DNA of 64,000 bases from Chthoniobacterales bacterium (GCA_035274845.1 DATENU010000010.1:186001-250000); one strand, 5' to 3'; positions 1 through 64,000 are shown, counted from the first letter of the stretch. Program-made: numbers and translations. Notes: generated from the letters alone by a model not told the origin.

Positions 1-533
1 TGAAATTTGCCTCGCTCGGCAGCGAATCAGCCACGGCGGACCTTCTGCGCCGCACGGTGCAAAACGTCGACCCGCTCCTTCCGGTTTTGGAACTGCGGAC
101 GTTTGAAAAACACATGGATGGCAATCCGCAGCTCTGGATTGTCCGCGCCGGGGCCGCGTTGTTTTCTATTTTCGGCGCCCTGGCCCTCGGCCTGGCGGTG
201 GTAGGCGTCTATGGCGTGAAAGCGTATTCCGTGGCGCGGCGCACGCGTGAGATCGGCATCCGAATGGCGCTCGGCGCCCAAGGCAAGACGGTGCAGTGGA
301 TGATCCTGCGCGAAGGCTTCGTCATGGTCGCGGCGGGCGTTGTTCTTGGATTTCTCCTCGCGCTCGGCACCGGAAAAATCGTCAGCGCCATTCTTTTCCA
401 GGTCAGCTCGACTGATCCTTTCGCTTTAATAATCGCCCCCGCGGTCCTGATGGCCGCGGCTTTGCTCGCCACGTGGCTGCCCGCGCGGCGCGCCACCAAA
501 ATTAGCCCCATGGCAGCACTGAGAACGGAATGA
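1..533 (+). CDS. ADOP-family permease, C-terminal part (cut by window edge)
   Basis: This is the last 176 residues of a MacB/FtsX-like permease; the open frame runs in from the window edge (frame starting at base 3). It shows the end of the second periplasmic domain, then three membrane segments: one ending in GVYGVKAYSVARRTREIG, one around residues 100-122 and one near the C-terminus, closing with the family tail RRATKISPMAALRTE. ADOP (acidobacterial duplicated orphan permease) proteins are about 800 residues and contain two fused MacB_PCD-FtsX units. The substrate is unknown. It is the first of ten such genes in a row; the next gene is a secreted DUF4097-like protein. Confidence 0.85.
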   Translation, partial: KFASLGSESATADLLRRTVQNVDPLLPVLELRTFEKHMDGNPQLWIVRAGAALFSIFGALALGLAVVGVYGVKAYSVARRTREIGIRMALGAQGKTVQWMILREGFVMVAAGVVLGFLLALGTGKIVSAILFQVSSTDPFALIIAPAVLMAAALLATWLPARRATKISPMAALRTE

Positions 534-539
534 AGGAAG

Positions 540-571
540 GTGACAAGTGACCTGTGAAGAGTGACAAGATC
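540..571 (+). repeat. Heptanucleotide array, GTGACNN type
   Basis: Four imperfect 7-bp units (GTGACAA, GTGACCT, GTGAAGA, GTGACAA) fill the gap between the preceding stop codon and the ATG at 572. No separate Shine-Dalgarno sequence is visible, so the array occupies that position. Confidence 0.75.
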
Positions 572-1651
572 ATGAAAACGAAATCGCACCCAACCATTCC
601 CTTAATCCCTCGTTCCCAAACTTTGTTTGGGAACACACTTGTCACGGCAACTTTGTTGCCCCCGCAGCGAAACAGAGTTTCCAAGACAATGGCAGTCCCA
701 AACACAGTTTGGGAACGAGGAGTCCTGGCACTTTTGCTCATACTCCTCTCGCTGGCCCTCCCCACTGCTCAGGCCGCCCCCGGGACGCGCGACGAGATCG
801 AACAAACATTCCACGTTAAACCCGGCGGCGCTCTGAAAATCGACGCCGACCTGGGCAACGTCGAAATAACCACGTCAGAATCGGATACGGTCCGGATCGA
901 GTTCGTCCGCGAATTCAAAGTCCCAACCATACAGGAAGCGAACGAGCTGCGGCAGAAGGTGCAGGTGGAGATGGGACAGCACGAGACCACCGATAACCCG
1001 CAAAATTCGGTTAACCTGAACGTTCGCTATACCGGCAGTCGGCACGGCCGCGAACGCGACAAAGTCCGGCTTGATTTTCGGATCGCGATGCCGCGGAAGT
1101 TCAATCTCGAGATGCGCACGGTCGGGAGCGCGAAGATCGGTGACATCGAGGGTTGGGTGAAAGCGCGAGTGAACGGCGGTAGTTTGCAGCTGGGCAAAGT
1201 GGGGGAACGCCTTTCCGCGCGGGCGAATGGCGGGAGCGTCAGCACGGGAGATGTGGGCGAGCTGGATGTCGAAAGTCGCGGCGGTTCGGTTTCGGCCGGA
1301 CGCGTAAGTGGCAAAGTCCGGGCCGTCGCGGAAGGCGGCAGCGTTTCGATTACCGAGGCACTCGATGCCGTTGACGCCCGGGCGGCAGGCGGGTCTGTCG
1401 CGGTTTACATTTCGAAACAACCGGGATCCGACTCGCGCTTGATCGCGGAGGCAGGCAACGTCGATTTGCGGTTGCCGGCCGCGATCGCGATCTCACTCAA
1501 TGCCGAGTGCAGCGCTGGACGCATCAACAGCGATTTTGCCGTCTCGGGAATTGTTCATACGAGCGAGACCCGGCTCACGGGCGACATCAACGGTGGTGGC
1601 CCGGCCGTCCTCGTTCGGGCTTCGGCTGGCAATATCAACCTGCGAAAGTAA
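572..1651 (+). CDS. Secreted DUF4097-like putative adhesin with GGSVS repeats
   Basis: The product is 359 residues from the ATG at 572. The N-terminus is odd: a basic stretch (MKTKSH) is separated from a hydrophobic signal core (VLALLLILLSLALPTAQA) by about 38 residues encoded by a palindromic element at 607-720. An alternative start at ATG 689 would give a compact signal peptide directly. The mature part carries at least four short repeats built on GGSVS or GGSL (roughly residues 180-290), typical of the DUF4097/DUF4098 beta-repeat families, whose function is poorly known. It probably acts in the periplasm or at the cell surface. It sits between two ADOP permeases on the same strand, with 76 bp to the next gene, and may be co-transcribed with them. 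Confidence 0.7.
   Translation: MKTKSHPTIPLIPRSQTLFGNTLVTATLLPPQRNRVSKTMAVPNTVWERGVLALLLILLSLALPTAQAAPGTRDEIEQTFHVKPGGALKIDADLGNVEITTSESDTVRIEFVREFKVPTIQEANELRQKVQVEMGQHETTDNPQNSVNLNVRYTGSRHGRERDKVRLDFRIAMPRKFNLEMRTVGSAKIGDIEGWVKARVNGGSLQLGKVGERLSARANGGSVSTGDVGELDVESRGGSVSAGRVSGKVRAVAEGGSVSITEALDAVDARAAGGSVAVYISKQPGSDSRLIAEAGNVDLRLPAAIAISLNAECSAGRINSDFAVSGIVHTSETRLTGDINGGGPAVLVRASAGNINLRK
607..720. repeat. Palindromic element embedded in frame in a coding sequence
   Basis: The two ends are a perfect 14-bp inverted repeat (608-621 and 707-720, CCTCGTTCCCAAAC and its complement). Each end is itself a hairpin: 612-621 pairs with 625-634, and 696-703 with 707-714. The element is 114 bp, exactly 38 codons, so the reading frame passes through it. 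No second copy was seen in the window. Confidence 0.75.
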
Positions 1652-1695
1652 CGCGATTCTATAGTTGCCTTACCCTCCGAATGAGCTCCGCCATT

Positions 1696-1727
1696 CGAAA
1701 ATCGAAAATCGAAAATCGGAAATTCCC
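1696..1727 (+). repeat. Heptanucleotide array, AATCGAA type
   Basis: CGAAAAT occurs three times in perfect 7-bp register, then CGGAAAT and TCCC, ending at the base before the ATG of the next permease. No Shine-Dalgarno sequence is present besides the array. Confidence 0.8.
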
Positions 1728-4154
1728 ATGAGCGATCTTCGTTACGCCTTTCGTCAACTACGCAGAGCTCCCGGATTCACCGCGACGGCGCTCGCGACGA
1801 TCGCGATCTGCCTCGGCGCGAACCTGGCGATCTTCGCTGTGGTCAATTCCATCCTTCTCCAGCCGCTCCCGTTTCCGAATGCCGATCGGCTCGTCTCGAT
1901 TTACAACACCTATCCGAACGCCGGCGTGGAAAACGACGGATGCTCGCTCACGAATTACTACGAACGTCGCGGCAACATTCCCGCCTTCTCCAGCCTTTCG
2001 ATTTACAATAATCGGAGTGAAACCGTCGGCGAACCGGGTTCAACCGAGCAGGTAGAAATCACCCGGGTCTCACCAGAATTCTTCGCCACTCTCGGCGTCA
2101 GCCTGGCGATGGGCCGCAGCTTCACTGAGGAAGAAACAACGGTCTCGGAACAAACTGCGGTCATTCTGACTGACGCCTACTGGCGTCAGCGCCTGAATGC
2201 GGATCCCAATATTCTTGGCCGCGATCTCCGCGTGAACGGCCTTACGAGAAAGATCGTCGGCGTGTTGCCGCCTGGTTTCCGGTTCCTCTCCACCGAAGCG
2301 CTTGTCTACCTGCCGGTCCGATCCCAACCCGAGGACCGCACTCCGAAAGACCGGCATTCCGGCGGAGGCGATAGGCGCATGATCGCGCGGTTGAAACCGG
2401 GCGCCACTATCGCGCAAGCGCAAGCGGAGATAGACGCCCACAACGCCGCGGTCGAAAAGGATAACCCGGAAGCGAAGATGATGGCGGAGGCCGGCTTTCG
2501 TTCGCCCGTGCTCTCACTCCACACGGAGCATGTTCGTTCGATTCGTCCGACGCTTCTGCTGCTCCAGGCCGGCGTCTTTTTTCTCCTGCTCATTGGCGCC
2601 GTCAATTTGGTGAATCTGTTGCTGATCCGCGCGAGCGGGCGCGCCAAAGAAATGGCGATCCGGCAATCGATGGGCGCGGGCCGCCGGCACGTGGTGACTC
2701 AGGTAATGACGGAAACGGTGGCGCTCACTTTAGCGGGCGGCGTGCTTGGCGTGATGGTGGGCGCGTGGGGAATTCATCTCCTCGAAATTCTCGGCGCCAA
2801 TCGTTTGCCGCTCGGCGCCCACATCGCATTTGATGGCTGGCTCGCATCGCTTGGGCTCATTGGCGCGGTGATTCTTGGCATTGTGCTCGCCGCGCCGATC
2901 GCCTGGTTCAATCTGAGCAGCCATTTGGCGGATTCGCTTCAGTCCGAATCGCGCTCGGGAACGGTCAGCCGCGCCGCCCAAAGTCTGCGGCACGGGTTCA
3001 TCATCGCGCAGATCGCGCTCGCCTTTGTTCTTCTGGCCGGCGCTGCCTTGCTCGGGCTCAGTCTGAAGAAGGTCATGTCCGTTTCTCCAGGCTTCCGCCC
3101 CGATCATGTTCTGACCGGCGAGTTCACATTCCCGTGGATACCTAATCCGGAACACCGCCTCGAAGCCGTCGATCGTTTGCTGGAATTGATCCGCCAGCAG
3201 CCAGGCGTGACCGCGACGGCTGCCATCACCAACCTTCCGCTCAGCGGCAATAACGGCAAAGGCGCATTCGCACCGAAGGGCTATGTGGCGCCGGCCGGCC
3301 AATCGCTTCAGGGTCACTATTCGTATGGCGTCACCGGCGATTACTTCGCCGCGCTCGGCATTCCGTTGCGCGAAGGCCGGTTTCTAAACTCGGATGACTC
3401 CCACCGGCCGGAACGAGTCTGTGTTGTGGATGAAGATTTTGCCCGCCGTTATTGGCCCAACGGCAGCGCGCTTGGTCAAAGCGTGGTGGACCCCGGCGAG
3501 AACGATAATGCGAAACTGATGACGGTTGTCGGCGTGGTCGGGCCGGTAAGACAGGCCGCCCTCACGGAGGCGCGCGGCCAGGGCGCGGTTTACCTGCCGT
3601 TTCATCGAGAGAACTCCTATTATTTCGTGATTGCCCGCACCAGCCAGCGCCCCGAAGCGTTCGCCCAGACCCTGCGCAAACTGGTTCACGCGGCTGATCC
3701 TGAGCTTGCGATCGATAACATCCGCTCGATGGAAACGCGGATCGACGACAGCCTCATCACGCGGCGCTCGCCAGCGATGCTCGCCGGAATCTTCGCGGGA
3801 GTGGCCCTGCTTCTGGCGGCGATCGGAACCTACGGCGTCCTCAGTTACGCGGTTGTGCAACGCCGCCGTGAGATCGGTATTCGGATGGCTGTGGGCGCGC
3901 AACGCGAACAGATTAGCGCGCAGTTCCTCAAGATCGGTTTGCGTCTGCTGATCGCCGGAACCGTTCTCGGCTTTATCGGGGCCGCCCTCACGGGGCGCGC
4001 CATGCAAAGTGTCCTTTTCGATGTGCCGCCGCTCCATCCGGCGATGTTCGCGGCGACGGCCGCGATCATGACGATTATTTGCCTGGTGGCTTGCTGGCTG
4101 CCCGCGCGCCGGGCCAGTCGGACCGACCCCATGGAAGCTCTCCGCGCCGAATGA
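1728..4154 (+). CDS. ADOP-family permease (2 of 10 in array)
   Basis: 808 residues, full length for the family. The start is the ATG followed by SDLRYAFRQLRRAPGF, the N-terminal signature shared by all members here; an upstream in-frame ATG at 1665 would add unrelated residues. One membrane helix (about 20-44) is followed by a MacB-type periplasmic domain, three helices (about 277-300, 330-352, 375-397), a linking helix (about 430-452), a second periplasmic domain and three C-terminal helices ending in RRASRTDPMEALRAE. It has no ATP-binding domain. The closest relative by eye is the next gene; both share YNTY, HSGGG and long identical blocks, which indicates a recent tandem duplication. Confidence 0.9.
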   Translation: MSDLRYAFRQLRRAPGFTATALATIAICLGANLAIFAVVNSILLQPLPFPNADRLVSIYNTYPNAGVENDGCSLTNYYERRGNIPAFSSLSIYNNRSETVGEPGSTEQVEITRVSPEFFATLGVSLAMGRSFTEEETTVSEQTAVILTDAYWRQRLNADPNILGRDLRVNGLTRKIVGVLPPGFRFLSTEALVYLPVRSQPEDRTPKDRHSGGGDRRMIARLKPGATIAQAQAEIDAHNAAVEKDNPEAKMMAEAGFRSPVLSLHTEHVRSIRPTLLLLQAGVFFLLLIGAVNLVNLLLIRASGRAKEMAIRQSMGAGRRHVVTQVMTETVALTLAGGVLGVMVGAWGIHLLEILGANRLPLGAHIAFDGWLASLGLIGAVILGIVLAAPIAWFNLSSHLADSLQSESRSGTVSRAAQSLRHGFIIAQIALAFVLLAGAALLGLSLKKVMSVSPGFRPDHVLTGEFTFPWIPNPEHRLEAVDRLLELIRQQPGVTATAAITNLPLSGNNGKGAFAPKGYVAPAGQSLQGHYSYGVTGDYFAALGIPLREGRFLNSDDSHRPERVCVVDEDFARRYWPNGSALGQSVVDPGENDNAKLMTVVGVVGPVRQAALTEARGQGAVYLPFHRENSYYFVIARTSQRPEAFAQTLRKLVHAADPELAIDNIRSMETRIDDSLITRRSPAMLAGIFAGVALLLAAIGTYGVLSYAVVQRRREIGIRMAVGAQREQISAQFLKIGLRLLIAGTVLGFIGAALTGRAMQSVLFDVPPLHPAMFAATAAIMTIICLVACWLPARRASRTDPMEALRAE

Positions 4155-4162
4155 ATTCTGCT

Positions 4163-4197
4163 AATCGAAAATCCAAAATCGAAAATCGAAAATTCCG
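4163..4197 (+). repeat. Heptanucleotide array, AATCGAA type
   Basis: Five 7-bp units (AATCGAA, AATCCAA, AATCGAA, AATCGAA, AATTCCG) end directly at the ATG of the following permease, in the same arrangement as at 1696-1727. Confidence 0.8.
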
Positions 4198-6621
4198 ATG
4201 ACCAATCTTCGCTACGCCTTTCGCCAACTGCGCAAATCGCCCGGGTTCACGATCACGGCGCTCGCAACCATCGCAATCTGTCTCGGGGCGAACGTGGCGA
4301 TCTTCGGCGTCATCAATTCCATTCTTCTCCGGCCGCTTCCATTTCCGAATGCCGACCGGCTCGTCACGATTTACAACACTTATCCGAAAGCCGGCGTCGA
4401 GAACGACGGCTCCTCGATCACCAACTATTTCGAACGGCGCGGCAACATCCCGGCCTTCGAAAGCCTTTCCATTTACATGTCGAGAGCCGAAACGGTCGGT
4501 GATCCCGGTTCGATGCAGCAGGAGGAAGTCGTCCGCGTCTCGCCGGAATTTTTCACAACCCTTGGAATAAGCCCCGCGGTCGGGCGCAGCTTCACGGAGG
4601 AAGAATCGGTCGCGCAGAAGAACGTCGTCATCTTGACGGACGGCTTTTGGAGGAAGGAGTTCGGTGCCGATCCAAAAATATTGGCCCGCGATACTCGCAT
4701 AAACGGTATCCCAAGAGAGATCGTTGGCGTTCTGCCCCCTGAGTTTCGTTTTCTCTCTTCCGAGGCGCGCGTTTTTGTCGGGTTAAAAACCGACGCACTC
4801 CAGCGTGGACCGAACGCGCGTCATTCTGGCGGCGGCGGCACGCACCTGATTGCGCGCTTGAAACCGGGTGCGACGATCGCGGACGCACAAGCCCAGATCG
4901 ACGCTCACAACGCCGAAATGGAGAAGGACAATCCGCAGGCAAAAATGATGGCCGAAGCCGGCTTCCGTTCGCTGGTGGTTCCGCTGCATGCCTACCACGT
5001 CCGATCTGTCCGCCCGACCCTTTTGTTGCTGCAGGGCGGCGTCTTTTTCCTTCTGCTTATCGGCGCGGTGAACCTCGTGAATCTTCTCCTGATTCGCGCG
5101 AGCGGTCGCGCGAAGGAAGTGGCAATCCGGCAATCGATGGGCGCGAGCCGGTGGCACGTTGTGAAGCAGGTGATGATCGAGACGGTGTTGCTGACGTCGG
5201 TGGGCGGCGTCATGGGATTGATCATCGGAGCGTGGGGGATCCGGCTCCTGGAAGTTCTCGGCGCGGATCGTTTGCCGCTCGGCGCGCGCATCGCGTTCGA
5301 CGATTCGCTCGCCGTCGTCGGGCTCCTCAGCGCGATCGTCCTTGGGATCGTGATCGCGGCGCCAATCGCCTGGTTCAACCTGCGCAGCCATCTCGCGAAT
5401 GCGCTTCAATCCGAGTCGCGCTCCGGCACAGTCAGCCGCGCCGCGCAACAACTGCGCCACGGCTTCATTGTCGCCCAGATCGCGCTCGCCTTTGTTTTGC
5501 TCGCGGGAGCGGCGCTCCTCGGGCTGAGTTTGAAAAACGTCATGGCGGCTCCGTCCGGTTTTCGGGCCGAGCACGTTCTCACCGGCGAGTGCGCCATCTC
5601 GTGGCACGAAATTCAGAACCGCGTCGCCACCTTCGATCGCTTGCTGGATTCGATCCGGCAACAGCCGGGAGTCGTTTCCGCGGGAACGATCACCAGCATT
5701 CCGCTGAGCGGCGATAGCGGCAAGACGGCCGTCACACCGAAGGGCTATGTGCCGCCGCCCGGTCAATCGGTGCACGGTCATTATTCGTATGCCGTCCACG
5801 GTGATTACTTCTCGGTTCTCGGCATCCCCCTGCGCGAAGGACGTTTTCTCATCTCCGAAGATTCCCATCGATCGGAACGCGTTTGTGTGGTGGACGAAGA
5901 TCTGGTGCGCCGTTACTGGCCCACCGGCGGCGCGCTCGGCCAGAAGATCGCCTTGGGCGACGAATCAGATGATGCGCACCTCTTCACGATTGTCGGGATC
6001 GTCGGGTCGGTGAAACAAGCCGAGCTCACCGAGCCCTCGGGACAGGGCGCCGTCTACCTGCCTTTTTCGCAACGGGAGAGCAATAGTGTTTTCATCGTGA
6101 CCCGCACGAGCCAGCGTCCGGAAGCATTCGCCGAGACGTTGCGAAAACTCGTCCACGCGGCGAATCCGCAGCTGGCGGTCGATAACATCCGCTCGATGGA
6201 AACGCGTGTCGCCGACAGCCTCATCGCGCGGCGCTCGCCGGCCTTGCTCGCCGTAATTTTCGCCGGTGTCGCTTTGCTCCTGGCAGCGATTGGAACCTAC
6301 GGCGTTCTGAGTTACGCCGTCGCGCAGCGGACCCGGGAGATCGGGATTCGAATGGCGGTCGGCGCGCAGCGCGAACAAATCGGCGCGCAGTTTCTCAAGA
6401 TCGGTTTGCGGTTGTTGATCGCCGGGAGCGTGTTCGGCCTGATCGGGGCCGCGATCTGCGGGCGCGCTCTGCAAAGCATCCTCTTCAATGTTCCGCCGCT
6501 CCATCTCGCCACGCTGTTGACGACGGCGGCAATCATGACGGTCGTCTCCCTGATTGCCTGCTGGCTGCCGGCTCGCCGAGCGAGCCGCACCGATCCAATG
6601 GAAGCTCTCCGCGCCGAATGA
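4198..6621 (+). CDS. ADOP-family permease (3 of 10 in array)
   Basis: 807 residues beginning MTNLRYAFRQLRKSPGF. It has the same eight-helix, two-periplasmic-domain plan as its neighbour and is almost colinear with it (AIRQSMGASRWHVV against AIRQSMGAGRRHVV; identical LRHGFI and QSESRSGTVSRAAQ blocks). Differences concentrate in the periplasmic domains, as expected if the two copies have diverged in ligand or partner. The C-terminus is RRASRTDPMEALRAE. The gap to the preceding gene is 43 bp and is filled by a heptamer array. A role in efflux or in lipoprotein or peptide handling is only inferred from the MacB relationship. Confidence 0.9.
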   Translation: MTNLRYAFRQLRKSPGFTITALATIAICLGANVAIFGVINSILLRPLPFPNADRLVTIYNTYPKAGVENDGSSITNYFERRGNIPAFESLSIYMSRAETVGDPGSMQQEEVVRVSPEFFTTLGISPAVGRSFTEEESVAQKNVVILTDGFWRKEFGADPKILARDTRINGIPREIVGVLPPEFRFLSSEARVFVGLKTDALQRGPNARHSGGGGTHLIARLKPGATIADAQAQIDAHNAEMEKDNPQAKMMAEAGFRSLVVPLHAYHVRSVRPTLLLLQGGVFFLLLIGAVNLVNLLLIRASGRAKEVAIRQSMGASRWHVVKQVMIETVLLTSVGGVMGLIIGAWGIRLLEVLGADRLPLGARIAFDDSLAVVGLLSAIVLGIVIAAPIAWFNLRSHLANALQSESRSGTVSRAAQQLRHGFIVAQIALAFVLLAGAALLGLSLKNVMAAPSGFRAEHVLTGECAISWHEIQNRVATFDRLLDSIRQQPGVVSAGTITSIPLSGDSGKTAVTPKGYVPPPGQSVHGHYSYAVHGDYFSVLGIPLREGRFLISEDSHRSERVCVVDEDLVRRYWPTGGALGQKIALGDESDDAHLFTIVGIVGSVKQAELTEPSGQGAVYLPFSQRESNSVFIVTRTSQRPEAFAETLRKLVHAANPQLAVDNIRSMETRVADSLIARRSPALLAVIFAGVALLLAAIGTYGVLSYAVAQRTREIGIRMAVGAQREQIGAQFLKIGLRLLIAGSVFGLIGAAICGRALQSILFNVPPLHLATLLTTAAIMTVVSLIACWLPARRASRTDPMEALRAE

Positions 6622-6629
6622 AGAAGGAA

Positions 6630-6705
6630 GTGACCTGTGACGAGTGACAAGTGACAAGATGAACCCGGCCAATCGAAATTCGAGAATTGAGAATCGAAAA
6701 TTCCT
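6630..6705 (+). repeat. Two consecutive heptanucleotide arrays (GTGACNN then AATCGAA type)
   Basis: At 6630-6658 there are four GTGACNN units; after 12 bp, 6671-6705 holds AATCGAA, ATTCGAG, AATTGAG, AATCGAA and AATTCCT, ending at the start codon. Two unrelated heptamers therefore sit side by side in one 84-bp intergenic gap. Confidence 0.8.
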
Positions 6706-9120
6706 ATGATCACCGATCTTCGCTCCGCCTTTCGTCAACTTTCCAAATCGCCGGGGTTCGCCTTCATGGCCATCGCCACGCTCGCCGTCGCGATTGGTCT
6801 CAACACGGCGATTTTCACCGTCGTTCACGCGCTCTTACTCGATCCATTTCCTTATCCGAACTCGGACCGCCTCGTGCAGTTGCGGCAGCAGAAACCGCAC
6901 GTTGAGCCGGAGCCGCGCACGAATTACACCGGGCGCGAGTTTGGCGCGTTTCACGAACAGGCGCGCAGCTTTTCGGGTTTGGCGGCGATGGAGCCAGTTT
7001 CGCGCAACGTCACCGTCGGCAATCAGGAACCCGAGCGTGTCGGCGGCGCGAAAGTGACGGCGGACTTTTTCACCCTGCTCGGCATCGCTCCGCAGCTTGG
7101 GCGAACCTTGTTACCGGAAGAGCAGGGAACTGGCGGACCGCGCGTGGTCGTGATCGGCCAGCAGTTGTGGAAGAACCGATTTGGCGGCGATCCGAATATC
7201 GTCGGCCGTACGCTCGAGCTGGACGCGGAGCCGTTCACGATCGTCGGCGTAATGCCGGCGCGCTTTCAGTACGCGAACACGGCCTTCTGGTTCCCGTTCC
7301 CGTTTGAAATGCAAAACGCGCCGCAGCGCTGGTACACCGTGATCGGCCGGCTCGCGTCCGGTGCGACGATCGCTTCCGCCAACGCGGAGCTGAAGACACT
7401 CGCCGGGCGTTTCGTCCAGACGCAACCGGGAGTCTCGGATTATTCCGGCTGGACCGTCTTCGCGCTTCCGTTGCGTGATGCGCTTCTTGGAAGTGTCCGG
7501 ACAGCGGTGATCGTTCTCACCGCGGCGGTCGCACTCGTCCTGTTGATCGCGTGCGCGAATGTGGCGGGGTTGTTGCTCGTCCGGTCGAGCACGCGCCAGC
7601 GGGAGATCGCAATTCGCGCGGCCATCGGAGCCAGCCGTGCGCATTTGTTGCGGCAGTTTCTTTTTGAAAGCGGTGTGCTCGCGTTGATTGGCGGCGCCCT
7701 TGGAATTCTTCTCGCGGCCTGGAGTATCGAGCCATTGATCAAGCTCTTGCCGGAAGCCGGACTAATCGATGGCGGGATTCCGGCGGAGACTTCGATCCAC
7801 TTGTCGGCGCCGGTATTGTTATTCGCGGTCGGCGTCACCTTCGCGACGACATTGCTCTTCGGGTTGTGGCCGGCATGGCAGGCCTCGCGCACGGATGCGG
7901 GACTTGCGCTGCGTCTTGGCGATCGCTCCGGACAGGGGGGACGCCAGCCCCTCCGCGCGGCGCTGATTGTGACCGAGATCGCCCTGGCTGTCGTGCTCCT
8001 GGCCGGCGCCGGATTACTGTTGCGCAGCTTCGCCCAGCTGGTCTCCACGGATCCGGGGTTCAGACCTGAAAAGGTCCTGACCGCTCGGATCAATCTCCCG
8101 CCGGCTCGCTATGACAAGGCCGGCGCGGTCTCCAGTTTCGCGGAGCAACTGACCGCGCAGATTGCGACGCTGCCGGGCGTGAACGCAGCCGCAGCCGTGT
8201 CCCATCCGCCCTTCTCATTCGCCGACCGGTTCCCGTTCGCGGTGGAAGGCAAGACCGCGACGGAGCAACGGTTGAGCGCGGACAACCGCGTGGTGTCGCC
8301 GAACTATTACGACGTCATGGGCATTCCGCTCCGGCGCGGGCGCGCGTTTACCGATCACGACCGGGCCGATCAGCCGGGCGTTGTGATAATTAATGAAGCA
8401 ATGGCGCGGCGAACCTGGCCGGATGAGGATGCGATCGGCAAACGCATCATTGTTTACGTCGCGGGCCAGGAATTCCCGATGACGGTCGTCGGGATTGTGG
8501 CCGATTCGCGCCAGCTCGATCTCGAACAAGCGACCGCGCCCGAGATGAATTTCCCGATGGCGCAGATGGCGAGGATGCTGCGGCGAATCAATATTGTCGT
8601 GCGGACGAACACGGAGCCGAACAGCCTCGTGCCGGCGATTCGCACCGAAGTCGGGAAGATTGATCCGCAGCTTCCGCTCTACAACATCACGACGATGAGC
8701 GCGGCGGTGAGCGATACGGTCGGTGTCCGGCGCTTCGCCATGGCGGTGCTCGGGTTGTTTGCGGCGGTGGCGCTGCTTCTCGCGCTTTCGGGGATTTACG
8801 GCGTAATCGCTCACGCGGTTGCGCAACGCACCCACGAGATCGGGATCCGAATGGCGCTGGGCGCGGCGCGCGAGGACGTCCTGCGCATGATCCTGGGCGA
8901 AGGTGGCCGACTCGCGCTGGCCGGCGTCGGGATCGGGATCGGCGCTTCGTTTCTGCTTACGCAATGGCTTCGCACCCTGCTCTACGGCGTGAGCGCCACC
9001 GACCCGCTCACCTTTCTTGCCGTCGCTTTGCTCCTCCTTTTTACCGCGATGTTCGCCTGCTGGATTCCAGCTCGGCGCGCCTCGCGTGTGGACCCCATGA
9101 TCGCCCTTCGCTCCGAATGA
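6706..9120 (+). CDS. ADOP-family permease (4 of 10 in array)
   Basis: 804 residues starting MITDLRSAFRQLSKSPGF. It is more divergent from the previous two: it lacks their YNTY and HSGGG blocks and has a first periplasmic domain with NYTGREFGAF. Membrane segments are again one near residue 20-45, three plus one at about 265-430 (including ACANVAGLLLVRSSTRQREIAIR), and three at the end. The tail is RRASRVDPMIALRSE. It starts 85 bp after the previous stop. The FtsX motif QRTHEIGIRMALGA is intact near residue 705, so this looks like a functional permease rather than a decaying copy. Confidence 0.9.
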   Translation: MITDLRSAFRQLSKSPGFAFMAIATLAVAIGLNTAIFTVVHALLLDPFPYPNSDRLVQLRQQKPHVEPEPRTNYTGREFGAFHEQARSFSGLAAMEPVSRNVTVGNQEPERVGGAKVTADFFTLLGIAPQLGRTLLPEEQGTGGPRVVVIGQQLWKNRFGGDPNIVGRTLELDAEPFTIVGVMPARFQYANTAFWFPFPFEMQNAPQRWYTVIGRLASGATIASANAELKTLAGRFVQTQPGVSDYSGWTVFALPLRDALLGSVRTAVIVLTAAVALVLLIACANVAGLLLVRSSTRQREIAIRAAIGASRAHLLRQFLFESGVLALIGGALGILLAAWSIEPLIKLLPEAGLIDGGIPAETSIHLSAPVLLFAVGVTFATTLLFGLWPAWQASRTDAGLALRLGDRSGQGGRQPLRAALIVTEIALAVVLLAGAGLLLRSFAQLVSTDPGFRPEKVLTARINLPPARYDKAGAVSSFAEQLTAQIATLPGVNAAAAVSHPPFSFADRFPFAVEGKTATEQRLSADNRVVSPNYYDVMGIPLRRGRAFTDHDRADQPGVVIINEAMARRTWPDEDAIGKRIIVYVAGQEFPMTVVGIVADSRQLDLEQATAPEMNFPMAQMARMLRRINIVVRTNTEPNSLVPAIRTEVGKIDPQLPLYNITTMSAAVSDTVGVRRFAMAVLGLFAAVALLLALSGIYGVIAHAVAQRTHEIGIRMALGAAREDVLRMILGEGGRLALAGVGIGIGASFLLTQWLRTLLYGVSATDPLTFLAVALLLLFTAMFACWIPARRASRVDPMIALRSE

Positions 9121-9128
9121 GATTCATC

Positions 9129-9142
9129 AATCGAAAATCCAT
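9129..9142 (+). repeat. Short heptanucleotide array, AATCGAA type
   Basis: Two units (AATCGAA, AATCCAT) lie immediately before the ATG at 9143, in a gap of only 22 bp between two permease genes. Confidence 0.6.
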
Positions 9143-11542
9143 ATGCTAAACGACTTCCGTTACGCGCTCCGTCAGCTCATCAAAGCTCCAAGCTTCACCT
9201 TCGTCGCCATCATCACGCTCGCGCTCGGGATCGGCGCCTGCACGGCGATCTTCTCCGTCGTCAACACGGTGCTTCTCCGCCCGCTCGACGCTCCGGATTC
9301 CGACCGGCTGGTCGTGATTCGCGAGACGCAATTGCCGCAGTTTCCGGAGTTCTCCGTCTCGCCACCAAATTATCTCGACTGGGAAAAACAAACGAAGTCG
9401 TACGAATACCTCGCGGCCTATACCGGCGCATCCTTGAACCTGACCGGCGAAGGCGAACCGCAGCGGCTTGTCGGCCTGAAAGTGACCGGGCATTATTTTG
9501 ATGTCTATGGAGTGAAGCCGGTCCTCGGGCGCCTGTTGCTTCCGGAGGAAGACGCGCCTGGAAAAAACCACGTCGTGGTCCTGAGCCATGGATTTTGGCA
9601 GCGTGTCTTTGGCGGCACGAAGGATGTGATCGGCCGCTCGGTCCAGCTCAACGGCGAGCCGTACCAGATCGTGGGCGTGGCGCCGTATCTCGGAATCGCG
9701 AGCAAGGTCGATGTCTGGACGCCGATGGCGTTTAAGCCCGACGAAACCGACAACAAGGCGCGCGGCGGGCACTACATCAACGTCTGGGGCCGCCTGAAGC
9801 CCGGCGTTACGGTGAAGCAGGCAAAAGCCGAGCTCGATGTGATTGCCAACCAGCTCGCCGTCCAATATCCCGACCCGCAGAAAGGATGGGGCATTTTCAT
9901 GATGCCGCTCCAGGATTATCTCGTCCGCGACGTGCGGCCGGTTCTTTACACGCTACTTGGGGCGGTCGGCTGCGTTCTGCTGATCGCGTGCGCAAATCTG
10001 GCCAATCTTCTTCTCGCCCGCGCCACCGCGCGCCATCGCGAGATCTCCATTCGAGCGGCGCTCGGCGCCGGCCGTGGCCGCCTGGTCCGGCAACTTCTGA
10101 CTGAAAGCGTCGTGCTCGCGCTTTGCGGCGGAATCGCCGGGATCGTTCTGGCGAAATGGGGCCTCGATCTGCTTCTGGCGCTCGCGCCCACCACTCTTCC
10201 CCGGAGCACTGAGATCCATCTCGATTCCGGCGTTCTCCTGTTCTCGCTGGCGCTGAGCATCGTGACCGGCCTCTTATTCGGAATAGCACCAGCATGGCTC
10301 GCGGCTCGCGCGGATGTGAACGAAGCGTTGAAGCAGGGAACTCGCGGCTCGACCGAGGGCGGCGCGCGCGGCCGGCTGCGTAGCGCGCTTGTCGTCGCCG
10401 AAGTGGTCCTGGCTCTTGTTCTGCTCGGCGGCGCCGGGTTGCTCGCCCGCAGTTTCATGCAACTTGCCCACGTCGATCCCGGTTTCATCCCGGAAAACGC
10501 GACCACGCTCCGGCTCTCGTTGCCGCAGAAGAAATACGCCGAGCCAGAACAACAAAACGCGTTTGCCAACGCGCTGCTCGAACGCCTGAAAGACTTGCCC
10601 GGCGTGCAGGCGGTCGGCATTACCCATTCGATGCCGCTCGTCGGTGATTACGTTCTCGGCTTTAACATCGAGGGCCGGCCGCCGATCGACCCCGCCGATC
10701 TGCCGAACACGAACTATTACGCGGTCACGCCGGATTACTTTCGCGCCATGGGAATTCGGCTCGTGCGCGGCCGAGGGTTCACTCCGCAGGATGACGCGAA
10801 AGCGCCGCGCGTGGCGATTATCAACGAAACGATGGCCCGGCAATTTTTCCCGAACGAAGATCCCATCGGCAAACGGATCAACATCACGAATGGACCGGAC
10901 ACCTGGCGGCAGATCATCGGCATCGTCGGCGACATCAAACAATACGGCGTGGACAAGGCGACCAGCGCTCAATCTTACGAGCCGTTCGCCCAGGTCCCGT
11001 TCAGCTCGATCAACGTCGTAATCCGGACGAAAGGTTCGCCGGCCGCTTTGCTCAGTGCGCTTCGTCCCGCGGTTTACGCAGTCGACAAAGACCAGCCGAT
11101 CAGCACGATTCGCCCGCTCGAAGAAATCATGGCCGACAGTATTTCGCGGCAGCGTTTCGCGATGACGTTGCTGACCGTATTTTCGGCCGTGGCGCTCGTG
11201 ATCGCAGCGGTCGGCATTTACGGCGTGATGGCTTACAACGTCGTCCAGCGGACCGGCGAATTCGGGATTCGGATGGCGCTCGGCGCGCAGCAGGGTGACG
11301 TGCTGCGGCTGGTTCTGACGCAAGGCGGCAAGCTAATTGGCCTGGGTCTGTTGATCGGGTTGCTCGCCACGGTCGCCGCTTCCTACGCAATGCGCTCGAT
11401 TCTCTTCAACACCAGCGCCTTCGATCCGCTCACCCTGACCACCATCACGCTCGTCCTCGCAGCGGTAGCCCTGGTCGCCTGCTTCTTCCCCGCGAATCGA
11501 GCCACCAAGGTGAACCCGATCGAGGCGTTGAGGGCGGAGTGA
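9143..11542 (+). CDS. ADOP-family permease (5 of 10 in array)
   Basis: 799 residues starting MLNDFRYALRQLIKAPSF. The first periplasmic domain contains SPPNYLDWEKQTKSYE. The central FtsX half has [41 protein letters not shown] split around a membrane turn, and the C-terminal half has QRTGEFGIRMALGAQ. It ends [16 protein letters not shown]. One helix, a periplasmic domain, four helices, a second periplasmic domain and three helices can be traced. It groups loosely with the two genes that follow rather than with the preceding pair. The start is supported by the shared N-terminal signature and by the 22-bp gap to the upstream stop. Confidence 0.9.
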   Translation: MLNDFRYALRQLIKAPSFTFVAIITLALGIGACTAIFSVVNTVLLRPLDAPDSDRLVVIRETQLPQFPEFSVSPPNYLDWEKQTKSYEYLAAYTGASLNLTGEGEPQRLVGLKVTGHYFDVYGVKPVLGRLLLPEEDAPGKNHVVVLSHGFWQRVFGGTKDVIGRSVQLNGEPYQIVGVAPYLGIASKVDVWTPMAFKPDETDNKARGGHYINVWGRLKPGVTVKQAKAELDVIANQLAVQYPDPQKGWGIFMMPLQDYLVRDVRPVLYTLLGAVGCVLLIACANLANLLLARATARHREISIRAALGAGRGRLVRQLLTESVVLALCGGIAGIVLAKWGLDLLLALAPTTLPRSTEIHLDSGVLLFSLALSIVTGLLFGIAPAWLAARADVNEALKQGTRGSTEGGARGRLRSALVVAEVVLALVLLGGAGLLARSFMQLAHVDPGFIPENATTLRLSLPQKKYAEPEQQNAFANALLERLKDLPGVQAVGITHSMPLVGDYVLGFNIEGRPPIDPADLPNTNYYAVTPDYFRAMGIRLVRGRGFTPQDDAKAPRVAIINETMARQFFPNEDPIGKRINITNGPDTWRQIIGIVGDIKQYGVDKATSAQSYEPFAQVPFSSINVVIRTKGSPAALLSALRPAVYAVDKDQPISTIRPLEEIMADSISRQRFAMTLLTVFSAVALVIAAVGIYGVMAYNVVQRTGEFGIRMALGAQQGDVLRLVLTQGGKLIGLGLLIGLLATVAASYAMRSILFNTSAFDPLTLTTITLVLAAVALVACFFPANRATKVNPIEALRAE

Positions 11543-11547
11543 AGAAA

Positions 11548-11578
11548 GTGACGAGTGACATGTGACGAGTGACGTGAA
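11548..11578 (+). repeat. Heptanucleotide array, GTGACNN type
   Basis: Units GTGACGA, GTGACAT, GTGACGA and GTGACGT are in exact 7-bp register and are followed by GAA and the ATG of the next permease. The same ending recurs before the gene at 14032. Confidence 0.8.
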
Positions 11579-14002
11579 ATGACGGACTTACGCTACGCCT
11601 TCCGCCAGTTGATTAGATCGCCGAGCTTCAGTGCCACGGCGATCATCGCGCTCGCCCTCGGGATCGGCGCCACGACAGCGATGTTCGCGGTCATTTACGC
11701 ATTTCTGCTCCGGCCGCTGCCGTACACGGATCCGGACAAACTGGTCATGCTTCAATCGCGGGGAACCCGCACGGGAAATGATGTCGGCGTAAACTATCTC
11801 GACTTCGTCGACTGGAAGAAACAGAGCCAGAGCTTCTCGGACATCGCCTTTTTCAATCTCCGCTGGAACGGCAATATCGAATCGCCCGGCGGAATGACGG
11901 AGACGCTCAAGACCACTTTTACGACCGCGAACCTGTTCTCGTTGCTCGGCGTCCAGCCGATGCTGGGGCGCGATCTCACTCCTGCCGATGATGAAGAGAA
12001 GGCGCCGAAAGTCATCATGATCAGCGAACGGGTTTGGAAAAAAACCTTCGGCGGCGATCCGAACGTGATTGGGCGCACTATCCGCCTCGACGGCGGCACA
12101 CCCCGCACGGTGGTTGGCGTTATGCCCGCTGGATTCCGTTTCCCGGTCCAGACCGACCTCTGGGTCCCGATGGCGTCCGTCTTCGGCAAAACCACCAACC
12201 GCGAGTGGCGCGCGGATCAGGCGATGGGCCGGCTCAAACCTAACGTCACGGTTGCGGAGGCGCAGGCTGAAATGACGCTGATCGCCCAGCAGCTGGCGCA
12301 GCTGTATCCGAATACCAACAAGGAGGTGGGCGCGGCGGTCGTGCCCTTGCGCGATCATACCACCGGCAATGTTCGATTCTCGCTGGTGCTTTTGCTCGCC
12401 TCGTGCGGCGGCGTGCTTCTGATTGCGTGCGCAAACGTTAGCCAGCTTTTGCTCGCCCGCGGCACGACAAGCGAACGCGAACTTTCCATTCGTGCCGCCC
12501 TTGGCGCCAGCCGCTGGCGGCTTGCTCGACAGGTCCTTGCGGAAAGCGCCTTGCTCGCGATCAGCGGCAGTATCGCGGGCGCGTTGCTTGCGTTCTGGCT
12601 GGTCGGCAGCGTTGCCGCCGCGATCCCGGTCGAGCTTCCGTTCTGGATTCGGATCGATCTGAACCCGAGCGTGCTGATTTTCGCCATCGGCATTTCCGGC
12701 CTCACCACTTTGCTCGCGGGATTTCTTCCGGCCTGGCAGTCCGCGCGGGTCGAGATTTCGCAATCGTTGAAAACATCGAGCGGAACGGTGGCCGGCACGG
12801 GACGACGGGCGCGCGAGCTTCTTACGGCCGCGCAGGTGGCGATTTCGGTGATTCTCCTCGTGGGAGCGAGTCTCGTTCTCCGCAGTTTGCTCAAATTGAA
12901 TGAGGTGAATCCGGGATTCGATCCTCACCAGACGGTGATGATGGAAGTGAACCCGACCTACGTCGGCGATGAACCGTCGCAAACGCGCGCCGATCGTTAC
13001 GCGCGCCTGCTCCAGCGAATCAGCCAGTTGCCGGAAGTGGAGTCGGCCGCAGCCAACAACAGCCCGCCCTTCGTCCCGCAACGACCGTGGAACCGCCTCG
13101 CCTTCACCGCCGAAGGTCAATCGGACGACGAACAACGCGCGAACCCGCGCCCCAATTTCCAAACCGTGAGCCCGGAATATTTCCGGCTTCTCCGCATTCC
13201 ATTGCTGCGCGGTCGCGCGTTCCAGGACAGCGATACGATGGAAGCCACGCGCGTTTGCGTGATGAGCCAGCGGCTCGCCGAGAAAGTTTTCCCGGGCCAG
13301 GACCCGCTCGGCAGACGCATCACCATGGGCAGGCCCGACGATGAAGGCGGTCCGAATTGGATGACCGTGGTCGGCGTGGTGGGCGACGTGCGTCACCAGG
13401 CGCTGGGAAATGAAGCCGGGCCGGATCTTTACAACACGAGTCTCCAACTCGCCTGGAAGCAGATGCATTTTCTGGTGCGAGTGCGCGAAGGAATCAAGCC
13501 GCTGAGCATCGTGCCGTCGCTCCGCAAAGAAATGGCGGTCGTCGCGCCGGAAGTTGGCGTTTTCAACTTCGTTTCGTTCGGGGACGAGGTGACAAACTCT
13601 CTCTGGCAACAGCGGCTCCGCGGATGGCTCCTGGGATTTTTCTCAGTGGTCGCTCTGGCGTTGGCGGCAACGGGGTTGTATGGCGCGATCGCCTACGGCG
13701 TCGCGCAACGGACCCGTGAGATCGGGGTGCGGATGACGCTCGGCGCCGATCGTGCCGCCGTTCTGCGACTGGTGCTCGGACAGGGAATGCGCGCAGTCGC
13801 GTTCGGAATTCTGGCCGGCGTGGGCGGCGCCCTTCTGCTTTCGCGCGTGGTGAGCGCATCGCTTTTCGGCATTAACGCGAACGATCTCGCCAGTTACGCC
13901 GGAGCGACTCTTCTCCTCGCCGCCACCGCGGCAATCGCCGCCTTGATTCCGGCGCGCCGCGCCAGCCAGGTGAATCCGATGGAAGCGCTGAGAACAGAAT
14001 GA
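11579..14002 (+). CDS. ADOP-family permease (6 of 10 in array)
   Basis: 807 residues starting MTDLRYAFRQLIRSPSF. Characteristic blocks are NYLDFVDWKKQSQSF in the first periplasmic domain, CANVSQLLLARGTTSERELSIR in the central FtsX half, and NNSPPFVPQRPWNR in the second periplasmic domain. It ends [15 protein letters not shown]. It is closely colinear with the following gene (identical GATTAMFAVIYAFLLRPLPY and PFWIRIDLNP blocks), so these two form a second recent duplication pair. Even the leader heptamer array is duplicated. The spacing to that gene is 29 bp. Confidence 0.9.
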   Translation: MTDLRYAFRQLIRSPSFSATAIIALALGIGATTAMFAVIYAFLLRPLPYTDPDKLVMLQSRGTRTGNDVGVNYLDFVDWKKQSQSFSDIAFFNLRWNGNIESPGGMTETLKTTFTTANLFSLLGVQPMLGRDLTPADDEEKAPKVIMISERVWKKTFGGDPNVIGRTIRLDGGTPRTVVGVMPAGFRFPVQTDLWVPMASVFGKTTNREWRADQAMGRLKPNVTVAEAQAEMTLIAQQLAQLYPNTNKEVGAAVVPLRDHTTGNVRFSLVLLLASCGGVLLIACANVSQLLLARGTTSERELSIRAALGASRWRLARQVLAESALLAISGSIAGALLAFWLVGSVAAAIPVELPFWIRIDLNPSVLIFAIGISGLTTLLAGFLPAWQSARVEISQSLKTSSGTVAGTGRRARELLTAAQVAISVILLVGASLVLRSLLKLNEVNPGFDPHQTVMMEVNPTYVGDEPSQTRADRYARLLQRISQLPEVESAAANNSPPFVPQRPWNRLAFTAEGQSDDEQRANPRPNFQTVSPEYFRLLRIPLLRGRAFQDSDTMEATRVCVMSQRLAEKVFPGQDPLGRRITMGRPDDEGGPNWMTVVGVVGDVRHQALGNEAGPDLYNTSLQLAWKQMHFLVRVREGIKPLSIVPSLRKEMAVVAPEVGVFNFVSFGDEVTNSLWQQRLRGWLLGFFSVVALALAATGLYGAIAYGVAQRTREIGVRMTLGADRAAVLRLVLGQGMRAVAFGILAGVGGALLLSRVVSASLFGINANDLASYAGATLLLAATAAIAALIPARRASQVNPMEALRTE

Positions 14003-14007
14003 CGAAA

Positions 14008-14031
14008 GTGACGTGTGACGAGTGACGTGAA
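14008..14031 (+). repeat. Heptanucleotide array, GTGACNN type
   Basis: Three units (GTGACGT, GTGACGA, GTGACGT) plus GAA abut the ATG of the next permease, a near copy of the array before 11579. Confidence 0.75.
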
Positions 14032-16473
14032 ATGACTGACTTACGCTACGCTTTCCGGCAGCTCGTTAAATCGCCCAGCTTCAGTGCAACGGCGATCGTC
14101 GCGCTGGCCCTGGGGATTGGCGCGACGACGGCGATGTTCGCGGTGATCTACGCGTTTCTGCTCCGCCCGTTGCCCTACGCAAATCCGGATCAGCTCGTCA
14201 TGCTGCAATCGCGGAACGTGACCACGGGAAACGATCTCGGCGTTAACTACCTCGACTTCCTGGATTGGCGAAAAGAGAGCCGCAGCTTTTCCGATGTCGC
14301 CTTCTGCAATCTGTTCTGGAACGGCAACGTCGAATCGCCCGCCGGCTCGACTGAGACAGTCAAGACGACCTTCACCACCGCAAACTTGTTCTCCCTCCTT
14401 GGCGTGCAGCCAATGCTCGGCCGCGATCTCACTCCCGCCGACGATGAACCGAACGCGCCGAAAGTGCTGCTGATCAGCGAACGACTCTGGAAAAGAACCT
14501 TCGGCGGCGATCCCAACATCATCGGGCGGGATATCCGCCTCAGCGGGACGCCGCGCGCGGTCGTCGGCGTCATGCCCACCGGTTTCCGTTTCCCATCGCA
14601 AACCGACCTTTGGGTTCCCGTGGGCTCAGTCTACGGCATGGCGTGGACGTCCGGGGCCACGAATAGCAACAAGGACCGCGCCTGGCGATCCGATCAGGCC
14701 ATAGCCCGGCTCAAGCCCGGCGTGACGATGCAGACGGCGCAGAGCGAGATGAGCGTGATCGCGGAACGTCTGGCCCAACAATATCCGGACACGAACAAGC
14801 TCGTCGGCGCAGCGGTCGTTCCGTTGCGCGATCACGTTGCCGGCAACGTCCGTTTCTCATTGCTCCTCCTGCTGGCGGCATGCGGTGGCGTTCTCCTCAT
14901 CGCGTGCGCAAACGTCAGCCAGCTTCTCCTGGCGCGCGCCACGACGCGGCACCGTGAACTTTCGGTTCGCGCCGCCCTGGGGGCGAGCCGCTGGCGACTC
15001 GCGCGGCAGGCCCTCACGGAAAGCGCCTTGCTCGCGATCGTTGGAAGTATCGTCGGCGCGTTGCTGGCCGTTTGGCTTGTCGATGTGGTGACGAAGGCCA
15101 TCCCGATCGAGCTGCCGTTCTGGATCCGGATCGATCTCAATCCGTTCGTGCTCGGCTTCACCATCCTCGCTTCAGGCCTGACCACGTTGCTCGCCGGGTC
15201 GCTTCCAGCGTTCCAAAGCGCGCGCGTTGAAATCGCCCAATCGATGAAATCGAGCGCCGGTCCGGTCGTCGGCGCCGGCGCCCGCGCCCGCGAGCTGCTG
15301 ACCGCCGCGCAGGTTGCGATCTCGATCGTTCTTCTCGTCGGCGCCAGTCTTGTCCTGCGGAGCCTCTTAAAACTGGGCGAGGTGAATCCCGGCTTCGATC
15401 CAAGCCACGTCGTGATGATGACAGTTAATCCGACTTACCAGGGCGAGGAGCCGGAGCAGACGATGCTGGATCGTTACTCGCGCTTGATGCAGCGCCTCAG
15501 CGAAATGCCGGGAGTCGAATCGGTCGCGGTGAATAACAGTCCGCCCTTCGTTCCCCAGGGACCCTGGAACCGCAGCCAGGTCGTGGGCGAAACCCAGCCG
15601 GTTTCGCCATCGCTCAATCCGATCGCCAATTTCCAGAGCGTGAGCCCGGATTATTTTCGGGTGCTCCGCATTCCGCTGGTGCGCGGACGCTTTTTCTCGG
15701 CGGCGGACAAGCTGGGCGAGCCGCGCGTTTGCATCGTGAGCGAACGGCTTGCGAAAGCGCTTTGGCCTAACGAGGACCCGGTCGGCCGGACCTTGCGCTC
15801 GCAGTGGCCGGGCTCGACCGCACCGCCCAACACCTTGATGACCGTGGTCGGTGTCGTCGGCGACGTGCGGGATCAGGCCCTGGAGCGCGAGGCCGGGCCG
15901 GGTCTTTACCGGCCCATTTTGCAGGGCGTCTGGAAGCAGCTGTATTTTCTCGTCCGCGCCCGCGGTAATGCGCTCGCTCTGGCGCCGGCGATTCGCCGCG
16001 AGATCGCGAGCGCTGCGCCGGAAGTAGGCGTCTACCATTTCGTCTCGCTCGAACAGGAAGTCGCGAACTCCCTCTGGCAATCGCGGCTCCGTGGCTGGCT
16101 CCTGGGATTTTTCTCGATGGTGGCGCTGGCGCTCGCGGCCACCGGTCTCTCCGGCGCGATCGCCTACGGCGTGGCGCAACGAACGCGCGAGATCGGCGTG
16201 CGCATGGCGCTCGGCGCAACGCGCCCCGCTATTCTTCGGCTTGTTCTGGGCCAGGGAATGCGCGCCGTCGTTCTCGGCCTGGTCGCGGGAATAATTGGAG
16301 CCATCGTGGTGTCGCGTCTTCTCCGCGCATCCTTGTTCGGGATCAGCGCAGACGATCTCGCCAGTTATACCGGAGCAACCCTGCTTCTCGCCGCGACCGC
16401 AGTCGTGGCCGCTTTGATTCCCGCCCGCCGCGCCACCCAGGTCAACCCCACGGAAGCGTTACGAACAGAATGA
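14032..16473 (+). CDS. ADOP-family permease (7 of 10 in array)
   Basis: 813 residues starting MTDLRYAFRQLVKSPSF, the partner of the preceding gene. It differs mainly by a short insertion in the first periplasmic domain (around residues 200-215, containing GMAWTSGATNSNKD) and by scattered periplasmic substitutions. The central block CANVSQLLLARATTRHRELSVR and the C-terminal QRTREIGVRMALGA are intact. The tail is RRATQVNPTEALRTE. An eight-helix topology is expected. After its stop there is a single GTGACGA unit and then unrelated sequence before the next leader array. Confidence 0.9.
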   Translation: MTDLRYAFRQLVKSPSFSATAIVALALGIGATTAMFAVIYAFLLRPLPYANPDQLVMLQSRNVTTGNDLGVNYLDFLDWRKESRSFSDVAFCNLFWNGNVESPAGSTETVKTTFTTANLFSLLGVQPMLGRDLTPADDEPNAPKVLLISERLWKRTFGGDPNIIGRDIRLSGTPRAVVGVMPTGFRFPSQTDLWVPVGSVYGMAWTSGATNSNKDRAWRSDQAIARLKPGVTMQTAQSEMSVIAERLAQQYPDTNKLVGAAVVPLRDHVAGNVRFSLLLLLAACGGVLLIACANVSQLLLARATTRHRELSVRAALGASRWRLARQALTESALLAIVGSIVGALLAVWLVDVVTKAIPIELPFWIRIDLNPFVLGFTILASGLTTLLAGSLPAFQSARVEIAQSMKSSAGPVVGAGARARELLTAAQVAISIVLLVGASLVLRSLLKLGEVNPGFDPSHVVMMTVNPTYQGEEPEQTMLDRYSRLMQRLSEMPGVESVAVNNSPPFVPQGPWNRSQVVGETQPVSPSLNPIANFQSVSPDYFRVLRIPLVRGRFFSAADKLGEPRVCIVSERLAKALWPNEDPVGRTLRSQWPGSTAPPNTLMTVVGVVGDVRDQALEREAGPGLYRPILQGVWKQLYFLVRARGNALALAPAIRREIASAAPEVGVYHFVSLEQEVANSLWQSRLRGWLLGFFSMVALALAATGLSGAIAYGVAQRTREIGVRMALGATRPAILRLVLGQGMRAVVLGLVAGIIGAIVVSRLLRASLFGISADDLASYTGATLLLAATAVVAALIPARRATQVNPTEALRTE

Positions 16474-16510
16474 AGCAAGTGACGAGAAACTACAGGTTCT
16501 GAGATCCGCC

Positions 16511-16542
16511 AATCGAAAATCGAAATTCGAGAATCGAAAATT
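16511..16542 (+). repeat. Heptanucleotide array, AATCGAA type
   Basis: Units AATCGAA, AATCGAA, ATTCGAG and AATCGAA followed by AATT end at the ATG at 16543. The same arrangement recurs at 19051-19082 before the sister gene. Confidence 0.8.
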
Positions 16543-19002
16543 ATGATGACCGACATCCGCTACGGCTTACGCCAACTCATCAAGCACCCCGCCTTCACCA
16601 TCATCGCGATCCTTACCCTCGCGCTCGGGATCGGGGCGAACACCGCGATCTTTAGCGTAGTCAACGCCGTTCTCCTGAAACCACTGCCGTTTCCCGAACC
16701 GGACCAGCTCATTGCCGTCGGGATGACCGATACGCGGCAGAAGGGGGAAACGAATTTGGGTTCGCTTTCGTATCCGGACTTCTTCGATTTCCGGGACCAA
16801 AACCGGACGCTCGCGAGCATTGCCGTCTACGCCGACCGATCGTTCGCGCTCACCGGTGAGGAAGGAGCGACCAGTCTGCACGGGGTGAAAGCCAGCGCGG
16901 AATTTTTCGACGTGCTCGGCATCAAGCCCAAAATGGGGCGCGCTTTCGTGCGGGAAGATGAACAGGGCGGTGGCGGCCCGGGCGGATTCAAGGTCCTTAT
17001 TAGTGACGAGTTTTGGAAGAAACATTTCGCGGGTGATTCAAATGTGATCGGCCGCCCCGTCACGCTCGACCGGCGTCCGCACACCGTGATCGGCGTCCTG
17101 CCGGCGGGATTTCAGTTCCCGATCCAAAACGATGCGACTGATTTCTATGTCTCAATTGCGGAAGACGCCGCGAACCCCGACGGCTCGCAGCCGCAAACAA
17201 AGCAGCGCGGCAGCCACAGTCTCCGGGCAGTGGCTCGATTGAAACCGGGCGCGAGCGTTGCCCAGGCGAATTCGGATTTGTCCGCGATCGCCGAGGCGCT
17301 CTCGAAACAATATCCCGAGTCGAATACCCATTTCGGCGTGCTGGCGAAACCGCTGCGCGAGGAGATGATCGGCGACGTCCGCACCGCGTTATACATTCTC
17401 TTTGGCGCCGTCGTCTGCGTGCTCCTGATTGCCAACGCCAACGTCGCGAATCTTCTCCTGGCTCGCGCGTCGGCCCGTGGAAAAGAGATCGCATTACGCG
17501 CGGCGATGGGGGCAAGTCGCTTTCGCATTATCCGGCAATTGCTCACCGAAAGCGTCCTGCTAGCCGGCTTGGGGGGGCTCCTGGGTTTGGTGATCGCCCA
17601 ATGGGGAACCGAAGCGCTCATCAAAACCGTCCCGCAAAACATTCCGCGCATCAGCACCATTCAGCTCGATGCCTCGGTGCTGATTTTCACGCTGCTGGTT
17701 TCGCTGGCGACCGGCGTGATTTTCGGCCTTGTCCCCGCCTGGCAGGCCTCACACGTCGATCTCAACAGTTCGCTCAAATCCGGCAGCCGCACCGGTAGCG
17801 CGGGAGAAGGAAAGGGTCGCATCCGCAACGCCCTCATCGTGGCCGAGGTCGCGCTCGCGCTGGTCCTCCTGATTTCCGCCGGCCTCCTGATTCAGAGCTT
17901 CGCGCGGCTCGGCCGGGTCCAGCCAGGAGTGCGCACCGAACGTCTTCTCACCGCGCGCCTCGGCCTGCCGGATGTCGCTTATCCAAAGAACGAAAACATC
18001 ATCATGTTCTTCGACCAGTTTCTGTCCCGGGTCCGCGCCATTCCCGGAGTGGAATCGGCCAGCGCGATCCTTCCGCTCCCCTTGAGCGGAGGCAACATGG
18101 TTACCTCTTTCGATGACGCGGACAACCCGCTTCCGGATGGGCAGCGTCCCGGCGCACCGGTTCGCATTATCGCGACGGATTATTTCAAGACCATGGGGAT
18201 TCCACTCCGGCAAGGCCGGGTCTTCGATGAACGCGATCGATTTGAATCCGCGCCCGTCGTCATCGTGAATGAACGCTTCGCCCAGAAATTTTTTCCCGGG
18301 CAGAATGTGATCGGCAAACGAATCATGCCCGGCTTTGCCGCCGATGACACCGGGGAAAAGATGCGCGAAATCGTCGGTGTCGTCGGAAACGTAAAACATC
18401 TTTCCCTCAAGAACGAAGACTCGCCGGAAATGTATCTGCCTCAGACGCAAATACCGTTCGGCGTCATGTCGCTTGTCATTCGAACCAGCGTTTCGAATCC
18501 CAACGCCCTCACGAATTCTGTCCGGAAAGAATTGGCGGCGATCGACGCATCGGTGCCGCTGACCAAGGTGAGTGTGTTCGACGAATATATCTCGAAATCG
18601 CTGGCGCGGCCGCGCTTCAACACGCTCTTGCTTTCGATCTTCGCTGGCACCGCCCTGGTCCTGACCGCGATCGGAATTTACGGCGTGCTGGCCTACTCCG
18701 TCGCGCAACGGACGAGCGAGATCGGAATCCGAATCGCGCTCGGCGCGGGGAAGAGCTCGATCTTCCGCCTCATCGTCGGGCAGGCGATGACGCTGGTCGG
18801 CGTTAGCCTGGTCCTGGGATTGGCAGGTGCATTCGCGGCGACCCGATTATTGAACAGCCTTCTCTTCGGCGTCGGCGCGTCCGATCCGGGAACGTTCGCC
18901 GGAATTGTCCTGCTCGTTTCCGTCGTCGCGTTTATCGCCGCCTGGCTGCCTGCTCGCCGCGCCACTCGCGTCGATCCCATCATCGCCTTGCGCGCCGAAT
19001 GA
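16543..19002 (+). CDS. ADOP-family permease (8 of 10 in array)
   Basis: 819 residues. Tandem ATGs at 16543 and 16546 leave the exact start open ([18 protein letters not shown]). A distinctive feature is a Gly-rich loop [16 protein letters not shown] in the first periplasmic domain, shared only with the next gene. The central FtsX half reads [22 protein letters not shown] and the C-terminal half [15 protein letters not shown]. The tail is [15 protein letters not shown]. It forms the third duplication pair with the gene at 19083. The membrane plan is as in the other members, with no ATPase domain and no peptidase domain. Confidence 0.9.
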
Positions 19003-19009
19003 CGAAGAA

Positions 19010-19082
19010 GTGACGTGTGACAAGTGACAGGTGACGAGATGAACCAGGTCAATCGAGAATCGAAATTCGAAAATCGAAAATT
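19010..19082 (+). repeat. Two consecutive heptanucleotide arrays (GTGACNN then AATCGAA type)
   Basis: 19010-19039 contains GTGACGT, GTGACAA, GTGACAG and GTGACGA; 19051-19082 contains AATCGAG, AATCGAA, ATTCGAA, AATCGAA and AATT, ending at the ATG at 19083. The order of the two types is the same as at 6630-6705. Confidence 0.8.
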
Positions 19083-21545
19083 ATGATCACCGACATTCGC
19101 TACGGGCTGCGCCAACTCATCCAGCATCCTGGATTCGCGATCATCGCGATTCTCACTCTCGCGCTCGGGATTGGCGCGAACACTGCAATCTTCAGCGTGG
19201 TCAATGCGATCCTCCTCAAGCCGCTGCCATTCCCGAATCCCGATCAACTCGTCGCGTTCGGCAATGTCGATCTAACCGAGACCGCATCGCCGCCGAAGCT
19301 CTACTCGCTTTGTCACCCCGATTTCTTCGATTTCCGGGAGCAAAACCAAAGCTTCCAAAACATGGCAATTTATCGCGACCGGACGCTCGCGCTCGTGGAC
19401 GAACAGGGCGCGCAAAGTGTTCGCGGGCTGAAAGCGAGCGGCGAATTTTTCGATGTTCTCGGGACCAAACCGGTCCTCGGCCGCGGCTTCACGCGCGTGG
19501 ACGAACAGGCTGGCGGCGGACCGGGCGGCTTGAAAGTCGTTATCAGTGACGGATTTTGGCAGAGCCACTTTAACCGGGCAGAAAACGCGATCGGCAGCGT
19601 GTTAATGCTCGACGGTCGCCCTCACACGGTTATCGGAATAATGCCGTCCGGTTTCCAGTTCCCGATCCAGACCGATCCGATTGGGATTTACACGACCATC
19701 GCTGACGATGCCTCCACGCCCGACGGAACCACGGCCGTCTCGCAACAGCGCGGCAATCATAGCATGCTCGGAATCGCGCGGCTGAAACCCGGCGTGTCCA
19801 TTGCGCAGGCAAATACGGAGCTGCGCACCATCGCCGCGGCGCTCGAGAAAAAATATCCGGAAACGAACACCAAGAGTAGCGTGGCCTCGCAACCGCTCCG
19901 CGACGACATCGTGGGCGATGTCCGGACGGCGCTGTGGGTTTTGTTCGGCGCGGTTGGGTGCCTGCTTCTCATCGCCAACGCGAACGTCGCCAACCTGATG
20001 CTCGCGCGCGCGTCGGTGCGGGGAAAAGAAATCGCGTTGCGCAGTGCGCTTGGCGCCAGCCGGCTTCGGATCCTTCGCCAGTTGCTCACCGAGAGCGTTC
20101 TCCTCGCGGCGCTCGGCGGATTATTCGGGCTCCTCCTCGCCCAATGGGGAACCGAAGCGCTCATCGCCGTCGTGCCGCAAAACATCCCACGTGTCGCGGA
20201 CATCAAATTGGACGGCGCGGTCCTCGCCTTCACTCTGCTTCTTTCCCTGACGACCGGTATTGTCTTCGGTCTCGTTCCCGCGTGGCAGGCGTCGCACGTC
20301 GATTTGAATACCGCGCTCAAATCCGGCATGCGCGGCGCCGGCGGGTCCGAAGGAAAACATCGACTGCGCAATGCGCTGGTCATGACCGAGGTCGCGCTCG
20401 CGTTGATTCTTTTGATCTGCGCCAGTCTCCTGATCCAAAGTTTCGCCCGTCTCGGTCACGTCGATACCGGCATGCGGACCGAACGGCTCTTCACCGCGAG
20501 TATTGGGCTTCCGCAAGCGGCCTATCCGAAGCCGGAAAATCTTGTCGCTTTTTTTGACCGGCTCATGCCGCGGATCCGCGCGATCCCCGGGGTGGAATCG
20601 GCGACCGCGGTCTGGCCATTACCGCTCAGCGGAAGCATAAACGTCAGCTCGTTCGACATCGAAGAACGCCCCGCGCCGGAAGGCCAGCAGCCCGACGCGG
20701 TGCACCGAATCGTCGACTCCGATTATTTCAAGACAATGGGAATCCCCGTTCTTCAGGGTCGCGGTTTCGAGCCGACCGATCAGTTGAAGTCGGTGCCGGT
20801 GGTGATCGTGACCGAGCAATTCGTGAAGAAGTTCTTCCCGGGACAAAACGTGATCGGCAAACATATCAAGCCGAGCTGGGCCATCGGCGACGAGAAATCG
20901 CTTATGCGGACGATCATCGGGGTGGTCGGCAACATAAAGCACCGGTCGTTGCGCTCTGAGTTTACCCCGGAAATTTATTTGTCGGCTTCGCAAATGCCGG
21001 TGGATTCGATGTCGATCGTGGCGCGGACCAGCGTGTCGAATCCCGCTGCCATTACTTCGGCGGTGCGCAAGGAGCTGGCCGAGGTGGACCGCAACATTCC
21101 GTTGGTTCGGGTGCGGGTGTTCGACGAATACCTCGCCCGCGCGCTCGCCCGCCCGCGCTTCAATGCGATGTTGCTTACAATTTTTGCGGGAACTGCGCTC
21201 CTGCTCACCGCGATCGGAATTTACGGCGTCATGGCCTACTCGGTTTCGCAGCGCACGAACGAAATTGGAATTCGGATCGCGCTTGGGGCGGGCCGGAATT
21301 CCATCTTTCGCCTCGTCGTTGGCCAGGCCATGACGATCGTGGCGATCAGCCTCGTGGCCGGAGTGGTGGGCGCTTTTGCCGCCACCCGGTTGTTAAACAG
21401 CCTTCTTTATGGGATCGGCGCGTCCGATCCCGTGACCTTCATCGCAATCATGCTGCTCGTTACCGTCGTCGCCTTTCTCGCCGCCTGGTTGCCCGCGCGA
21501 CGAGCGACCCGGGTGGATCCGATTGTCGCGCTTCGCGCGGAATGA
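19083..21545 (+). CDS. ADOP-family permease (9 of 10 in array)
   Basis: 820 residues starting [18 protein letters not shown]. It is the sister of the preceding gene, sharing [16 protein letters not shown] and [22 protein letters not shown]. The first periplasmic domain begins with a Cys-containing block ([18 protein letters not shown]) not seen in its sister. The C-terminal FtsX half is [15 protein letters not shown] and the tail [15 protein letters not shown]. The stop overlaps the first unit of a GACGAAT-type heptamer array, and a 119-bp palindromic element separates it from the last permease. Confidence 0.9.
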
Positions 21546-21725
21546 CGAATGACGAAAGACGAAGGAATGACCCGGGTAGGGTGGGCATCTTGCCCGCCGA
21601 GCGACGCATCTTGCGGCGCGCTCTTTCGGCTGCTGACCAAAGATTGTTTTGGCAAGATGCCAAAACCGGCGGGCGAGACGCCCACCCTACCCTTCCTTCG
21701 TCATTCCGTCATTCGTCATTCACTC
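21546..21725. repeat. Composite element: palindromic 119-bp core flanked by inverted heptamer arrays
   Basis: The core at 21574-21692 begins GGGTAGGGTGGGC and ends GCCCACCCTACCC, and contains internal inverted segments (GGGCATCTTGCCC; TTTTGGCAAGATGCCAAAA). GACGAAT-type units (21546-21572) lie on the left and their complements (ATTCGTC type, 21693-21725) on the right, so the whole structure is a larger inverted repeat. A second copy of the core, in opposite orientation and differing at about five positions, lies at 33896-34014. It has no coding capacity; it resembles a MITE or REP-type element. Confidence 0.8.
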
Positions 21726-21759
21726 ATCATCTCTCGCCTAACCTAACGACTACTTTCTC

Positions 21760-24213
21760 ATGCAAACTCTCTTTTCCGACATCCGCTACGCGTTTCGCAT
21801 GATCGCGAAATCACCCGGGTTCGCCGGGCTCGCCGTGCTCGCGTTCGCCCTCGGCATTGGCGCCAACACCGCTATCTTCAGCGTGGTCAACGCCGTCCTG
21901 CTTCGGCCGCTGCCTTATCCGCATTCGGAGCGCTTGATCAACATCCGGGAGAAAACTCCGACCTTCCCGGGGGGTTCAGTGAGTTACCCGAACTTCCTCG
22001 ACTGGCGCGCCGCGCAGCACAGCTTCACCGACCTGACCCTTTTCCGCCGCGAATCCTATAACCTTTCCAGCGTCAAAGGAGGCACGGCGCCAGAACGCAT
22101 TGGCGGAGCGCGCGTGACGGCGAATTTCCTGACCGTTCTCGAGGTGGCTCCGCAGCTGGGCCGCGATTTTACGGAGGCGGATGACGTGCCTCATGGCCCG
22201 AAAGTGGCGCTCATTACCGAGAAGATGTGGAAGAAACGCTTCGGCGGATCGCGCGACGTTCTTGGCCAGCACATTTTGGTCGACGGCATTTCCTACGAAA
22301 TCATCGGCGTGTTGCCAGCGACTGTCCGCATGCCGCGGCTGGCGGAGATTTACGTCCCCCTGGGTGACGTTCGAACCGAACAGGGTGTCCTCTTGCGTGA
22401 TAATCATCCCGGCTTCGGCGCTCTCGGCCGCTTGAAAGAAGGGACGACCCTGGAACAAGCCCGCGCCGATCTGGACACGATCGCGGTCGCCTTGGAAAAG
22501 AAATATCCGGACTCGAATACTGGGCGGCGGATCACCACCCAGTTGCTCTTGGAATCATCCGTCGGCGAGTACCGGCAAAGCCTTTATCTTCTGCTTGGCG
22601 CGGTCGCCTGTGTTTTGCTGATCGCCTGCGCGAACGTCGCGAACCTGCAGCTTGCCCGTATGCTGGCCCGGGGCAAGGAACTGGCCGTGCGGAGCGCGCT
22701 CGGCGCAAGCGGCTGGCGTCTCACTCGGCAAGTGCTGACCGAAAGCGCGGTCCTCGCGTTGCTGGGCGCGCTCGCTGGAGTCCTGCTCGCCATCTGGAGC
22801 CTCGACGCCATTCTGGCGCTGAGTCCGGCGCGCGTCCCGCGTTTCCACGAAACCCGGATCGACTTGTTCGCGCTCGGGTTCACCGTCGCCGTGGCGATCC
22901 TTTCCGGCGTCCTGGTTGGAATTTGGCCGGCCTGGCGAATCTCAAAAAGCAGCTCCCTCGCCCTGGCTTTGCATGAAAGCGCTCGCGGCAGCAGCGACGG
23001 AGTGAATAAGCAGCGCGCCCGCTCAGGCCTCGTCATCACCCAGGTGGCGCTGGCGGTGGTTCTCCTCGCGGCGGGCGGTTTGATGCTGAAGAGCTTCTGG
23101 CGCGCGCAACAGGCGCCGCTTGGTTTTGATCCGCACAATATCCTCACGCTGACTGTCGCCTTGCCGAGTGCGCGCTACGACAAGGAAGAAAAAATCAACG
23201 TTTTCTACGACAAGCTCCTCGCCAAAGTCTCCGCGCTCCCTTCTGTCACCGCCGCCGCGATCGGGGTGAATGTGCCGTTCGACGACAACGAATGGGACAG
23301 CTCTTTTCATCTCACCGGCACCCCGCCGCACGAGCATGGCAAGGAACCTTCCGCCGAAATTAATTTCGTCTCGCCCGATTACTTCAAAGTCCTCGGCATG
23401 CCGGTCGCGCGCGGCCGCGCTTTTGGACGCGAGGAAACGCCAGGTAAACAAACCGCCGTCATGATCGATGAAAGCCTGGCCAAGAAGTTTTTCCCGGGGC
23501 AGGATCCGGTCGGCAAGCAGCTCGACAACAACCAGACGCTGAAGGAGAACCCTCCGCCGCTGACGATTGTCGGCATCGTGCCGCGAACGCGAAACGAGGC
23601 GCCGGGCGAAAAGAACGTCGAGAGCCTGAATTTCCCGCAGCTTTATTTGCCGTTCACCCAGTTCCCGAATGAAAACGTGACTTTGCTGGTGCGCGTCGCC
23701 GCTGGCGATCCACTCGCGCTTGCCCCGGCGGTCAAACGCGAGATCGAATCGATCGACCCCGACCAGCCGGTCGCTCAGATTTCGACGATGGAAAACAATA
23801 TCGGCGCGAGCCTGGCTGCGCGCCGCCTGACCATGATGCTCCTCGGCGCTTTCGCCGGGCTTGCGCTCGTCCTGGCCAGTGTCGGCATTTACGGCGTGAT
23901 GGCGTTGAGCACCACCCAACGCACCCGGGAAATGGGAATCCGTTTCGCGCTGGGCGCCAGCCGCGCCGATGTGTTGCGCCTCGTTCTCGGCAAAGGCATT
24001 TCGCTCATCGGCGTCGGATTGCTGGCCGGGCTTATCGGCGCGTTCCTCGCGAGCCAGGCCTTAAGCAGTTTGCTTTACAACGTCGGTTCTCTCGACGCCG
24101 TCGCGCTCATCGGCGCCGTCGTTACCCTGGCCGCCGTTGCCTTCCTCGCCTGCTATCTTCCCGCCCGCCGCGCCAGCCAGGTCAATCCGATCGAAGCTTT
24201 GCGCATGGAATAA
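21760..24213 (+). CDS. ADOP-family permease (10 of 10 in array)
   Basis: 817 residues starting [21 protein letters not shown], with an N-terminus slightly longer than in the other members. The central half reads [22 protein letters not shown] and the C-terminal half [22 protein letters not shown]; the tail is [15 protein letters not shown]. Its C-terminal stretch ([27 protein letters not shown]) is closely matched by a truncated copy at 28023-28190 beyond the LRR-Roc-COR-TIR gene. The spacer before it holds the composite palindromic element instead of a simple leader array. It is the last intact permease of the array. Confidence 0.9.
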
Positions 24214-24275
24214 GATCGAAGGAGATGCTTCTGCGCCCCTCGGCGCTATTTCAACCTAAGGAACTTAACTTAACG

Positions 24276-27200
24276 TTACTCTTTGTTCGTGGCACCCGAC
24301 AGCAAGAAATCTGACCACAGAGTCTTGCCGAGGTTTGTGAGCGTCCCTGCGATGTTCCCGCTGAAGTCCTTCACAAAACTCGACGCCTCCAGCAAGCCCT
24401 CGGCAGAAACCTCATACCACTTCCGGTTTGGCTTGGCGCTTGTTGCTTGTTTAACGAGCATTTCCAAATTCTCTGCTACTTGGGGGGCATCCTCCTGCTT
24501 CTCCGCGGGCAGCGCCTTGAGAAGTTGCTCCACCTGCATCGCCAGTTCCGCCAGCAAGTCTTTCCGTTCTCCGGGTGCCTGTTGCTGGATGATGTTGGTG
24601 CAATTTGTCAACGTTTGGCCGATTTGACTATTGGTGACGTCGCCGCCGATATGAACACTTTGGTCGTGGGTCATAGGTTTATCTCCTTTGATATAATCCC
24701 CTTGAACGATGATGGTGATACCCTCCTCCACTTGCTCCCTCGTCGCAGGCTGCTTGAACGCAGGGTCGCCACGGTTCTGCTCTTTCTTTTCCGCCTGCCG
24801 TTTCAGCAGCAGTTTTTCCAATTCTTTCTGTGCAACATTGAATCCCTCTTTCCGGCTCGAATGCTGGCTGACGGCCTTTCCGCCCGGTTTCATGATTTGA
24901 TACTCCGCCAAATCCAATCCTTCCAAGCTAATGTCATCCACGAGAATCAGCACAAACAGAAAATCCCTCCCCTTGTAGCGCAGTCTCTCACGGGCTGCCT
25001 TGATCTCTACAGTTCCGATGAAATCGGACGCGAGGAATGCTGTCGTCAGCAGCCCCACGAAGACGTCCATGTTCTCCAGATTCTCCTCAATCTCCTGTCG
25101 CCACCGCATTCCGGGTTCGATGAGCCCATCGTGCCACGGTGTGATGAATTTCTTCTTCGTCATGACGGTCAGGTTTTGCTGAAAAATTCCCTTCGCTTTT
25201 TTATCCTCGTGGGAATAGCTCAGGAAGGCATTTAGAGGTATCCGGCCTTCGCCACGGGCTTCCGGCTCGGACGCTTGATTTAGTTGGGGAGTCGGCTCGA
25301 CCAATGCATCTCCCTGCGGTGTTTTTACTGCGACCTGCTGTTTGCCTAATTCGGCAGCCTCCAAATCGGCCACTGGGCGAAAGATTCCAGGCAACCCGGC
25401 CAGTTCTACCTCCGCAACCGGTTTCGGCTCGGGCAGGTCGGAGTGGATACGCTCCAGATTTCCCTGGATTATTTCCAGCAGCCGCAAGCGATCTGTATTG
25501 GGGCCGAATGCCGTCACCTCGACTTGATTGCGTTTCTCACCGCGGCGGACCAGCGCGGCGGCTTGGCCGTCTTGCAGCACTACGCCGTTGCGCCAGCGCG
25601 GCATACCGTCGCTCAGGGAATGCGTCAATACGATGAAACGCGGCAGCACTCCTTCGGGTAGCGGATCATAGATGTAGCGCAGCCGGACACTGCCCGGCTT
25701 CTGCCAGTCTGTTGTCACGCCTTCGGGTTGAAATTCTCCCAACGCCCCTGGTATAAGCCAGGTGTTGGGCACAGTTCCGTGTTCCTCGTCTAGAGGAAAA
25801 CACATTTCAAAACGCTCCATCAATCGCAATAGGAATCGCACGGTCTCCTCCGTTTCGCCGGGCAGCGCTTCCTGCGCCTCCCCTAGTGTGAGTGTGCCAT
25901 CGCTGTGAGGATGGTCTTTGAAGCGTAACAGGCGATAGACGCCATCAGTTACCCAGTGCGGATTGAGTACCGCAGTATCTCGTAGCCGCGGTTCATCTAC
26001 GAAATGCAAAATCGCCCCTAGCTTATGTAATAACCGCGCCAGCGACTCTTGCTTTGCGGGATCCTCTTCACCGCGTTTGGCGCAAATAGCACGAAACTGG
26101 TCGAAAGTAATGTGCTGTCGACCCGTGCTCCTATATGTCGTATGGCCTGCCAGCCCAAGCCAGCGCTTTAGCTGGTAGCCTGTAGATTGACTCTCTGACG
26201 TCGCTTCTGGCCTGCAATCTTCCATTACTTTCAACCAAGTTTCTGGTACCAATAACTTCGGTGGTTCAGTATCCCTGAGCGACTCAATGGCGTTGCAGAG
26301 TTTCTCCCGAAGCGTCTCGCAGCCCTCTCGTTTTTCGCAGTTCGTCGGGGTAAAGCTCTGCACAAACGGAAAGCGCTCCTGCAACGCTCGCCGGTCCACG
26401 TCATATCCGCCCTGTCGCGCATCCTGCCGGTTGAGCGCCACCAGGACTGGCGCGGCACCCGCATACCGCTTAAGGAGTCCGAGCCAATATTCTGCATCCT
26501 GCATCTCAGTATTCGATCGCGGATCAAGAACCAACACATAGACGCAGCCCTCCGTGAGGAAAAACTGATGCAGCGCGTGCGTAATCTCCTGCCCTGCGAA
26601 ATCCCAAAGCCTCACCGTCATTTCGCTCGCCGGGCAGAATAGTCGAAAGCTTTCCAATGCAATGCCTGGCGTCTCTGGCTCCGCCTTATCATGAGGTTGA
26701 TCCATAAAGAACCGCCGCAAACTCGTTTTTCCCGCACCGCCGCGGCCCACGAGCATTACCTTGATCTCGTTTATCGCGCATAGCGTCCCCGTTGCCTCCC
26801 CTTGGCGCTGGGCGAAGTAAAAGTTTAGAATGTCTTCCGGACGCGCAGCCGATTTCTTGTCGGGACCCTCAACTTCTGGGCGTGTTGGTCCCAGGATGGA
26901 GTCGGGAATGGCCAACGGTTTGTTGTCCTGAAGAAAAAGCCGCATGAGATTCGGGAGTTTCCCGATCTCGTAAGGCAGGGTGCGCAGTTGGTTGTGATCG
27001 AGAGAAAGCGTCCTCAGATTGGTGAGCTGGCCGATTTCAGGCGGCACGGTGGTCAGCTGGTTGTTGCTGAGGTTAAGTGTCGGCAGATTGGTGAGCTGGC
27101 CGATTTCGGGCGGCACGGTACTCAGTTGGTTGCTGCTGAGATTAAGCGTCGTCAGATTGGTGAGCTGGCCGATTTCAGGCGGCAGTGTGCCCAGTCGGTT

Positions 27201-27395
27201 GTTGCTGAGATAAAGCTCTCTCAGCTCGGTAAGCTTAGCGATTTCAGGCGGCAGTGTAGATAGCTGATTGTTGGCGAGATGAAGGTCTCTCAACTGGTTA
27301 AGCTGAGTGATTTCATTCGGGAAGGTCGTCAGCTGGTTAGAGTCGAGGTAAAGGGCCGTGAGGTTGGCGCTGAGCCGTGCAATCTCCGAGGGCAA
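24276..27395 (-). CDS. LRR-Roc-COR-TIR protein, main part (downstream of a frameshift)
   Basis: This frame gives 1039 residues and should be read as the continuation of the LRR frame at 27337-27999; one extra G within 27446-27448 separates them. Repaired, the product would be about 1240 residues. Domains in this part: leucine-rich repeats of about 23 residues (1-165, LPPEIGQLTNL type); a Roc GTPase with P-loop GRGGAGKTS (218-226), switch LWDFAGQE (263-270) and LNRQD (321-325); a COR-like region (about 380-660); a TIR domain (about 720-865) beginning NAFLSYSHEDKK, with Glu797 in GTVEIKAARE at the usual position of the NADase glutamate. The tail has a polar segment (QSVHIGGDVTNSQIG) and a helical end. 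Roc-COR proteins are dimeric GTPase switches and TIR domains often degrade NAD+ in immune proteins; an anti-phage role is inference. Its base composition looks less GC-rich than its neighbours. Confidence 0.85.
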   Translation of the reverse strand: MPSEIARLSANLTALYLDSNQLTTFPNEITQLNQLRDLHLANNQLSTLPPEIAKLTELRELYLSNNRLGTLPPEIGQLTNLTTLNLSSNQLSTVPPEIGQLTNLPTLNLSNNQLTTVPPEIGQLTNLRTLSLDHNQLRTLPYEIGKLPNLMRLFLQDNKPLAIPDSILGPTRPEVEGPDKKSAARPEDILNFYFAQRQGEATGTLCAINEIKVMLVGRGGAGKTSLRRFFMDQPHDKAEPETPGIALESFRLFCPASEMTVRLWDFAGQEITHALHQFFLTEGCVYVLVLDPRSNTEMQDAEYWLGLLKRYAGAAPVLVALNRQDARQGGYDVDRRALQERFPFVQSFTPTNCEKREGCETLREKLCNAIESLRDTEPPKLLVPETWLKVMEDCRPEATSESQSTGYQLKRWLGLAGHTTYRSTGRQHITFDQFRAICAKRGEEDPAKQESLARLLHKLGAILHFVDEPRLRDTAVLNPHWVTDGVYRLLRFKDHPHSDGTLTLGEAQEALPGETEETVRFLLRLMERFEMCFPLDEEHGTVPNTWLIPGALGEFQPEGVTTDWQKPGSVRLRYIYDPLPEGVLPRFIVLTHSLSDGMPRWRNGVVLQDGQAAALVRRGEKRNQVEVTAFGPNTDRLRLLEIIQGNLERIHSDLPEPKPVAEVELAGLPGIFRPVADLEAAELGKQQVAVKTPQGDALVEPTPQLNQASEPEARGEGRIPLNAFLSYSHEDKKAKGIFQQNLTVMTKKKFITPWHDGLIEPGMRWRQEIEENLENMDVFVGLLTTAFLASDFIGTVEIKAARERLRYKGRDFLFVLILVDDISLEGLDLAEYQIMKPGGKAVSQHSSRKEGFNVAQKELEKLLLKRQAEKKEQNRGDPAFKQPATREQVEEGITIIVQGDYIKGDKPMTHDQSVHIGGDVTNSQIGQTLTNCTNIIQQQAPGERKDLLAELAMQVEQLLKALPAEKQEDAPQVAENLEMLVKQATSAKPNRKWYEVSAEGLLEASSFVKDFSGNIAGTLTNLGKTLWSDFLLSGATNKE

Positions 27396-27999
27396 AGTAC
27401 TCAGTTGGTTGTTGCTGAGATAAAGCGTGGCCAGCTTGGTGAGCTGGGCCGATTTCAGGCGGCAGAGTGCTTAGTTTGTTGTTGCCAAGGAAGAGAATCT
27501 CTAGCTGGGCGAGCTGGCCAATCTCTGCGGCTAGCGTGCTCAATTGGCTATTGGCAAAAAAGAAGTTTTCCAAGTTGGCGAGCTGGCCAATCTCTGCGGG
27601 GAAGACGCTGAACTGATTGCTCATCAGAGAAAGGCTGGTCAGTTTTGCAAGCTGGCCGATTTCAGGCCGCAAGGCGCTCAGTGGATTGCTGTCGAGGGAT
27701 AGGATTGCCAGGTTGGCGAGTTGGCCGATTTCAGGTGGCAGAGAGCTCAATTGGTTGCCGTCGATGGAAAGGCTCGTTAGATTGGCGAGTTGACCGATTT
27801 CAGGTGGCAGAGAGCTCAATTGGTTGTGGTTGAGATTAAGGCTCGTCAGATTGGTGAGCTGGCCAATTTCAGGCGGCAAGCGCGTCAGGCTGAGGCCGCT
27901 GAAACTGAGTTCCGTGTCTCCCGCGCGGTAGACGGCGTCGATTCTCTCTAAGGCCTCATTATAGGCTTTTTGCTCGGCTGTTACCGGGTTGCGAGGCAT
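27337..27999 (-). CDS. LRR-Roc-COR-TIR protein, N-terminal LRR part (frameshifted)
   Basis: The frame starts at the ATG giving MPRNPVTAEQKAYNEALERI; an in-frame ATG at 28035 would add 12 unrelated residues. After a short helical cap come about eight 23-residue LRR units of the form LPPEIGQLTNLTSLNLNHN. In the ninth unit the text STLPPEIG is followed by PAHQAGHALSQQQ, whereas the other frame supplies the expected QLTKLATLYLSNNQLSTLP. The cause is an extra G: other units read GAGCTGGCCG on the + strand and this one reads GAGCTGGGCCG at 27443-27450. The reading frames overlap at 27337-27395. Either the gene is freshly inactivated or the base is a sequencing or assembly error. Confidence 0.8.
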   Translation of the reverse strand: MPRNPVTAEQKAYNEALERIDAVYRAGDTELSFSGLSLTRLPPEIGQLTNLTSLNLNHNQLSSLPPEIGQLANLTSLSIDGNQLSSLPPEIGQLANLAILSLDSNPLSALRPEIGQLAKLTSLSLMSNQFSVFPAEIGQLANLENFFFANSQLSTLAAEIGQLAQLEILFLGNNKLSTLPPEIGPAHQAGHALSQQQPTEYFALGDCTAQRQPHGPLPRL

Positions 28000-28022
28000 C
28001 GGACAATTATGGGGAAAGCTCA

Positions 28023-28190
28023 GTGGGATTTGCAAGCGTGCACAGCAACAAGGTCGGCGTCGGGCTTTTGGATGCGGTGGCGTTGATTGGCGCGATCGTG
28101 ACGCTCGCCGCCGTTGGCTTCATTGCCTGCTATCTTGCCGCCCGCCGTGCCAGGATGGTCAATCCTGTCGGAGCGTTGCGCACGGAATAG
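28023..28190 (+). pseudogene. Remnant of an ADOP permease C-terminus
   Basis: The frame ending at the TAG at 28188 reads [20 protein letters not shown] then YLAARRARMVNPVGALRTE. This closely matches the end of the permease at 21760-24213 ([39 protein letters not shown]). Everything upstream of this last membrane helix is missing, and the homology stops about 25 bp from the start of the LRR protein gene. It is therefore a truncated eleventh permease, cut off by whatever event placed the LRR-Roc-COR-TIR gene here. Confidence 0.85.
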
Positions 28191-28196
28191 CGAAGC

Positions 28197-28295
28197 GGCC
28201 TCTTCTGTAGCCGCCGCCCTGTGGGCGGCGCAACGCTGCAGGAATAGCAGGTTACCCCGGCGCTTCGCATAGCGAAGCGGCTACAGTTGGCGGCC
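28197..28295. repeat. REP-like palindromes in a 137-bp spacer
   Basis: CTGTAGCCGCC near 28207 is complementary to GCGGCTACAG near 28278. Internal hairpins are GCCGCCC-TGT-GGGCGGC and CGCTTCGC-ATA-GCGAAGCG. There is no coding capacity. The element separates the permease remnant from the oxidoreductase gene. Confidence 0.6.
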
Positions 28296-28327
28296 CCGCG
28301 CGCGACGCGTAACTTTGCGCCGAAGCG

Positions 28328-31210
28328 ATGACTTCCGCTCAACGTTCCACGCTCGAGAAGGCCGATTGCGAAATTGCTTTCGACGACCTGACGCGCCAGC
28401 TCTATGCGACCGACGCGTCGCTCTATCAACTCGAGCCGGCGGCCGTCGCTTTTCCCCGGAATGCGCAGCAGGCCAGCGCGGTCATCGTGGCGGCCGCCGA
28501 TGCCGGTATCCCCATCACTCCGCGTGGAGCCGGAACCGGACTATCTGGCGGCGCGATCGGTGACGGATTGATCGTCGAATTCTCGCGGTATAACCGGCAA
28601 ATCACCGACCTCAATCTCGAGGCGCGCACGGTCCGAGCCGGCGCAGGAGTTATCCTCGATCAGCTCAACGCCTTTCTTCAACCGCACGGACTTTGTTTCG
28701 GACCGGACGTGGCCACCAGCTCCCGCGCCACCATCGGCGGCATGATCGCCAACGATTCCTCCGGCGCGCACGTCCCGGTTTACGGCACCACCGCCGACCA
28801 TGTCGTCTCGCAGGAGCTGGTCCTGGCCGACGGGAACATCCAGCAAATCGGTCCCGCTCGTGACACGCTGAACGCGCAGCGGGATCTGATCGCCCGGCTG
28901 GTGTCCGAACATGCGAACGAAATCGAGGCCTGGATGCCGCCGGGATTGCAGAAGCGCTGGTCCGGTTACGCGCTCGCGCGCTGGCTGCGCGACCCGGGCA
29001 ATCTCAATAACATGCTGTGCGGGAGCGAAGGCACCCTCGCCGCGATCTTCTCCGCGGAACTCCGGGTCGTTCCTCTTCCCCGGGAGAAAGGTCTGGGCCT
29101 GGTTTTTTTCGCGTCGGTCGCGGAAGCGATGGAAGCCACGGTCGAGTTACTCGATCTCAAACCCTCAGCCATTGAGCACATCGACCGGCCACTCTTCGAT
29201 CAAACGAAAGGCCAGCTGAATTTCGAAGCCGCGCGGCAACTGCTCGAACTCGATACCAAACCGTGCGAGGCGATTCTGATCGTCGAATTCTTTGACGATG
29301 TGGCGGAACGCCTCTCGCTCCTTTCGGCCAAACGTCTGGGGCTGCGGACAACAATCTGCACTCAAGCGGCGGAGATGAATCTCGTTTGGTCCCTTCGCAA
29401 AGCGGGTCTATCGCTGCTCACCGGGCGCAAAGGCGCGGCCAAACCGGTTGCGTTCATCGAAGACGCGGCGGTTCGTCCCGCTCAGTTACCCGCCTACGTC
29501 GCGGGACTTCACTCGATCATGGAACCGCTCGGCCTGGAGGTTTGTTATTACGGCCACGCCGCGACCGGGCTCCTCCATGTCCGGCCGGTCCTCGATTTGC
29601 ACACCGCGGACGGCCTCCGGAAATACCGCGTCGTCGCCGATGAGGTCGCGGCGCTCGTCAGGCAATTCAAGGGATCGCTCGCCGCGGAACACGGCGTCGG
29701 CATGGCGCGCACGGAATACATGGCGGCCCAGGTGGGCGATGAGTTGCTCGGCGTAATGCGCCAGATCAAAGCGGCCTTCGATCCAAAAGGAATTTTTAAC
29801 CCGGGCAAGATTTTCAGCGACGGCCGGTTCAAAATCGACAACCACCTGCGGGTCGAGTCGGAGGAGCGATTGCGGCTTCCGTTCGAGCCGGTGCTCGCCT
29901 TTGCTTTCAAGGACGAATCGTTCGTCGGCAACCTCGAGCAATGCAACGGCTGCGGCGGTTGCCGGAAAGACGCGCCGACGATGTGCCCGACATTCCTGGC
30001 GACCGGCGAGGAATACATGTCGACGCGCGGCCGGGCCAATGCGATCCGGGCGGCGCTGGAATTGCGCTTTCACGACGATCCGCTGCGAAGCGAAGAGCTC
30101 GACGCCGCGCTGAGCAATTGCCTCTCATGCAAAGCCTGTACGGTCGAATGCCCATCGAACGTCAACCTGGCGCTGCTCAAGGCCGAGCTAACGCATGCGC
30201 GGCATCGGCGCGATGGTTTGCCGTTGCGGGAACGAATCCTAAGCAACGTCGATTTGTTAGGCCGGCTCGGATGCATGATGCCGGGAATCGCAAACGCGAG
30301 CCTCGATTCGCCTCTGATTCGGCGCCTCATGCGAACGGTCCTTGGGCTAACTGACAAGCGCCCGTTGCCGCATTACACCAGACAACGGTTCGATCATTGG
30401 TTTCGGAAACATGTAGCGGCGGTCTCGGACCGTCGAAATGAGGAAGCAATGGTCGGCGCCGATTCGACGGTCAGAGACCGCCGCTACAGGCAGCCACGCG
30501 GCGACGTCATCCTTTGGGACGACACCTTCGTCCGCTACCACGAGCCGCACATTGGCAGGGCCGCTGTGAAGGTGCTCGAAGCGCTTGGCTTCGACGTCTC
30601 GTTGGTCAAGGGCCGCAAATGCTGCGGCCGTCCCGCCTTCAGTCAGGGAAACCTCGATGCCGCGCGCGAAATGGGCCGGCGCAACCTGGAGCTGATCCGG
30701 GCCGCCCATTGCGATGCCCCAATCCTGTTTCTGGAACCCTCCTGCTACTCGATGTTCGTCGAAGATTATCGCGAACTGAAGTTGAGGGGAACGGAACCAA
30801 TCGCGAAACGCAGTCACCTCTTCGATCAATTTGTCGAGGAGCTGCTGGAGCGCGAACCGGGCGCTCTTCGGTTCAACGGCAAATCGGGGCACGTTGCCAT
30901 TCACGCGCATTGCCACGCGAAATCACTCGTGAAGACCGGGTTCATGGCGCGTCTCGCCGCGCGTTTGCCGGGACGAACGGCGGCTCTGCTCGACACCGGC
31001 TGCTGCGGAATGGCCGGCGCCTTCGGTGCACTCGAAGAGAAGTACGATTTGTCGCTCAAGGTGGCCGCGCCATTGGTGCAGCAGGTGAACGCGCAACCGC
31101 CAAATACGGTCGTCGTCGCGTCGGGCACAAGTTGTCGCCACCAACTGGAACATCTGACAACCGTGCGTCCCAAGCACATGGCGGAGCTGCTCGCCGACGC
31201 AATCGCTTAG
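28328..31210 (+). CDS. FAD-binding and Fe-S D-2-hydroxyacid dehydrogenase (GlcD/GlpC fusion, YdiJ-like)
   Basis: 960 residues. The N-terminal half is a PCMH-type FAD-binding domain (GAGTGLSGGAIGDG at about 76) followed by the FAD-oxidase C-terminal domain (EHGVGMARTEY near 455). Then come two 4Fe-4S clusters (CNGCGGCRKDAPTMCP at about 539 and CLSCKACTVECP at about 598) and two CCG domains (KCCGRPAF at about 765; HCHAKS and TGCCGMAGAFG at about 891). This order matches one-polypeptide versions of glycolate or lactate dehydrogenase such as YdiJ, which oxidise a D-2-hydroxyacid and pass electrons to a membrane acceptor; the substrate here is not determinable. A 78-bp palindromic element adds about 26 residues in frame between the Fe-S and CCG parts. 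It ends 4 bp into the convergent gene. Confidence 0.88.
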   Translation: MTSAQRSTLEKADCEIAFDDLTRQLYATDASLYQLEPAAVAFPRNAQQASAVIVAAADAGIPITPRGAGTGLSGGAIGDGLIVEFSRYNRQITDLNLEARTVRAGAGVILDQLNAFLQPHGLCFGPDVATSSRATIGGMIANDSSGAHVPVYGTTADHVVSQELVLADGNIQQIGPARDTLNAQRDLIARLVSEHANEIEAWMPPGLQKRWSGYALARWLRDPGNLNNMLCGSEGTLAAIFSAELRVVPLPREKGLGLVFFASVAEAMEATVELLDLKPSAIEHIDRPLFDQTKGQLNFEAARQLLELDTKPCEAILIVEFFDDVAERLSLLSAKRLGLRTTICTQAAEMNLVWSLRKAGLSLLTGRKGAAKPVAFIEDAAVRPAQLPAYVAGLHSIMEPLGLEVCYYGHAATGLLHVRPVLDLHTADGLRKYRVVADEVAALVRQFKGSLAAEHGVGMARTEYMAAQVGDELLGVMRQIKAAFDPKGIFNPGKIFSDGRFKIDNHLRVESEERLRLPFEPVLAFAFKDESFVGNLEQCNGCGGCRKDAPTMCPTFLATGEEYMSTRGRANAIRAALELRFHDDPLRSEELDAALSNCLSCKACTVECPSNVNLALLKAELTHARHRRDGLPLRERILSNVDLLGRLGCMMPGIANASLDSPLIRRLMRTVLGLTDKRPLPHYTRQRFDHWFRKHVAAVSDRRNEEAMVGADSTVRDRRYRQPRGDVILWDDTFVRYHEPHIGRAAVKVLEALGFDVSLVKGRKCCGRPAFSQGNLDAAREMGRRNLELIRAAHCDAPILFLEPSCYSMFVEDYRELKLRGTEPIAKRSHLFDQFVEELLEREPGALRFNGKSGHVAIHAHCHAKSLVKTGFMARLAARLPGRTAALLDTGCCGMAGAFGALEEKYDLSLKVAAPLVQQVNAQPPNTVVVASGTSCRHQLEHLTTVRPKHMAELLADAIA
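30412..30489. repeat. REP-like hairpin inserted in frame in the oxidoreductase gene
   Basis: Arms of 26 bp (30412-30437 and 30463-30488) are complementary with one mismatch. The arm begins TGTAGCGGCGGTCTC and continues with GACCGTCG, the same motif found between genes at 49791, 56787 and 57376. It is read in a frame that avoids its internal TAG, giving residues VAAVSDRRNEEAMVGADSTV and so on. Confidence 0.85.
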
Positions 31211-31878
31211 GCGTATTCGTCCGAACCCTGGACCCACGTGAACGACTGCAGATCGATCATGTCGCGCGGACGCAGATCACGGAGATCGCGCCGGATGGTT
31301 TCGGCAAAGCTGAGCACGCTCGCGTAGGTGTCCCAATTCGGTTTCGACTGGTATTGGAAGTCGAAGCCATACTTGCGGGCGGCAATCTTCGTCACCGTCG
31401 GCTTGAGGAAAATATGTTTGTCCGGCTGGGCGATGAACCCGAACACAGTCACCAGCGGCCAGGTCAGCACCCGGGTCTGTTTTCGGGGCAGGGCTGCGAT
31501 GGTCTCGCACCAGGCCGCGAACCTCGCTTCATTGCTGCCCCGCCCGTGCAGGAATTCGTAGAGGCCGGTCGCAAAAGCGCGGGCCCCAGAGGTTGATTTT
31601 ACGGCATCACGCAGCGCCATCTTTTCGAACGAGAAAATCATGCTGTGGCGCGAACGCTGTTCCGTCCGGACCGCGCGCGCGGCGATCTCGGCATATTCGC
31701 GCTTGTCGAGGAGGCGGCGGAAAACGTTACGATTCAGCGCCTGTTCCCATCGCTGGTGCGTCTCCCATTTGTAGTCACGCTCCCACGCCAGGTAAGTCTC
31801 ATCGCGAAACCCTTTCGGGAAGAAACGAAGGAATTTCCGACGGCAGGCCGCCGGCCCAGATGAAGATAATCGCGCCAT
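31207..31878 (-). CDS. Conserved-looking protein of unknown function
   Basis: 223 residues; I do not recognise the family. It is rich in Arg and aromatic residues and has no signal peptide or membrane helix. Notable stretches are FPKGFRDETYLAWERDYKWE (about residues 20-40), HSMIFSFEKMALRDAV (about 78-93), and WPLVTVFGFIAQPDKHIFLKP with KYGFDFQYQSKPNWDTY (about 140-185). The organised mix of buried-looking segments and the close packing against the oxidoreductase (convergent stops overlapping by 4 bp) make it a likely real gene. The first residues are Ser/Ala-rich, and a start at a later codon is possible. No functional inference is safe. Confidence 0.65.
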   Translation of the reverse strand: MARLSSSGPAACRRKFLRFFPKGFRDETYLAWERDYKWETHQRWEQALNRNVFRRLLDKREYAEIAARAVRTEQRSRHSMIFSFEKMALRDAVKSTSGARAFATGLYEFLHGRGSNEARFAAWCETIAALPRKQTRVLTWPLVTVFGFIAQPDKHIFLKPTVTKIAARKYGFDFQYQSKPNWDTYASVLSFAETIRRDLRDLRPRDMIDLQSFTWVQGSDEYA

Positions 31879-31914
31879 GCATTCAATTCGCCATGAGATG
31901 AGGCATTAGATGTG

Positions 31915-32025
31915 GCGAAAGAACTGCCGGAGGTTAGGCACCCTGCCTGACTCGGCGAATGGGCATCCTGCCCGTTCTCGTCTTTCGCGACAGGCTGGCA
32001 GCCTGTCGGCCGAGACAGCCAAGGA
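31915..32025. repeat. Cluster of small palindromes between convergent-side genes
   Basis: The spacer contains GGGCATCCTGCCC, then GACAGGCT-GGC-AGCCTGTC (31989-32007) and a GGCCGAGACAGCC segment. They are REP-like hairpins without a T-run. Together with 31879-31914 they account for the 160-bp gap. Confidence 0.5.
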
Positions 32026-32038
32026 TGGCTATCTTCCC

Positions 32039-32962
32039 CTACGGCTTCCTGGCGGGCAATGGTTCCTTGCTCTTCAGGATGTCGGATTCCGGGGTGAGCG
32101 TTTGAGTCTTGCCGCTGAAGATGATCCGGTTCGGTTTCTCCGCCAGGGCATCGACAAGCGCCTTCGCGTGGGTGCTTACGACCTTCAGGTTGAGCAGGAT
32201 CACCCGCAGCTCCTTCATCTGTTCCTGGAGGCTTTTGTCCGTGCTGCCGACGAACTTTCCGGCGTTCTCAAAAACGCCGTTCGCGTTCTTTAAAACGTCG
32301 TTGGCATTCTTCTCCACAACGTCGAGGCCCTTGATGATGCCCTGGAGTTCCTCGAGATCCGTCTTCGCGGTGTCGAGCATGGGCGAAATCTTAGGAAGGA
32401 AGTCTTCGAAATTGGTTCGCACACTGGTGACGGTGTTATTGAGATTTCCCGCCGTCGCGTTCAGGCTGTCGATGAGTTTATTCGCGTTGTCGATCAACGG
32501 TCCGGCGGCGGCGGCGATCTGTGGAATTCCGTAAGCGGGATGCCCGTCGATGATGGCGTTGTTGGCTAGAGTTTCGCCGCCGGGCGTGCCAGCAGAAAGA
32601 GCCACAAAACTCGGCGAGAGCATTGTGTCCGAGCTCAATGTCGCAATGACATCGGACGGCAACGGCGGGATCTCCTCGAGCAGGCTAACGGTTACCCGGA
32701 CCGCCTTCCGTTTGTTCTCCCCGGCTTCGCGTTGCTCGCGGGTGAGGTGATGCATGGCGATCACCCGCCCCGCCAACGCCCCCGCGTAACGCACCTCGGA
32801 ATGCAGCTTCACGCCGGTGACATCCTCGAAATCGATCTGCAAAGTCCGCGTCGGCTTTTTCAACCTGAACCCGGTGAGCGCCATCGTCAGCGCGGCGAGG
32901 AGGATCGCACTGCAAACGACCACCGAGAGCGCGACAACGTAATCGGACACATTCTTTTTCAT
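32039..32962 (-). CDS. mlaD: MlaD-like MCE-domain lipid-transfer protein
   Basis: 307 residues. One N-terminal membrane helix (about 9-31, VVALSVVVCSAILLAALTMAL) anchors the protein. An MCE domain follows (about 40-130; VKLHSEVRYAGALAGRV and the later TMLSPSFVALSAG). The rest is a long helical region (about 150-270) with repeated Asn/Lys/Asp heptads (ANDVLKNANGVFENAGKFVG), as in MlaD or PqiB-like tubes. It would hand phospholipids between the inner-membrane MlaFE transporter and the outer membrane. Its start overlaps the stop of the ATPase gene by 4 bp (ATGA), so translation is coupled. The longer helical tail than in E. coli MlaD (183 residues) suggests a different periplasmic architecture. 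Confidence 0.85.
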   Translation of the reverse strand: MKKNVSDYVVALSVVVCSAILLAALTMALTGFRLKKPTRTLQIDFEDVTGVKLHSEVRYAGALAGRVIAMHHLTREQREAGENKRKAVRVTVSLLEEIPPLPSDVIATLSSDTMLSPSFVALSAGTPGGETLANNAIIDGHPAYGIPQIAAAAGPLIDNANKLIDSLNATAGNLNNTVTSVRTNFEDFLPKISPMLDTAKTDLEELQGIIKGLDVVEKNANDVLKNANGVFENAGKFVGSTDKSLQEQMKELRVILLNLKVVSTHAKALVDALAEKPNRIIFSGKTQTLTPESDILKSKEPLPARKP

Positions 32963-33810
32963 GGCATTTTATGGCGGAACCGGTGCCGGGCGGCGACCAG
33001 CGGCCGCGCCTTCACATGCGGATGATGTTCGTGATCGTCCTGGGAAAGGTTTAAGGGCATGGGGCCGTCGGGTTCGCCATTAATGAACTGTTGCACTTCA
33101 GGATCGGGATGGGTGCGAATTTCGTCGGGAGTACCTTGCGCGAGAATCCGGCCGCGTCCGAGCATAATCATTCGGCTCGCGATCCGGAAAGCACTCGTCA
33201 TGTCATGGGTGACGACGACGGCGGTCATGCCTTCATCCTTGGTTAGCTCGAGGGTCAGTTTGTCGACCACCGCCGTCATGATGGGATCGAGGCCGGAGGT
33301 CGGTTCGTCGCTGAAGAGCAACTCGGGATCAAGCGCAAGAGCGCGCGCGAGCCCAACCCGTTTCCGCATGCCGCCGCTGATCTCGGACGGTTTGAGCGCG
33401 TTGAAGCCGTTCAAGCCGACCATCTGCAATTTCTGGGTAACCAATTCCTCGATTTCATCGACCGACATGTCGGTGTGCTGCAACAAAGGCAGCGCTACAT
33501 TTTCTCCGACGGTAAGCGAGGCCAGAAGCGCGCCGGACTGAAAGAGCATTCCGAACCGCCGCCGGATTTCCACGATCTCGCGATCGTTCATCGTGGTGAT
33601 TTCCTGGCCGAATATTTTCACGGAACCGGCGGTTGGCTTCATGACCCCGATGATGTGGCGGAGCAGGGTGCTCTTGCCGCAACCGCTTCCGCCCATGATC
33701 ACCAGCGTCTCCCCGGCATGGATCGTGAAGGAAAGGTTATCGATGACGGTGCGCTCGCCGAACTTTCGGTAAAGATCGGTTACTTCGACGACTGGCTCGG
33801 TCTCAGGCAT
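32959..33810 (-). CDS. mlaF: MlaF-like ABC transporter ATP-binding protein
   Basis: 283 residues. Walker A GGSGCGKST (about 35-43), Q-loop region FQSGALLASLTVGENV, signature ISGGMRKRVGLARAL (about 144-158), Walker B LLFSDEPTSGLD and the switch His in VVVTHDM are all present. The LFQSGALL segment and the ISGGM signature are typical of the Mkl/MlaF/Ttg2A group rather than of drug exporters. It is the cytoplasmic motor of the phospholipid transport system with the MlaE permease upstream and MlaD downstream. The C-terminal 30 residues are His-rich (DDHEHHPHVKARPLVAARHR), an unusual extension. It is separated from mlaE by a 249-bp spacer that holds a palindromic composite element. Confidence 0.9.
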   Translation of the reverse strand: MPETEPVVEVTDLYRKFGERTVIDNLSFTIHAGETLVIMGGSGCGKSTLLRHIIGVMKPTAGSVKIFGQEITTMNDREIVEIRRRFGMLFQSGALLASLTVGENVALPLLQHTDMSVDEIEELVTQKLQMVGLNGFNALKPSEISGGMRKRVGLARALALDPELLFSDEPTSGLDPIMTAVVDKLTLELTKDEGMTAVVVTHDMTSAFRIASRMIMLGRGRILAQGTPDEIRTHPDPEVQQFINGEPDGPMPLNLSQDDHEHHPHVKARPLVAARHRFRHKMP

Positions 33811-33819
33811 GGGGAAAAT

Positions 33820-34062
33820 GACGAATGGCGAAGGACGAAGGACGAAGGAGGGCCAGGAAGAAATGACGAAGCACGAAGGACGAATGACGACTCCCGGGCA
33901 GGGTAGGCGTCTCGCCTGCCGGTTTTAGCATCTTGCCAAAACAATCTTTGGTCAGCAACCGAAAGAGCGCGCCGCAAGATGCGTCGCTCGGCGGGCAAGA
34001 TGCCCACCCTACCCGGGTCATTCCTTCGTCATTCGTCATTCGTGCTTCGTCATTTCCCATCA
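33820..34062. repeat. Second copy of the composite palindromic element
   Basis: The core at 33896-34014 is again 119 bp and matches 21574-21692 in reverse orientation with about five differences. GACGAAG/GACGAAT heptamers lie on the left in two sub-arrays (33820-33847 and 33865-33892, out of phase with each other). ATTCGTC-type heptamers lie on the right (34015-34062) up to the mlaE stop. It fills nearly the whole mlaE-mlaF gap. Confidence 0.85.
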
Positions 34063-34800
34063 TGGCTTGAAGAAAAAGATCGAAGTCAGAATCGCGTTGC
34101 TGACCAGCATGGCGAGGAGCGATTGCACCACCGAAGCCGTCGTCGCCTGACCGACTCCTTCCGCGCCGCCTTCTACGTGCAATCCGGCGGAGCAGGCGAT
34201 GGTAATAATAATCCAGGCAAAGACTGCGCTCTTAATAATGCCCGAGTAGAGGTCCCAGGTGTTGGCGCTCTCGAGCGCGCGAAGAATGAAGCCAGCGGTG
34301 GTCACATCGAGCGCGAAATGGCAGACCGCCCAGCCGCCCAGGACGCCGATGTAATTTCCAAGGACCGTCAGCACCGGGAGCATGATGAGCATCGCGATGA
34401 ACCGCGGAACGATTAGGTAGCTGATCGGGTTAATGGCCATCACTTCGAGCGCTTCGATTTCCTCGGAGACTTTCATCGTACCCAACTCCGCTGCGACAGC
34501 CGAGCCGCTGCGCCCAATCACAATCACCGCGATGAGGACGGGACCCATTTCGCGAAGGAGCGTCACCATCACCAGGTCCGGCACGTAGATTTCCGCGCCG
34601 AGTTCCTGCAAAGAATGCGCTGCCTGCATCGCCAAGGTCACGCCGATGCTGAAAGCGGTCAGCGCGACCATCGGGGTTGCCCGGACGCCGATGGCGACCA
34701 TCTGCCGAAAAATAGGCGCGATCTTGATCACGTCGCCCTTGAACGGTGCGACGAAGATCCAGTAAAGCAGGCTGGCGTTGAGCCGGAGAAAATTCTTCAC
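34060..34800 (-). CDS. mlaE: MlaE-like ABC transporter permease
   Basis: 246 residues, the usual MlaE length. Five to six membrane segments can be traced (for example VALTAFSIGVTLAMQAAHSL, LIAVIVIGRSGSAVAAELGTM, LIVPRFIAMLIMLPVLTVLGNY as separate stretches). The motif ELGTMKVSEEIEALEVMAINP is the conserved cytoplasmic loop of the family that contacts the ATPase. It is the first gene of the mlaE-mlaF-mlaD operon. The start ATG gives MKNFLRLNASLLYWIF; no signal peptide is needed. Its annotation is secure from family motifs and gene order. Confidence 0.9.
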   Translation of the reverse strand: MKNFLRLNASLLYWIFVAPFKGDVIKIAPIFRQMVAIGVRATPMVALTAFSIGVTLAMQAAHSLQELGAEIYVPDLVMVTLLREMGPVLIAVIVIGRSGSAVAAELGTMKVSEEIEALEVMAINPISYLIVPRFIAMLIMLPVLTVLGNYIGVLGGWAVCHFALDVTTAGFILRALESANTWDLYSGIIKSAVFAWIIITIACSAGLHVEGGAEGVGQATTASVVQSLLAMLVSNAILTSIFFFKP

Positions 34801-34939
34801 CCGAGCGGGAGGCTAGCATTCCGTCCTCCGTGCTTGCCAGCATGTTTGGAGATATCTCAGCGCGATTTAGCTGGCTGCGAATTCATCCATCACTTTGAAA
34901 CGCGCCTTCAGCGCTTTGCTCTACATGGAATCGTGGATT

Positions 34940-34976
34940 CCTGGGGCGATGCCCCAGGCTGCCGGTGACGTCGCGC
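34940..34976. repeat. Hairpins in the mlaE upstream spacer
   Basis: A perfect 8-bp stem (34940-34947 with 34951-34958, CCTGGGGC and complement, 3-nt loop) is followed by a looser GCCGG/CCGGT palindrome. There is no T-run, so a REP-like element is more likely than a terminator. Confidence 0.45.
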
Positions 34977-34992
34977 CGGTGGCGCTACAATT

Positions 34993-35361
34993 TCATTTCA
35001 CCGCGTAATGCTCCGCGCCCAGAAAATGAAGGGAAACATACGGCTCGTCGCCGACCACCCAACTATCGTGACCGGGCCCGATATAGAAAAGATCGCCGGG
35101 CTTCATTTCATAATAACGTCCATCGTTCATCCGGCACGCGGCTGAACCCGAGATGACAAGGCCGACGTGCTCGACTTCGCATGACGTCGAGCCGGTAGCC
35201 GCGCCAACATGTTCCGACCATTTCCAGCCCGGCTCGTAGCTGGCGCGGCCAATGGTCATCGACCCGATTCTTACGATCTCGAATTTGCCCTTTGTGAATT
35301 CGCGCACTTCGTCCGGCTGCTCGAACCGCCGGATGAGGAAGTCGACGTCGCTCGGTCTCAT
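34993..35361 (-). CDS. Small cupin-domain protein
   Basis: 122 residues from the ATG; a TTG one codon upstream is the only other start. A single-domain beta-barrel cupin is indicated by GWKWSEHVGAATGSTSCEVEHVGLV split into the first motif (WSEHV around residue 47, with CEVEH around 60) and the second motif YEMKPGDLFYIGPGHDSWV (about 82-100). The metal-binding His/Glu pattern is present but not perfectly canonical. Such proteins bind small ligands or act as isomerases or dioxygenases; the ligand is unknown. It follows the Spy-like gene by 3 bp on the same strand and may be the last gene of the sigma-factor operon. Confidence 0.75.
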   Translation of the reverse strand: MRPSDVDFLIRRFEQPDEVREFTKGKFEIVRIGSMTIGRASYEPGWKWSEHVGAATGSTSCEVEHVGLVISGSAACRMNDGRYYEMKPGDLFYIGPGHDSWVVGDEPYVSLHFLGAEHYAVK

Positions 35362-35364
35362 CAA

Positions 35365-35796
35365 TCAGGGAGGAGGCGGCGGCGGGTGTTCATGATCATG
35401 TCGCAGAACCGGATCGAAGCCGTGGTGCAGCATCATCTTGCGATGTTCGGACTCGAGGTGGTCGAGCTTCTTTTGCTGGTCGGGCGTAAGCAAAGGCGCG
35501 ATCTCCTTTTTCGATTCTTCCATGACCGTCCGAACGCGTTGGGCGGACTCGATCCGGATCGCCTCCAGTTTCGCCGTGGTCGCATCGACCACTGGAGCGA
35601 TTTTGGCCGATTGTTCGGGAGTCAAATCGAGAGCGCGGCGCAAATGCTCCCGCATCCGTTCATTCACATCTCCAGAGTGCGGCGGCCCAAGAAAATGTTG
35701 CCGGAGATGAAACGTGCCGAAAAAGCCCGTCGTCGCCCCGGCGCAGAAGACGAGAAGGAACGCGAAGGCGAGCTTCCATTTCAAGGCGTTGTTCAT
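35365..35796 (-). CDS. Spy/CpxP-like membrane-anchored periplasmic protein
   Basis: 143 residues from the ATG that overlaps the upstream stop by 4 bp; longer in-frame starts upstream would run through the neighbouring gene. One N-terminal hydrophobic segment (WKLAFAFLLVFCAGATTGFF) is followed by a helical domain with LDLTPEQSAKI and LLTPDQQKKLDHL, two LTxxQ-type motifs characteristic of Spy, CpxP and metal-sensor (ZraP/CnrX-like) proteins. The C-terminus is HHGFDPVLRHDHEHP followed by a run of six prolines; the His/Asp pattern could bind metal. With the ECF sigma factor and putative anti-sigma protein immediately upstream, it may be part of an envelope-stress or metal-sensing module. Confidence 0.75.
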   Translation of the reverse strand: MNNALKWKLAFAFLLVFCAGATTGFFGTFHLRQHFLGPPHSGDVNERMREHLRRALDLTPEQSAKIAPVVDATTAKLEAIRIESAQRVRTVMEESKKEIAPLLTPDQQKKLDHLESEHRKMMLHHGFDPVLRHDHEHPPPPPP

Positions 35797-36107
35797 TCGG
35801 AGAATTCCGTCTGGATCGCGGAATCGGCGAGAGCGTATTCGTTTGCCTGCGGCAGGCTCAGCGCGGCGTTGAGGGTGAATTGCCGGTAAGCGCCGGCGCC
35901 GGCCAAAACGAGCACCGCCGCAGCAATCGCGCCGGCCCGGCGGACAAACCGGGTCAGGTCCGCCAGATCGTTCGCGCCCGCGCTTCCCGATCGCCACAAA
36001 GCCACCACGCGCGTCTCGAAACCGAAAGGCAGTTCCGGCGCCGCGCCACCCGGAGCGCCGGCGGCCGCATGAAGAAGGCGGTCCAGGTCGATATTCGTCC
36101 TTTTCAT
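35793..36107 (-). CDS. Putative anti-sigma factor, single-pass membrane protein
   Basis: 104 residues. A cytoplasmic N-terminal part (MKRTNIDLDRLLHAA, then FGFETRVVALW) is followed by one membrane helix (about residues 57-75, AIAAAVLVLAGAGAY) and a short periplasmic tail. No zinc-binding HxxxCxxC motif is visible, so it is not a ZAS-type anti-sigma factor. The assignment rests on topology and on 4-bp overlaps with the ECF sigma gene upstream and the Spy-like gene downstream. The three genes are therefore translationally coupled, as in CnrYXH-like sensing systems; the functional parallel is an inference. Confidence 0.6.
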   Translation of the reverse strand: MKRTNIDLDRLLHAAAGAPGGAAPELPFGFETRVVALWRSGSAGANDLADLTRFVRRAGAIAAAVLVLAGAGAYRQFTLNAALSLPQANEYALADSAIQTEFSE

Positions 36108-36688
36108 TCCCGCTCCTTCATCGAGATCGTCGCCATCCGTTTTTTCATTTTCTGCCGGGCCCGGAAAGCGCGCACCTTCACGAGGGCGCCGCTCCAGCCA
36201 GTGACCCTCTGGATTTCTGCCACGGTTCGCTGCTGCAGGTAAAGGAGATCGATCACAAGTCGCTCGGCTGGTTGAAGCGCGGTCATAAGATGCTCGACCA
36301 GCTCGCGCGAAGCAAAACTCTGATCAGGGCCGAGCTCACCCGTCGTCGTCGCCAGGTTTCGGACCAGGGCCGCCTGTTCCTCGCTTAGATCGGCTTCGCG
36401 CAACTCGGGCCGCGCTTTCTCCGCCTGGATTTGATTGATGCAAGTATTGATGGCGATGCGCGAGACCCAGTGCTCCAGCGGCACCTTGCCGGAGAACTGC
36501 GACAGCTTCTGCATGACCTTTATGAATATCATCTGGCAAAGATCCTCCTCGGCGCTGCGCGGCGGACGATGCGCGCGCACCAATTTCGCCACCAAAGGGT
36601 AAAGCCGCCGGACCAGTTCGCGCGCGGCTTCATCATCGTCGCGCAGCGCCGCGGCCACCAATTCCGGTGAGACTTCCTCATCAGCCAT
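36104..36688 (-). CDS. ECF-type RNA polymerase sigma factor
   Basis: 194 residues. Region 2 covers about 15-95 (DDDEAARELVRRLYPLVAKL, then EDLCQMIFIKVMQKLSQF and HWVSRIAINTCINQI). Region 4 covers about 130-185 (LQPAERLVIDLLYLQQRTVAEI, with a helix-turn-helix in RVTGWSGALVKVRAFRARQKM). The linker and absence of region 3 are typical of ECF (group 4) factors. It opens a tightly overlapping operon with a putative anti-sigma factor and a Spy-like protein. A second Spy-like gene starts 190 bp away in the opposite direction and is an obvious candidate target. The intervening region contains GGTTACA and TGTAACC in opposite orientation, which could be part of an autoregulated promoter. Confidence 0.88.
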   Translation of the reverse strand: MADEEVSPELVAAALRDDDEAARELVRRLYPLVAKLVRAHRPPRSAEEDLCQMIFIKVMQKLSQFSGKVPLEHWVSRIAINTCINQIQAEKARPELREADLSEEQAALVRNLATTTGELGPDQSFASRELVEHLMTALQPAERLVIDLLYLQQRTVAEIQRVTGWSGALVKVRAFRARQKMKKRMATISMKERE

Positions 36689-36878
36689 GTAAAGCGAAGC
36701 CAGTCCACACTACGGGAAAAGACAGGGAATCGCGCCGGAAGGTTACAAAATAATCAGGCAAATCGGGCGGCCCGAAAAATATTCGCAACAAGTCTGTAAC
36801 CAGCCGGCCCTTATTCCGGTCATCCATTCCTGAAAGAGGCGCTCTGATTGCGCCCAAAAACAAGAAACAAACCAAACA

Positions 36879-37277
36879 ATGACACGAAAACTTATTCCAC
36901 TTCTCGCCGCCGGCGCCCTGACGCTCGGCGGTCTCGTTTATCTTCAAGCCGGCGAACCCGGGATGAAGCATGACCACGCCGGGCCCGGCCCGCACCACAT
37001 GATGATGAGCAATCCGCTCGATCATTTGAGCAAGGACCTCGAGCTCACCGATGAGCAAAAGGCGAAGGTGCAGCCGATCATCGACCAGACCAAGCCGCAG
37101 ATCCAGGCGATCCACCAGGAAGCGATGCAAAAGATGCACGCCCTCCTGGAAAACGCCGGAAACCAGATCCGTCCGTTGCTCACCCCGCAGCAGCAGCAAA
37201 AATTCGATGCGATGAAAAAGGCGCACGAAGACATGCGCAAGGCGATGCAGGAAATGGAAGACGCCAAGAAGCAGTAG
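36879..37277 (+). CDS. Secreted Spy/CpxP-like His-rich protein
   Basis: 132 residues. A signal peptide is clear (MTRKLIPLLAAGALTLGGLVYLQAG). A His/Met-rich stretch follows (MKHDHAGPGPHHMMM, residues 28-42). The remaining helical domain carries LELTDEQKAKVQPI and LLTPQQQQKFDAM, the two LTxxQ-like motifs of the Spy/CpxP/ZraP group. Such proteins are periplasmic chaperones or metal (copper, zinc) buffers. It is divergent from the ECF sigma operon that contains another member of the same fold, which suggests joint control. An intrinsic terminator follows 25 bp after the stop. Confidence 0.8.
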   Translation: MTRKLIPLLAAGALTLGGLVYLQAGEPGMKHDHAGPGPHHMMMSNPLDHLSKDLELTDEQKAKVQPIIDQTKPQIQAIHQEAMQKMHALLENAGNQIRPLLTPQQQQKFDAMKKAHEDMRKAMQEMEDAKKQ

Positions 37278-37302
37278 CGAACTTTCGCTCGGAGAAACAG
37301 CC

Positions 37303-37337
37303 GGCGGCGATCGGAAGGTCGCCGCCGCTTTTCTTTT
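37303..37337 (+). terminator. Intrinsic terminator after the Spy-like gene
   Basis: An 8-bp perfect stem (37303-37310 GGCGGCGA with 37319-37326 TCGCCGCC, 8-nt loop) is followed by GC and a T-rich tract CTTTTCTTTT. Confidence 0.75.
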
Positions 37338-37398
37338 CCCGGCCTGGCGCTCGATCAGTTTTGTTGCCAAAGCCTCACGTAAAACATAGTATTACCTT

Positions 37399-37626
37399 AT
37401 GACGAAGACCATTTCGAAGGTCGGCAACTCGCAGGGCATCATTTTCGACGCCGCATTGATGGACCTGGCGCGCGTGAAGGTGGGCGATCAGGTCACGGTC
37501 ACAGTCCACGAAGGTGGTTCCATTGTTTTGACCCCCATTCGGCCAGCCATCGACGCGAAGAAGGCCCGCGGCGCCGCCAGGCGGCTAATTAAGAAGAATT
37601 CGACTCTCTTCAAACGCTTGTCTTGA
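37399..37626 (+). CDS. AbrB/MazE-type antitoxin
   Basis: 75 residues. The swapped-hairpin AbrB fold is indicated by MTKTISKVGNSQGIIFDAAL and KVGDQVTVTVHEGGSIVLTP. The C-terminal 25 residues (KKARGAARRLIKKNSTLFKR) are basic and probably wrap the toxin. It is the upstream partner of a Doc-family toxin, with which it overlaps by 4 bp (TTGA). AbrB-type DNA-binding antitoxins normally repress their own operon, so the 60-bp upstream segment with TATTACCTTATG is the expected operator region. An AbrB-Doc pairing is less common than Phd-Doc, but hybrid pairs are known. Confidence 0.85.
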   Translation: MTKTISKVGNSQGIIFDAALMDLARVKVGDQVTVTVHEGGSIVLTPIRPAIDAKKARGAARRLIKKNSTLFKRLS

Positions 37627-38042
37627 GCGAACCGATTCTTCACCTCACGGTTGGCGCCATAAAGGCCATTCATGCGGAGGTGCTCGCCGCGCATGGAGGA
37701 GCCACTGGTCTGCGTGATGAAACGCTCCTGGAATCGGCGGCCGCGGCGCCCCAGGCGACGATGATGGGACAGCCACTGATATCCGATCCGATCGAGATGG
37801 CCGCGGCCTATTTGTTCTATCTTTGCCGCAATCACGCCTTCGTTGATGGCAATAAGCGAACTGCGCTTGCTGCCTGCCTGGTCTTTCTCGAAGCCAATGG
37901 GCTGCTGCCCGACATGAAGTTACCAACTGATGATTGGGAAAAGTTCGTTCTCGATGTTGCAGCCAGTAAACTCGACCGCGACGGCACTACCCGGCGTCTG
38001 CGCGGATTGTTAAAGACAATTTCAAAAAACAAAGGACGCTGA
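37623..38042 (+). CDS. doc: Doc-family (Fic-fold) toxin
   Basis: 139 residues beginning at a TTG codon that overlaps the antitoxin stop, which explains why no ATG is found. The Fic motif is HAFVDGNKRTALAA (about residues 75-88), the shortened Doc form HxFxDGNKR. Family members of this form phosphorylate EF-Tu and block translation, unlike AMPylating Fic enzymes. N-terminal GLRDETLLESAAAAPQATMMG is also typical of Doc. The length is close to the family norm of about 125-140. The pair is probably a complete type II toxin-antitoxin module. Confidence 0.88.
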   Translation: MSEPILHLTVGAIKAIHAEVLAAHGGATGLRDETLLESAAAAPQATMMGQPLISDPIEMAAAYLFYLCRNHAFVDGNKRTALAACLVFLEANGLLPDMKLPTDDWEKFVLDVAASKLDRDGTTRRLRGLLKTISKNKGR

Positions 38043-38322
38043 ACGTTTCGTTGTCTTCCCGATTGCGAATCCGGTGCAACTTTTGCCCACGAGTGGGGTT
38101 AGTGAGATCAAGGGTCGCACCCGTTTTTCGAGATGGATTTTTTCCTCAAGTTGATGGAGGCCGCCGAAATCGTGGTGCTGGTTGTCTTGTCGCTTGGTGG
38201 GTTTGTTGCTGCGGCCGCCTGCGCGGTTGCCCTGGTTTTCGGCAGGAGCAGCTAAGGCCGGGGGTTCTCCCCGCAATTCTCCTTTCTCGATCCCCCGTTC
38301 CCATTCATCCTTCGGGACCTCG

Positions 38323-39135
38323 ATGAATCGTTTCACCGAATTCGAACACGAAGGCTGGGAACGCGTCGCAAACAAATACGACTCCGTCTGGTCGAGCTCC
38401 ACCCGCCAATTCATTCCGCCCTTGCTCGACGCGGCGGACGTCTCCGCCAACCTGTCCCTCCTCGATGTCGGATGCGGCCCTGGTTACGTTTCCGCGGCTG
38501 CGGCCGAACGCGGCGCGATCCCTACCGGACTCGATTTTTCCCGGGAGATGATTGCGATCGCGAAGAAAATGTTTCCGCGGATCCAGTTCCAGGAAGGCGA
38601 CGCCCAAAACCTTCCTTTCGCTGACGGCAGCTTCGACCGCGTCGTGGCCAATTTCGCCCTTCTCCATTTGGCCGACCCCGAACGGGCCTTTGCCGAAGCG
38701 TGCCGGGTTCTCAAGCCCGGTGGAAAATTCGGGTTTAGCACCTGGGCACACCTGACCGAAAATCCATTTGTGAAACTGGTCGACGACGCCATCCAGGCGC
38801 ACGCGACGCTCGACGTCGATCTTCCGCCCGGTCCGCCTTACTACCTGTTTGCCAGCCGTGATGAATTCCGAGAAGCGCTCGCCCGGGCTGGCTTCGATGG
38901 CGATTCGATGACTTTCAAAGTGCACACCATCGAATGGAAAATCCCGAGCGCCCGCTTCCTTTTCGAAGCGGAACTCAACGCGGGCGTTCGCACCGCCGGA
39001 CTGCTCGCCCGGCAAAGTCCCGAACAACTGAGAGCCATTCAATCAGCCATCGAAGAGGCTGTGCGGCCTTACGCCAAAAGTGACGGCTTCGCCATTCCCA
39101 AGGCCGCTTACCTTGTCGCCGCCCGCAAGACCTGA
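38323..39135 (+). CDS. Class I SAM-dependent methyltransferase (Methyltransf_11 / UbiE-like)
   Basis: 270 residues from the ATG of MNRFTEFEHEGWERVANKYD; an in-frame upstream extension is low-complexity and not family-like. Motif I is LLDVGCGPGYVSAAAAERGA (about 49-68), the acidic motif II is GLDFSREM, motif post-I is GDAQNLPFADGSFD and motif III is RVLKPGGKFGFSTW. Together these define the SAM-binding Rossmann core of the UbiE/Arsenite methyltransferase-like group. The substrate cannot be told. The gene is convergent with the DMT exporter downstream (19-bp gap). The 280-bp gap upstream shows no convincing gene. Confidence 0.88.
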   Translation: MNRFTEFEHEGWERVANKYDSVWSSSTRQFIPPLLDAADVSANLSLLDVGCGPGYVSAAAAERGAIPTGLDFSREMIAIAKKMFPRIQFQEGDAQNLPFADGSFDRVVANFALLHLADPERAFAEACRVLKPGGKFGFSTWAHLTENPFVKLVDDAIQAHATLDVDLPPGPPYYLFASRDEFREALARAGFDGDSMTFKVHTIEWKIPSARFLFEAELNAGVRTAGLLARQSPEQLRAIQSAIEEAVRPYAKSDGFAIPKAAYLVAARKT

Positions 39136-39154
39136 GAAACAGTCTTCCCTTTCG

Positions 39155-40006
39155 TCAAGCATTGCTCTTCGGCCTCCGATTCCACACCACCAGCCCAATT
39201 CCTCCCAGCACGGCCACCGACGCGAGAACCAGGCGCAGCGAGATTGCTTCGCCGAGAAACAAGATCCCGCCCGCTGCGGCGAGCACCGGCACCATGAGCT
39301 GAACGCTCGCAGCACTGGCGCCTTTCAAGCCCGGAAGTGCCGTGTACCAAATCGCATAGCCAGCTCCCGACGCGATCGCTCCCGACAAAACCGCATAAAC
39401 AATTCCGGCGCGATCGAACCTGATCCACGGCAGCGCGGCCAGGCTCAGGATTACCGCCAGGGGAACAGCCCGCGCGAAATTACCGGCGGTCGCTCGGACC
39501 GGTTCTCCCGCGTTTTTGCCCCGAAGCGAATAGATGCCCCAGGCGACACCAGCTGCCAGCATCAGGACCGAGCCCCCGAGAGGCGGCGCGGAGAGGCCGG
39601 GGAAAACAAGGGCCACCAGCCCGGCCAGCGCGAAAGCAAGCCCGAGACGTTGTCGCCAGGCAAGGCGTTCACCAGTTCGCAAGGCCCAAAAAATCATCGT
39701 CGCCTGCACGGCGCCGAAGAGAAGCAGGGCGCCGGTTCCCGCCGGCAAACTGAGGTAGGCGAACGAAAACGCTGCGGCATAAGCAAAAAGCATCGCCGCG
39801 GAAAACCAGCTCCCTGCCTTTCGGAGCGATTCCGATCGCAGGCTCACGATGAGTCTAAGCGCGACCGCTCCTGAAACGATTCGGACCAGGGTAAAGGTGG
39901 CGGCATCAATCGCAGTATGCTTTAGCGCCAGGCGGCAAAGGAGCGAGTTGCCGGCAAAGGCCGTCATCGCCATGAGCGTGAGGCAGAAGATTCGCGTCGA
40001 GGTCAT
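39155..40006 (-). CDS. EamA/DMT-family exporter
   Basis: 283 residues from the ATG of MTSTRIFCLTLMAMTAFAGN. About ten hydrophobic helices in two EamA halves are visible, for example NSLLCRLALKHTAIDAATFT and FTLVRIVSGAVALRLIV in the first, and AIASGAGYAIWYTALPGLKG and AASVQLMVPVLAAAGGILFL in the second. Family members export metabolites or amino acids across the inner membrane; the substrate is unknown. It is transcribed divergently from the delta-60 repeat gene. A near-palindromic 24-bp site (40039-40062) lies 33 bp upstream of this start and recurs before the ferritin-like gene. Confidence 0.88.
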   Translation of the reverse strand: MTSTRIFCLTLMAMTAFAGNSLLCRLALKHTAIDAATFTLVRIVSGAVALRLIVSLRSESLRKAGSWFSAAMLFAYAAAFSFAYLSLPAGTGALLLFGAVQATMIFWALRTGERLAWRQRLGLAFALAGLVALVFPGLSAPPLGGSVLMLAAGVAWGIYSLRGKNAGEPVRATAGNFARAVPLAVILSLAALPWIRFDRAGIVYAVLSGAIASGAGYAIWYTALPGLKGASAASVQLMVPVLAAAGGILFLGEAISLRLVLASVAVLGGIGLVVWNRRPKSNA

Positions 40007-40038
40007 GTTCTTGTCCGCGCCGAACTGACGGCCTGGGA

Positions 40039-40062
40039 AAAGTAACAACTCCGTTACCTTTC
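40039..40062. promoter_or_regulatory. Candidate operator (GTAACAACTMCGTTAC site, copy 1)
   Basis: The site has near-palindromic arms AAAGTAAC and GTTACCTTTC around a 6-nt spacer. It is identical at 23 of 24 positions to 46092-46115. It lies between divergent genes, 33 bp from one start and about 90 bp from the other. Confidence 0.55.
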
Positions 40063-40151
40063 TCACGTCGCCTGAGAGGGCCGTTTTCCGGCACCCTAAC
40101 GATACCATTGGTGTTCGCATCACCAATAAAGTGCACCTGGAGGAAATGATT

Positions 40152-41564
40152 ATGTTTACCCCGTTCAAAACTCAGCAAGTTGGAGTGTGGATCTCCCAGT
40201 TGAATACCCTCCGAGCCTGGCGACTCCGCCTCACCGTTCCTTTCCTTCTAGCCCTGGGCCTCGCGCTCGCCGGGAGCATCCAGTCCGCGAAAGCCGCGGA
40301 TGGCGACCTGGATCTTACGTTCGGCCTTGGCGGCAAAGTGATAACCGACTTCAACAATAGCACTGACTGGCTGAGCCGGGTCGCTGTCCAGGCTGACGGC
40401 AAGATCGTCGCCATTGGCGTCACCCATCCAAGCCATAAGGGGGCGCTCGCCCGCTACAACCCGGATGGCACCCTCGACCCAACATTTGGGAATGGCGGCA
40501 AAGTGATCACCGTGGCCACCGTCCGGGAAAGCGCGTCCGGGCTCCTCATTCTGCCAGACGGCAAAATCGTGATTAGCGGAAGCATCGACCTACCTTCTAC
40601 CTCGGATACTTCGTTCGTCCTCCTCCGCTTCAACTCGGACGGCTCGGTCGATCCCGCTTTCGGCAACAGCGGGACCGTGACCACAAATATCAGCTTTAAT
40701 GATGACCAGGCTTACGCGCTCGCCCTCCAGACTGATGGGAAAATCGTGGCCGCTGGCCGGAGGGGGATCCAGTTCAATGTCTCTGAGCAAAGGAAAGGTA
40801 ATGTTGCCCTCACCCGCTACAATCCTGACGGCTCGCTGGACACGACGTTTGGCACCCTCGGGAAGGTGGTCAATGACTTCGGGCAGGGCCTCGAGAGTTA
40901 TGCCCTCGAGGTAATCATCCAACCCGACGGCAAGATCGTCATCGCCGGCGAGTCCGCCTATGCATTCCTGGTGGCCCGTTATAACTCTAACGGAACGCTC
41001 GATACGACCTTCGGCAACGGCGGCTTCACGGAGATCAATTTTGGCAACCTGAGCTGGGACCATGGCAGGGATGTTGTCCTTCAGGCCGACGGCAAGATCA
41101 TTGTGGTAGGGATTTCCGAGATTAATAGCCCCTACGATAGTTTCGCCGTCGCGCGCTTTAATCCGGACGGGTCGTTGGACCAGAGCTTTGGCAACGGTGG
41201 CAAGTTCGTCATGGTCGACGAGGGAGATCTCGAGGCGGCTGTTCTTCAGAGCGACGGCAAGCTGATCGCGCTTGGCACTACCGGCAACAACTTCACATTG
41301 CTGCGCTTCAACCTGAACGGCTCCCTCGATCCGACGTTCGGCATCAACGGCACCGTCACCACAACGTTCGGCGGGGGCAATGCCGAAGGAAGCGACCTTG
41401 TTTTTCAACCCGATGGCAAGCTCCTCGCCGGCGGCCTTACTTCCACCGATTTTTACTTTCAGAATAGCGACTTTGCCCTGGCGCGTTATCTGGTCGGGGC
41501 AAACCCGGCGCCAACTCCGACGCCTACCCCCCCGATCAAGAAAGGGCGCCGGCCGAGCTCTTGA
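40152..41564 (+). CDS. Secreted delta-60 repeat protein
   Basis: 470 residues. A GGAGG Shine-Dalgarno at 40139 is correctly spaced for the ATG at 40152; the ATG at 40146 would be too close. The long N-terminal segment ends in a signal peptide (LTVPFLLALGLALAGSIQSAKA). The rest is about seven tandem units of 50-60 residues of the delta-60 type (DGSLDPTFGNGGKV, followed by LQADGKIVVAG-like text), predicted to form a beta-propeller-like structure. The C-terminus ends in a PTPTPT stretch and a basic tail (KKGRRPSS). The function of delta-60 proteins is unknown; they are usually exported. Confidence 0.85.
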   Translation: MFTPFKTQQVGVWISQLNTLRAWRLRLTVPFLLALGLALAGSIQSAKAADGDLDLTFGLGGKVITDFNNSTDWLSRVAVQADGKIVAIGVTHPSHKGALARYNPDGTLDPTFGNGGKVITVATVRESASGLLILPDGKIVISGSIDLPSTSDTSFVLLRFNSDGSVDPAFGNSGTVTTNISFNDDQAYALALQTDGKIVAAGRRGIQFNVSEQRKGNVALTRYNPDGSLDTTFGTLGKVVNDFGQGLESYALEVIIQPDGKIVIAGESAYAFLVARYNSNGTLDTTFGNGGFTEINFGNLSWDHGRDVVLQADGKIIVVGISEINSPYDSFAVARFNPDGSLDQSFGNGGKFVMVDEGDLEAAVLQSDGKLIALGTTGNNFTLLRFNLNGSLDPTFGINGTVTTTFGGGNAEGSDLVFQPDGKLLAGGLTSTDFYFQNSDFALARYLVGANPAPTPTPTPPIKKGRRPSS

Positions 41565-41714
41565 GCTGAATTAATCGCCGGAAGATTTCCGCCGCCGTCG
41601 GATTCCGACATTTCCGCTGATCGAGTGATAATTCACTCGCTGTCCCACGCGCAATGGGGGCCGTTCCTTCGAATTAATGGTGCCGGAACGACCGGCTTAG
41701 GGAAAAGAGGGAAA

Positions 41715-43562
41715 ATGATCTTGGGACGTAATAGTTTTAATCTTGTCGCCGGTATCGTGCTGATATTGGCCAGTTTATCCGCCTCGGCGCAGCCGACACC
41801 AACCCCGACTGCCACTCCGACGCCTACTGCGACCGCGACGCCTACCCCGGCGCCCACGGCAACGCCGGCCCCAACGCCCGATCCCGGCTTTAGCAGAATC
41901 ATCCTCTTCGGAGATAGTCTTTCCGATACCGGGAATATGCGGGCCGAGGTCAACTCGATGACCGGCGGCCTGGTCGATTATCCCAGCGGCAGTTTTAATT
42001 TCAGCGACGGCCGTTTCACCAATAGCAGCGACACCGACCCCGGTTCGGCCACTTACGTCGGCGTCTGGCACGAACAGCTCGCGAGGACTTTCCTCAATAT
42101 TCTCCCTGCGACTGCCAGCTCCAGCGGCGGCTTCAACTATGCCTTTGGCGGGGCCAGAAGTACCGACGGCACTCACGAGGAGCTCGCCGTCCACAGTGAT
42201 GTCTTTGGCGACGTCACCATCACGGTCAATGACCTCGGCAAACAGGTGGACGATTATCTTGGCGCTAACGGAACTGACCCGAACGCGCTCTACATTGTTT
42301 GGGGCGGTGGGAACGATATCCGCACCGATGACAGCGAGGCCAACACGACCGCCACCGCTGCCCGCATCACGGCCCTGGTCGGCCGCCTCGCGACCGCCGG
42401 CGCTCAGTTCATCATGGTCCCGAATCTGCCGCCGGTCGGCAACATCCCAAGATACGCCCAGGACCCGGATCGGATCGTGACGTTGAATTCTGATTCGATT
42501 CTTTTTCGGGAGGAGTTGGACGCGGATCTTGACGCACTTGTCAGCGACCTTGCCGGCCAGGGGATCACTCCCACGATCTATCGGGTCGATGTCTGGACGA
42601 ATGTGATCCGGACTCTCGCCTCTCCCGCGGATTACGGGTTCACTAACGTCCGCCAGCCTTCCCAGGGTAACTCGAATGTGGACCCCGACGATTATATTTA
42701 CTGGGACGAAGTCCATCCCACCACGGCCGGTCATTACTGGCTCGCCAAAGGCGCGAACGACGCGATCACGCTTCCCGTGGTTGCGCCCGGCAAAGCCGTC
42801 AATCTCGCGACTCGCGTCTCCGTCGGGACCGGCGACGAAGTGGCCATCGCTGGTTTCATTATTCTGGGGGATGGTCCAAAGAAGGTTCTCATCCGCGGCA
42901 TTGGTCCCAGCCTCACCATGCACGGTGTCCCGAATCCGCTGGCCGATCCCACTCTCAATTTGTTGGACGAGGGTGCGAACTCCCTGGGAACGAATGACAA
43001 TTGGAGAGATTCAGCCCAGGCCATGGAAATCATGAACAGCGGCCTCTCCCCGGGCAACGATCTGGAGTCGGCGATCCTTGTCTCACTCATGCCCGGGCAG
43101 TACACCGCGGTCCTCTCCGGCAAAGACTCCACGGTCGGCAATGGTCTGGTCGAAATTTATGATCTCGACGCCGGCGCGAGCTCCACCCTCGGCAACGTGA
43201 GCACGCGCGGCTTTGTCGGCACCGGCGACAACGTCCTCATCGGCGGGCTCATTATCGCCGACGGCGAAAACCCGATGGTCGTGGTTCGAGCCATGGGACC
43301 CAGTTTGACCAACGCCGGCATCGCCGAGCCGCTTATGGATCCCACCCTCGACTTGTACAACGCCAACGGCGAGCCCATTGCCTCCAATGACGATTGGAAA
43401 AATGGCCAGTCCGAGGCCGCGATCGCAACCCTGCTGTATCCTTTCGACGATCGGGAATCAGTCGTCGTGGCCTTTCCGGCGCCCGGCAATTACACCGCTA
43501 TTGTTCGCGGTAAGGACGACACCACCGGCATTGCCCTCGTCGAAGCCTACCGGCTGCCGTAA
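41715..43562 (+). CDS. Secreted SGNH/GDSL hydrolase with tandem C-terminal beta domain
   Basis: 615 residues from the ATG preceded by AGAGG. Signal peptide (VAGIVLILASLSASAQ), then a 35-residue Pro-Thr-Ala linker, then an SGNH hydrolase domain (about 55-350) with block I ILFGDSLSDTGN, block III GGGNDI and block V DEVHPTTAGH, giving the Ser, Asn and Asp-His catalytic set of GDSL esterases. Two copies of a 120-residue domain follow (about 365-490 and 495-615; LIRGIGPSL and VVRAMGPSL cores, NDNW and NDDW motifs). The same tandem domain ends the proteins at 49994 and 54185. The substrate is probably an extracellular ester; the tandem domain may act in surface display. Confidence 0.88.
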   Translation: MILGRNSFNLVAGIVLILASLSASAQPTPTPTATPTPTATATPTPAPTATPAPTPDPGFSRIILFGDSLSDTGNMRAEVNSMTGGLVDYPSGSFNFSDGRFTNSSDTDPGSATYVGVWHEQLARTFLNILPATASSSGGFNYAFGGARSTDGTHEELAVHSDVFGDVTITVNDLGKQVDDYLGANGTDPNALYIVWGGGNDIRTDDSEANTTATAARITALVGRLATAGAQFIMVPNLPPVGNIPRYAQDPDRIVTLNSDSILFREELDADLDALVSDLAGQGITPTIYRVDVWTNVIRTLASPADYGFTNVRQPSQGNSNVDPDDYIYWDEVHPTTAGHYWLAKGANDAITLPVVAPGKAVNLATRVSVGTGDEVAIAGFIILGDGPKKVLIRGIGPSLTMHGVPNPLADPTLNLLDEGANSLGTNDNWRDSAQAMEIMNSGLSPGNDLESAILVSLMPGQYTAVLSGKDSTVGNGLVEIYDLDAGASSTLGNVSTRGFVGTGDNVLIGGLIIADGENPMVVVRAMGPSLTNAGIAEPLMDPTLDLYNANGEPIASNDDWKNGQSEAAIATLLYPFDDRESVVVAFPAPGNYTAIVRGKDDTTGIALVEAYRLP

Positions 43563-43564
43563 GG

Positions 43565-43675
43565 AAAGGAAGAAGTAAGAGGTAAGAAGGAAGAAAGCGG
43601 CCTTTTCACAAGAGTGCCTTCATTCAGTCTCTTATTTCTTATTTCTTCCTTTTTCCTTCTTACTTCTTCCTTTCG
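43565..43675. repeat. Inverted pair of heptanucleotide arrays (GTAAGAA / TTCTTAC type)
   Basis: GGAAGAA, GTAAGAG, GTAAGAA and GGAAGAA (43568-43595) are mirrored by TTTCTTA, TTTCTTC, CTTCTTA and CTTCTTC units (43632-43675), so the spacer could fold as a long imperfect stem. Confidence 0.7.
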
Positions 43676-43701
43676 AGCGCTCCGGCGCTAAGAGTAGCGG
43701 G

Positions 43702-44181
43702 ATGAAAATCAAAACGATCGGATTGAGCGTGGCGCTTTCTCTGGCCGCGGGAGCGCTTTGTTTTGGCAGCCCGGCCCTGGGCACGTGGAAATTGAATGAG
43801 GCCAAATCCATCTTCGAACCCGGGCAGGCCAGGAACCTCACGGTTGTTTATGCCGAAGTGCCCGGCGACTTGGTGAAGATTACCACCGACGGCGTCGACA
43901 AAAATGGGAAACCAACCCACTCCGAGTGGACTGGAAAATTCGACGGCAAGGATTATCCCGTCACCGGCGACCCGAATTCCGACGCGCGCCTCTACAAGCA
44001 GATCGATGCGAACACTCTGGATTTCATCGTGGAGAAGGACGGGGAGGTCATCATGGGAGGTAAAGTGAGCATTGCCGCGGATGGCAAGACCCGCACCGTT
44101 ACCACGAGCGGCACCGACCCCGACGGCAAACGCTTCAAGAACATGGCGTTCTACGACAAGGTCGAGGAAAGTAAGAAGTAG
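43702..44181 (+). CDS. Secreted protein of unknown function (lipocalin-like size)
   Basis: 159 residues. A signal peptide is clear (IGLSVALSLAAGALCFGSPALG). The mature part is a series of short beta strands (GTWKLNEAKSIFEPG, NLTVVYAEVPGDLVKITTDG, SEWTGKFDGKDYPVTGDP, LDFIVEKDGEVIMGG, KTRTVTTSGTDPDGK), consistent with a small beta-barrel like the family of secreted proteins beginning GTWKLN often seen in Acidobacteria and Verrucomicrobia. I cannot name a function. It stands alone between two spacers filled with heptamer arrays and palindromes. Confidence 0.75.
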   Translation: MKIKTIGLSVALSLAAGALCFGSPALGTWKLNEAKSIFEPGQARNLTVVYAEVPGDLVKITTDGVDKNGKPTHSEWTGKFDGKDYPVTGDPNSDARLYKQIDANTLDFIVEKDGEVIMGGKVSIAADGKTRTVTTSGTDPDGKRFKNMAFYDKVEESKK

Positions 44182-44189
44182 AGAGACGC

Positions 44190-44285
44190 CTCGCCGCGGC
44201 GAGCTATGGAGACGGCCTGCCATCAGGCCGTTGAGAGCGTGCTGGACCACCGATCTCCCCCTTTTTACTTCTTCCTTACTTTTTC
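44190..44285. repeat. Palindromes and a TTCTTCC-type array in the spacer
   Basis: CTCGCC-GC-GGCGAG (44190-44203) and CGGCCTG-CCAT-CAGGCCG (44213-44230) are perfect hairpins. The segment GGAGACGGCCTGCC near 44208 recurs in reverse at 49890-49906. TTCTTCC-type units follow at 44266-44285. Confidence 0.6.
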
Positions 44286-44339
44286 CGTCTCCGGCACAGA
44301 ATTTGCAACCAAAACGCGGGGGATCACTTCCCGCCGCCC

Positions 44340-45977
44340 ATGCTCGACACCCAAGTTTCTGCCACCCTCGATCTCTTCCCGGACGACCCCCTGAAATGGG
44401 ATGGGTGGGAGAAATACAAAGCGGAAAATCCTTACGAGCGCCTCTGCCTTAATCCAAGGGCCAGGCCAAACGAGGAACAAATTCAGCAGCACTGCACCGC
44501 TCTCCTCCAGTGGTGGCAAAAAAAGCTCCGGCTCAAGAGTCAGCCGAGCAACCCGCTCACCCAGTTGCTCGGGCGCGGCATTGACGAAGCGCCGGCGCTT
44601 ATCGTCGAGGCCCGCATGCAGCTTCTCGATCAGGAACAGCGGCGGCAGATCGATGACGAACTGATAGCCCAAATCCAGCAGGAAACGCTGGCCGATTTTT
44701 CCAAATACGTCGCCTTCTCCCTCGCGCGCCGGGTCCTGACCGCGGACGCCGAGGCCAATCTTTCAGAATACGGGCAGCGCAACGGCCTGACGGAAGAGCA
44801 GACCCGGAACTGCATCGAAGAAGAATTACGGCGGCACAAAGCCCAGCGCGTCGCACCGGCGGAGCCAGAAACGAAACCCGCGGTCACCAACAGCACGGAC
44901 GCCGAAAAGGAATTCCTCCATATCCTTGCCCTGGCCCGCCTGAGTCTTGCCGACGCCACTCCTATGGTGCGGCGAGCTTTCGCGGCTATCGCGGAGAGCC
45001 TCGGGATTCCCCTGGAGCGGGCTGAATACCTTTTCGACAATTTCCTGGAAGAGACCGAAATCGCTCCCGCCCCGGCCCCCGCCCCTGCGCGGGAAACGCC
45101 AGCGCCAGGACCAGCACCCGCAACCCAGACCAAGGCCGATCCGACCCCGCCGCCGAAAACGCCGCCTCCTCCCGCACCGAAAATCATCCAACCCGTTCTC
45201 TTCAAACCAACGCCATCCTCTTCGCCGCCCGAGTTCGTCAATCCGGTCATCGGGAAGATGGTTTTGATTCCCGAAGGCGAATTTATGATGGGGAGCGAAG
45301 AGCCGGACGCCGCGCCTAACGAGCAACCGATTACCCAGGTGATCCTGAGCGAGTTCTACATGTCCCGGTTTCCGGTGACCAATGCGCAATATGAGCAGTT
45401 CGATCCGCGGCACCGGCAAAAGCGAATAAAAGGGGCCGGCGACGATCATCCGGTTGTCTATGTCACCAGTCTCGAGGCCGACAAATATTGCCAATGGCTT
45501 GGCTTGAGGGATGGGAAAAATTACCGGCTGCCGACGGAAGCGGAATGGGAATACGCCGCGCGCGGAAACGATGGCCGGAAATATCCGTGGGGAAACCACG
45601 CGCGGCGCGGCGGTTCCGCCAACTTCGCCGATGCCAGTACCAGTTTCCCGTGGCGCGACCAGCAAATTAACGACGGCTACGCGGAGACCTCGCCCGTGGG
45701 CGCGTTCCCGCTCGGGGCAAGCTTCTTCGGGCTCGAAGATATGGCGGGAAACGTTTGGGAATGGTGTTCGGATTTCTACGGACCGCTGCCCGGCGCGTTG
45801 AAGAAAAATCCTCGCGTTGCTTCCGGCGGCACTCGCGTTTATCGCGGTGGAAGCTGGAAATCGCGCTTCACCAGTCTGCGCACGACAACGCGGAGCTCGA
45901 ACGCCCCGAACTACGCCTCAAACGACGTCGGCTTTCGCATCGTCTGCGAATGCCGAAACCCAGCGGCGATTCCCTAA
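44340..45977 (+). CDS. FGE-sulfatase (SUMF1-like) domain protein with novel N-terminus
   Basis: 545 residues, no signal peptide. Residues about 1-170 are helical and unassigned (LLQWWQKKLRLKSQPSN, then LARRVLTADAEANLSEY). Residues about 230-300 are a Pro/Ala-rich linker. Residues about 303-540 are an FGE-sulfatase domain: GKMVLIPEGEFMMGS, YMSRFPVTNAQYEQF, YRLPTEAEWEYAARG, DMAGNVWEWCSDFYG and VGFRIVCE. The segment RVYRGGSWKSRFTS lacks the two cysteines that do the catalysis in formylglycine-generating enzymes, so this is probably a binding or non-FGE member (many bacterial ones are kinase or signalling partners). Cytoplasmic location is inferred from the missing signal. Confidence 0.85.
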   Translation: MLDTQVSATLDLFPDDPLKWDGWEKYKAENPYERLCLNPRARPNEEQIQQHCTALLQWWQKKLRLKSQPSNPLTQLLGRGIDEAPALIVEARMQLLDQEQRRQIDDELIAQIQQETLADFSKYVAFSLARRVLTADAEANLSEYGQRNGLTEEQTRNCIEEELRRHKAQRVAPAEPETKPAVTNSTDAEKEFLHILALARLSLADATPMVRRAFAAIAESLGIPLERAEYLFDNFLEETEIAPAPAPAPARETPAPGPAPATQTKADPTPPPKTPPPPAPKIIQPVLFKPTPSSSPPEFVNPVIGKMVLIPEGEFMMGSEEPDAAPNEQPITQVILSEFYMSRFPVTNAQYEQFDPRHRQKRIKGAGDDHPVVYVTSLEADKYCQWLGLRDGKNYRLPTEAEWEYAARGNDGRKYPWGNHARRGGSANFADASTSFPWRDQQINDGYAETSPVGAFPLGASFFGLEDMAGNVWEWCSDFYGPLPGALKKNPRVASGGTRVYRGGSWKSRFTSLRTTTRSSNAPNYASNDVGFRIVCECRNPAAIP

Positions 45978-45984
45978 GCCTCCG

Positions 45985-46075
45985 GGAAAACGGAGGCGGC
46001 CTGCCTCCAGTCCGTGACCTGGCTCGCGGTAGTTATCGCGTTTTCCTTAGGCTGTAGCGGCCGCTATCGCCGGCG
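45985..46075. repeat. REP-like palindromes after the FGE-like gene
   Basis: ACGGAGGCGGCCTGCCTCC is a hairpin related to the GGAGACGGCCTG family at 44208 and 49890. A second segment, TGTAGCGGCCGCTATCG, follows near 46053. Confidence 0.45.
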
Positions 46076-46091
46076 GACCACCAGCCTTTCC

Positions 46092-46115
46092 AAAGTAACA
46101 ACTACGTTACCTTTC
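46092..46115. promoter_or_regulatory. Candidate operator (GTAACAACTMCGTTAC site, copy 2)
   Basis: This is the same 24-bp near-palindrome as at 40039-40062 with one base changed in the spacer. It lies 111 bp upstream of the ferritin-like gene start, inside a 248-bp intergenic region. Confidence 0.55.
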
Positions 46116-46225
46116 CAGCCCAGCCGGGGCCTCGGTTCAGTCACGAACCAATAGGTACGAAACAGACTTAGTGAGCTGCTTCGCGATAAACCTAACGACA
46201 CAAATTCAACCTCAAAACATATCTC

Positions 46226-47386
46226 ATGAAAACTCAAAATGACACCATGGCTGACCGCTCATTTTCGAGCGTCGAATTACTTCCCGTTTCCAAGCACGCC
46301 GCCGCGCCGCCACCCCCTCTTCCGCGACGAACTTTTCTTCGTCGTCTCGGAATGGGGGCCGCGTTCCTGGCGCCTGGCGCGGGTTTGATCAGCACGGCAT
46401 CGATAGCAAGAGCCGGCGCAGGAACTCTCACCCAGGGAGACGTCGACATTCTGCGGTTTCTGGCCGCGGCTGAGATCATCGAGACCGATCTATGGCAGCA
46501 ATACACGGAGCTGGGCGGACAGGATTCCAAGGAATCCCCTTATCGGGCCGCCCTTGAAATCCTCGATGAGGACCAGCCGCAGTACATCTCCGACAACACC
46601 GACGATGAGCAAAGCCATGTTGATTTCCTCAATGCCTTCCTCAGCGCGGCCGGCGCGTCTCCGGTAAACCTCGATCAGTTCCGCACCCTGCCCAGCAGTC
46701 AAGCCACTGGGGCGCAGCAAATCGGACGGCTGACGAACCTGATGCAGCTAACGATCGATACCAGCTGGTGGACGCGTTACCGCAGCACTACCAATCCCGA
46801 CCTGGGAGCCATGTTCCCGCACGCGGTCCCGAGTCTGGCCACGGGTCTGCACGCGGCGATTCCAAGAAACGATGCCGAGCAGGGCGACCCTGATAACCTC
46901 AGCGATCACATCAAGGCCATCGCGTTTACCGCGGGATTCCACTTTGGCTTCATCGAGCAGGGCGGCACGAGTTTGTATGCAGCCATGGCCCGCAAAGTAA
47001 CGAATCTCACCGCCCTCGAAGTTGTTCTCGGCATTGGCGGCGCCGAAGTCATGCATTTCCAGACCTGGCAGGACAAGGCGGGCAATGCCACGCCGTTGAC
47101 CGATCACGACCCGATCAACAATTCCGACGTGACCTTTGAGGACCTTCACAAAGGCCAGCCGGAAGAACTGCAGGCGAATCTGATCATGCCGGAGCCCTGC
47201 CAGTTTATTGATCCAAGTCTTCCGGCTTGTTCCGTCATTCGTCCAATCGGGTCCCAGCAAGTCAGCGCCAGGGGCGCGATCTCGGCGCTAACGGCTGACG
47301 GATTGTTCCGCGGACAATCGACGCAATTCTTTAAAGCGCTCGACGTCCTGGCCCAGGCAGCAGACGCGGCCCGCCGGTCTATTTGA
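46226..47386 (+). CDS. Tat-exported ferritin-like domain protein
   Basis: 386 residues. A twin-arginine signal is present (PRRTFLRRLGMGAAFLAPGAG, residues 31 onward), preceded by a longer than usual N-region; the start is the ATG of MKTQNDTMADRSF. The mature part begins with a ferritin-like four-helix domain (Ferritin_2 / Pcc13-62 desiccation-related type): DILRFLAAAEIIETDLWQQY, then DDEQSHVDFLNAFLSAAGA, with Glu and His residues at spacing expected for a di-metal site. The second half is less conserved and includes GGAEVMHFQTWQDKAG. The activity is unknown; members are linked to stress or surface functions. A candidate operator shared with the delta-60/DMT region lies upstream. Confidence 0.82.
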   Translation: MKTQNDTMADRSFSSVELLPVSKHAAAPPPPLPRRTFLRRLGMGAAFLAPGAGLISTASIARAGAGTLTQGDVDILRFLAAAEIIETDLWQQYTELGGQDSKESPYRAALEILDEDQPQYISDNTDDEQSHVDFLNAFLSAAGASPVNLDQFRTLPSSQATGAQQIGRLTNLMQLTIDTSWWTRYRSTTNPDLGAMFPHAVPSLATGLHAAIPRNDAEQGDPDNLSDHIKAIAFTAGFHFGFIEQGGTSLYAAMARKVTNLTALEVVLGIGGAEVMHFQTWQDKAGNATPLTDHDPINNSDVTFEDLHKGQPEELQANLIMPEPCQFIDPSLPACSVIRPIGSQQVSARGAISALTADGLFRGQSTQFFKALDVLAQAADAARRSI

Positions 47387-47411
47387 TAGATAATCCGTAA
47401 TGGCGAATGAA

Positions 47412-47435
47412 GACGGCTCGCCCCGGCGAGCCGTC
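47412..47435. repeat. Perfect 11-bp hairpin in the spacer
   Basis: GACGGCTCGCC at 47412-47422 is complementary to 47425-47435 with a 2-nt loop. No T-run follows, so it is REP-like; a weak terminator role for the ferritin-like gene is possible. Confidence 0.55.
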
Positions 47436-47522
47436 GGGACGCCGCCGCACCGGCCGATCATTCGGCAACCATTTCACCGGCCAAACACGAATTGATTGAA
47501 GAGACTTAGATCAATCGGACTC

Positions 47523-48398
47523 ATGACTATGAAAACGTTCATCGCTATTTTAGTCGGCTGCTCTCTTGCGCTTTCCGCGGGCACCGCCGCAAACCAGAAC
47601 CCCGACAAAAAGGCCGCCCCCAAAACAAAGTCCGCGCCCAAGCAGAAGGCCCCACGTGTCCATGCCGCGCCGCACGTCAACACCACCCGCACCGCGCCGA
47701 ACTCGCACATGAAGGTGAACCGGCCGCCCTCCGCCGAAAAACTGGCCAAATCCAAGACGCACGAAAACAACGTTGCCAAACAACAGCTCCACAAAGCGCC
47801 GACCGCTCCAAAGGCCGAATTGCCCGCGGTGCAGTCCCAGAAGCTGCCCACGGCCCAAACGAACAAGAAATTTACTCCGCTCCCGAAGGAATCCATCGAG
47901 AGAATCCAGGCGCAACACCGGAATTTCAAAGCCAGACCCAACTCAGCGATCGCCAGCGCGCAGTTCAATCAGAACTATCAGATTGCGGGCGCCCAGAATT
48001 GGACCGGCCCACAATATCGTGTCTTCGCGGCGTACCGTCCGCAATGGCACGACCAGAGTTGGTGGCAATCGCGTTACAGCGCCAGCCTTCTGCTGATCGG
48101 GGGCGGATGGTATTATTGGGACGCCGGGTATTGGTATCCGGCGTGGGGGTACGATCAATCTGCCGCCTACTATCCGTACGACGGCCCGATCTATGTCGGC
48201 GATAACCGGACGCCGTTCGACCAGGTCGTGGCCGATGTTCAGGCCACGTTGCAGGAGCAGGGTTATTACAGAGGCGACGTCGACGGCCTGATGGGCCCGC
48301 TCACCCGCCAGGCTCTCGCCGATTTCCAGCGGGACAACGGCCTCGTAACCACGGCCGCGCTCGACCAACCAACGTTGTCTACGCTTGGGCTCGGCTAG
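47523..48398 (+). CDS. Secreted peptidoglycan-binding (PG_binding_1) protein, paralogue A
   Basis: About 291 residues from ATG 47523 (ATG 47529 is equally possible). Signal peptide (FIAILVGCSLALSAGTAA), then a Lys/Pro/Ala-rich low-complexity region (about 25-130), then a conserved block with WTGPQYRVFAAYRPQWHDQ and YYWDAGYWYPAWGYD, and a C-terminal PG_binding_1 domain (VVADVQATLQEQGYYRGDVD, GLMGPLTRQALADFQRDNGL). The same three-part plan, including AWGYD and PIYVG, is found in the gene at 57598-58842. It probably binds peptidoglycan in the periplasm. No catalytic domain is present. Confidence 0.85.
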   Translation: MTMKTFIAILVGCSLALSAGTAANQNPDKKAAPKTKSAPKQKAPRVHAAPHVNTTRTAPNSHMKVNRPPSAEKLAKSKTHENNVAKQQLHKAPTAPKAELPAVQSQKLPTAQTNKKFTPLPKESIERIQAQHRNFKARPNSAIASAQFNQNYQIAGAQNWTGPQYRVFAAYRPQWHDQSWWQSRYSASLLLIGGGWYYWDAGYWYPAWGYDQSAAYYPYDGPIYVGDNRTPFDQVVADVQATLQEQGYYRGDVDGLMGPLTRQALADFQRDNGLVTTAALDQPTLSTLGLG

Positions 48399-48482
48399 CG
48401 AGGCCGTTGCTGTCTGGCTCGCCAAAGCTGCGTCCTGCATATCTCTCAGCACGCATCCCGTATTTCGCTATCTTATTACTTT

Positions 48483-48716
48483 ATGAAATCTCGCTTTCTC
48501 GAACTTGCCGGTCTCGTTCTCATCGGTGACGGCCTCATGGGCCTGCTCCGTCCCCGGCGTCATTCCCTTCTCTGGCATATCGGCCCGCAACTCGCGAAAG
48601 CCGTCACCGAAGAGCTGGCCGACCATCCCAACACAGCCCGATCCATTTACGCCGCCGAATTAGCGCTCGGAATCGCCGTCGCTTCCATCGCCCTCTCAGA
48701 CGTCAACGATCTTTAG
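48483..48716 (+). CDS. Small hydrophobic protein of unknown function
   Basis: 77 residues with two hydrophobic stretches (FLELAGLVLIGDGLMGLL at 5-22 and YAAELALGIAVASIALS at 56-72) separated by a polar loop (RPRRHSLLWHIGPQLAKAVTEELADHPN). The ATG is clear but there is no strong Shine-Dalgarno. I know no family for it. It could be a small inner-membrane protein; its position between two envelope-type genes fits. Confidence 0.6.
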   Translation: MKSRFLELAGLVLIGDGLMGLLRPRRHSLLWHIGPQLAKAVTEELADHPNTARSIYAAELALGIAVASIALSDVNDL

Positions 48717-48731
48717 GCGAAGGGGAAGAAA

Positions 48732-48777
48732 GTGACGAGTAACATGTCACCTTCTTACTTCTTCCTTCTGCCTTCCC
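48732..48777 (+). repeat. Chimeric heptanucleotide array (GTGACNN passing into TTCTTCC)
   Basis: In unbroken 7-bp register the units are GTGACGA, GTAACAT, GTCACCT, TCTTACT, TCTTCCT, TCTGCCT and TCCC, and the ATG of the next gene follows immediately. Two heptamer types thus merge within one array. Confidence 0.75.
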
Positions 48778-49224
48778 ATGACCCGGCTTCCCGTTAAGGC
48801 GAACAAAACCGTCTTTATCTGTCTCCTCATCCTGGTCCTCTTCTTCGGGCTGCTGTCGCTCGGCAATCTGTTGCAATTGCGCCACGGCTTCCGGCTGGCG
48901 CCCCTCATCTGGACGATCATGCCAATCGCCCTGCTGAGCCCGGTGTTTTATCTGGTTTGGCGCGGTCATTCCCGCTCCGTGAAAATCTTCACCGAAGACG
49001 GCCTCACCCGAAACGACGGCTACCGCTTTTCCTGGTCCGAGCTCGATTGCGTCATCGAGCAACTCCACCGCTTCAGGAATCGCGGCGACGTTTTGTGGCG
49101 CATCGAAATTCATTTCAAGAATGGCGGCGTCGCCTGGCTGATTCCGAACAAGATCGCCAACTACGCGGATGTTGCCGCCTACGTCACTGCGCTTCCCTGC
49201 GAACACAGGACGGTGCGGGTGTAG
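48778..49224 (+). CDS. Two-helix membrane protein of unknown function
   Basis: 148 residues. Two membrane helices near the N-terminus (FICLLILVLFFGLLSLGNLL at about 13-32 and LIWTIMPIALLSPVFYLVW at about 43-61) are followed by a soluble region (about 65-148) of alternating strands (VKIFTEDGLTRNDGYRFSWSE, then DVLWRIEIHFKNGGVAWLIP). This resembles the PH-like domain proteins with two N-terminal helices, but the match is only by topology. The heptamer array directly precedes the ATG. It is convergent with the next gene. Confidence 0.65.
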   Translation: MTRLPVKANKTVFICLLILVLFFGLLSLGNLLQLRHGFRLAPLIWTIMPIALLSPVFYLVWRGHSRSVKIFTEDGLTRNDGYRFSWSELDCVIEQLHRFRNRGDVLWRIEIHFKNGGVAWLIPNKIANYADVAAYVTALPCEHRTVRV

Positions 49225-49229
49225 GCGAA

Positions 49230-49336
49230 AAGTAAGAAGGAAGATTTAAGAAATTCGCCGCTCGATCCCTAATTCTGTTCGGGCGCGCCACTCGCCAACT
49301 CCCGTCTTTCTTCCTTCTTACTTCTTACTTCTTACT
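49230..49336. repeat. Inverted pair of heptamer arrays between convergent genes
   Basis: GTAAGAA, GGAAGAT and TTAAGAA units (49230-49252) are mirrored by TTCTTCC and three TTCTTAC units (49309-49336). The pair spans the gap between convergent genes and runs into the last codons of the second, so it could act as a bidirectional structure at both 3' ends. Confidence 0.7.
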
Positions 49337-49713
49337 TTCAGCGACGTCCTCGTCGCGAGCCCTTCCGCTAAGTGATCACCCCGCTCGAACCGTCGCCCCT
49401 CCGCCGTGTCGGTGCGGCTCCACGGCATTTTGGGGCCGCCGTTTTTCTTGAGAAATTTCGTAATCTCCTTCTCCGAAAGACCGGCCCCATCCAGACGCGA
49501 ATACTCTTCTGAAACGCTCACTCCGCGCTCGAAGACCACCTGATAAAGATAGCGGTCCTTCTGATAAATAACGGCCACCGTTCCATCGTCGCGTAACCGG
49601 CGCGACTTCGGACCACCATACGCATCTTCAATCTGATCCCCATCCTCCCCCAAACCTGCGGAAACCATCCGCGCCATCTGGAAAAAAAGGACCCACACGA
49701 GCAATCGTCGCAT
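49318..49713 (-). CDS. Small secreted protein of unknown function
   Basis: 131 residues with a likely signal peptide (LLVWVLFFQMARMVSAG). The rest includes IEDAYGGPKSRRLRDDGTVA and VIYQKDRYLYQVVFERGV, suggesting a small beta-rich periplasmic protein. The C-terminal residues (TRTSLKVRSKK) are encoded by the heptamer array that invades the 3' end. No family is recognised. It is convergent with the membrane protein at 48778. Confidence 0.6.
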   Translation of the reverse strand: MRRLLVWVLFFQMARMVSAGLGEDGDQIEDAYGGPKSRRLRDDGTVAVIYQKDRYLYQVVFERGVSVSEEYSRLDGAGLSEKEITKFLKKNGGPKMPWSRTDTAEGRRFERGDHLAEGLATRTSLKVRSKK

Positions 49714-49788
49714 CGAGCGAGGGTACGGCTATTGTCCACCTCAAGCCAATCGATAAATCACCCGCATCGCTCCGTCGACGCTTCTTCT

Positions 49789-49906
49789 GTAGCGGCGGTC
49801 TCTGACCGTCGTCCTCTTCCCGCTCCGGTTGCCGAAGGAACGTGGCAGGCGACGCGCCCACCCTACAATCTCGGCAAATCCACGGCCTGAGGGCAGGCCG
49901 TCTCCA
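49789..49906. repeat. Run of REP-like elements upstream of the dihaem protein
   Basis: TGTAGCGGCGGTCTC with GACCGTCG (49791-49814) is followed by CGCCCACCCTACAATC (a half of the 119-bp element end) and ACGGCCT-AGGCCGT hairpin arms (49882-49901). Three repeat families are stacked in one spacer. Confidence 0.6.
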
Positions 49907-49993
49907 ATTCCGCCAAATCATTTACCTTTGCTTTTTTGCGCGCGACTATTAAACCTCCCCGGTGTTTGCTCCACCGATGAGCCTCCTGCTCCC

Positions 49994-51958
49994 ATGAGAC
50001 GCCGTCCCTTTGCGCTGGCCATGTTCCTCGCCTGGCAGGCCGCGGCCCGGCTTTCCGCGCAGAATGGGACCCTTGATCTCAGCACCCTGGAGAATTACGC
50101 GAACCAGGGAAAGCCCGGCTACATCCTGAAGGACAACACTCCGCCCGGGAACCCGATCACCGACGCCGGGGCCACGTTAGGCCGCGTCCTCTTTTACGAT
50201 AAACGGCTCTCCCGCAACAACACCGTCAGCTGCGCCACCTGCCACCAGCAGGCCCACGGGTTCAGCGACAGCGCGCTGGCCAGCTTCGGCGTCGGCGGCA
50301 CCACGGCGCGCCATTCCACTCGTCTGCCTAATGCGCGGTTCGGCACCGAGCCTCATTTCTTTTGGGACGAACGCGCCGTCACTTTGGAAGATCAAACGAC
50401 CCATCCGATCAAAAGCGTGACCGAGATGGGCTTCAGCGGGACAAACGGCGATCCGCCTTTCTCCAGTCTCCTCTCGAGACTCGCCGCCATTCAGGAATAT
50501 CAGATCCTTTTCAACTTCGCGTTTGGCTCCTCGACCATCGACGAAACTCGAATCCAAAAAGCGCTTGCCCAGTTCGTTCGCAGCATTCAATCGTTCGATT
50601 CCAAGTACGACGCCGGCAGAGCCGCAGTGCCCGACCCGCAGCCCTTCCCAAATTTCACCGCCAGCGAAAATAATGGGAAACAACTCTTCCTCCGCCCGGC
50701 TAATCAGGGCGGGGCCGGTTGCGCCGGCTGCCACCGCCCGCCTGAGTTCGATATCGACCCCGACAGCCTCAATAACGGCGTCATCTTCGCCATCGGCGGC
50801 GGCACCGACCTAACGAACACCCGCTCGCCTTCGCTCCGGAATCTCGCCGACTCCAACGGACAGCTGAACGGGCCCTTCATGCACAACGGCGGATTCACTT
50901 CCTTCGCCCAGGTCATCAATCACTACGCCGCCATTCCCGGCAACAACCAGAATCTCGATCCGCGTCTCCGGCGGCCCGGCGGGCAAGTTCAAGTGTTGAA
51001 CCTCACGCCGCAGGAACGGCTCGATATTGAAGCGTTCCTGCTCACCCTCTCCGGCACCGCTGTTTACCTCGAGCCGAAATGGTCGAACCCCTTCAGCGCG
51101 TCCGGCACCATCACCCTCGTCAACGTCCCACCCGGTTTGAGCCCGACGCCCACCCCCACTCCGGCCCCGCTGCCCGCCGCTCGTTCGCTCAATATTTCCT
51201 CGCGTCTCGGCGCCGGCGCCGGCGATCAGGCCATCATCGGCGGCTTTATCATCACCGGGAACATTTCGAAAACCGTCCTCATCCGCGGGCTCGGCCCCGC
51301 CTTGACTAACTTCGGGCTCATCGGCGTGCTCGACGATCCCATGCTCGAGTTGCGTAGAGCCGATGGCGCACTCCTCTTCCAGAACGACAATTGGAAAGAC
51401 AGCCAGCGCGCCTTGATCGAGGCCACTCCCTACGCGCCCGGCGACGACCGCGAACCGGTCCTCATTGCCACTCTCGACCCCGGCGCTTACACCGCGATCC
51501 TGTCCGGGAAGAATCAAACCACCGGCGTGGCTCTGCTCGAAATCTACGACCTTGACCTGGCCGCCGACGCGCAACTGGCGAACATCAGCACCCGCGGTTT
51601 TGTCGGCGCGCAGAACAACGTCATGATTGGCGGCTTCATCCTGGGCGGAGATAACGGGAACACCCGCGTGGCGATTCGCGGCCTCGGACCTTCCCTGGCG
51701 CAATTTGGCCTCGGCAATCTTCTGGCCGATCCCACCCTCGAGCTCCACGACTCTAACGGGGCCACTCTGATCACCAACGACAATTGGTCCGACGACCCCG
51801 CTGCCGCCGCGCTCCTGAGCGCCAGCGGTCTCGCTCCCTCGAGCGCGAACGAATCCGCCATTTTCACCACGCTTGCTCCCGGCCAATTCACCGCCATCCT
51901 CGCCGGAAAGAACGGCTCCACCGGTCTCGGCATCGTCGAAGTCTACAACCTGCGGTAA
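49994..51958 (+). CDS. Secreted MauG/CcpA-type dihaem peroxidase with tandem C-terminal beta domain
   Basis: 654 residues from the ATG giving MRRRPFALAMFLAWQAAARL; upstream in-frame extension runs through repeats and is unlikely. After the signal peptide, two c-type haem sites are present: CATCH (about residue 79) and CAGCH (about 243), with the region between containing THPIKSVTEMGF, as in cytochrome c peroxidase/MauG proteins. A PTPTPTPAP linker (about 385) leads to two copies of the 120-residue domain found in the SGNH hydrolase and CSLREA proteins (LIRGLGPAL, NDNWKD; AIRGLGPSL, NDNWSD). It would act in the periplasm or at the surface as a peroxidase or oxidase; the substrate is unknown. 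Confidence 0.87.
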   Translation: MRRRPFALAMFLAWQAAARLSAQNGTLDLSTLENYANQGKPGYILKDNTPPGNPITDAGATLGRVLFYDKRLSRNNTVSCATCHQQAHGFSDSALASFGVGGTTARHSTRLPNARFGTEPHFFWDERAVTLEDQTTHPIKSVTEMGFSGTNGDPPFSSLLSRLAAIQEYQILFNFAFGSSTIDETRIQKALAQFVRSIQSFDSKYDAGRAAVPDPQPFPNFTASENNGKQLFLRPANQGGAGCAGCHRPPEFDIDPDSLNNGVIFAIGGGTDLTNTRSPSLRNLADSNGQLNGPFMHNGGFTSFAQVINHYAAIPGNNQNLDPRLRRPGGQVQVLNLTPQERLDIEAFLLTLSGTAVYLEPKWSNPFSASGTITLVNVPPGLSPTPTPTPAPLPAARSLNISSRLGAGAGDQAIIGGFIITGNISKTVLIRGLGPALTNFGLIGVLDDPMLELRRADGALLFQNDNWKDSQRALIEATPYAPGDDREPVLIATLDPGAYTAILSGKNQTTGVALLEIYDLDLAADAQLANISTRGFVGAQNNVMIGGFILGGDNGNTRVAIRGLGPSLAQFGLGNLLADPTLELHDSNGATLITNDNWSDDPAAAALLSASGLAPSSANESAIFTTLAPGQFTAILAGKNGSTGLGIVEVYNLR

Positions 51959-51977
51959 TCTCTTCTGACCAAGCTCA

Positions 51978-52559
51978 GTGAAAAAGCGCTCGAGCGTCTC
52001 GATTGGCTCGCAGCCGAGCGCGAAGCTCGCCCCGTCCGCGCCATCGGCAAATGGATCGAGCCATGAGTTCAGGCTCGCAGTTCGCGGCCAACGGGTGATT
52101 CTCGACAGCGATCTCGCGAGAATTTATGGAGTTGAGACGAAGGCGCTCAATCGAGCCGTAAAACGCAATGCAGACCGCTTTCCCCGAGACTTCGTATTTC
52201 AGTTAACGCGGGAGGAGTCGGGACCGTTAAGGTACCAAACTGGCACCTTAAACACGGGCCGCGGCGTCCATCGCAAATACCGTCCTTACGCCTTCACCGA
52301 GCATGGCGCGCTCCAGGCCGCGAACGTTCTGCGGAGTAAACGCGCCGTCCAGATGAGCGTCTTCGTTATTCGCGCCTTTGTGAAAATGCGAGAGGCGCTT
52401 TCCACGAACGAAACCGTCATGAAGCGTCTCTCGCAGATTGATAACACCCTTTTCCTTCATGACGCTGCGTTGCGCGAACTCTTCCAGAAACTGCGTCCGC
52501 TGCTTCAGCCGCCTCCAGAACCGCCGAAGAAACAGATCGGATTCCATTCGGGGAAATAG
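51978..52559 (+). CDS. ORF6N-domain DNA-binding-like protein
   Basis: 193 residues from a GTG codon 19 bp after the previous stop. The first 30 residues are Ser/Ala-rich and may not be translated. The ORF6N domain spans about 30-120: RGQRVILDSDLARIYGVETK, ALNRAVKRNADRFPRDFVFQ, HRKYRPYAFTEHGALQAANV. The helical C-terminal part (VIRAFVKMREALSTNE) is usual for this family. ORF6N proteins occur in phages, plasmids and mobile islands; the biochemical role is unresolved. It precedes a Fic protein gene, suggesting a small mobile or defence-type cluster. Confidence 0.82.
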   Translation: MKKRSSVSIGSQPSAKLAPSAPSANGSSHEFRLAVRGQRVILDSDLARIYGVETKALNRAVKRNADRFPRDFVFQLTREESGPLRYQTGTLNTGRGVHRKYRPYAFTEHGALQAANVLRSKRAVQMSVFVIRAFVKMREALSTNETVMKRLSQIDNTLFLHDAALRELFQKLRPLLQPPPEPPKKQIGFHSGK

Positions 52560-52663
52560 CGGCGGTCTCGCGCCGCCGAAGCGCTTTGGCGCGCAGGAGG
52601 CCGACCGTCGAATTGGTGGGGCGATCACAATCGCCGAGTCGACCCATAAATTGACTTTCACTG

Positions 52664-52720
52664 GACTAATCCCCGGAAATCGCTTGACTCATAACTTGAT
52701 TTATACTTGACTAATCCCCG
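52664..52720 (+). promoter_or_regulatory. Direct repeats upstream of the Fic gene, possible operator
   Basis: GACTAATCCCCG occurs at 52664-52675 and 52709-52720, the second ending on the first base of the GTG start. Between them, CTTGACTCATAACTTGAT and TATACT are AT-rich and promoter-like. Fic proteins with a C-terminal winged helix often repress their own gene, which would fit this spacing. Confidence 0.45.
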
Positions 52721-53721
52721 TGACCTTCACGCCCAAATACCAGATTACCTCCGCTCTCCTCTCCCAGGTCGAGCAGGTCGCCGCCTTGCGCGAACGCATC
52801 CTGGCGGCTGCCGTCCAGGTCCCATGGATCCCGGCTCTGCAGAAAGACAGCCGGATTCGCAACGCTCATTCGTCCACGGCGATTGAAGGAAATCCACTTA
52901 CTCTCGAGCAGGTCCGCGCCATCGAAGAAGGCCGGGACATTCCCGCCACCGCGCGACGCGCCCGCCGCGAAGTCGCCAATTATTTCGCCGGCTTGCGCTT
53001 CGTGGAAAAAAACGCGCATCTCCGGGCCATTACCCATCCGCACATTCTCAAGCTCCACCGGATCCTGGCCGAAGAAGTCATGGACCAGGGGACTGCCGGC
53101 CAATATCGCACCATCCGGGTGCGAGTCGGCGATTACATCCCGCCGCGGCCGGAGCAGGTCAAGCCGATGATGTCCGATCTGCTCGATTGGTGGAACAAAC
53201 CCGAAAAACTCTCGCCGATCCTCAGCTCGGCCATTATTCATCATCAGTTCGAAACCATCCACCCGTTCGCCGACGGCAACGGCCGCGCCGGCCGAATGCT
53301 CGCCCTCTGGGAGCTCTACCGCCGCGGCTTCGACAGTCATCATCTCTTTTCCATCGACGAATTTTACTGGGAAGACCGGCCGCGCTATTACGACGCCCTG
53401 GAGAAAGTGGCGCTGGCCAAAGGCGACCTCACGAGCTGGCTCGAGTACAGCGCGGAAGGATTAGGCCGAACCCTCGAACGGGTTTGGAGCCGGATCCAGA
53501 AACTCAGTGCGAATGCCGGCAAAAAGAAACTGGTCCTTCGCCCGAAACAGGAGCAATTGCTCCATCTTCTGCGCGAACATAAGGCCATGACTCCGCGTGA
53601 AATCTGGGATGCAGTGGGCGTTTCCAAGCAAGGCGCGCTTGATCTCCTGCGCCCCCTCATGAAAGCCGGCCTGGTCCGCCGCCTCGGCACGAAAAAGACC
53701 GGACGCTATGTCCTGAGGTAA
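52720..53721 (+). CDS. Fic-family protein with N-terminal inhibitory motif and C-terminal winged helix
   Basis: 333 residues starting at GTG (MTFTPKYQITSALLSQ). The autoinhibitory helix motif STAIEGN (about residues 53-59) fits the (S/T)xxxE(G/N) consensus of class II Fic proteins. The catalytic motif is HPFADGNGRAGR (about 186-197), the complete HxFxxGNGRxxR form, so AMP transfer is expected. The last 70 residues form a winged helix (LLHLLREHKAMTPREIWDAV). The product is probably a cytoplasmic self-regulated AMPylator that may also repress its own gene. It follows an ORF6N gene after a 160-bp spacer. Confidence 0.9.
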   Translation: MTFTPKYQITSALLSQVEQVAALRERILAAAVQVPWIPALQKDSRIRNAHSSTAIEGNPLTLEQVRAIEEGRDIPATARRARREVANYFAGLRFVEKNAHLRAITHPHILKLHRILAEEVMDQGTAGQYRTIRVRVGDYIPPRPEQVKPMMSDLLDWWNKPEKLSPILSSAIIHHQFETIHPFADGNGRAGRMLALWELYRRGFDSHHLFSIDEFYWEDRPRYYDALEKVALAKGDLTSWLEYSAEGLGRTLERVWSRIQKLSANAGKKKLVLRPKQEQLLHLLREHKAMTPREIWDAVGVSKQGALDLLRPLMKAGLVRRLGTKKTGRYVLR

Positions 53722-53753
53722 TGCGCCTCTCTTAACGAGATCTTTCCTAAGTC

Positions 53754-54104
53754 TTACTTTGTTATCTCAAACCAGCTTGGTTCGAGATGCGCCAGCGGCT
53801 CTCTCAGCTTCGCGAGCTCCTTCGCCGGCCCGTGCACTTCCACCCGGACGAGGTCGGCAATGTTCATGGCCTTGGCGAGAAAGGTGCCAATATTATCCAG
53901 ATGGGTCAGAAGCCCGGCCGCGTCCGTGTATCCTTCCCGGCAAAACACCTCGTCCCCGTTGACGCTGAATTCATAGAACAGATTCTTCGGCTCCTCTTTC
54001 GTCAGGTCCATGAAGACCGGAAACCCCTTCTTGAATTCCTCCAGTTTCCCAGGGTGCACTTTGAAGTAGGGATGCAACGACACAAAATTCGATAGGGTGC
54101 TCAT
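53754..54104 (-). CDS. ABM-like small monooxygenase-fold protein
   Basis: 116 residues. The ferredoxin-like alpha/beta pattern of the antibiotic biosynthesis monooxygenase / quinol monooxygenase (YgiN) group is visible: VHPGKLEEFKKGFPVFMDLT, EPKNLFYEFSVNGDEVFCRE and DAAGLLTHLDNIGTFLAKAM. These proteins act as dimers and often have no cofactor. The substrate is unknown. It is convergent with the Fic gene and precedes, on the same strand after 80 bp, the 3' end of nothing else; the upstream gene on this strand is the CSLREA protein. Confidence 0.75.
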   Translation of the reverse strand: MSTLSNFVSLHPYFKVHPGKLEEFKKGFPVFMDLTKEEPKNLFYEFSVNGDEVFCREGYTDAAGLLTHLDNIGTFLAKAMNIADLVRVEVHGPAKELAKLREPLAHLEPSWFEITK

Positions 54105-54149
54105 GCGTCGAGGTTAGCCACCGCGCTGGAACGCGTCGAGTCCGACGCT

Positions 54150-54178
54150 CTGCTCCTTCTTACCTCTTCCTTCTTACT
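54150..54178 (-). repeat. Heptanucleotide array, TTCTTAC/TTCTTCC type
   Basis: Three units (TTCTTAC, CTCTTCC, TTCTTAC) lie between the monooxygenase-like gene and the 3' end of the CSLREA gene. Confidence 0.65.
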
Positions 54179-54184
54179 TTGCGT

Positions 54185-56119
54185 TTACTGGACCGCGAAC
54201 ATCTCCACCACCGCGATCCCGGTCGTATTGTTCGCCCCGCGCACAATCGCGGTGAAACTCGCCCCGTTGGCCGGCAGAGTCTGCAGAATCGCCGATTCCA
54301 AATCGTTCGCCGGCGCCAGCCCGCTATCGATGATCGCCTGCTTGTTCGGCGAATCTACCCAGTTGTCGTTCGTTTCCACCAGCGCACCGTTCTGATCGCG
54401 CAGCTCCATCGTTGGATTCGCGAGCTTCCCGGGCAAGGGTAACGACGGACCGATCGCGCGCATGATCACCTTCTGCGCCGCCTGACCGAGAATAATCGTC
54501 CCCGCGATCAAAATATTGTCGCCGGTCTGAACAAAACCGCGCGTCGAAATGTTCGCGAGCTTGGAATCCACGGCCGCATCGAGATCAAACGCTTCCACGA
54601 CCCCGATCCCCGCAGTGTTGTTCAACCCGCGCACGATCGCCGTGTAAGCCGCATTCGCCGGCAGGCTCCGGACGATCGCCGACTCCAGGTCGTCCGTCGG
54701 CGCCAGCCCGCTGTCGAGAATCGCCTGTTTGTTCGGCGACGACACCCAGTTGTCGTTCGACTCCAGGAGCGCGCCCGATGAATCCCGCAGCTCCAGCGTC
54801 GGGTTATCCAGCTTGCCCGGGAGCGGCAGCGACGGGCCGATTGCCCGGACGATCAGCTTCTTGTTCTGGGTTCCGGTAATAATGAACCCGCCGATGAGCA
54901 CGTTGTCGCCCGTCTCTACCCGCAAACGCGTCGAGATATTGGCCAGAATAGTTGTTCCCAGCGGGGCCGCGCCAAATTCAAACGACCCGATATCACTGGC
55001 CCCGAGACGAGGGGCGCTGCGTTGGTCGAAGCTGGGCGTGTTGGCCGGATCGCCGCCGTTAATGGCAGGGCTGTCGGAAAGAAGCGCGATCGTATCGCTG
55101 GAGCCCCCGTTGTTCTTCAGCCCACCGGGATCGAGCTTCGGGTCGGTATTAATTTTGTCGCCCGCGTTGGTGAAGAAGGTCTCGTTAGCTGGCGTGCCGG
55201 GATCGTCCAACGCTCCATCATTGCTCAGGTTAAACCCGTCCGAAATCATGGTGCCGCCACTGTTGGCGAAGTTTGGGCCGGTGGCTCCTGTCCGGAACAG
55301 TGAACTATGGACGCGAACCTGGCTGGATCCGGAACCACCGGTGGTGTTGAAGATCCCGCCGAGCGACGCGGAATTATTGCTTACCGTGCAATGATTGAAC
55401 AGCACGTCGGCGCTGCCGGAGGCGCCGGTTTGATGAATGGCGGCGCCGCGGGAGGCCGAATTATCGGCTACCGTGCAATTGACCAGTGAGACAAAAGCGT
55501 TGCCGCCGTTCGCGCCGGAGTTGAAAATGGCACCTCCGAATTGGGAAGCCACGTTGCCGCTCAGGGTGCAATTGATCAGGTTAAGAGTGGCTCCGTCGCT
55601 GACCGAACCGTCGTTACTGATTCCGGCGCCGTTACCCGCCGTGTTGCCGCTAATGACACAATCAATCAACGCAACGGTTCCATGATCATTCAAAATGGCG
55701 CCACCAGGCGCGCCGCTGCCGATGCCCTTTCCGTTGCTCAGGGTCAATCCGATCACCTGAAATTGAGGGCCGGTGGTGGTGCCGTTACTGACGGTGAAGA
55801 TCCGATAGTCGCCTCCCGTGTTGCGGCGAACGGTCAATTTGCGCGCGCCCGGCCCGTTGATCCTCAGATCACCTGTAATGTCGTTATACTGCTGAATCAT
55901 CTGAATGGTTCCCGTGACACCGGGGGCGAACACGATCTCATCAGAACCGGCTTGCGCGTTGGCGGCGAAGATCGCCTCGCGCAAAGTGCAGCCATCGCCG
56001 GTCCCTGCGGCCGTGCAAACCCCATCGCCTTGATCCTCCGTCGTCGTCACGGTAAACGTCGTCCCCATCGCGACCGGAGCGACGAGAAGGGTAAGCAGAA
56101 TGAGCTTTCCGATTTTCAC
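54185..56119 (-). CDS. Secreted CSLREA/right-handed beta-helix protein with tandem C-terminal domain
   Basis: 644 residues. Signal peptide (LILLTLLVAPVAMGTTF). The CSLREA-type start is FTVTTTEDQGDGVCTAAGTG then GCTLREAIFAANA. Residues about 90-390 are parallel beta-helix repeats rich in Asn/Gly (VALIDCVISGNTAGNGAG, TLNLINCTLSGNVASQFGG, VSLVNCTVADNSASRGAA). Two copies of the 120-residue domain follow (about 395-520 and 521-644): LIVRAIGPSLPLPGKL and VIMRAIGPSLPLPGKL, each followed by a NDNWV motif. It is an exported, probably surface-attached protein; carbohydrate binding or cleavage cannot be decided. The domain is shared with the SGNH and dihaem proteins. Confidence 0.87.
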   Translation of the reverse strand: MKIGKLILLTLLVAPVAMGTTFTVTTTEDQGDGVCTAAGTGDGCTLREAIFAANAQAGSDEIVFAPGVTGTIQMIQQYNDITGDLRINGPGARKLTVRRNTGGDYRIFTVSNGTTTGPQFQVIGLTLSNGKGIGSGAPGGAILNDHGTVALIDCVISGNTAGNGAGISNDGSVSDGATLNLINCTLSGNVASQFGGAIFNSGANGGNAFVSLVNCTVADNSASRGAAIHQTGASGSADVLFNHCTVSNNSASLGGIFNTTGGSGSSQVRVHSSLFRTGATGPNFANSGGTMISDGFNLSNDGALDDPGTPANETFFTNAGDKINTDPKLDPGGLKNNGGSSDTIALLSDSPAINGGDPANTPSFDQRSAPRLGASDIGSFEFGAAPLGTTILANISTRLRVETGDNVLIGGFIITGTQNKKLIVRAIGPSLPLPGKLDNPTLELRDSSGALLESNDNWVSSPNKQAILDSGLAPTDDLESAIVRSLPANAAYTAIVRGLNNTAGIGVVEAFDLDAAVDSKLANISTRGFVQTGDNILIAGTIILGQAAQKVIMRAIGPSLPLPGKLANPTMELRDQNGALVETNDNWVDSPNKQAIIDSGLAPANDLESAILQTLPANGASFTAIVRGANNTTGIAVVEMFAVQ

Positions 56120-56178
56120 CGAGGGTTATCCTTTGGATATCCCTTTTCCACTCTCTCAGGAAGCCCATTCTGTTGGAG

Positions 56179-56198
56179 CCGGCACGCCTTCGTGCCGG
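56179..56198. repeat. REP-like hairpin in the CSLREA upstream spacer
   Basis: CCGGCACG-CCTT-CGTGCCGG forms a perfect 8-bp stem with a 4-nt loop. The rest of this 235-bp spacer shows no gene; it ends in a TTCTTAA heptamer array. Confidence 0.55.
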
Positions 56199-56323
56199 AG
56201 ATTCGACGATCATCAAGAGTTCGAAGGAATAACGTTTTCCTAATTGATTACTCGCGCTCCTGCGCTCGCGCCGGCTACCCAGGTGCATTACCGTCTAACC
56301 GAGCCTCCCCCTCGACACTCGTT

Positions 56324-56354
56324 TTCTTAACTCTTAATTCTTAATTCTTAATTT
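56324..56354 (+). repeat. Heptanucleotide array, TTCTTAA type
   Basis: TTCTTAA, CTCTTAA, TTCTTAA and TTCTTAA in exact register are followed by TTT and the ATG of the SET gene. No Shine-Dalgarno sequence is present. Confidence 0.8.
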
Positions 56355-56789
56355 ATGATTCAAGTCGCTCCATCCGGCGTGCACGAGCGCGGGGTCTACG
56401 CCGCCGCGTTCATCCCGAAAGGTGCCCGCATCATCGAATACACCGGCCGGCGAATACCCGAGAGCGAGTTCCCGGATGACGCGGACAATCCGCACACCTT
56501 CCTGTTTGGCCTGGACGACGGCGTGGTGATCGATCCGGAGATTGGCGGCAACGAAGCTCGCTGGATCAACCATGGTTGCGAACCAAATTGCGAAACGATC
56601 GATGAAGACGGCCGCATCTTCGTTTATGCCCTGCGCGACATCGAGCCCGGCGAGGAACTCTTCTTCGATTACTCGTTGGAGATCGACGAACCGGTTACGA
56701 AAGAATCGAAGAAGCTCTACGAATGTCTCTGCGGAAGCCCCCAATGCCGCGGCACCATGCTCGCCGAACCCGTCGACGCGCTTCTGTAG
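56355..56789 (+). CDS. SET-domain protein (putative lysine methyltransferase)
   Basis: 144 residues, a minimal SET domain. Motifs: GVHERGVYAAAFIPKGARII (SET-N), then RWINHGCEPNCE (about 75-86; the canonical NHSCxPN with Ser replaced by Gly), then GEELFFDYS (about 102-110), then a post-SET CLCGSPQCRG (about 129-138) that can bind zinc. Bacterial SET proteins of this compact type methylate lysines on their own or host proteins; the target is unknown. Its stop codon lies inside a REP-like 46-bp repeat that recurs at 57366. The TTCTTAA array directly precedes the start. Confidence 0.87.
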   Translation: MIQVAPSGVHERGVYAAAFIPKGARIIEYTGRRIPESEFPDDADNPHTFLFGLDDGVVIDPEIGGNEARWINHGCEPNCETIDEDGRIFVYALRDIEPGEELFFDYSLEIDEPVTKESKKLYECLCGSPQCRGTMLAEPVDALL

Positions 56790-56822
56790 CGGCGGTCTCC
56801 GACCGTCGACGCGATCCTCCCG
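56777..56822 (+). repeat. 46-bp direct repeat, copy 1
   Basis: The 46 bp are identical to 57366-57411 in the same orientation. They contain TGTAGCGGCGGTCTC and GACCGTCG, which form a hairpin, and end CGATCCTCCCG. The copy supplies the last codons and stop of the SET gene. The two copies bracket the toxin-antitoxin pair. Confidence 0.85.
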
Positions 56823-56829
56823 GTCTTAA

Positions 56830-57081
56830 CTACAGACTCCGCTCGTACTGATCATGGGGGCCGATCCAGAACCAGTACATCGTTTCATCTTTGAGAAGAC
56901 CGAGCGCTCGATAGCCGCGGCCGACACGTATGGACCAAACTTCGCCAACTTTCTTGAATCGAAGTGGCCCATGTCGCGGATTACGCTGCCAGAGCCGGTA
57001 GGCCTTGCGAGCGGCGCGACGCTGCGGTGCCGGCAGCTGCGCGTAGAGCCGCCAAAACTCAGCCGTCGCCGAGGACTTCAT
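56830..57081 (-). CDS. RelE/ParE/HigB-like toxin
   Basis: 83 residues from the ATG that overlaps the antitoxin stop region by 23 bp; an in-frame ATG at 57129 would place 16 extra residues inside the antitoxin. The compact alpha/beta toxin fold is indicated by SATAEFWRLYAQLPAPQRRA, FKKVGEVWSIRVGRGYRALG and MYWFWIGPHDQYERSL, the last being typical for the C-terminal His/Tyr active-site region. It would cleave mRNA at the ribosome or act on gyrase. The toxin follows the antitoxin, the usual order. The pair lies between two 46-bp direct repeats. Confidence 0.82.
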   Translation of the reverse strand: MKSSATAEFWRLYAQLPAPQRRAARKAYRLWQRNPRHGPLRFKKVGEVWSIRVGRGYRALGLLKDETMYWFWIGPHDQYERSL

Positions 57082-57343
57082 CCAGGGGGAAGGTGCGGCC
57101 CGCGGCGATGTCGGCCTCCGCTTGCGCAATCAAGTGGTTGAGTCGACCGGCCTTCGCATCAGCATCAATTTGACGATCCCACGCGTCATCAAAGTCGATC
57201 TCGGCCAGGCGCTGCAGAAACTCGCCCCTTTCTGCTTCGGGGAGTTTCTTTACTGCTTCAATGATTTCTGCGACTGAACCCACGATAGAAAAGAATAATA
57301 CCCCATCAAACTTCAGATCGCCAAACGGATTCTCTGTAGCCAT
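57059..57343 (-). CDS. Antitoxin partner of the RelE/ParE-like toxin
   Basis: 94 residues. The sequence is acidic and helical: SVAEIIEAVKKLPEAERGEF, RLAEIDFDDAWDRQIDADAK, then RLNHLIAQAEADIAAGRTFP. The last segment is typical of the C-terminal part of antitoxins that wrap RelE/ParE toxins. The first 20 residues (MATENPFGDLKFDGVLFFSI) are hydrophobic in part and may not be part of the native start. It overlaps the toxin by 23 bp. It probably represses its own promoter, which would lie toward 57343-57366. Confidence 0.75.
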   Translation of the reverse strand: MATENPFGDLKFDGVLFFSIVGSVAEIIEAVKKLPEAERGEFLQRLAEIDFDDAWDRQIDADAKAGRLNHLIAQAEADIAAGRTFPLDEVLGDG

Positions 57344-57365
57344 GGCACCATGCCTGCGCTGAGCT

Positions 57366-57411
57366 CGCGCTTCTGTAGCGGCGGTCTCCGACCGTCGACG
57401 CGATCCTCCCG
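57366..57411 (+). repeat. 46-bp direct repeat, copy 2
   Basis: Perfect copy of 56777-56822, 589 bp away, on the far side of the toxin-antitoxin pair. Confidence 0.85.
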
Positions 57412-57513
57412 CAACAATGTTGAAAACTTGCGCTGGAGACAGCGCACCCTACAACGCTTTGCACCGACTTCGCCCGCCCCAAAAACGCCGCGAGGGCGCG
57501 CCGTCTCCAAAGG

Positions 57514-57546
57514 AAAAAGCCGCCGAGGCGAACACCCCGGCGGCTT
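57514..57546 (-). terminator. Intrinsic terminator of the peptidoglycan-binding gene
   Basis: Stem arms AAGCCGCCG (57517-57525) and CGGCGGCTT (57538-57546) are perfectly complementary. On the - strand the hairpin is followed by a T-run (complement of AAAAA at 57514-57518). It lies about 50 bp past the stop of the gene at 57598. Confidence 0.65.
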
Positions 57547-57557
57547 CTTCACTTACT

Positions 57558-57578
57558 TGGATTTTGGAATTTGGAATT
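57558..57578 (+). repeat. Heptanucleotide array, TGGAATT type
   Basis: TGGATTT, TGGAATT and TGGAATT in 7-bp register lie between the terminator and the 3' end of the peptidoglycan-binding gene. Confidence 0.6.
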
Positions 57579-57597
57579 TCCGCCGCTTGGCGGCGGC

Positions 57598-58842
57598 TCA
57601 GCTCATCCCGAGCGAATCCAGCGTCGGCTCGTCGATCACTGCCGTCACCGTCATCCCATTATCACGCTGATAACCGGTGAGCGCCTCCCGGGTTAACGGC
57701 CCGATCAATCCATCGACCTCGCCCTTGTAATAACCCATGTCCTGGAGCGCGGCCTGCACATCGGCGATCACCTGGTCAGGCGGCGACGCCCGTTTACCGA
57801 CATAGATCGGCGCATCGTAAGCATAATACTCGTGGCCGGTATCGTAGCCCCACGCCGGATACCAGTAGCCATTGTTAAAGAAGTAATACCCGCCGGCGAT
57901 TAGCTCCACCCGCTGATAGTGCTGATGATACCAGCCCCGGTCGTGCCGTTCGGGATGGTAAGAGCGATAGACCTCATACTGCGGTCCTGCCCACATCTCG
58001 ACTCCCGGGAGCCGAAAGCCCGCGCTGAATTGCACCGGCTGGACCCGGTCCGGTTTGGGCTGCGCCCGAAAACTCGAGTGCTGCTGCCGGATCTGTTGGA
58101 CCTTCGCCTGATCCGGCCGTTTCTTTGCGTTTGGATTAACCGCGGCAACCGACGGACCCGCGCTGGCCGCCGGTGATGTAGTGGCAGGCGTGTTAGCCGC
58201 AGGCGGTGTCGTCGCAGCTGCTGGCGGCGTAGTGGCCGCGGCGGATGCCGCCGGCGTTGTCGCTGGCGTAGTCGCGGCTGTCGCAGCCGCAGAGGCCGAC
58301 GGAGCCGGACTGGCTGTCGTCTTGGACGCGCCCTTTGTCTTGGGTGACGGCGCGGGCGTGGTCGCGCTCGGCGAAGTGTTCGCGTTAGCGTCTGCCGCCT
58401 TCGAATTCTTCTTGTTCCGAGGCGTGTTTTGCTTCGTCGCAGCCGGTGTAGTGGCGGCTGTCGGAGCTGCATTCGGAGCGGGTTGTTCCGCAGTCGTGCT
58501 CGGAGCCGTCGTCGCGGGCGGCGTGTTCTTTTGATTCTTCGGCCCCTTGTTGCGCTGCTGCTTGGTCGGGGACGGCGTCATCGCCGGTGCCTGAGTCGTT
58601 GCGGTCGGCTCTTTGGTTACCGGAGCCTGTGACTTCTGGGACTTCCGCGTCGTCGGCTGCTGCACGGCCGGAGCCTCAGATTTCGGCGGGCGGGACGGTG
58701 GTGGCTTCACGGCCGCCGGCTGCTCTTTTTTCTGCTGCTTCTTGCCTGGTGGCTGCGATGCTTCCGGCGACGGCTCTTGAGCCATCACGGCTCCAGCCAG
58801 CGCCAGCGAAGCGACTATTAGTAAGTTAGTGAATTTTTTCAT
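57598..58842 (-). CDS. Secreted peptidoglycan-binding (PG_binding_1) protein, paralogue B
   Basis: 414 residues. Signal peptide (TNLLIVASLALAGAVMAQ). A long low-complexity region (about 20-240) is rich in Pro, Ala, Thr and Lys (for example ATTPAATKQNTPRNKKNSKA). The conserved block follows (HSSFRAQPKPDRVQPVQFSA, MWAGPQYEVYRSYHPERHDR, NNGYWYPAWGYDTGHEY), and the C-terminus is a PG_binding_1 domain (VIADVQAALQDMGYYKGEVD then GLIGPLTREALTGYQRDNGM). It is a clear paralogue of 47523-48398 with a longer disordered spacer. It is probably a cell-wall-associated periplasmic protein. Confidence 0.85.
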   Translation of the reverse strand: MKKFTNLLIVASLALAGAVMAQEPSPEASQPPGKKQQKKEQPAAVKPPPSRPPKSEAPAVQQPTTRKSQKSQAPVTKEPTATTQAPAMTPSPTKQQRNKGPKNQKNTPPATTAPSTTAEQPAPNAAPTAATTPAATKQNTPRNKKNSKAADANANTSPSATTPAPSPKTKGASKTTASPAPSASAAATAATTPATTPAASAAATTPPAAATTPPAANTPATTSPAASAGPSVAAVNPNAKKRPDQAKVQQIRQQHSSFRAQPKPDRVQPVQFSAGFRLPGVEMWAGPQYEVYRSYHPERHDRGWYHQHYQRVELIAGGYYFFNNGYWYPAWGYDTGHEYYAYDAPIYVGKRASPPDQVIADVQAALQDMGYYKGEVDGLIGPLTREALTGYQRDNGMTVTAVIDEPTLDSLGMS

Positions 58843-59148
58843 GGTGCTCTGTTTTGGTCGTTAAACGGACGCGATCTATTCACCGCCGGACGTCATTGCC
58901 CCGCTTGCGTCGATTCGCCGTAACGCCTATAAATCGCACAGGGACGCGCAGTTGGACTTATCCAACGTCGCGTCCAAGGCAGAATTAAGAAGGAAGAATT
59001 AAGAAACTAAGCTCCGTTTCGCCCGCCCGCACTCCTCAATCGAAAATCCGACCGCTCCAGCGGTCGCGGATCTCCGTCCCACTCGCTCCATTGATAATTC
59101 TTAATTCTTAATTCGGCCCGTGTCGGGCTCGGCGCGCGAATCATATTT
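58843..59148. other. 306-bp intergenic region with heptamer arrays, no gene seen
   Basis: It contains the upstream region of the peptidoglycan-binding gene, a small palindrome TTGGACTTATCCAA, GAATTAA/GAAGGAA heptamers at 58982-59009, one AATCGAA-type unit at about 59038 and AATTCTT units at 59096-59116 mirrored to the first array. No convincing coding sequence is present. Confidence 0.6.
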
Positions 59149-59328
59149 ATGAAATCGAGCACGAAGGACAAAATCAAGGGCGGCATCCAGGAAGCCAAAG
59201 GCAAAGTCAAAGAATCGGCTGGCAGGGCCACTGGGAATCGTGATCTGGAAGATCGTGGAACGTTGGAAAAGGCCGGCGGGAAGATTCAGCGCAAAGTCGG
59301 CGACGTAAAGAAAGTCTTCGGCGAATAA
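59149..59328 (+). CDS. CsbD-family stress protein
   Basis: 59 residues, the usual CsbD length. The sequence is Lys/Gly/Glu-rich with the family pattern MKSSTKDKIKGGIQEAKGKV, KESAGRATGNRDLEDRGTLE and KAGGKIQRKVGDVKKVFGE. CsbD proteins are abundant small cytoplasmic proteins induced by general stress in many bacteria; their molecular role is unclear. The ATG is preceded by TCATATTT without a clear Shine-Dalgarno. It is a single gene between two intergenic regions containing AATCGAA-type units. Confidence 0.88.
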   Translation: MKSSTKDKIKGGIQEAKGKVKESAGRATGNRDLEDRGTLEKAGGKIQRKVGDVKKVFGE

Positions 59329-59522
59329 TCCGATCCGCCTGTCCAGCTCCGAAGCTCCGCTTCGCCGCTGCTCAATCGAAAATCGCCAATCTCATGCCCG
59401 CAAATCGCTACGCGCTAGCGTTGCAGGCGGGGAAAAGCCTCCTTCGCCAAAGCGGCTCCGGCGGCTGAATCGAAAATCCAACCGCGTCGCCGACGCGTTC
59501 CCCTCACTCGTCACTGCCTTCG

Positions 59523-60266
59523 TCACCCCGTGCTCATCTGCCGCCCCGGACCCGTGAAGATAAGGGTCCAGAGAAACGAGCAGGAGACCATCTTCCCGTT
59601 GCGATACCCGGGGATAAAGGCGGCATCCCGAATTGCGAGCGCTTCCTTGCCGAATCCCGCCCCCGGCGGATGCTCATAAACGACGCTCGCTGCCTGCACG
59701 TGGCCGGATTCATTGACCGTCAGCTTTAACGACGCCACACCCGCACGACCCGGCGCCGAAGGCGGATAAAAGACTCCCTGAAACTTCGGATTGCCCGGAG
59801 CTTCAAACGCCCATTGCGGGGCAACAAAATCGGTCCCTTTCTTCAGTTCATCTTCTTCCTGGTGCAAAAAAATGCGGAGATGCGGTTTCCCATCGCGAAC
59901 GGCAAAGACCACCGAGCCGGTCAGGTAAACCGGCGCGCGGCTGCCTTTGTAGATCGCGGGCTCGAACATCGCCTCGTCGATCCGGCCCAGGACCTCCTTT
60001 TGGAGCAGCTCCGTGTTGGGCGAGGCGCGATAAGTGCGCGACCAGTAGCCACTCCCATATTGGGACACGGCGCAGCCAAACATCACGAACCCGTCGCCCT
60101 GGCCCCGCTTCATTAAGCCCTGGGTATCGATAATATTGATCAACGATTTCTTGTGATTCCCGAGCAACGCCGGCCGGAACTGCGCCGACGACTGCGCCCA
60201 CCCCTCCCGGCCCAGAGCGACCAGCGCGAATACGCAAATCAGCAGCCGACTAATTGATTTCATCAT
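59523..60266 (-). CDS. Secreted protein with TonB C-terminal-like domain
   Basis: 247 residues; MM at the start leaves one codon of doubt. Signal peptide (RLLICVFALVALGREGWAQ). The last 90 residues have the TonB-C arrangement: RAGVASLKLTVNESGHVQAA, SVVYEHPPGAGFGKEALAIR and AAFIPGYRNGKMVSCSFLW. An N-terminal region (GFVMFGCAVSQYGSG) has no clear family. There is no TonB membrane anchor plus Pro-rich spacer, so it is probably a periplasmic protein rather than an energy transducer. Upstream, no partner gene such as exbB/exbD is near. Confidence 0.72.
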   Translation of the reverse strand: MMKSISRLLICVFALVALGREGWAQSSAQFRPALLGNHKKSLINIIDTQGLMKRGQGDGFVMFGCAVSQYGSGYWSRTYRASPNTELLQKEVLGRIDEAMFEPAIYKGSRAPVYLTGSVVFAVRDGKPHLRIFLHQEEDELKKGTDFVAPQWAFEAPGNPKFQGVFYPPSAPGRAGVASLKLTVNESGHVQAASVVYEHPPGAGFGKEALAIRDAAFIPGYRNGKMVSCSFLWTLIFTGPGRQMSTG

Positions 60267-60488
60267 AACAAGATTCGCGGAGACCTAACCCGTTGGCCCC
60301 TTTTCCCTTCTGCGCCTTCTGGTTTCCCACACGTCAAACGCCGCCGAGCCGTAGTCCGGCAGCTGCCGGACAAAGGCTGGGTCACATGTTCGCATTAGAC
60401 GAACCCGCCGTGGTGGGTCACACCTGCCCGCAATGCTTCGCCTGGCGATACAGGTGGGCGTCACTTTCCCCACCTTTTCCCTTCATAA

Positions 60489-60510
60489 TTCTTCCTTCTT
60501 CCTTCTTACT
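60489..60510 (+). repeat. Heptanucleotide array, TTCTTCC type
   Basis: TTCTTCC, TTCTTCC and TTCTTAC lie 10 bp before the GTG start at 60521. The remaining 254-bp spacer (60267-60488) shows no convincing gene. Confidence 0.7.
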
Positions 60511-60520
60511 TGGCGAAGCC

Positions 60521-61012
60521 GTGAGCCCCCTCGATTCCATCGTTACCTTCCTGACCGAGATCGGCATCTCGGTCCGGGAAGACAAAATTCCTGAAGGAAC
60601 TTTTCTTCCCGGCCTTTGCATCTCGCGCGGCACGCTTCTCTTCGATCGAGCGCGGCTAACCTGGCCCGGCGATCTGCTTCACGAAGCCGGACATCTCGCG
60701 GTCACTCCCGCCGCGCAACGCCACCTCCTCGACGACCGTTTGTCGGGCGAAACAGAAGCTCCCGATGCCGGCGAAATCGAAGCGACTGCGTGGTCGTTCG
60801 CCGCCGCCACCTATCTCTCGCTGCCGCTCGCCGAGCTCTTCCATTCCGGCGGCTACCGCGGCTGTGGCGACCGCCTAATTTTGACGTTCTCCAGTGGTTG
60901 CTATCCTGGCGCCGCCGGCCTCGCTCGTGCCGGCATGACCGCCATTGGCGCCGAGGCCCTCGCCGCCGGCATCCCTCCTTACCCTCACATGCTTCACTGG
61001 CTGCGCGCGTAA
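60521..61012 (+). CDS. Protein with HEAGH metalloprotease-like motif
   Basis: 163 residues from a GTG (VSPLDSIVTFLTEIGISVRE), chosen because the frame upstream is heptamer-array sequence. The motif LLHEAGHLAV (about residues 51-60) is an HExxH-type zinc site like those in ImmA/IrrE and other small metallopeptidases. A later Glu-containing stretch (GEIEATAWSFAAATYL, about 85-100) could supply the third ligand. C-terminal GIPPYPHMLHWLRA closes the protein. No family name is certain; it is probably cytoplasmic. It lies 85 bp before the DinB gene on the same strand. Confidence 0.68.
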   Translation: MSPLDSIVTFLTEIGISVREDKIPEGTFLPGLCISRGTLLFDRARLTWPGDLLHEAGHLAVTPAAQRHLLDDRLSGETEAPDAGEIEATAWSFAAATYLSLPLAELFHSGGYRGCGDRLILTFSSGCYPGAAGLARAGMTAIGAEALAAGIPPYPHMLHWLRA

Positions 61013-61056
61013 CCGCCTCGGGCATTAGTGCCTCGTTGCCCCGCCGCCGCTCCGAC

Positions 61057-61084
61057 TTCTTCCTTCTTATTTTTCCTTCTTCCT
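61057..61084 (+). repeat. Heptanucleotide array, TTCTTCC type
   Basis: TTCTTCC, TTCTTAT, TTTTCCT and TCTTCCT are in 7-bp register just before the DinB gene. Confidence 0.7.
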
Positions 61085-61097
61085 TTAGATTTGCCGC

Positions 61098-61613
61098 ATG
61101 AGCGGCAAATGGTTCTCCCGCACCTTCCAGCTCGGTCTTCCTTCGGACGCCGCGCCGGAAATTCTCGACCGTCTCCGCTCCACGCCCGACCGCCTCGCTG
61201 CCGCGGTCGCGGGCCTTCCGCCCGAGGTCCTTAGGAAACGCCGCGATGGAAAGTGGTCGATCCAGGAAAACGCCGGGCACCTGTTCGATCTCGAGTCGTT
61301 ATGGGACCAGCGCCTCGACGATTACGCCCGCGGCGCCAAAACCCTTCATCCCGCCGATCTCGAGAACCGCAAAACCCACGAAGCCGACCATAACTCCCGT
61401 CAGATCACCGAAATCCTGGAAAACTTCCGCACCGCCCGTTTCGCGATCATAGAAAAGATCGCCCGCATGGCACCCGCCGAACTCTCCCGCACCGCTCTTC
61501 ATCCGCGTCTTAACCAGCCAATGACGGTAACTGATCTGTGTTTCTTTGTGGCTGAGCACGATGACCACCATCTTCGCACCATCGAGGAACTCCGATCTGC
61601 TTTGGTTTCTTAA
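61098..61613 (+). CDS. DinB-family protein
   Basis: 171 residues. The four-helix DinB/YfiT fold is indicated by KWSIQENAGHLFDLESLWDQ (first metal His near residue 61), KTHEADHNSRQITEIL, and the C-terminal AEHDDHHLRTIEELRSAL with the other His ligands. DinB-like proteins are metal-dependent enzymes, several of them thiol S-transferases (bacillithiol or mycothiol) and others of unknown role. A short second copy of the HDDHHL end lies at 61634-61698 after a heptamer array. Confidence 0.85.
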   Translation: MSGKWFSRTFQLGLPSDAAPEILDRLRSTPDRLAAAVAGLPPEVLRKRRDGKWSIQENAGHLFDLESLWDQRLDDYARGAKTLHPADLENRKTHEADHNSRQITEILENFRTARFAIIEKIARMAPAELSRTALHPRLNQPMTVTDLCFFVAEHDDHHLRTIEELRSALVS

Positions 61614-61628
61614 TTCTTCCTTCTTACT
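61614..61628 (+). repeat. Short heptanucleotide array, TTCTTCC type
   Basis: TTCTTCC and TTCTTAC lie directly after the DinB stop codon, between the gene and its truncated C-terminal copy. Confidence 0.6.
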
Positions 61629-61633
61629 TGGTG

Positions 61634-61698
61634 GCCACGGCACCCAGCACGACGACCACCACTTGGCGACAATCGAAAATCTGCGATCAGGCCTCTGA
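61634..61698 (+). pseudogene. C-terminal remnant of a second DinB gene
   Basis: The frame ending at the TGA at 61696 reads HGTQHDDHHLATIENLRSGL, which matches the end of the preceding DinB protein (AEHDDHHLRTIEELRSAL). Only about 20 codons remain. It suggests a tandem DinB duplication largely deleted, with the break at the TTCTTCC heptamer array. Confidence 0.7.
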
Positions 61699-62120
61699 TC
61701 TCTGTCCTCCGATCTCCAGGCCCTCCACAGGTCACATGTCACATGTCACAGGCTGCGAAAATTCTTCCTTCTTAATTGATGCTCCGGGCCTAGCCACTTA
61801 GTATTGACCGCCACAGGTCCCAATCGCCGCTTGTGTGTTCGCCGAGAAGTTGCGGTCCGTTTACAATCTCTGGTAGGGGAAGGCCTCCACCAAGTCCGTC
61901 CGGGCGTCCCGATTTCCCCTATGCACGTGTTGCCATTGGACGAAAATGGAAGTGTCCGTGTAGATGCGAGAATTAACTGAAGCGCGAGCAATAGGGGCCA
62001 GATCAAAGAAGGACAAATTGGGGTCAGAGCTTACTAGCGACACAGACGAAACGCCGAAATCTGAATGTTGACACACCCAACCGCCGGAGCGGGCCGGTGA
62101 AATGGAGGGCTAACCGAAGT
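61699..62120. other. 422-bp region without convincing gene
   Basis: It contains ATGTCAC heptamers (61729-61751) and TTCTTCC, TTCTTAA (61762-61775). AATTGGGGTCAGAGCTTA at 62016-62033 resembles tags found near REP-associated transposases, but no transposase is present. Short open frames here have no family-like features. Confidence 0.5.
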
Positions 62121-62948
62121 CTACGCGTCGCGGACGCGAAGCATGCAGTGGCCGAGCTTGCTGATTTCCCAGACGTAATAGAGAGCAGCCCGTCCGTTGT
62201 TGTAGATCAAAATCTCGTCGGTTCGACTGCCGGTAAGCCCTTTTTCCTTCTTCACTTCCCCGCGACGAACTCCATTAATCCAGAGATCGAAACTGGTGAC
62301 GTCGTTATCGTGGATTTTCACCGAGACTGATTCCCCGCCGACGTTTACCACTTGCCAACGATCTAACGGCACGGGCTGATCTCTTCCAGCAGCTTGTTGC
62401 TGCTCACGCTGGCTCCGCTCGTGGTTTGCTCGGTCCAGGTCGGCCTGGATTTGGGCGCGTCTCTGGTCATCGGCCTGCCGCAGCTGAGCCTGATTGTCGA
62501 TTTGCTGCGCCGGCGCTTCCGCCACCGCGGTCGTACCATCTTGAGGAGCCGGTACGATCGGTTGGCCAGTATTCGTCCAAATGCGCAGCGGAGCCGCCGG
62601 GACAACACTCGTTGTCTGGGCGGGCCGGCTAAAGCGGTCAGCGTTCCCGCTATCGCGAAAAGCGAAGTAGAGGATAAGGGCAATTCCAACCGCCCCTGCG
62701 CAGCAAGCTGCGATCGCAAAATTCCGGCGCCGCTCAAGCTGGGCAGCTGCTTCTGCTGCTGGATAAACGAATCTTCGTGACGTGTCGTATTTCAGAAGCG
62801 GGAATATCTCATCGACGGTCCGCCAATGATTTCCCCGTTCGGGCTTGCAGGGCGTCTGACGGTCAATGCGGCCAGCATCAAATAATTTTGCTATCTCCCT
62901 AGCCGACAGAGGAGTGTGGAAACCGTCCTGGAGGATGTCATACAACAT
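62121..62948 (-). CDS. Membrane protein with N-terminal GYF-like domain
   Basis: 275 residues. Residues 1-55 resemble the GYF_2 type (MLYDILQDGFHTPLSAREIA, FDAGRIDRQTPCKPERG, WRTVDEIFPLL). One membrane helix follows (about 76-97, FAIAACCAGAVGIALILYF). A Gln/Ala-rich coiled region (about 150-190, QAQLRQADDQRRAQIQADLD) leads to a C-terminal beta domain (WQVVNVGGESVSVKIHDNDV; ILIYNNGRAALYYVWEIS). The N-terminus is likely cytoplasmic and the C-terminus periplasmic. The function is unknown. The composition is less GC-rich than neighbours. Confidence 0.75.
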   Translation of the reverse strand: MLYDILQDGFHTPLSAREIAKLFDAGRIDRQTPCKPERGNHWRTVDEIFPLLKYDTSRRFVYPAAEAAAQLERRRNFAIAACCAGAVGIALILYFAFRDSGNADRFSRPAQTTSVVPAAPLRIWTNTGQPIVPAPQDGTTAVAEAPAQQIDNQAQLRQADDQRRAQIQADLDRANHERSQREQQQAAGRDQPVPLDRWQVVNVGGESVSVKIHDNDVTSFDLWINGVRRGEVKKEKGLTGSRTDEILIYNNGRAALYYVWEISKLGHCMLRVRDA

Positions 62949-63109
62949 TACCCTCCGCAGAAAGCAGATCGGGTGCCGATTGTGCTAAGGCGGGAGCCCC
63001 TGCCACACCGAGCAGGGCGTCGGTGGAAAACAAATAATCCTTGTCCGCGTTGGCGATTCTGCTGAAAATGCGCCAACCTCCGAAAACCCCGAACCCGTGA
63101 CCGATATCA

Positions 63110-63319
63110 ATGCACCGCGACAACGGAGCCGGTAATGGCAATTACCGAACAGTTCGTTACGTGTGGCTAATGTTTGGCGTTGCTGCCCTCGGCGCTATGA
63201 TCGGATTCCTTACCGGGGCCTCGAATTCTCCGGTAGTCGGTACAGCCATTTCAAGCACGGTCGGCGGAGTCTTTGGATTCATAGGCGGGCTGATAGGGGC
63301 CAAGAAAAAGGAGGAGTAA
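63110..63319 (+). CDS. Small two-helix membrane protein
   Basis: 69 residues from the first in-frame ATG; ATG at 63170 (MFGVAALGAM) would give a 49-residue version made only of the two helices. Helices are VWLMFGVAALGAMIGFLTG and AISSTVGGVFGFIGGLIGA, glycine-rich, followed by a charged end (KKKEE). It is followed after 2 bp by the next gene, whose Shine-Dalgarno (AAGGAGGA) lies inside its last codons, so the two are probably co-translated. No family name is known to me. Confidence 0.6.
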   Translation: MHRDNGAGNGNYRTVRYVWLMFGVAALGAMIGFLTGASNSPVVGTAISSTVGGVFGFIGGLIGAKKKEE

Positions 63320-63321
63320 TC

Positions 63322-63720
63322 GTGTCCGCACGAAAATTTGACCCGCTCGTCTGGGGTATTTCACTCATCTTGTTTGCCGCGTTTGTTATCGCGGGTACGA
63401 TCGCGGGCGGCAAATACCGGTACTCTTGGGCGGTAATGGAAGTGCCGTGGGGCGAACATCCTGAGGATGTTCCGAACAATCCGAAGGAAGCCTGGCTCTG
63501 GATAAGTTTTGCCAATGACGCACTCGCGGCGGGCGTCTCGCCACAAGAAATTAAGAAAATTTACCTCAAAGCGAAGTCTACAGGGACACCTATCGACACC
63601 TTGGATATTCCGTGGCCTAGCTATTCGCGCGGGAAGGAAAAACCGGCAAAAACGGATAACCACGAGCGCGAAGAACAAGAAACCTATCCGCAGGCGCGCC
63701 CAGGCGCCTCACCTAGATAG
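63322..63720 (+). CDS. Single-pass membrane protein of unknown function
   Basis: 132 residues from the GTG preceded by AAGGAGGA at 7-bp spacing, one of the few clear Shine-Dalgarno sites in the window. A membrane helix (about 10-32, GISLILFAAFVIAGTIAGG) is followed by a soluble part with EVPWGEHPEDVPNNPKEAWL and DALAAGVSPQEIKKIYLKAK, and a polar tail. No known domain was recognised. It is coupled to the small two-helix protein upstream. Confidence 0.68.
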   Translation: MSARKFDPLVWGISLILFAAFVIAGTIAGGKYRYSWAVMEVPWGEHPEDVPNNPKEAWLWISFANDALAAGVSPQEIKKIYLKAKSTGTPIDTLDIPWPSYSRGKEKPAKTDNHEREEQETYPQARPGASPR

Positions 63721-63860
63721 GAGCTAATCGCGCTTACACAATAGGCGAATTTGGAGTCAATCCCCACTATTGGGCATCTGGGGAAAGTGGTTCTGGGAAG
63801 TGACCCACCACGGCGGGTTTGTTTACGCGAACATGTGACGTGGTGAAGCGGCGAATAGCT

Positions 63861-63925
63861 GTAGTCGGGGCCGGTAATCCCGGCGGGCCGCGTTTTCGTT
63901 GACCGGGATCTGCGGTCCCGGCTAC
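63861..63925. repeat. REP-like palindrome before the last gene
   Basis: The left arm GTAGTCGGGGCCGG and the right arm ending GCGGTCCCGGCTAC are imperfect complements of about 23 bp flanking a 19-bp centre. No coding capacity is present. Confidence 0.55.
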
Positions 63926-63936
63926 AACAACCCAGT

Positions 63937-64000
63937 ATGAAAACGATCGTCACATTTCTCGCCTTGCTCACGCTTCTGTTCGCGCAAATGGCGCCATCGA
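63937..64000 (+). CDS. Start of a secreted protein (cut by window edge)
   Basis: Only 21 codons are in the window: MKTIVTFLALLTLLFAQMAP. This is a typical signal peptide start. Nothing can be said about the mature protein. Confidence 0.55.
   Translation, partial: MKTIVTFLALLTLLFAQMAPS

Follow-up and report, generated by a model that had tools for sequence, protein, structure and literature searches.

Organization of the locus

We analysed a 64,000 nucleotide stretch of DNA from a Chthoniobacterales bacterium, called the window throughout. Between positions 24276 and 27999 its minus strand encodes, in this order, LRRs, a Roc GTPase, COR-A and COR-B, and a TIR domain followed by a tail at the C-terminus (Table 1). 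The gene is distributed over two ORFs: ORF1 contains LRRs only and overlaps in another frame with the 1039 aa ORF2. The initial annotation had postulated a single polypeptide split by one frameshift, which is confirmed by these two overlapping ORFs. The break was placed near 27,448 within the LRR array, where the last good repeat of ORF1 ends with ...STLPPEIG and ORF2 picks up at QLTKLATLYLSNNQL. It is a shift of the single-nucleotide type, either a real mutation or an assembly error.

Table 1. Features of the Roco locus and its flanks. Columns: position in the window; strand; remarks (pLDDT: AlphaFold confidence value).
Feature	Position	Strand	Remarks
MacB/FtsX-type permease, left flank	21760..24213	+	intact, last of a tandem series
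ORF2	24276-27395	-	1039 aa, LRR half and effector half
Conserved tail module	24279..24659	-	SVHIGGDVTNSQIGQTLTNCTN segment and five-helix domain (residues 920-1026)
Linker from TIR to tail	24660..24767	-	pLDDT <50 at residues 876-921; probably disordered
TIR domain with long C-terminal helix	24768..25238	-	Pfam, models, TIR profile
Putative catalytic Glu797	25005-25007	-	TIR alignment/profile
COR-A and COR-B	25296..26162	-	Roco dimerisation module; best PDB match C. tepidum Roco 6hlu
Roc GTPase	26280..26783	-	P-loop GRGGAGKTS; switch II WDFAGQE; NRQD at the G4 position
Remaining ~8 LRR units	26892..27443	-	in frame with the effector half; solenoid, pLDDT mostly >85
ORF1	27337..27999	-	ATG at 27999; N-terminal helix and first ~7 LRR units; noise past the frame break
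Frame break in the LRR array	27444..27453	-	ORF1 and ORF2 carry on one LRR in different frames
3′-end remnant of a second permease, right flank	28058..28190	+	shares 78% identity with the end of the intact permease
FAD-linked oxidase/Fe-S type gene, right flank	28328..31210	+	directly after the permease in congeners

In two congeneric genomes (G005 and G006) the FAD-linked oxidase gene directly follows the orthologue of the left permease, with no Roco gene between them. At this place the window has the Roco gene and the 133 bp remnant of the second permease end. Since the flanking genes are the same in both congeners and the site between them is empty, the insertion is lineage-specific and was probably acquired horizontally. 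The GC content of the gene is 54.9%, compared to 61.3% and 59.9% in the flanks; together with the empty sites this agrees with the lone insertion of different composition described earlier. We noticed neither an integrase nor a transposase at the insert edges, and scans for promoters and terminators were not informative. The two permease ends were considered as a direct duplication, but they are only 78% identical and do not represent the target-site duplication of a recent event. The upstream part of the window (4198-24213, plus strand) contains about eight tandem MacB/FtsX-type permease-sized genes of ~800-820 aa, and similar arrays are found in congeners. Just past the permease remnant lies a REP-like palindromic stretch (~28207-28286), which is present at the same place in G006; its core 26-mer occurs once in the window.

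Relatives, probable horizontal transfer and the frame break

Three relatives span the Roc-COR-TIR-tail part: L039 from an uncultured Verrucomicrobia MAG (74% identity), L038 from a Rhodoferax MAG (77%; this assignment relies on the MAG's own binning) and L040 from a Gemmataceae MAG (60%). Close homologues (60-77% identical) thus stem from Verrucomicrobiota, Planctomycetota and the one Rhodoferax MAG. In a maximum-likelihood tree of the Roc-COR core, the window protein and the Verrucomicrobiota, Pseudomonadota and Planctomycetota copies form one clade with 100/100 support; the TIR-Rocos that two congeners carry (41 and 35% identity) fall outside of it. A cross-phylum clade that excludes the proteins of congeners indicates horizontal transfer. 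Within the phylum COR-A is uncommon, occurring in 6 of 289 genomes. The Roc-to-tail part had no phage match, and plasmid matches cover Roc-COR only. When plasmids were searched with the tail, the single match was weak and came from Nitrosomonas. An origin as phage or plasmid cargo is therefore not supported.

The L039 homologue is intact (1080 aa), and its Roc-COR core is 83% identical to that of the window protein, while the number of LRRs differs. Comparison of the two gave pN values of 0.10-0.19 and pS values of 0.57-0.67 in Roc, COR, TIR and tail, and each of these parts is therefore under purifying selection.

Because the gene is frame-broken in the assembly, its activity in the source strain is uncertain, and the window copy may be inactive or yield an LRR-short protein. 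A real LRR frameshift that uncouples the sensor from the half with switch and effector would make it a pseudogene within a decaying insertion. This explanation draws on the break itself, on the neighbouring permease ORFs, which are intact so that the assembly is not generally error-ridden, on the permease remnant at the right edge, and on L038, which is broken between the N-terminal helix and the LRRs (L038:7600-7960) with the remainder intact. However, there is a single break in a 3.7 kb gene, the 1039 aa half is fully open, and pN is low relative to pS. Moreover, Tandem Repeats Finder reports a 69 bp period with 13.1 copies for the LRR array; repeat arrays of this kind are a classic site of assembly errors, and the LRR array of another homologue, G260, includes unknown bases. 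The breaks in or just before the LRR arrays of the window gene and L038 reflect either assembly trouble in the 69 bp repeats or true LRR instability. Altogether we consider a pseudogene rather unlikely, and this explanation would be compatible with an NADase function at the level of the family.

Domains of the LRR-Roc-COR core and the TIR domain

Pfam searches with both ORFs identified LRR_8 (2.7e-23), Roc (6.1e-22), COR-A (6e-29), COR-B (3e-16) and TIR_2 (1.2e-8). The LRR array contains 6 + 8 strict units and one divergent first unit, which matches the about 15 units counted previously. An AlphaFold model built from a 12-sequence alignment (mean pLDDT 78.8) shows a discrete LRR solenoid, Roc (residues 205-372), COR (about 425-700), TIR (721-876) and a helical tail domain (920-1026). 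With this whole model, Foldseek found LRR-Roc-COR of Chlorobium tepidum as the top PDB fold (E 1.4e-34). The Roc GTPase and the COR-like region recognised in the initial annotation are supported by the Pfam matches, the model and the PDB comparison alike; the P-loop is intact, and its G and K residues do not vary among 12 homologues.

As in other Roco proteins, Roc is directly followed by COR with both subdomains, and the LRRs are N-terminal as in prokaryotic members. The LRR-Roc-COR core is shared with the Chlorobium tepidum Roco (PDB 6hlu, 8r4b), whereas the construct solved there has neither a TIR domain nor a tail module. To our knowledge no defence role has been assigned to the Chlorobium protein. 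The proposed NLR/ROCO-like order of recognition, switch and effector holds for the domain order and for Roco membership, but not for the switch itself: in contrast to NLRs and STAND NTPases, which use a STAND ATPase (NB-ARC, NACHT), the window protein has a Roc of the Ras superfamily. It may work like an NLR, yet it is not an NLR.

The TIR domain with a putative NADase glutamate could likewise be substantiated. In a profile of eight TIRs the position of Glu797, one of 11 invariant columns, aligns with the glutamate of Cat1 and of plant TIR NADases; the residue sits on the helix after an SDF-type motif, as it does in TIR NADases. A model of TIR and tail was compared with known structures using VIA-align, which gave Z 12.6 for the SPARTA TIR (rmsd 2.7, 128 residues), 11.6 for the NAD-bound RUN1 TIR and 10.4 for AbTir. 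Nucleoside hydrolases of related fold also reach Z about 10, and thus the fold alone is no proof of NADase activity. At the sequence level the TIR domain resembles solved TIRs only weakly, the best PDB profile match having an E of 1.3e-4.

Both the TIR fold and the glutamate position are shared with SPARTA TIR-APAZ, AbTir, Cat1 and the TIRs of plant TIR-NLRs. These proteins are gated by Argonaute and nucleic acid, by a CARF ligand or by a STAND ATPase, not by Roc-COR. The TIR region also matches the PADLOC profile of Thoeris ThsB (1.6e-14); however, ThsB has neither Roc-COR nor LRRs, and the scanned neighbours gave no profile match for its partner ThsA.

A conserved module at the C-terminus

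The "unusual polar tail" reported initially is not a low-complexity end. It opens a conserved module of ~125 residues, part disordered and part helical, that shares 59-76% identity with its counterparts in five homologues. It matches no Pfam or NCBIfam family, and PADLOC run on the whole protein gave matches in the TIR region only. The Foldseek matches of the whole model were dominated by LRR-Roc-COR, with none informative on the tail, and the fold search with the TIR and tail model returned TIR-like folds and no known fold for the tail. No match to the tail was found in viral contigs or phages; matches to PHROG families were judged to be due to chance (best E 0.016). The tail profile matches small DUF4404 (PF14357) proteins at E about 1e-7, which suggests that the helical half may be a remote relative of this family; the tail of the window protein, however, matches nothing in Pfam.

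The tail follows the TIR domain in the window protein, L038 and L039. In seven homologues (G075, G053, G050, G160, G260, G272 and G507) it comes straight after COR and a TIR domain is missing, and in the congeners G006 and G007 a TIR domain is present and the tail absent. Since each occurs with or without the other, TIR and tail behave as independent cassettes behind the same switch. In the Gemmataceae relative L040 the tail is a separate ORF, the ATG of which overlaps the stop codon of the LRR-Roc-COR-TIR gene as ATGA; alternatively, a frameshift may join the two ORFs. The same genome encodes another stand-alone tail ORF of 181 aa (L092). Weak tail matches were obtained on an AAA-type ATPase (L095, profile E 3.3e-4; AAA_14 1.2e-6) and on a plasmid protein (L060, E 1e-4) whose N-terminus has no assigned identity. 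In a Pseudomonadota sequence (L097:1477-3266, minus strand) two adjacent ORFs share an AQ(A/V)MAVG-type segment, and the shorter of them weakly matches the tail profile and DUF5955.

We could not find a description of the tail module or its apparent in-trans form in the literature searched, nor in Pfam, NCBIfam or PADLOC. Our tentative proposal, for which we would not claim even odds, is that bacterial immune-like switches have an adaptor domain not described so far, represented by the tail. According to this proposal the TIR cassette was inserted or lost between Roc-COR and the tail, related modules reside on other NTPases, and the overlapping Gemmataceae gene would provide the module in trans; the domain would nucleate or recruit a signalling complex.

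Genomic context

We surveyed the neighbourhoods of the window gene and ten homologues (57 proteins) for defence islands. One homologue, G272, adjoins a KAP NTPase, to which the clear defence-type matches, including PifA/QatA-like profile matches, were assigned; the others have no clear defence-type neighbour. The homologues do not lie in defence islands. Among the 15 neighbours scanned around the window gene no clear defence gene was found, and profile matches of the mads, GlgB and transporter type were judged to be generic. The neighbours differ at each locus and are mostly metabolic-looking, indicating that the gene travels alone. A solitary gene neither proves nor refutes a role in defence.

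The solitary position among metabolic-looking genes would also fit a TIR domain that is a scaffold only, with Roc-COR gating TIR-TIR contacts for the cell's own physiology (development or stress) and not for NAD+ killing or defence. That many TIRs serve as scaffolds is stated in PMC8494770. However, the putative catalytic glutamate is invariant, and the patchy presence in the phylum together with the cross-phylum transfer is unlike a housekeeping signalling gene; we therefore regard a pure scaffold as improbable. Least probable by far is a role as an effector that is delivered into a eukaryotic neighbour or acts on one: LRR and TIR modules also occur in secreted bacterial effectors, but the NCBIfam matches to Xop/SspH-type LRR effectors were all rejected as far below the curated cut-offs and are explained by generic LRRs, the Roc-COR core belongs to the intracellular type of Roco, and we noticed no genes for secretion at the locus.

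Elsewhere in the window genome (G000), contig C11 encodes a TIR-NACHT-like protein and, at a distance of about 5 kb, a second LRR-Roc-COR protein whose C-terminus has no assigned identity (L046:1522-4071 and L046:8942-12154, both plus strand). Contigs C17 (L047:7500-10985, plus strand) and C12 (L048:7001-10432, minus strand) encode paralogous proteins of ~1150 aa with an N-terminal TIR, a WD40 propeller and a Roc/Ras GTPase; the C17 copy has a C-terminal DUF4365 (Pfam). This pair gives the genome a second switch-type architecture, distinct from that of the window protein.

Discussion

Kaur et al. (2021, eLife; PMC8195603) describe prokaryotic LRR-AP-GTPase-COR proteins with at least 24 alternative C-terminal domains, TIR among them, and predict a counter-invader (conflict system) function for the class. 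The window protein shares with them the LRRs, the AP-GTPase (Roc), COR and a TIR effector. Further class traits given there are found here as well: several paralogues with different C-termini per genome, a fast-diverging LRR array, as seen in the different LRR numbers of the window protein and L039, and a TIR domain that is present or absent among homologues. In contrast, the passages of the main text consulted do not mention a conserved tail after the TIR domain. A review from 2019 (PMC6337361) placed all prokaryotic Rocos identified at that time in the group with LRR-RocCOR only. Judged by its sequence, the architecture is thus not new; the window protein is a member of a predicted class, and reading it as sensor, switch and effector agrees with the published prediction. 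An experimental test of a bacterial Roc-COR-TIR protein, be it for NADase activity or against phages, was not found in the literature searched.

The defence or signalling switch suggested in the initial annotation is supported by the domains, the P-loop, the TIR fold, the putative glutamate and the class prediction, but not by defence islands. We favour a GTP-gated NADase acting in abortive infection, with a portable assembly module, as the function of the family (probability about 0.6). As a member of the prokaryotic Roco (AP-GTPase) class, the protein would act as a single-component, NLR-like alarm inside the cell, gained horizontally in this lineage between the permease and FAD-oxidase genes. 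Its LRR array would bind a trigger, probably an invader-derived or damage-related protein, and binding would alter the state of the Roc-COR switch, either in its nucleotide or in its dimerisation. Such a change of state is established for the Chlorobium Roco. By analogy to AbTir, SPARTA and Cat1, it would bring TIR domains together and switch on Glu797-dependent cleavage of NAD+, and NAD+ depletion may then result in growth arrest or aborted infection. As its distribution suggests, the tail module on its flexible linker most likely has a role in assembly or in the recruitment of partners, in the manner of an effector-associated adaptor domain.

Interest in Roco proteins stems chiefly from human LRRK2. 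Here an LRRK2-type switch is joined to a TIR domain with a putative catalytic residue, which would make the question of what Roc-COR gates testable by an NAD+ readout. The tail module, being conserved, may in turn be a new assembly domain, which can be tested as well.
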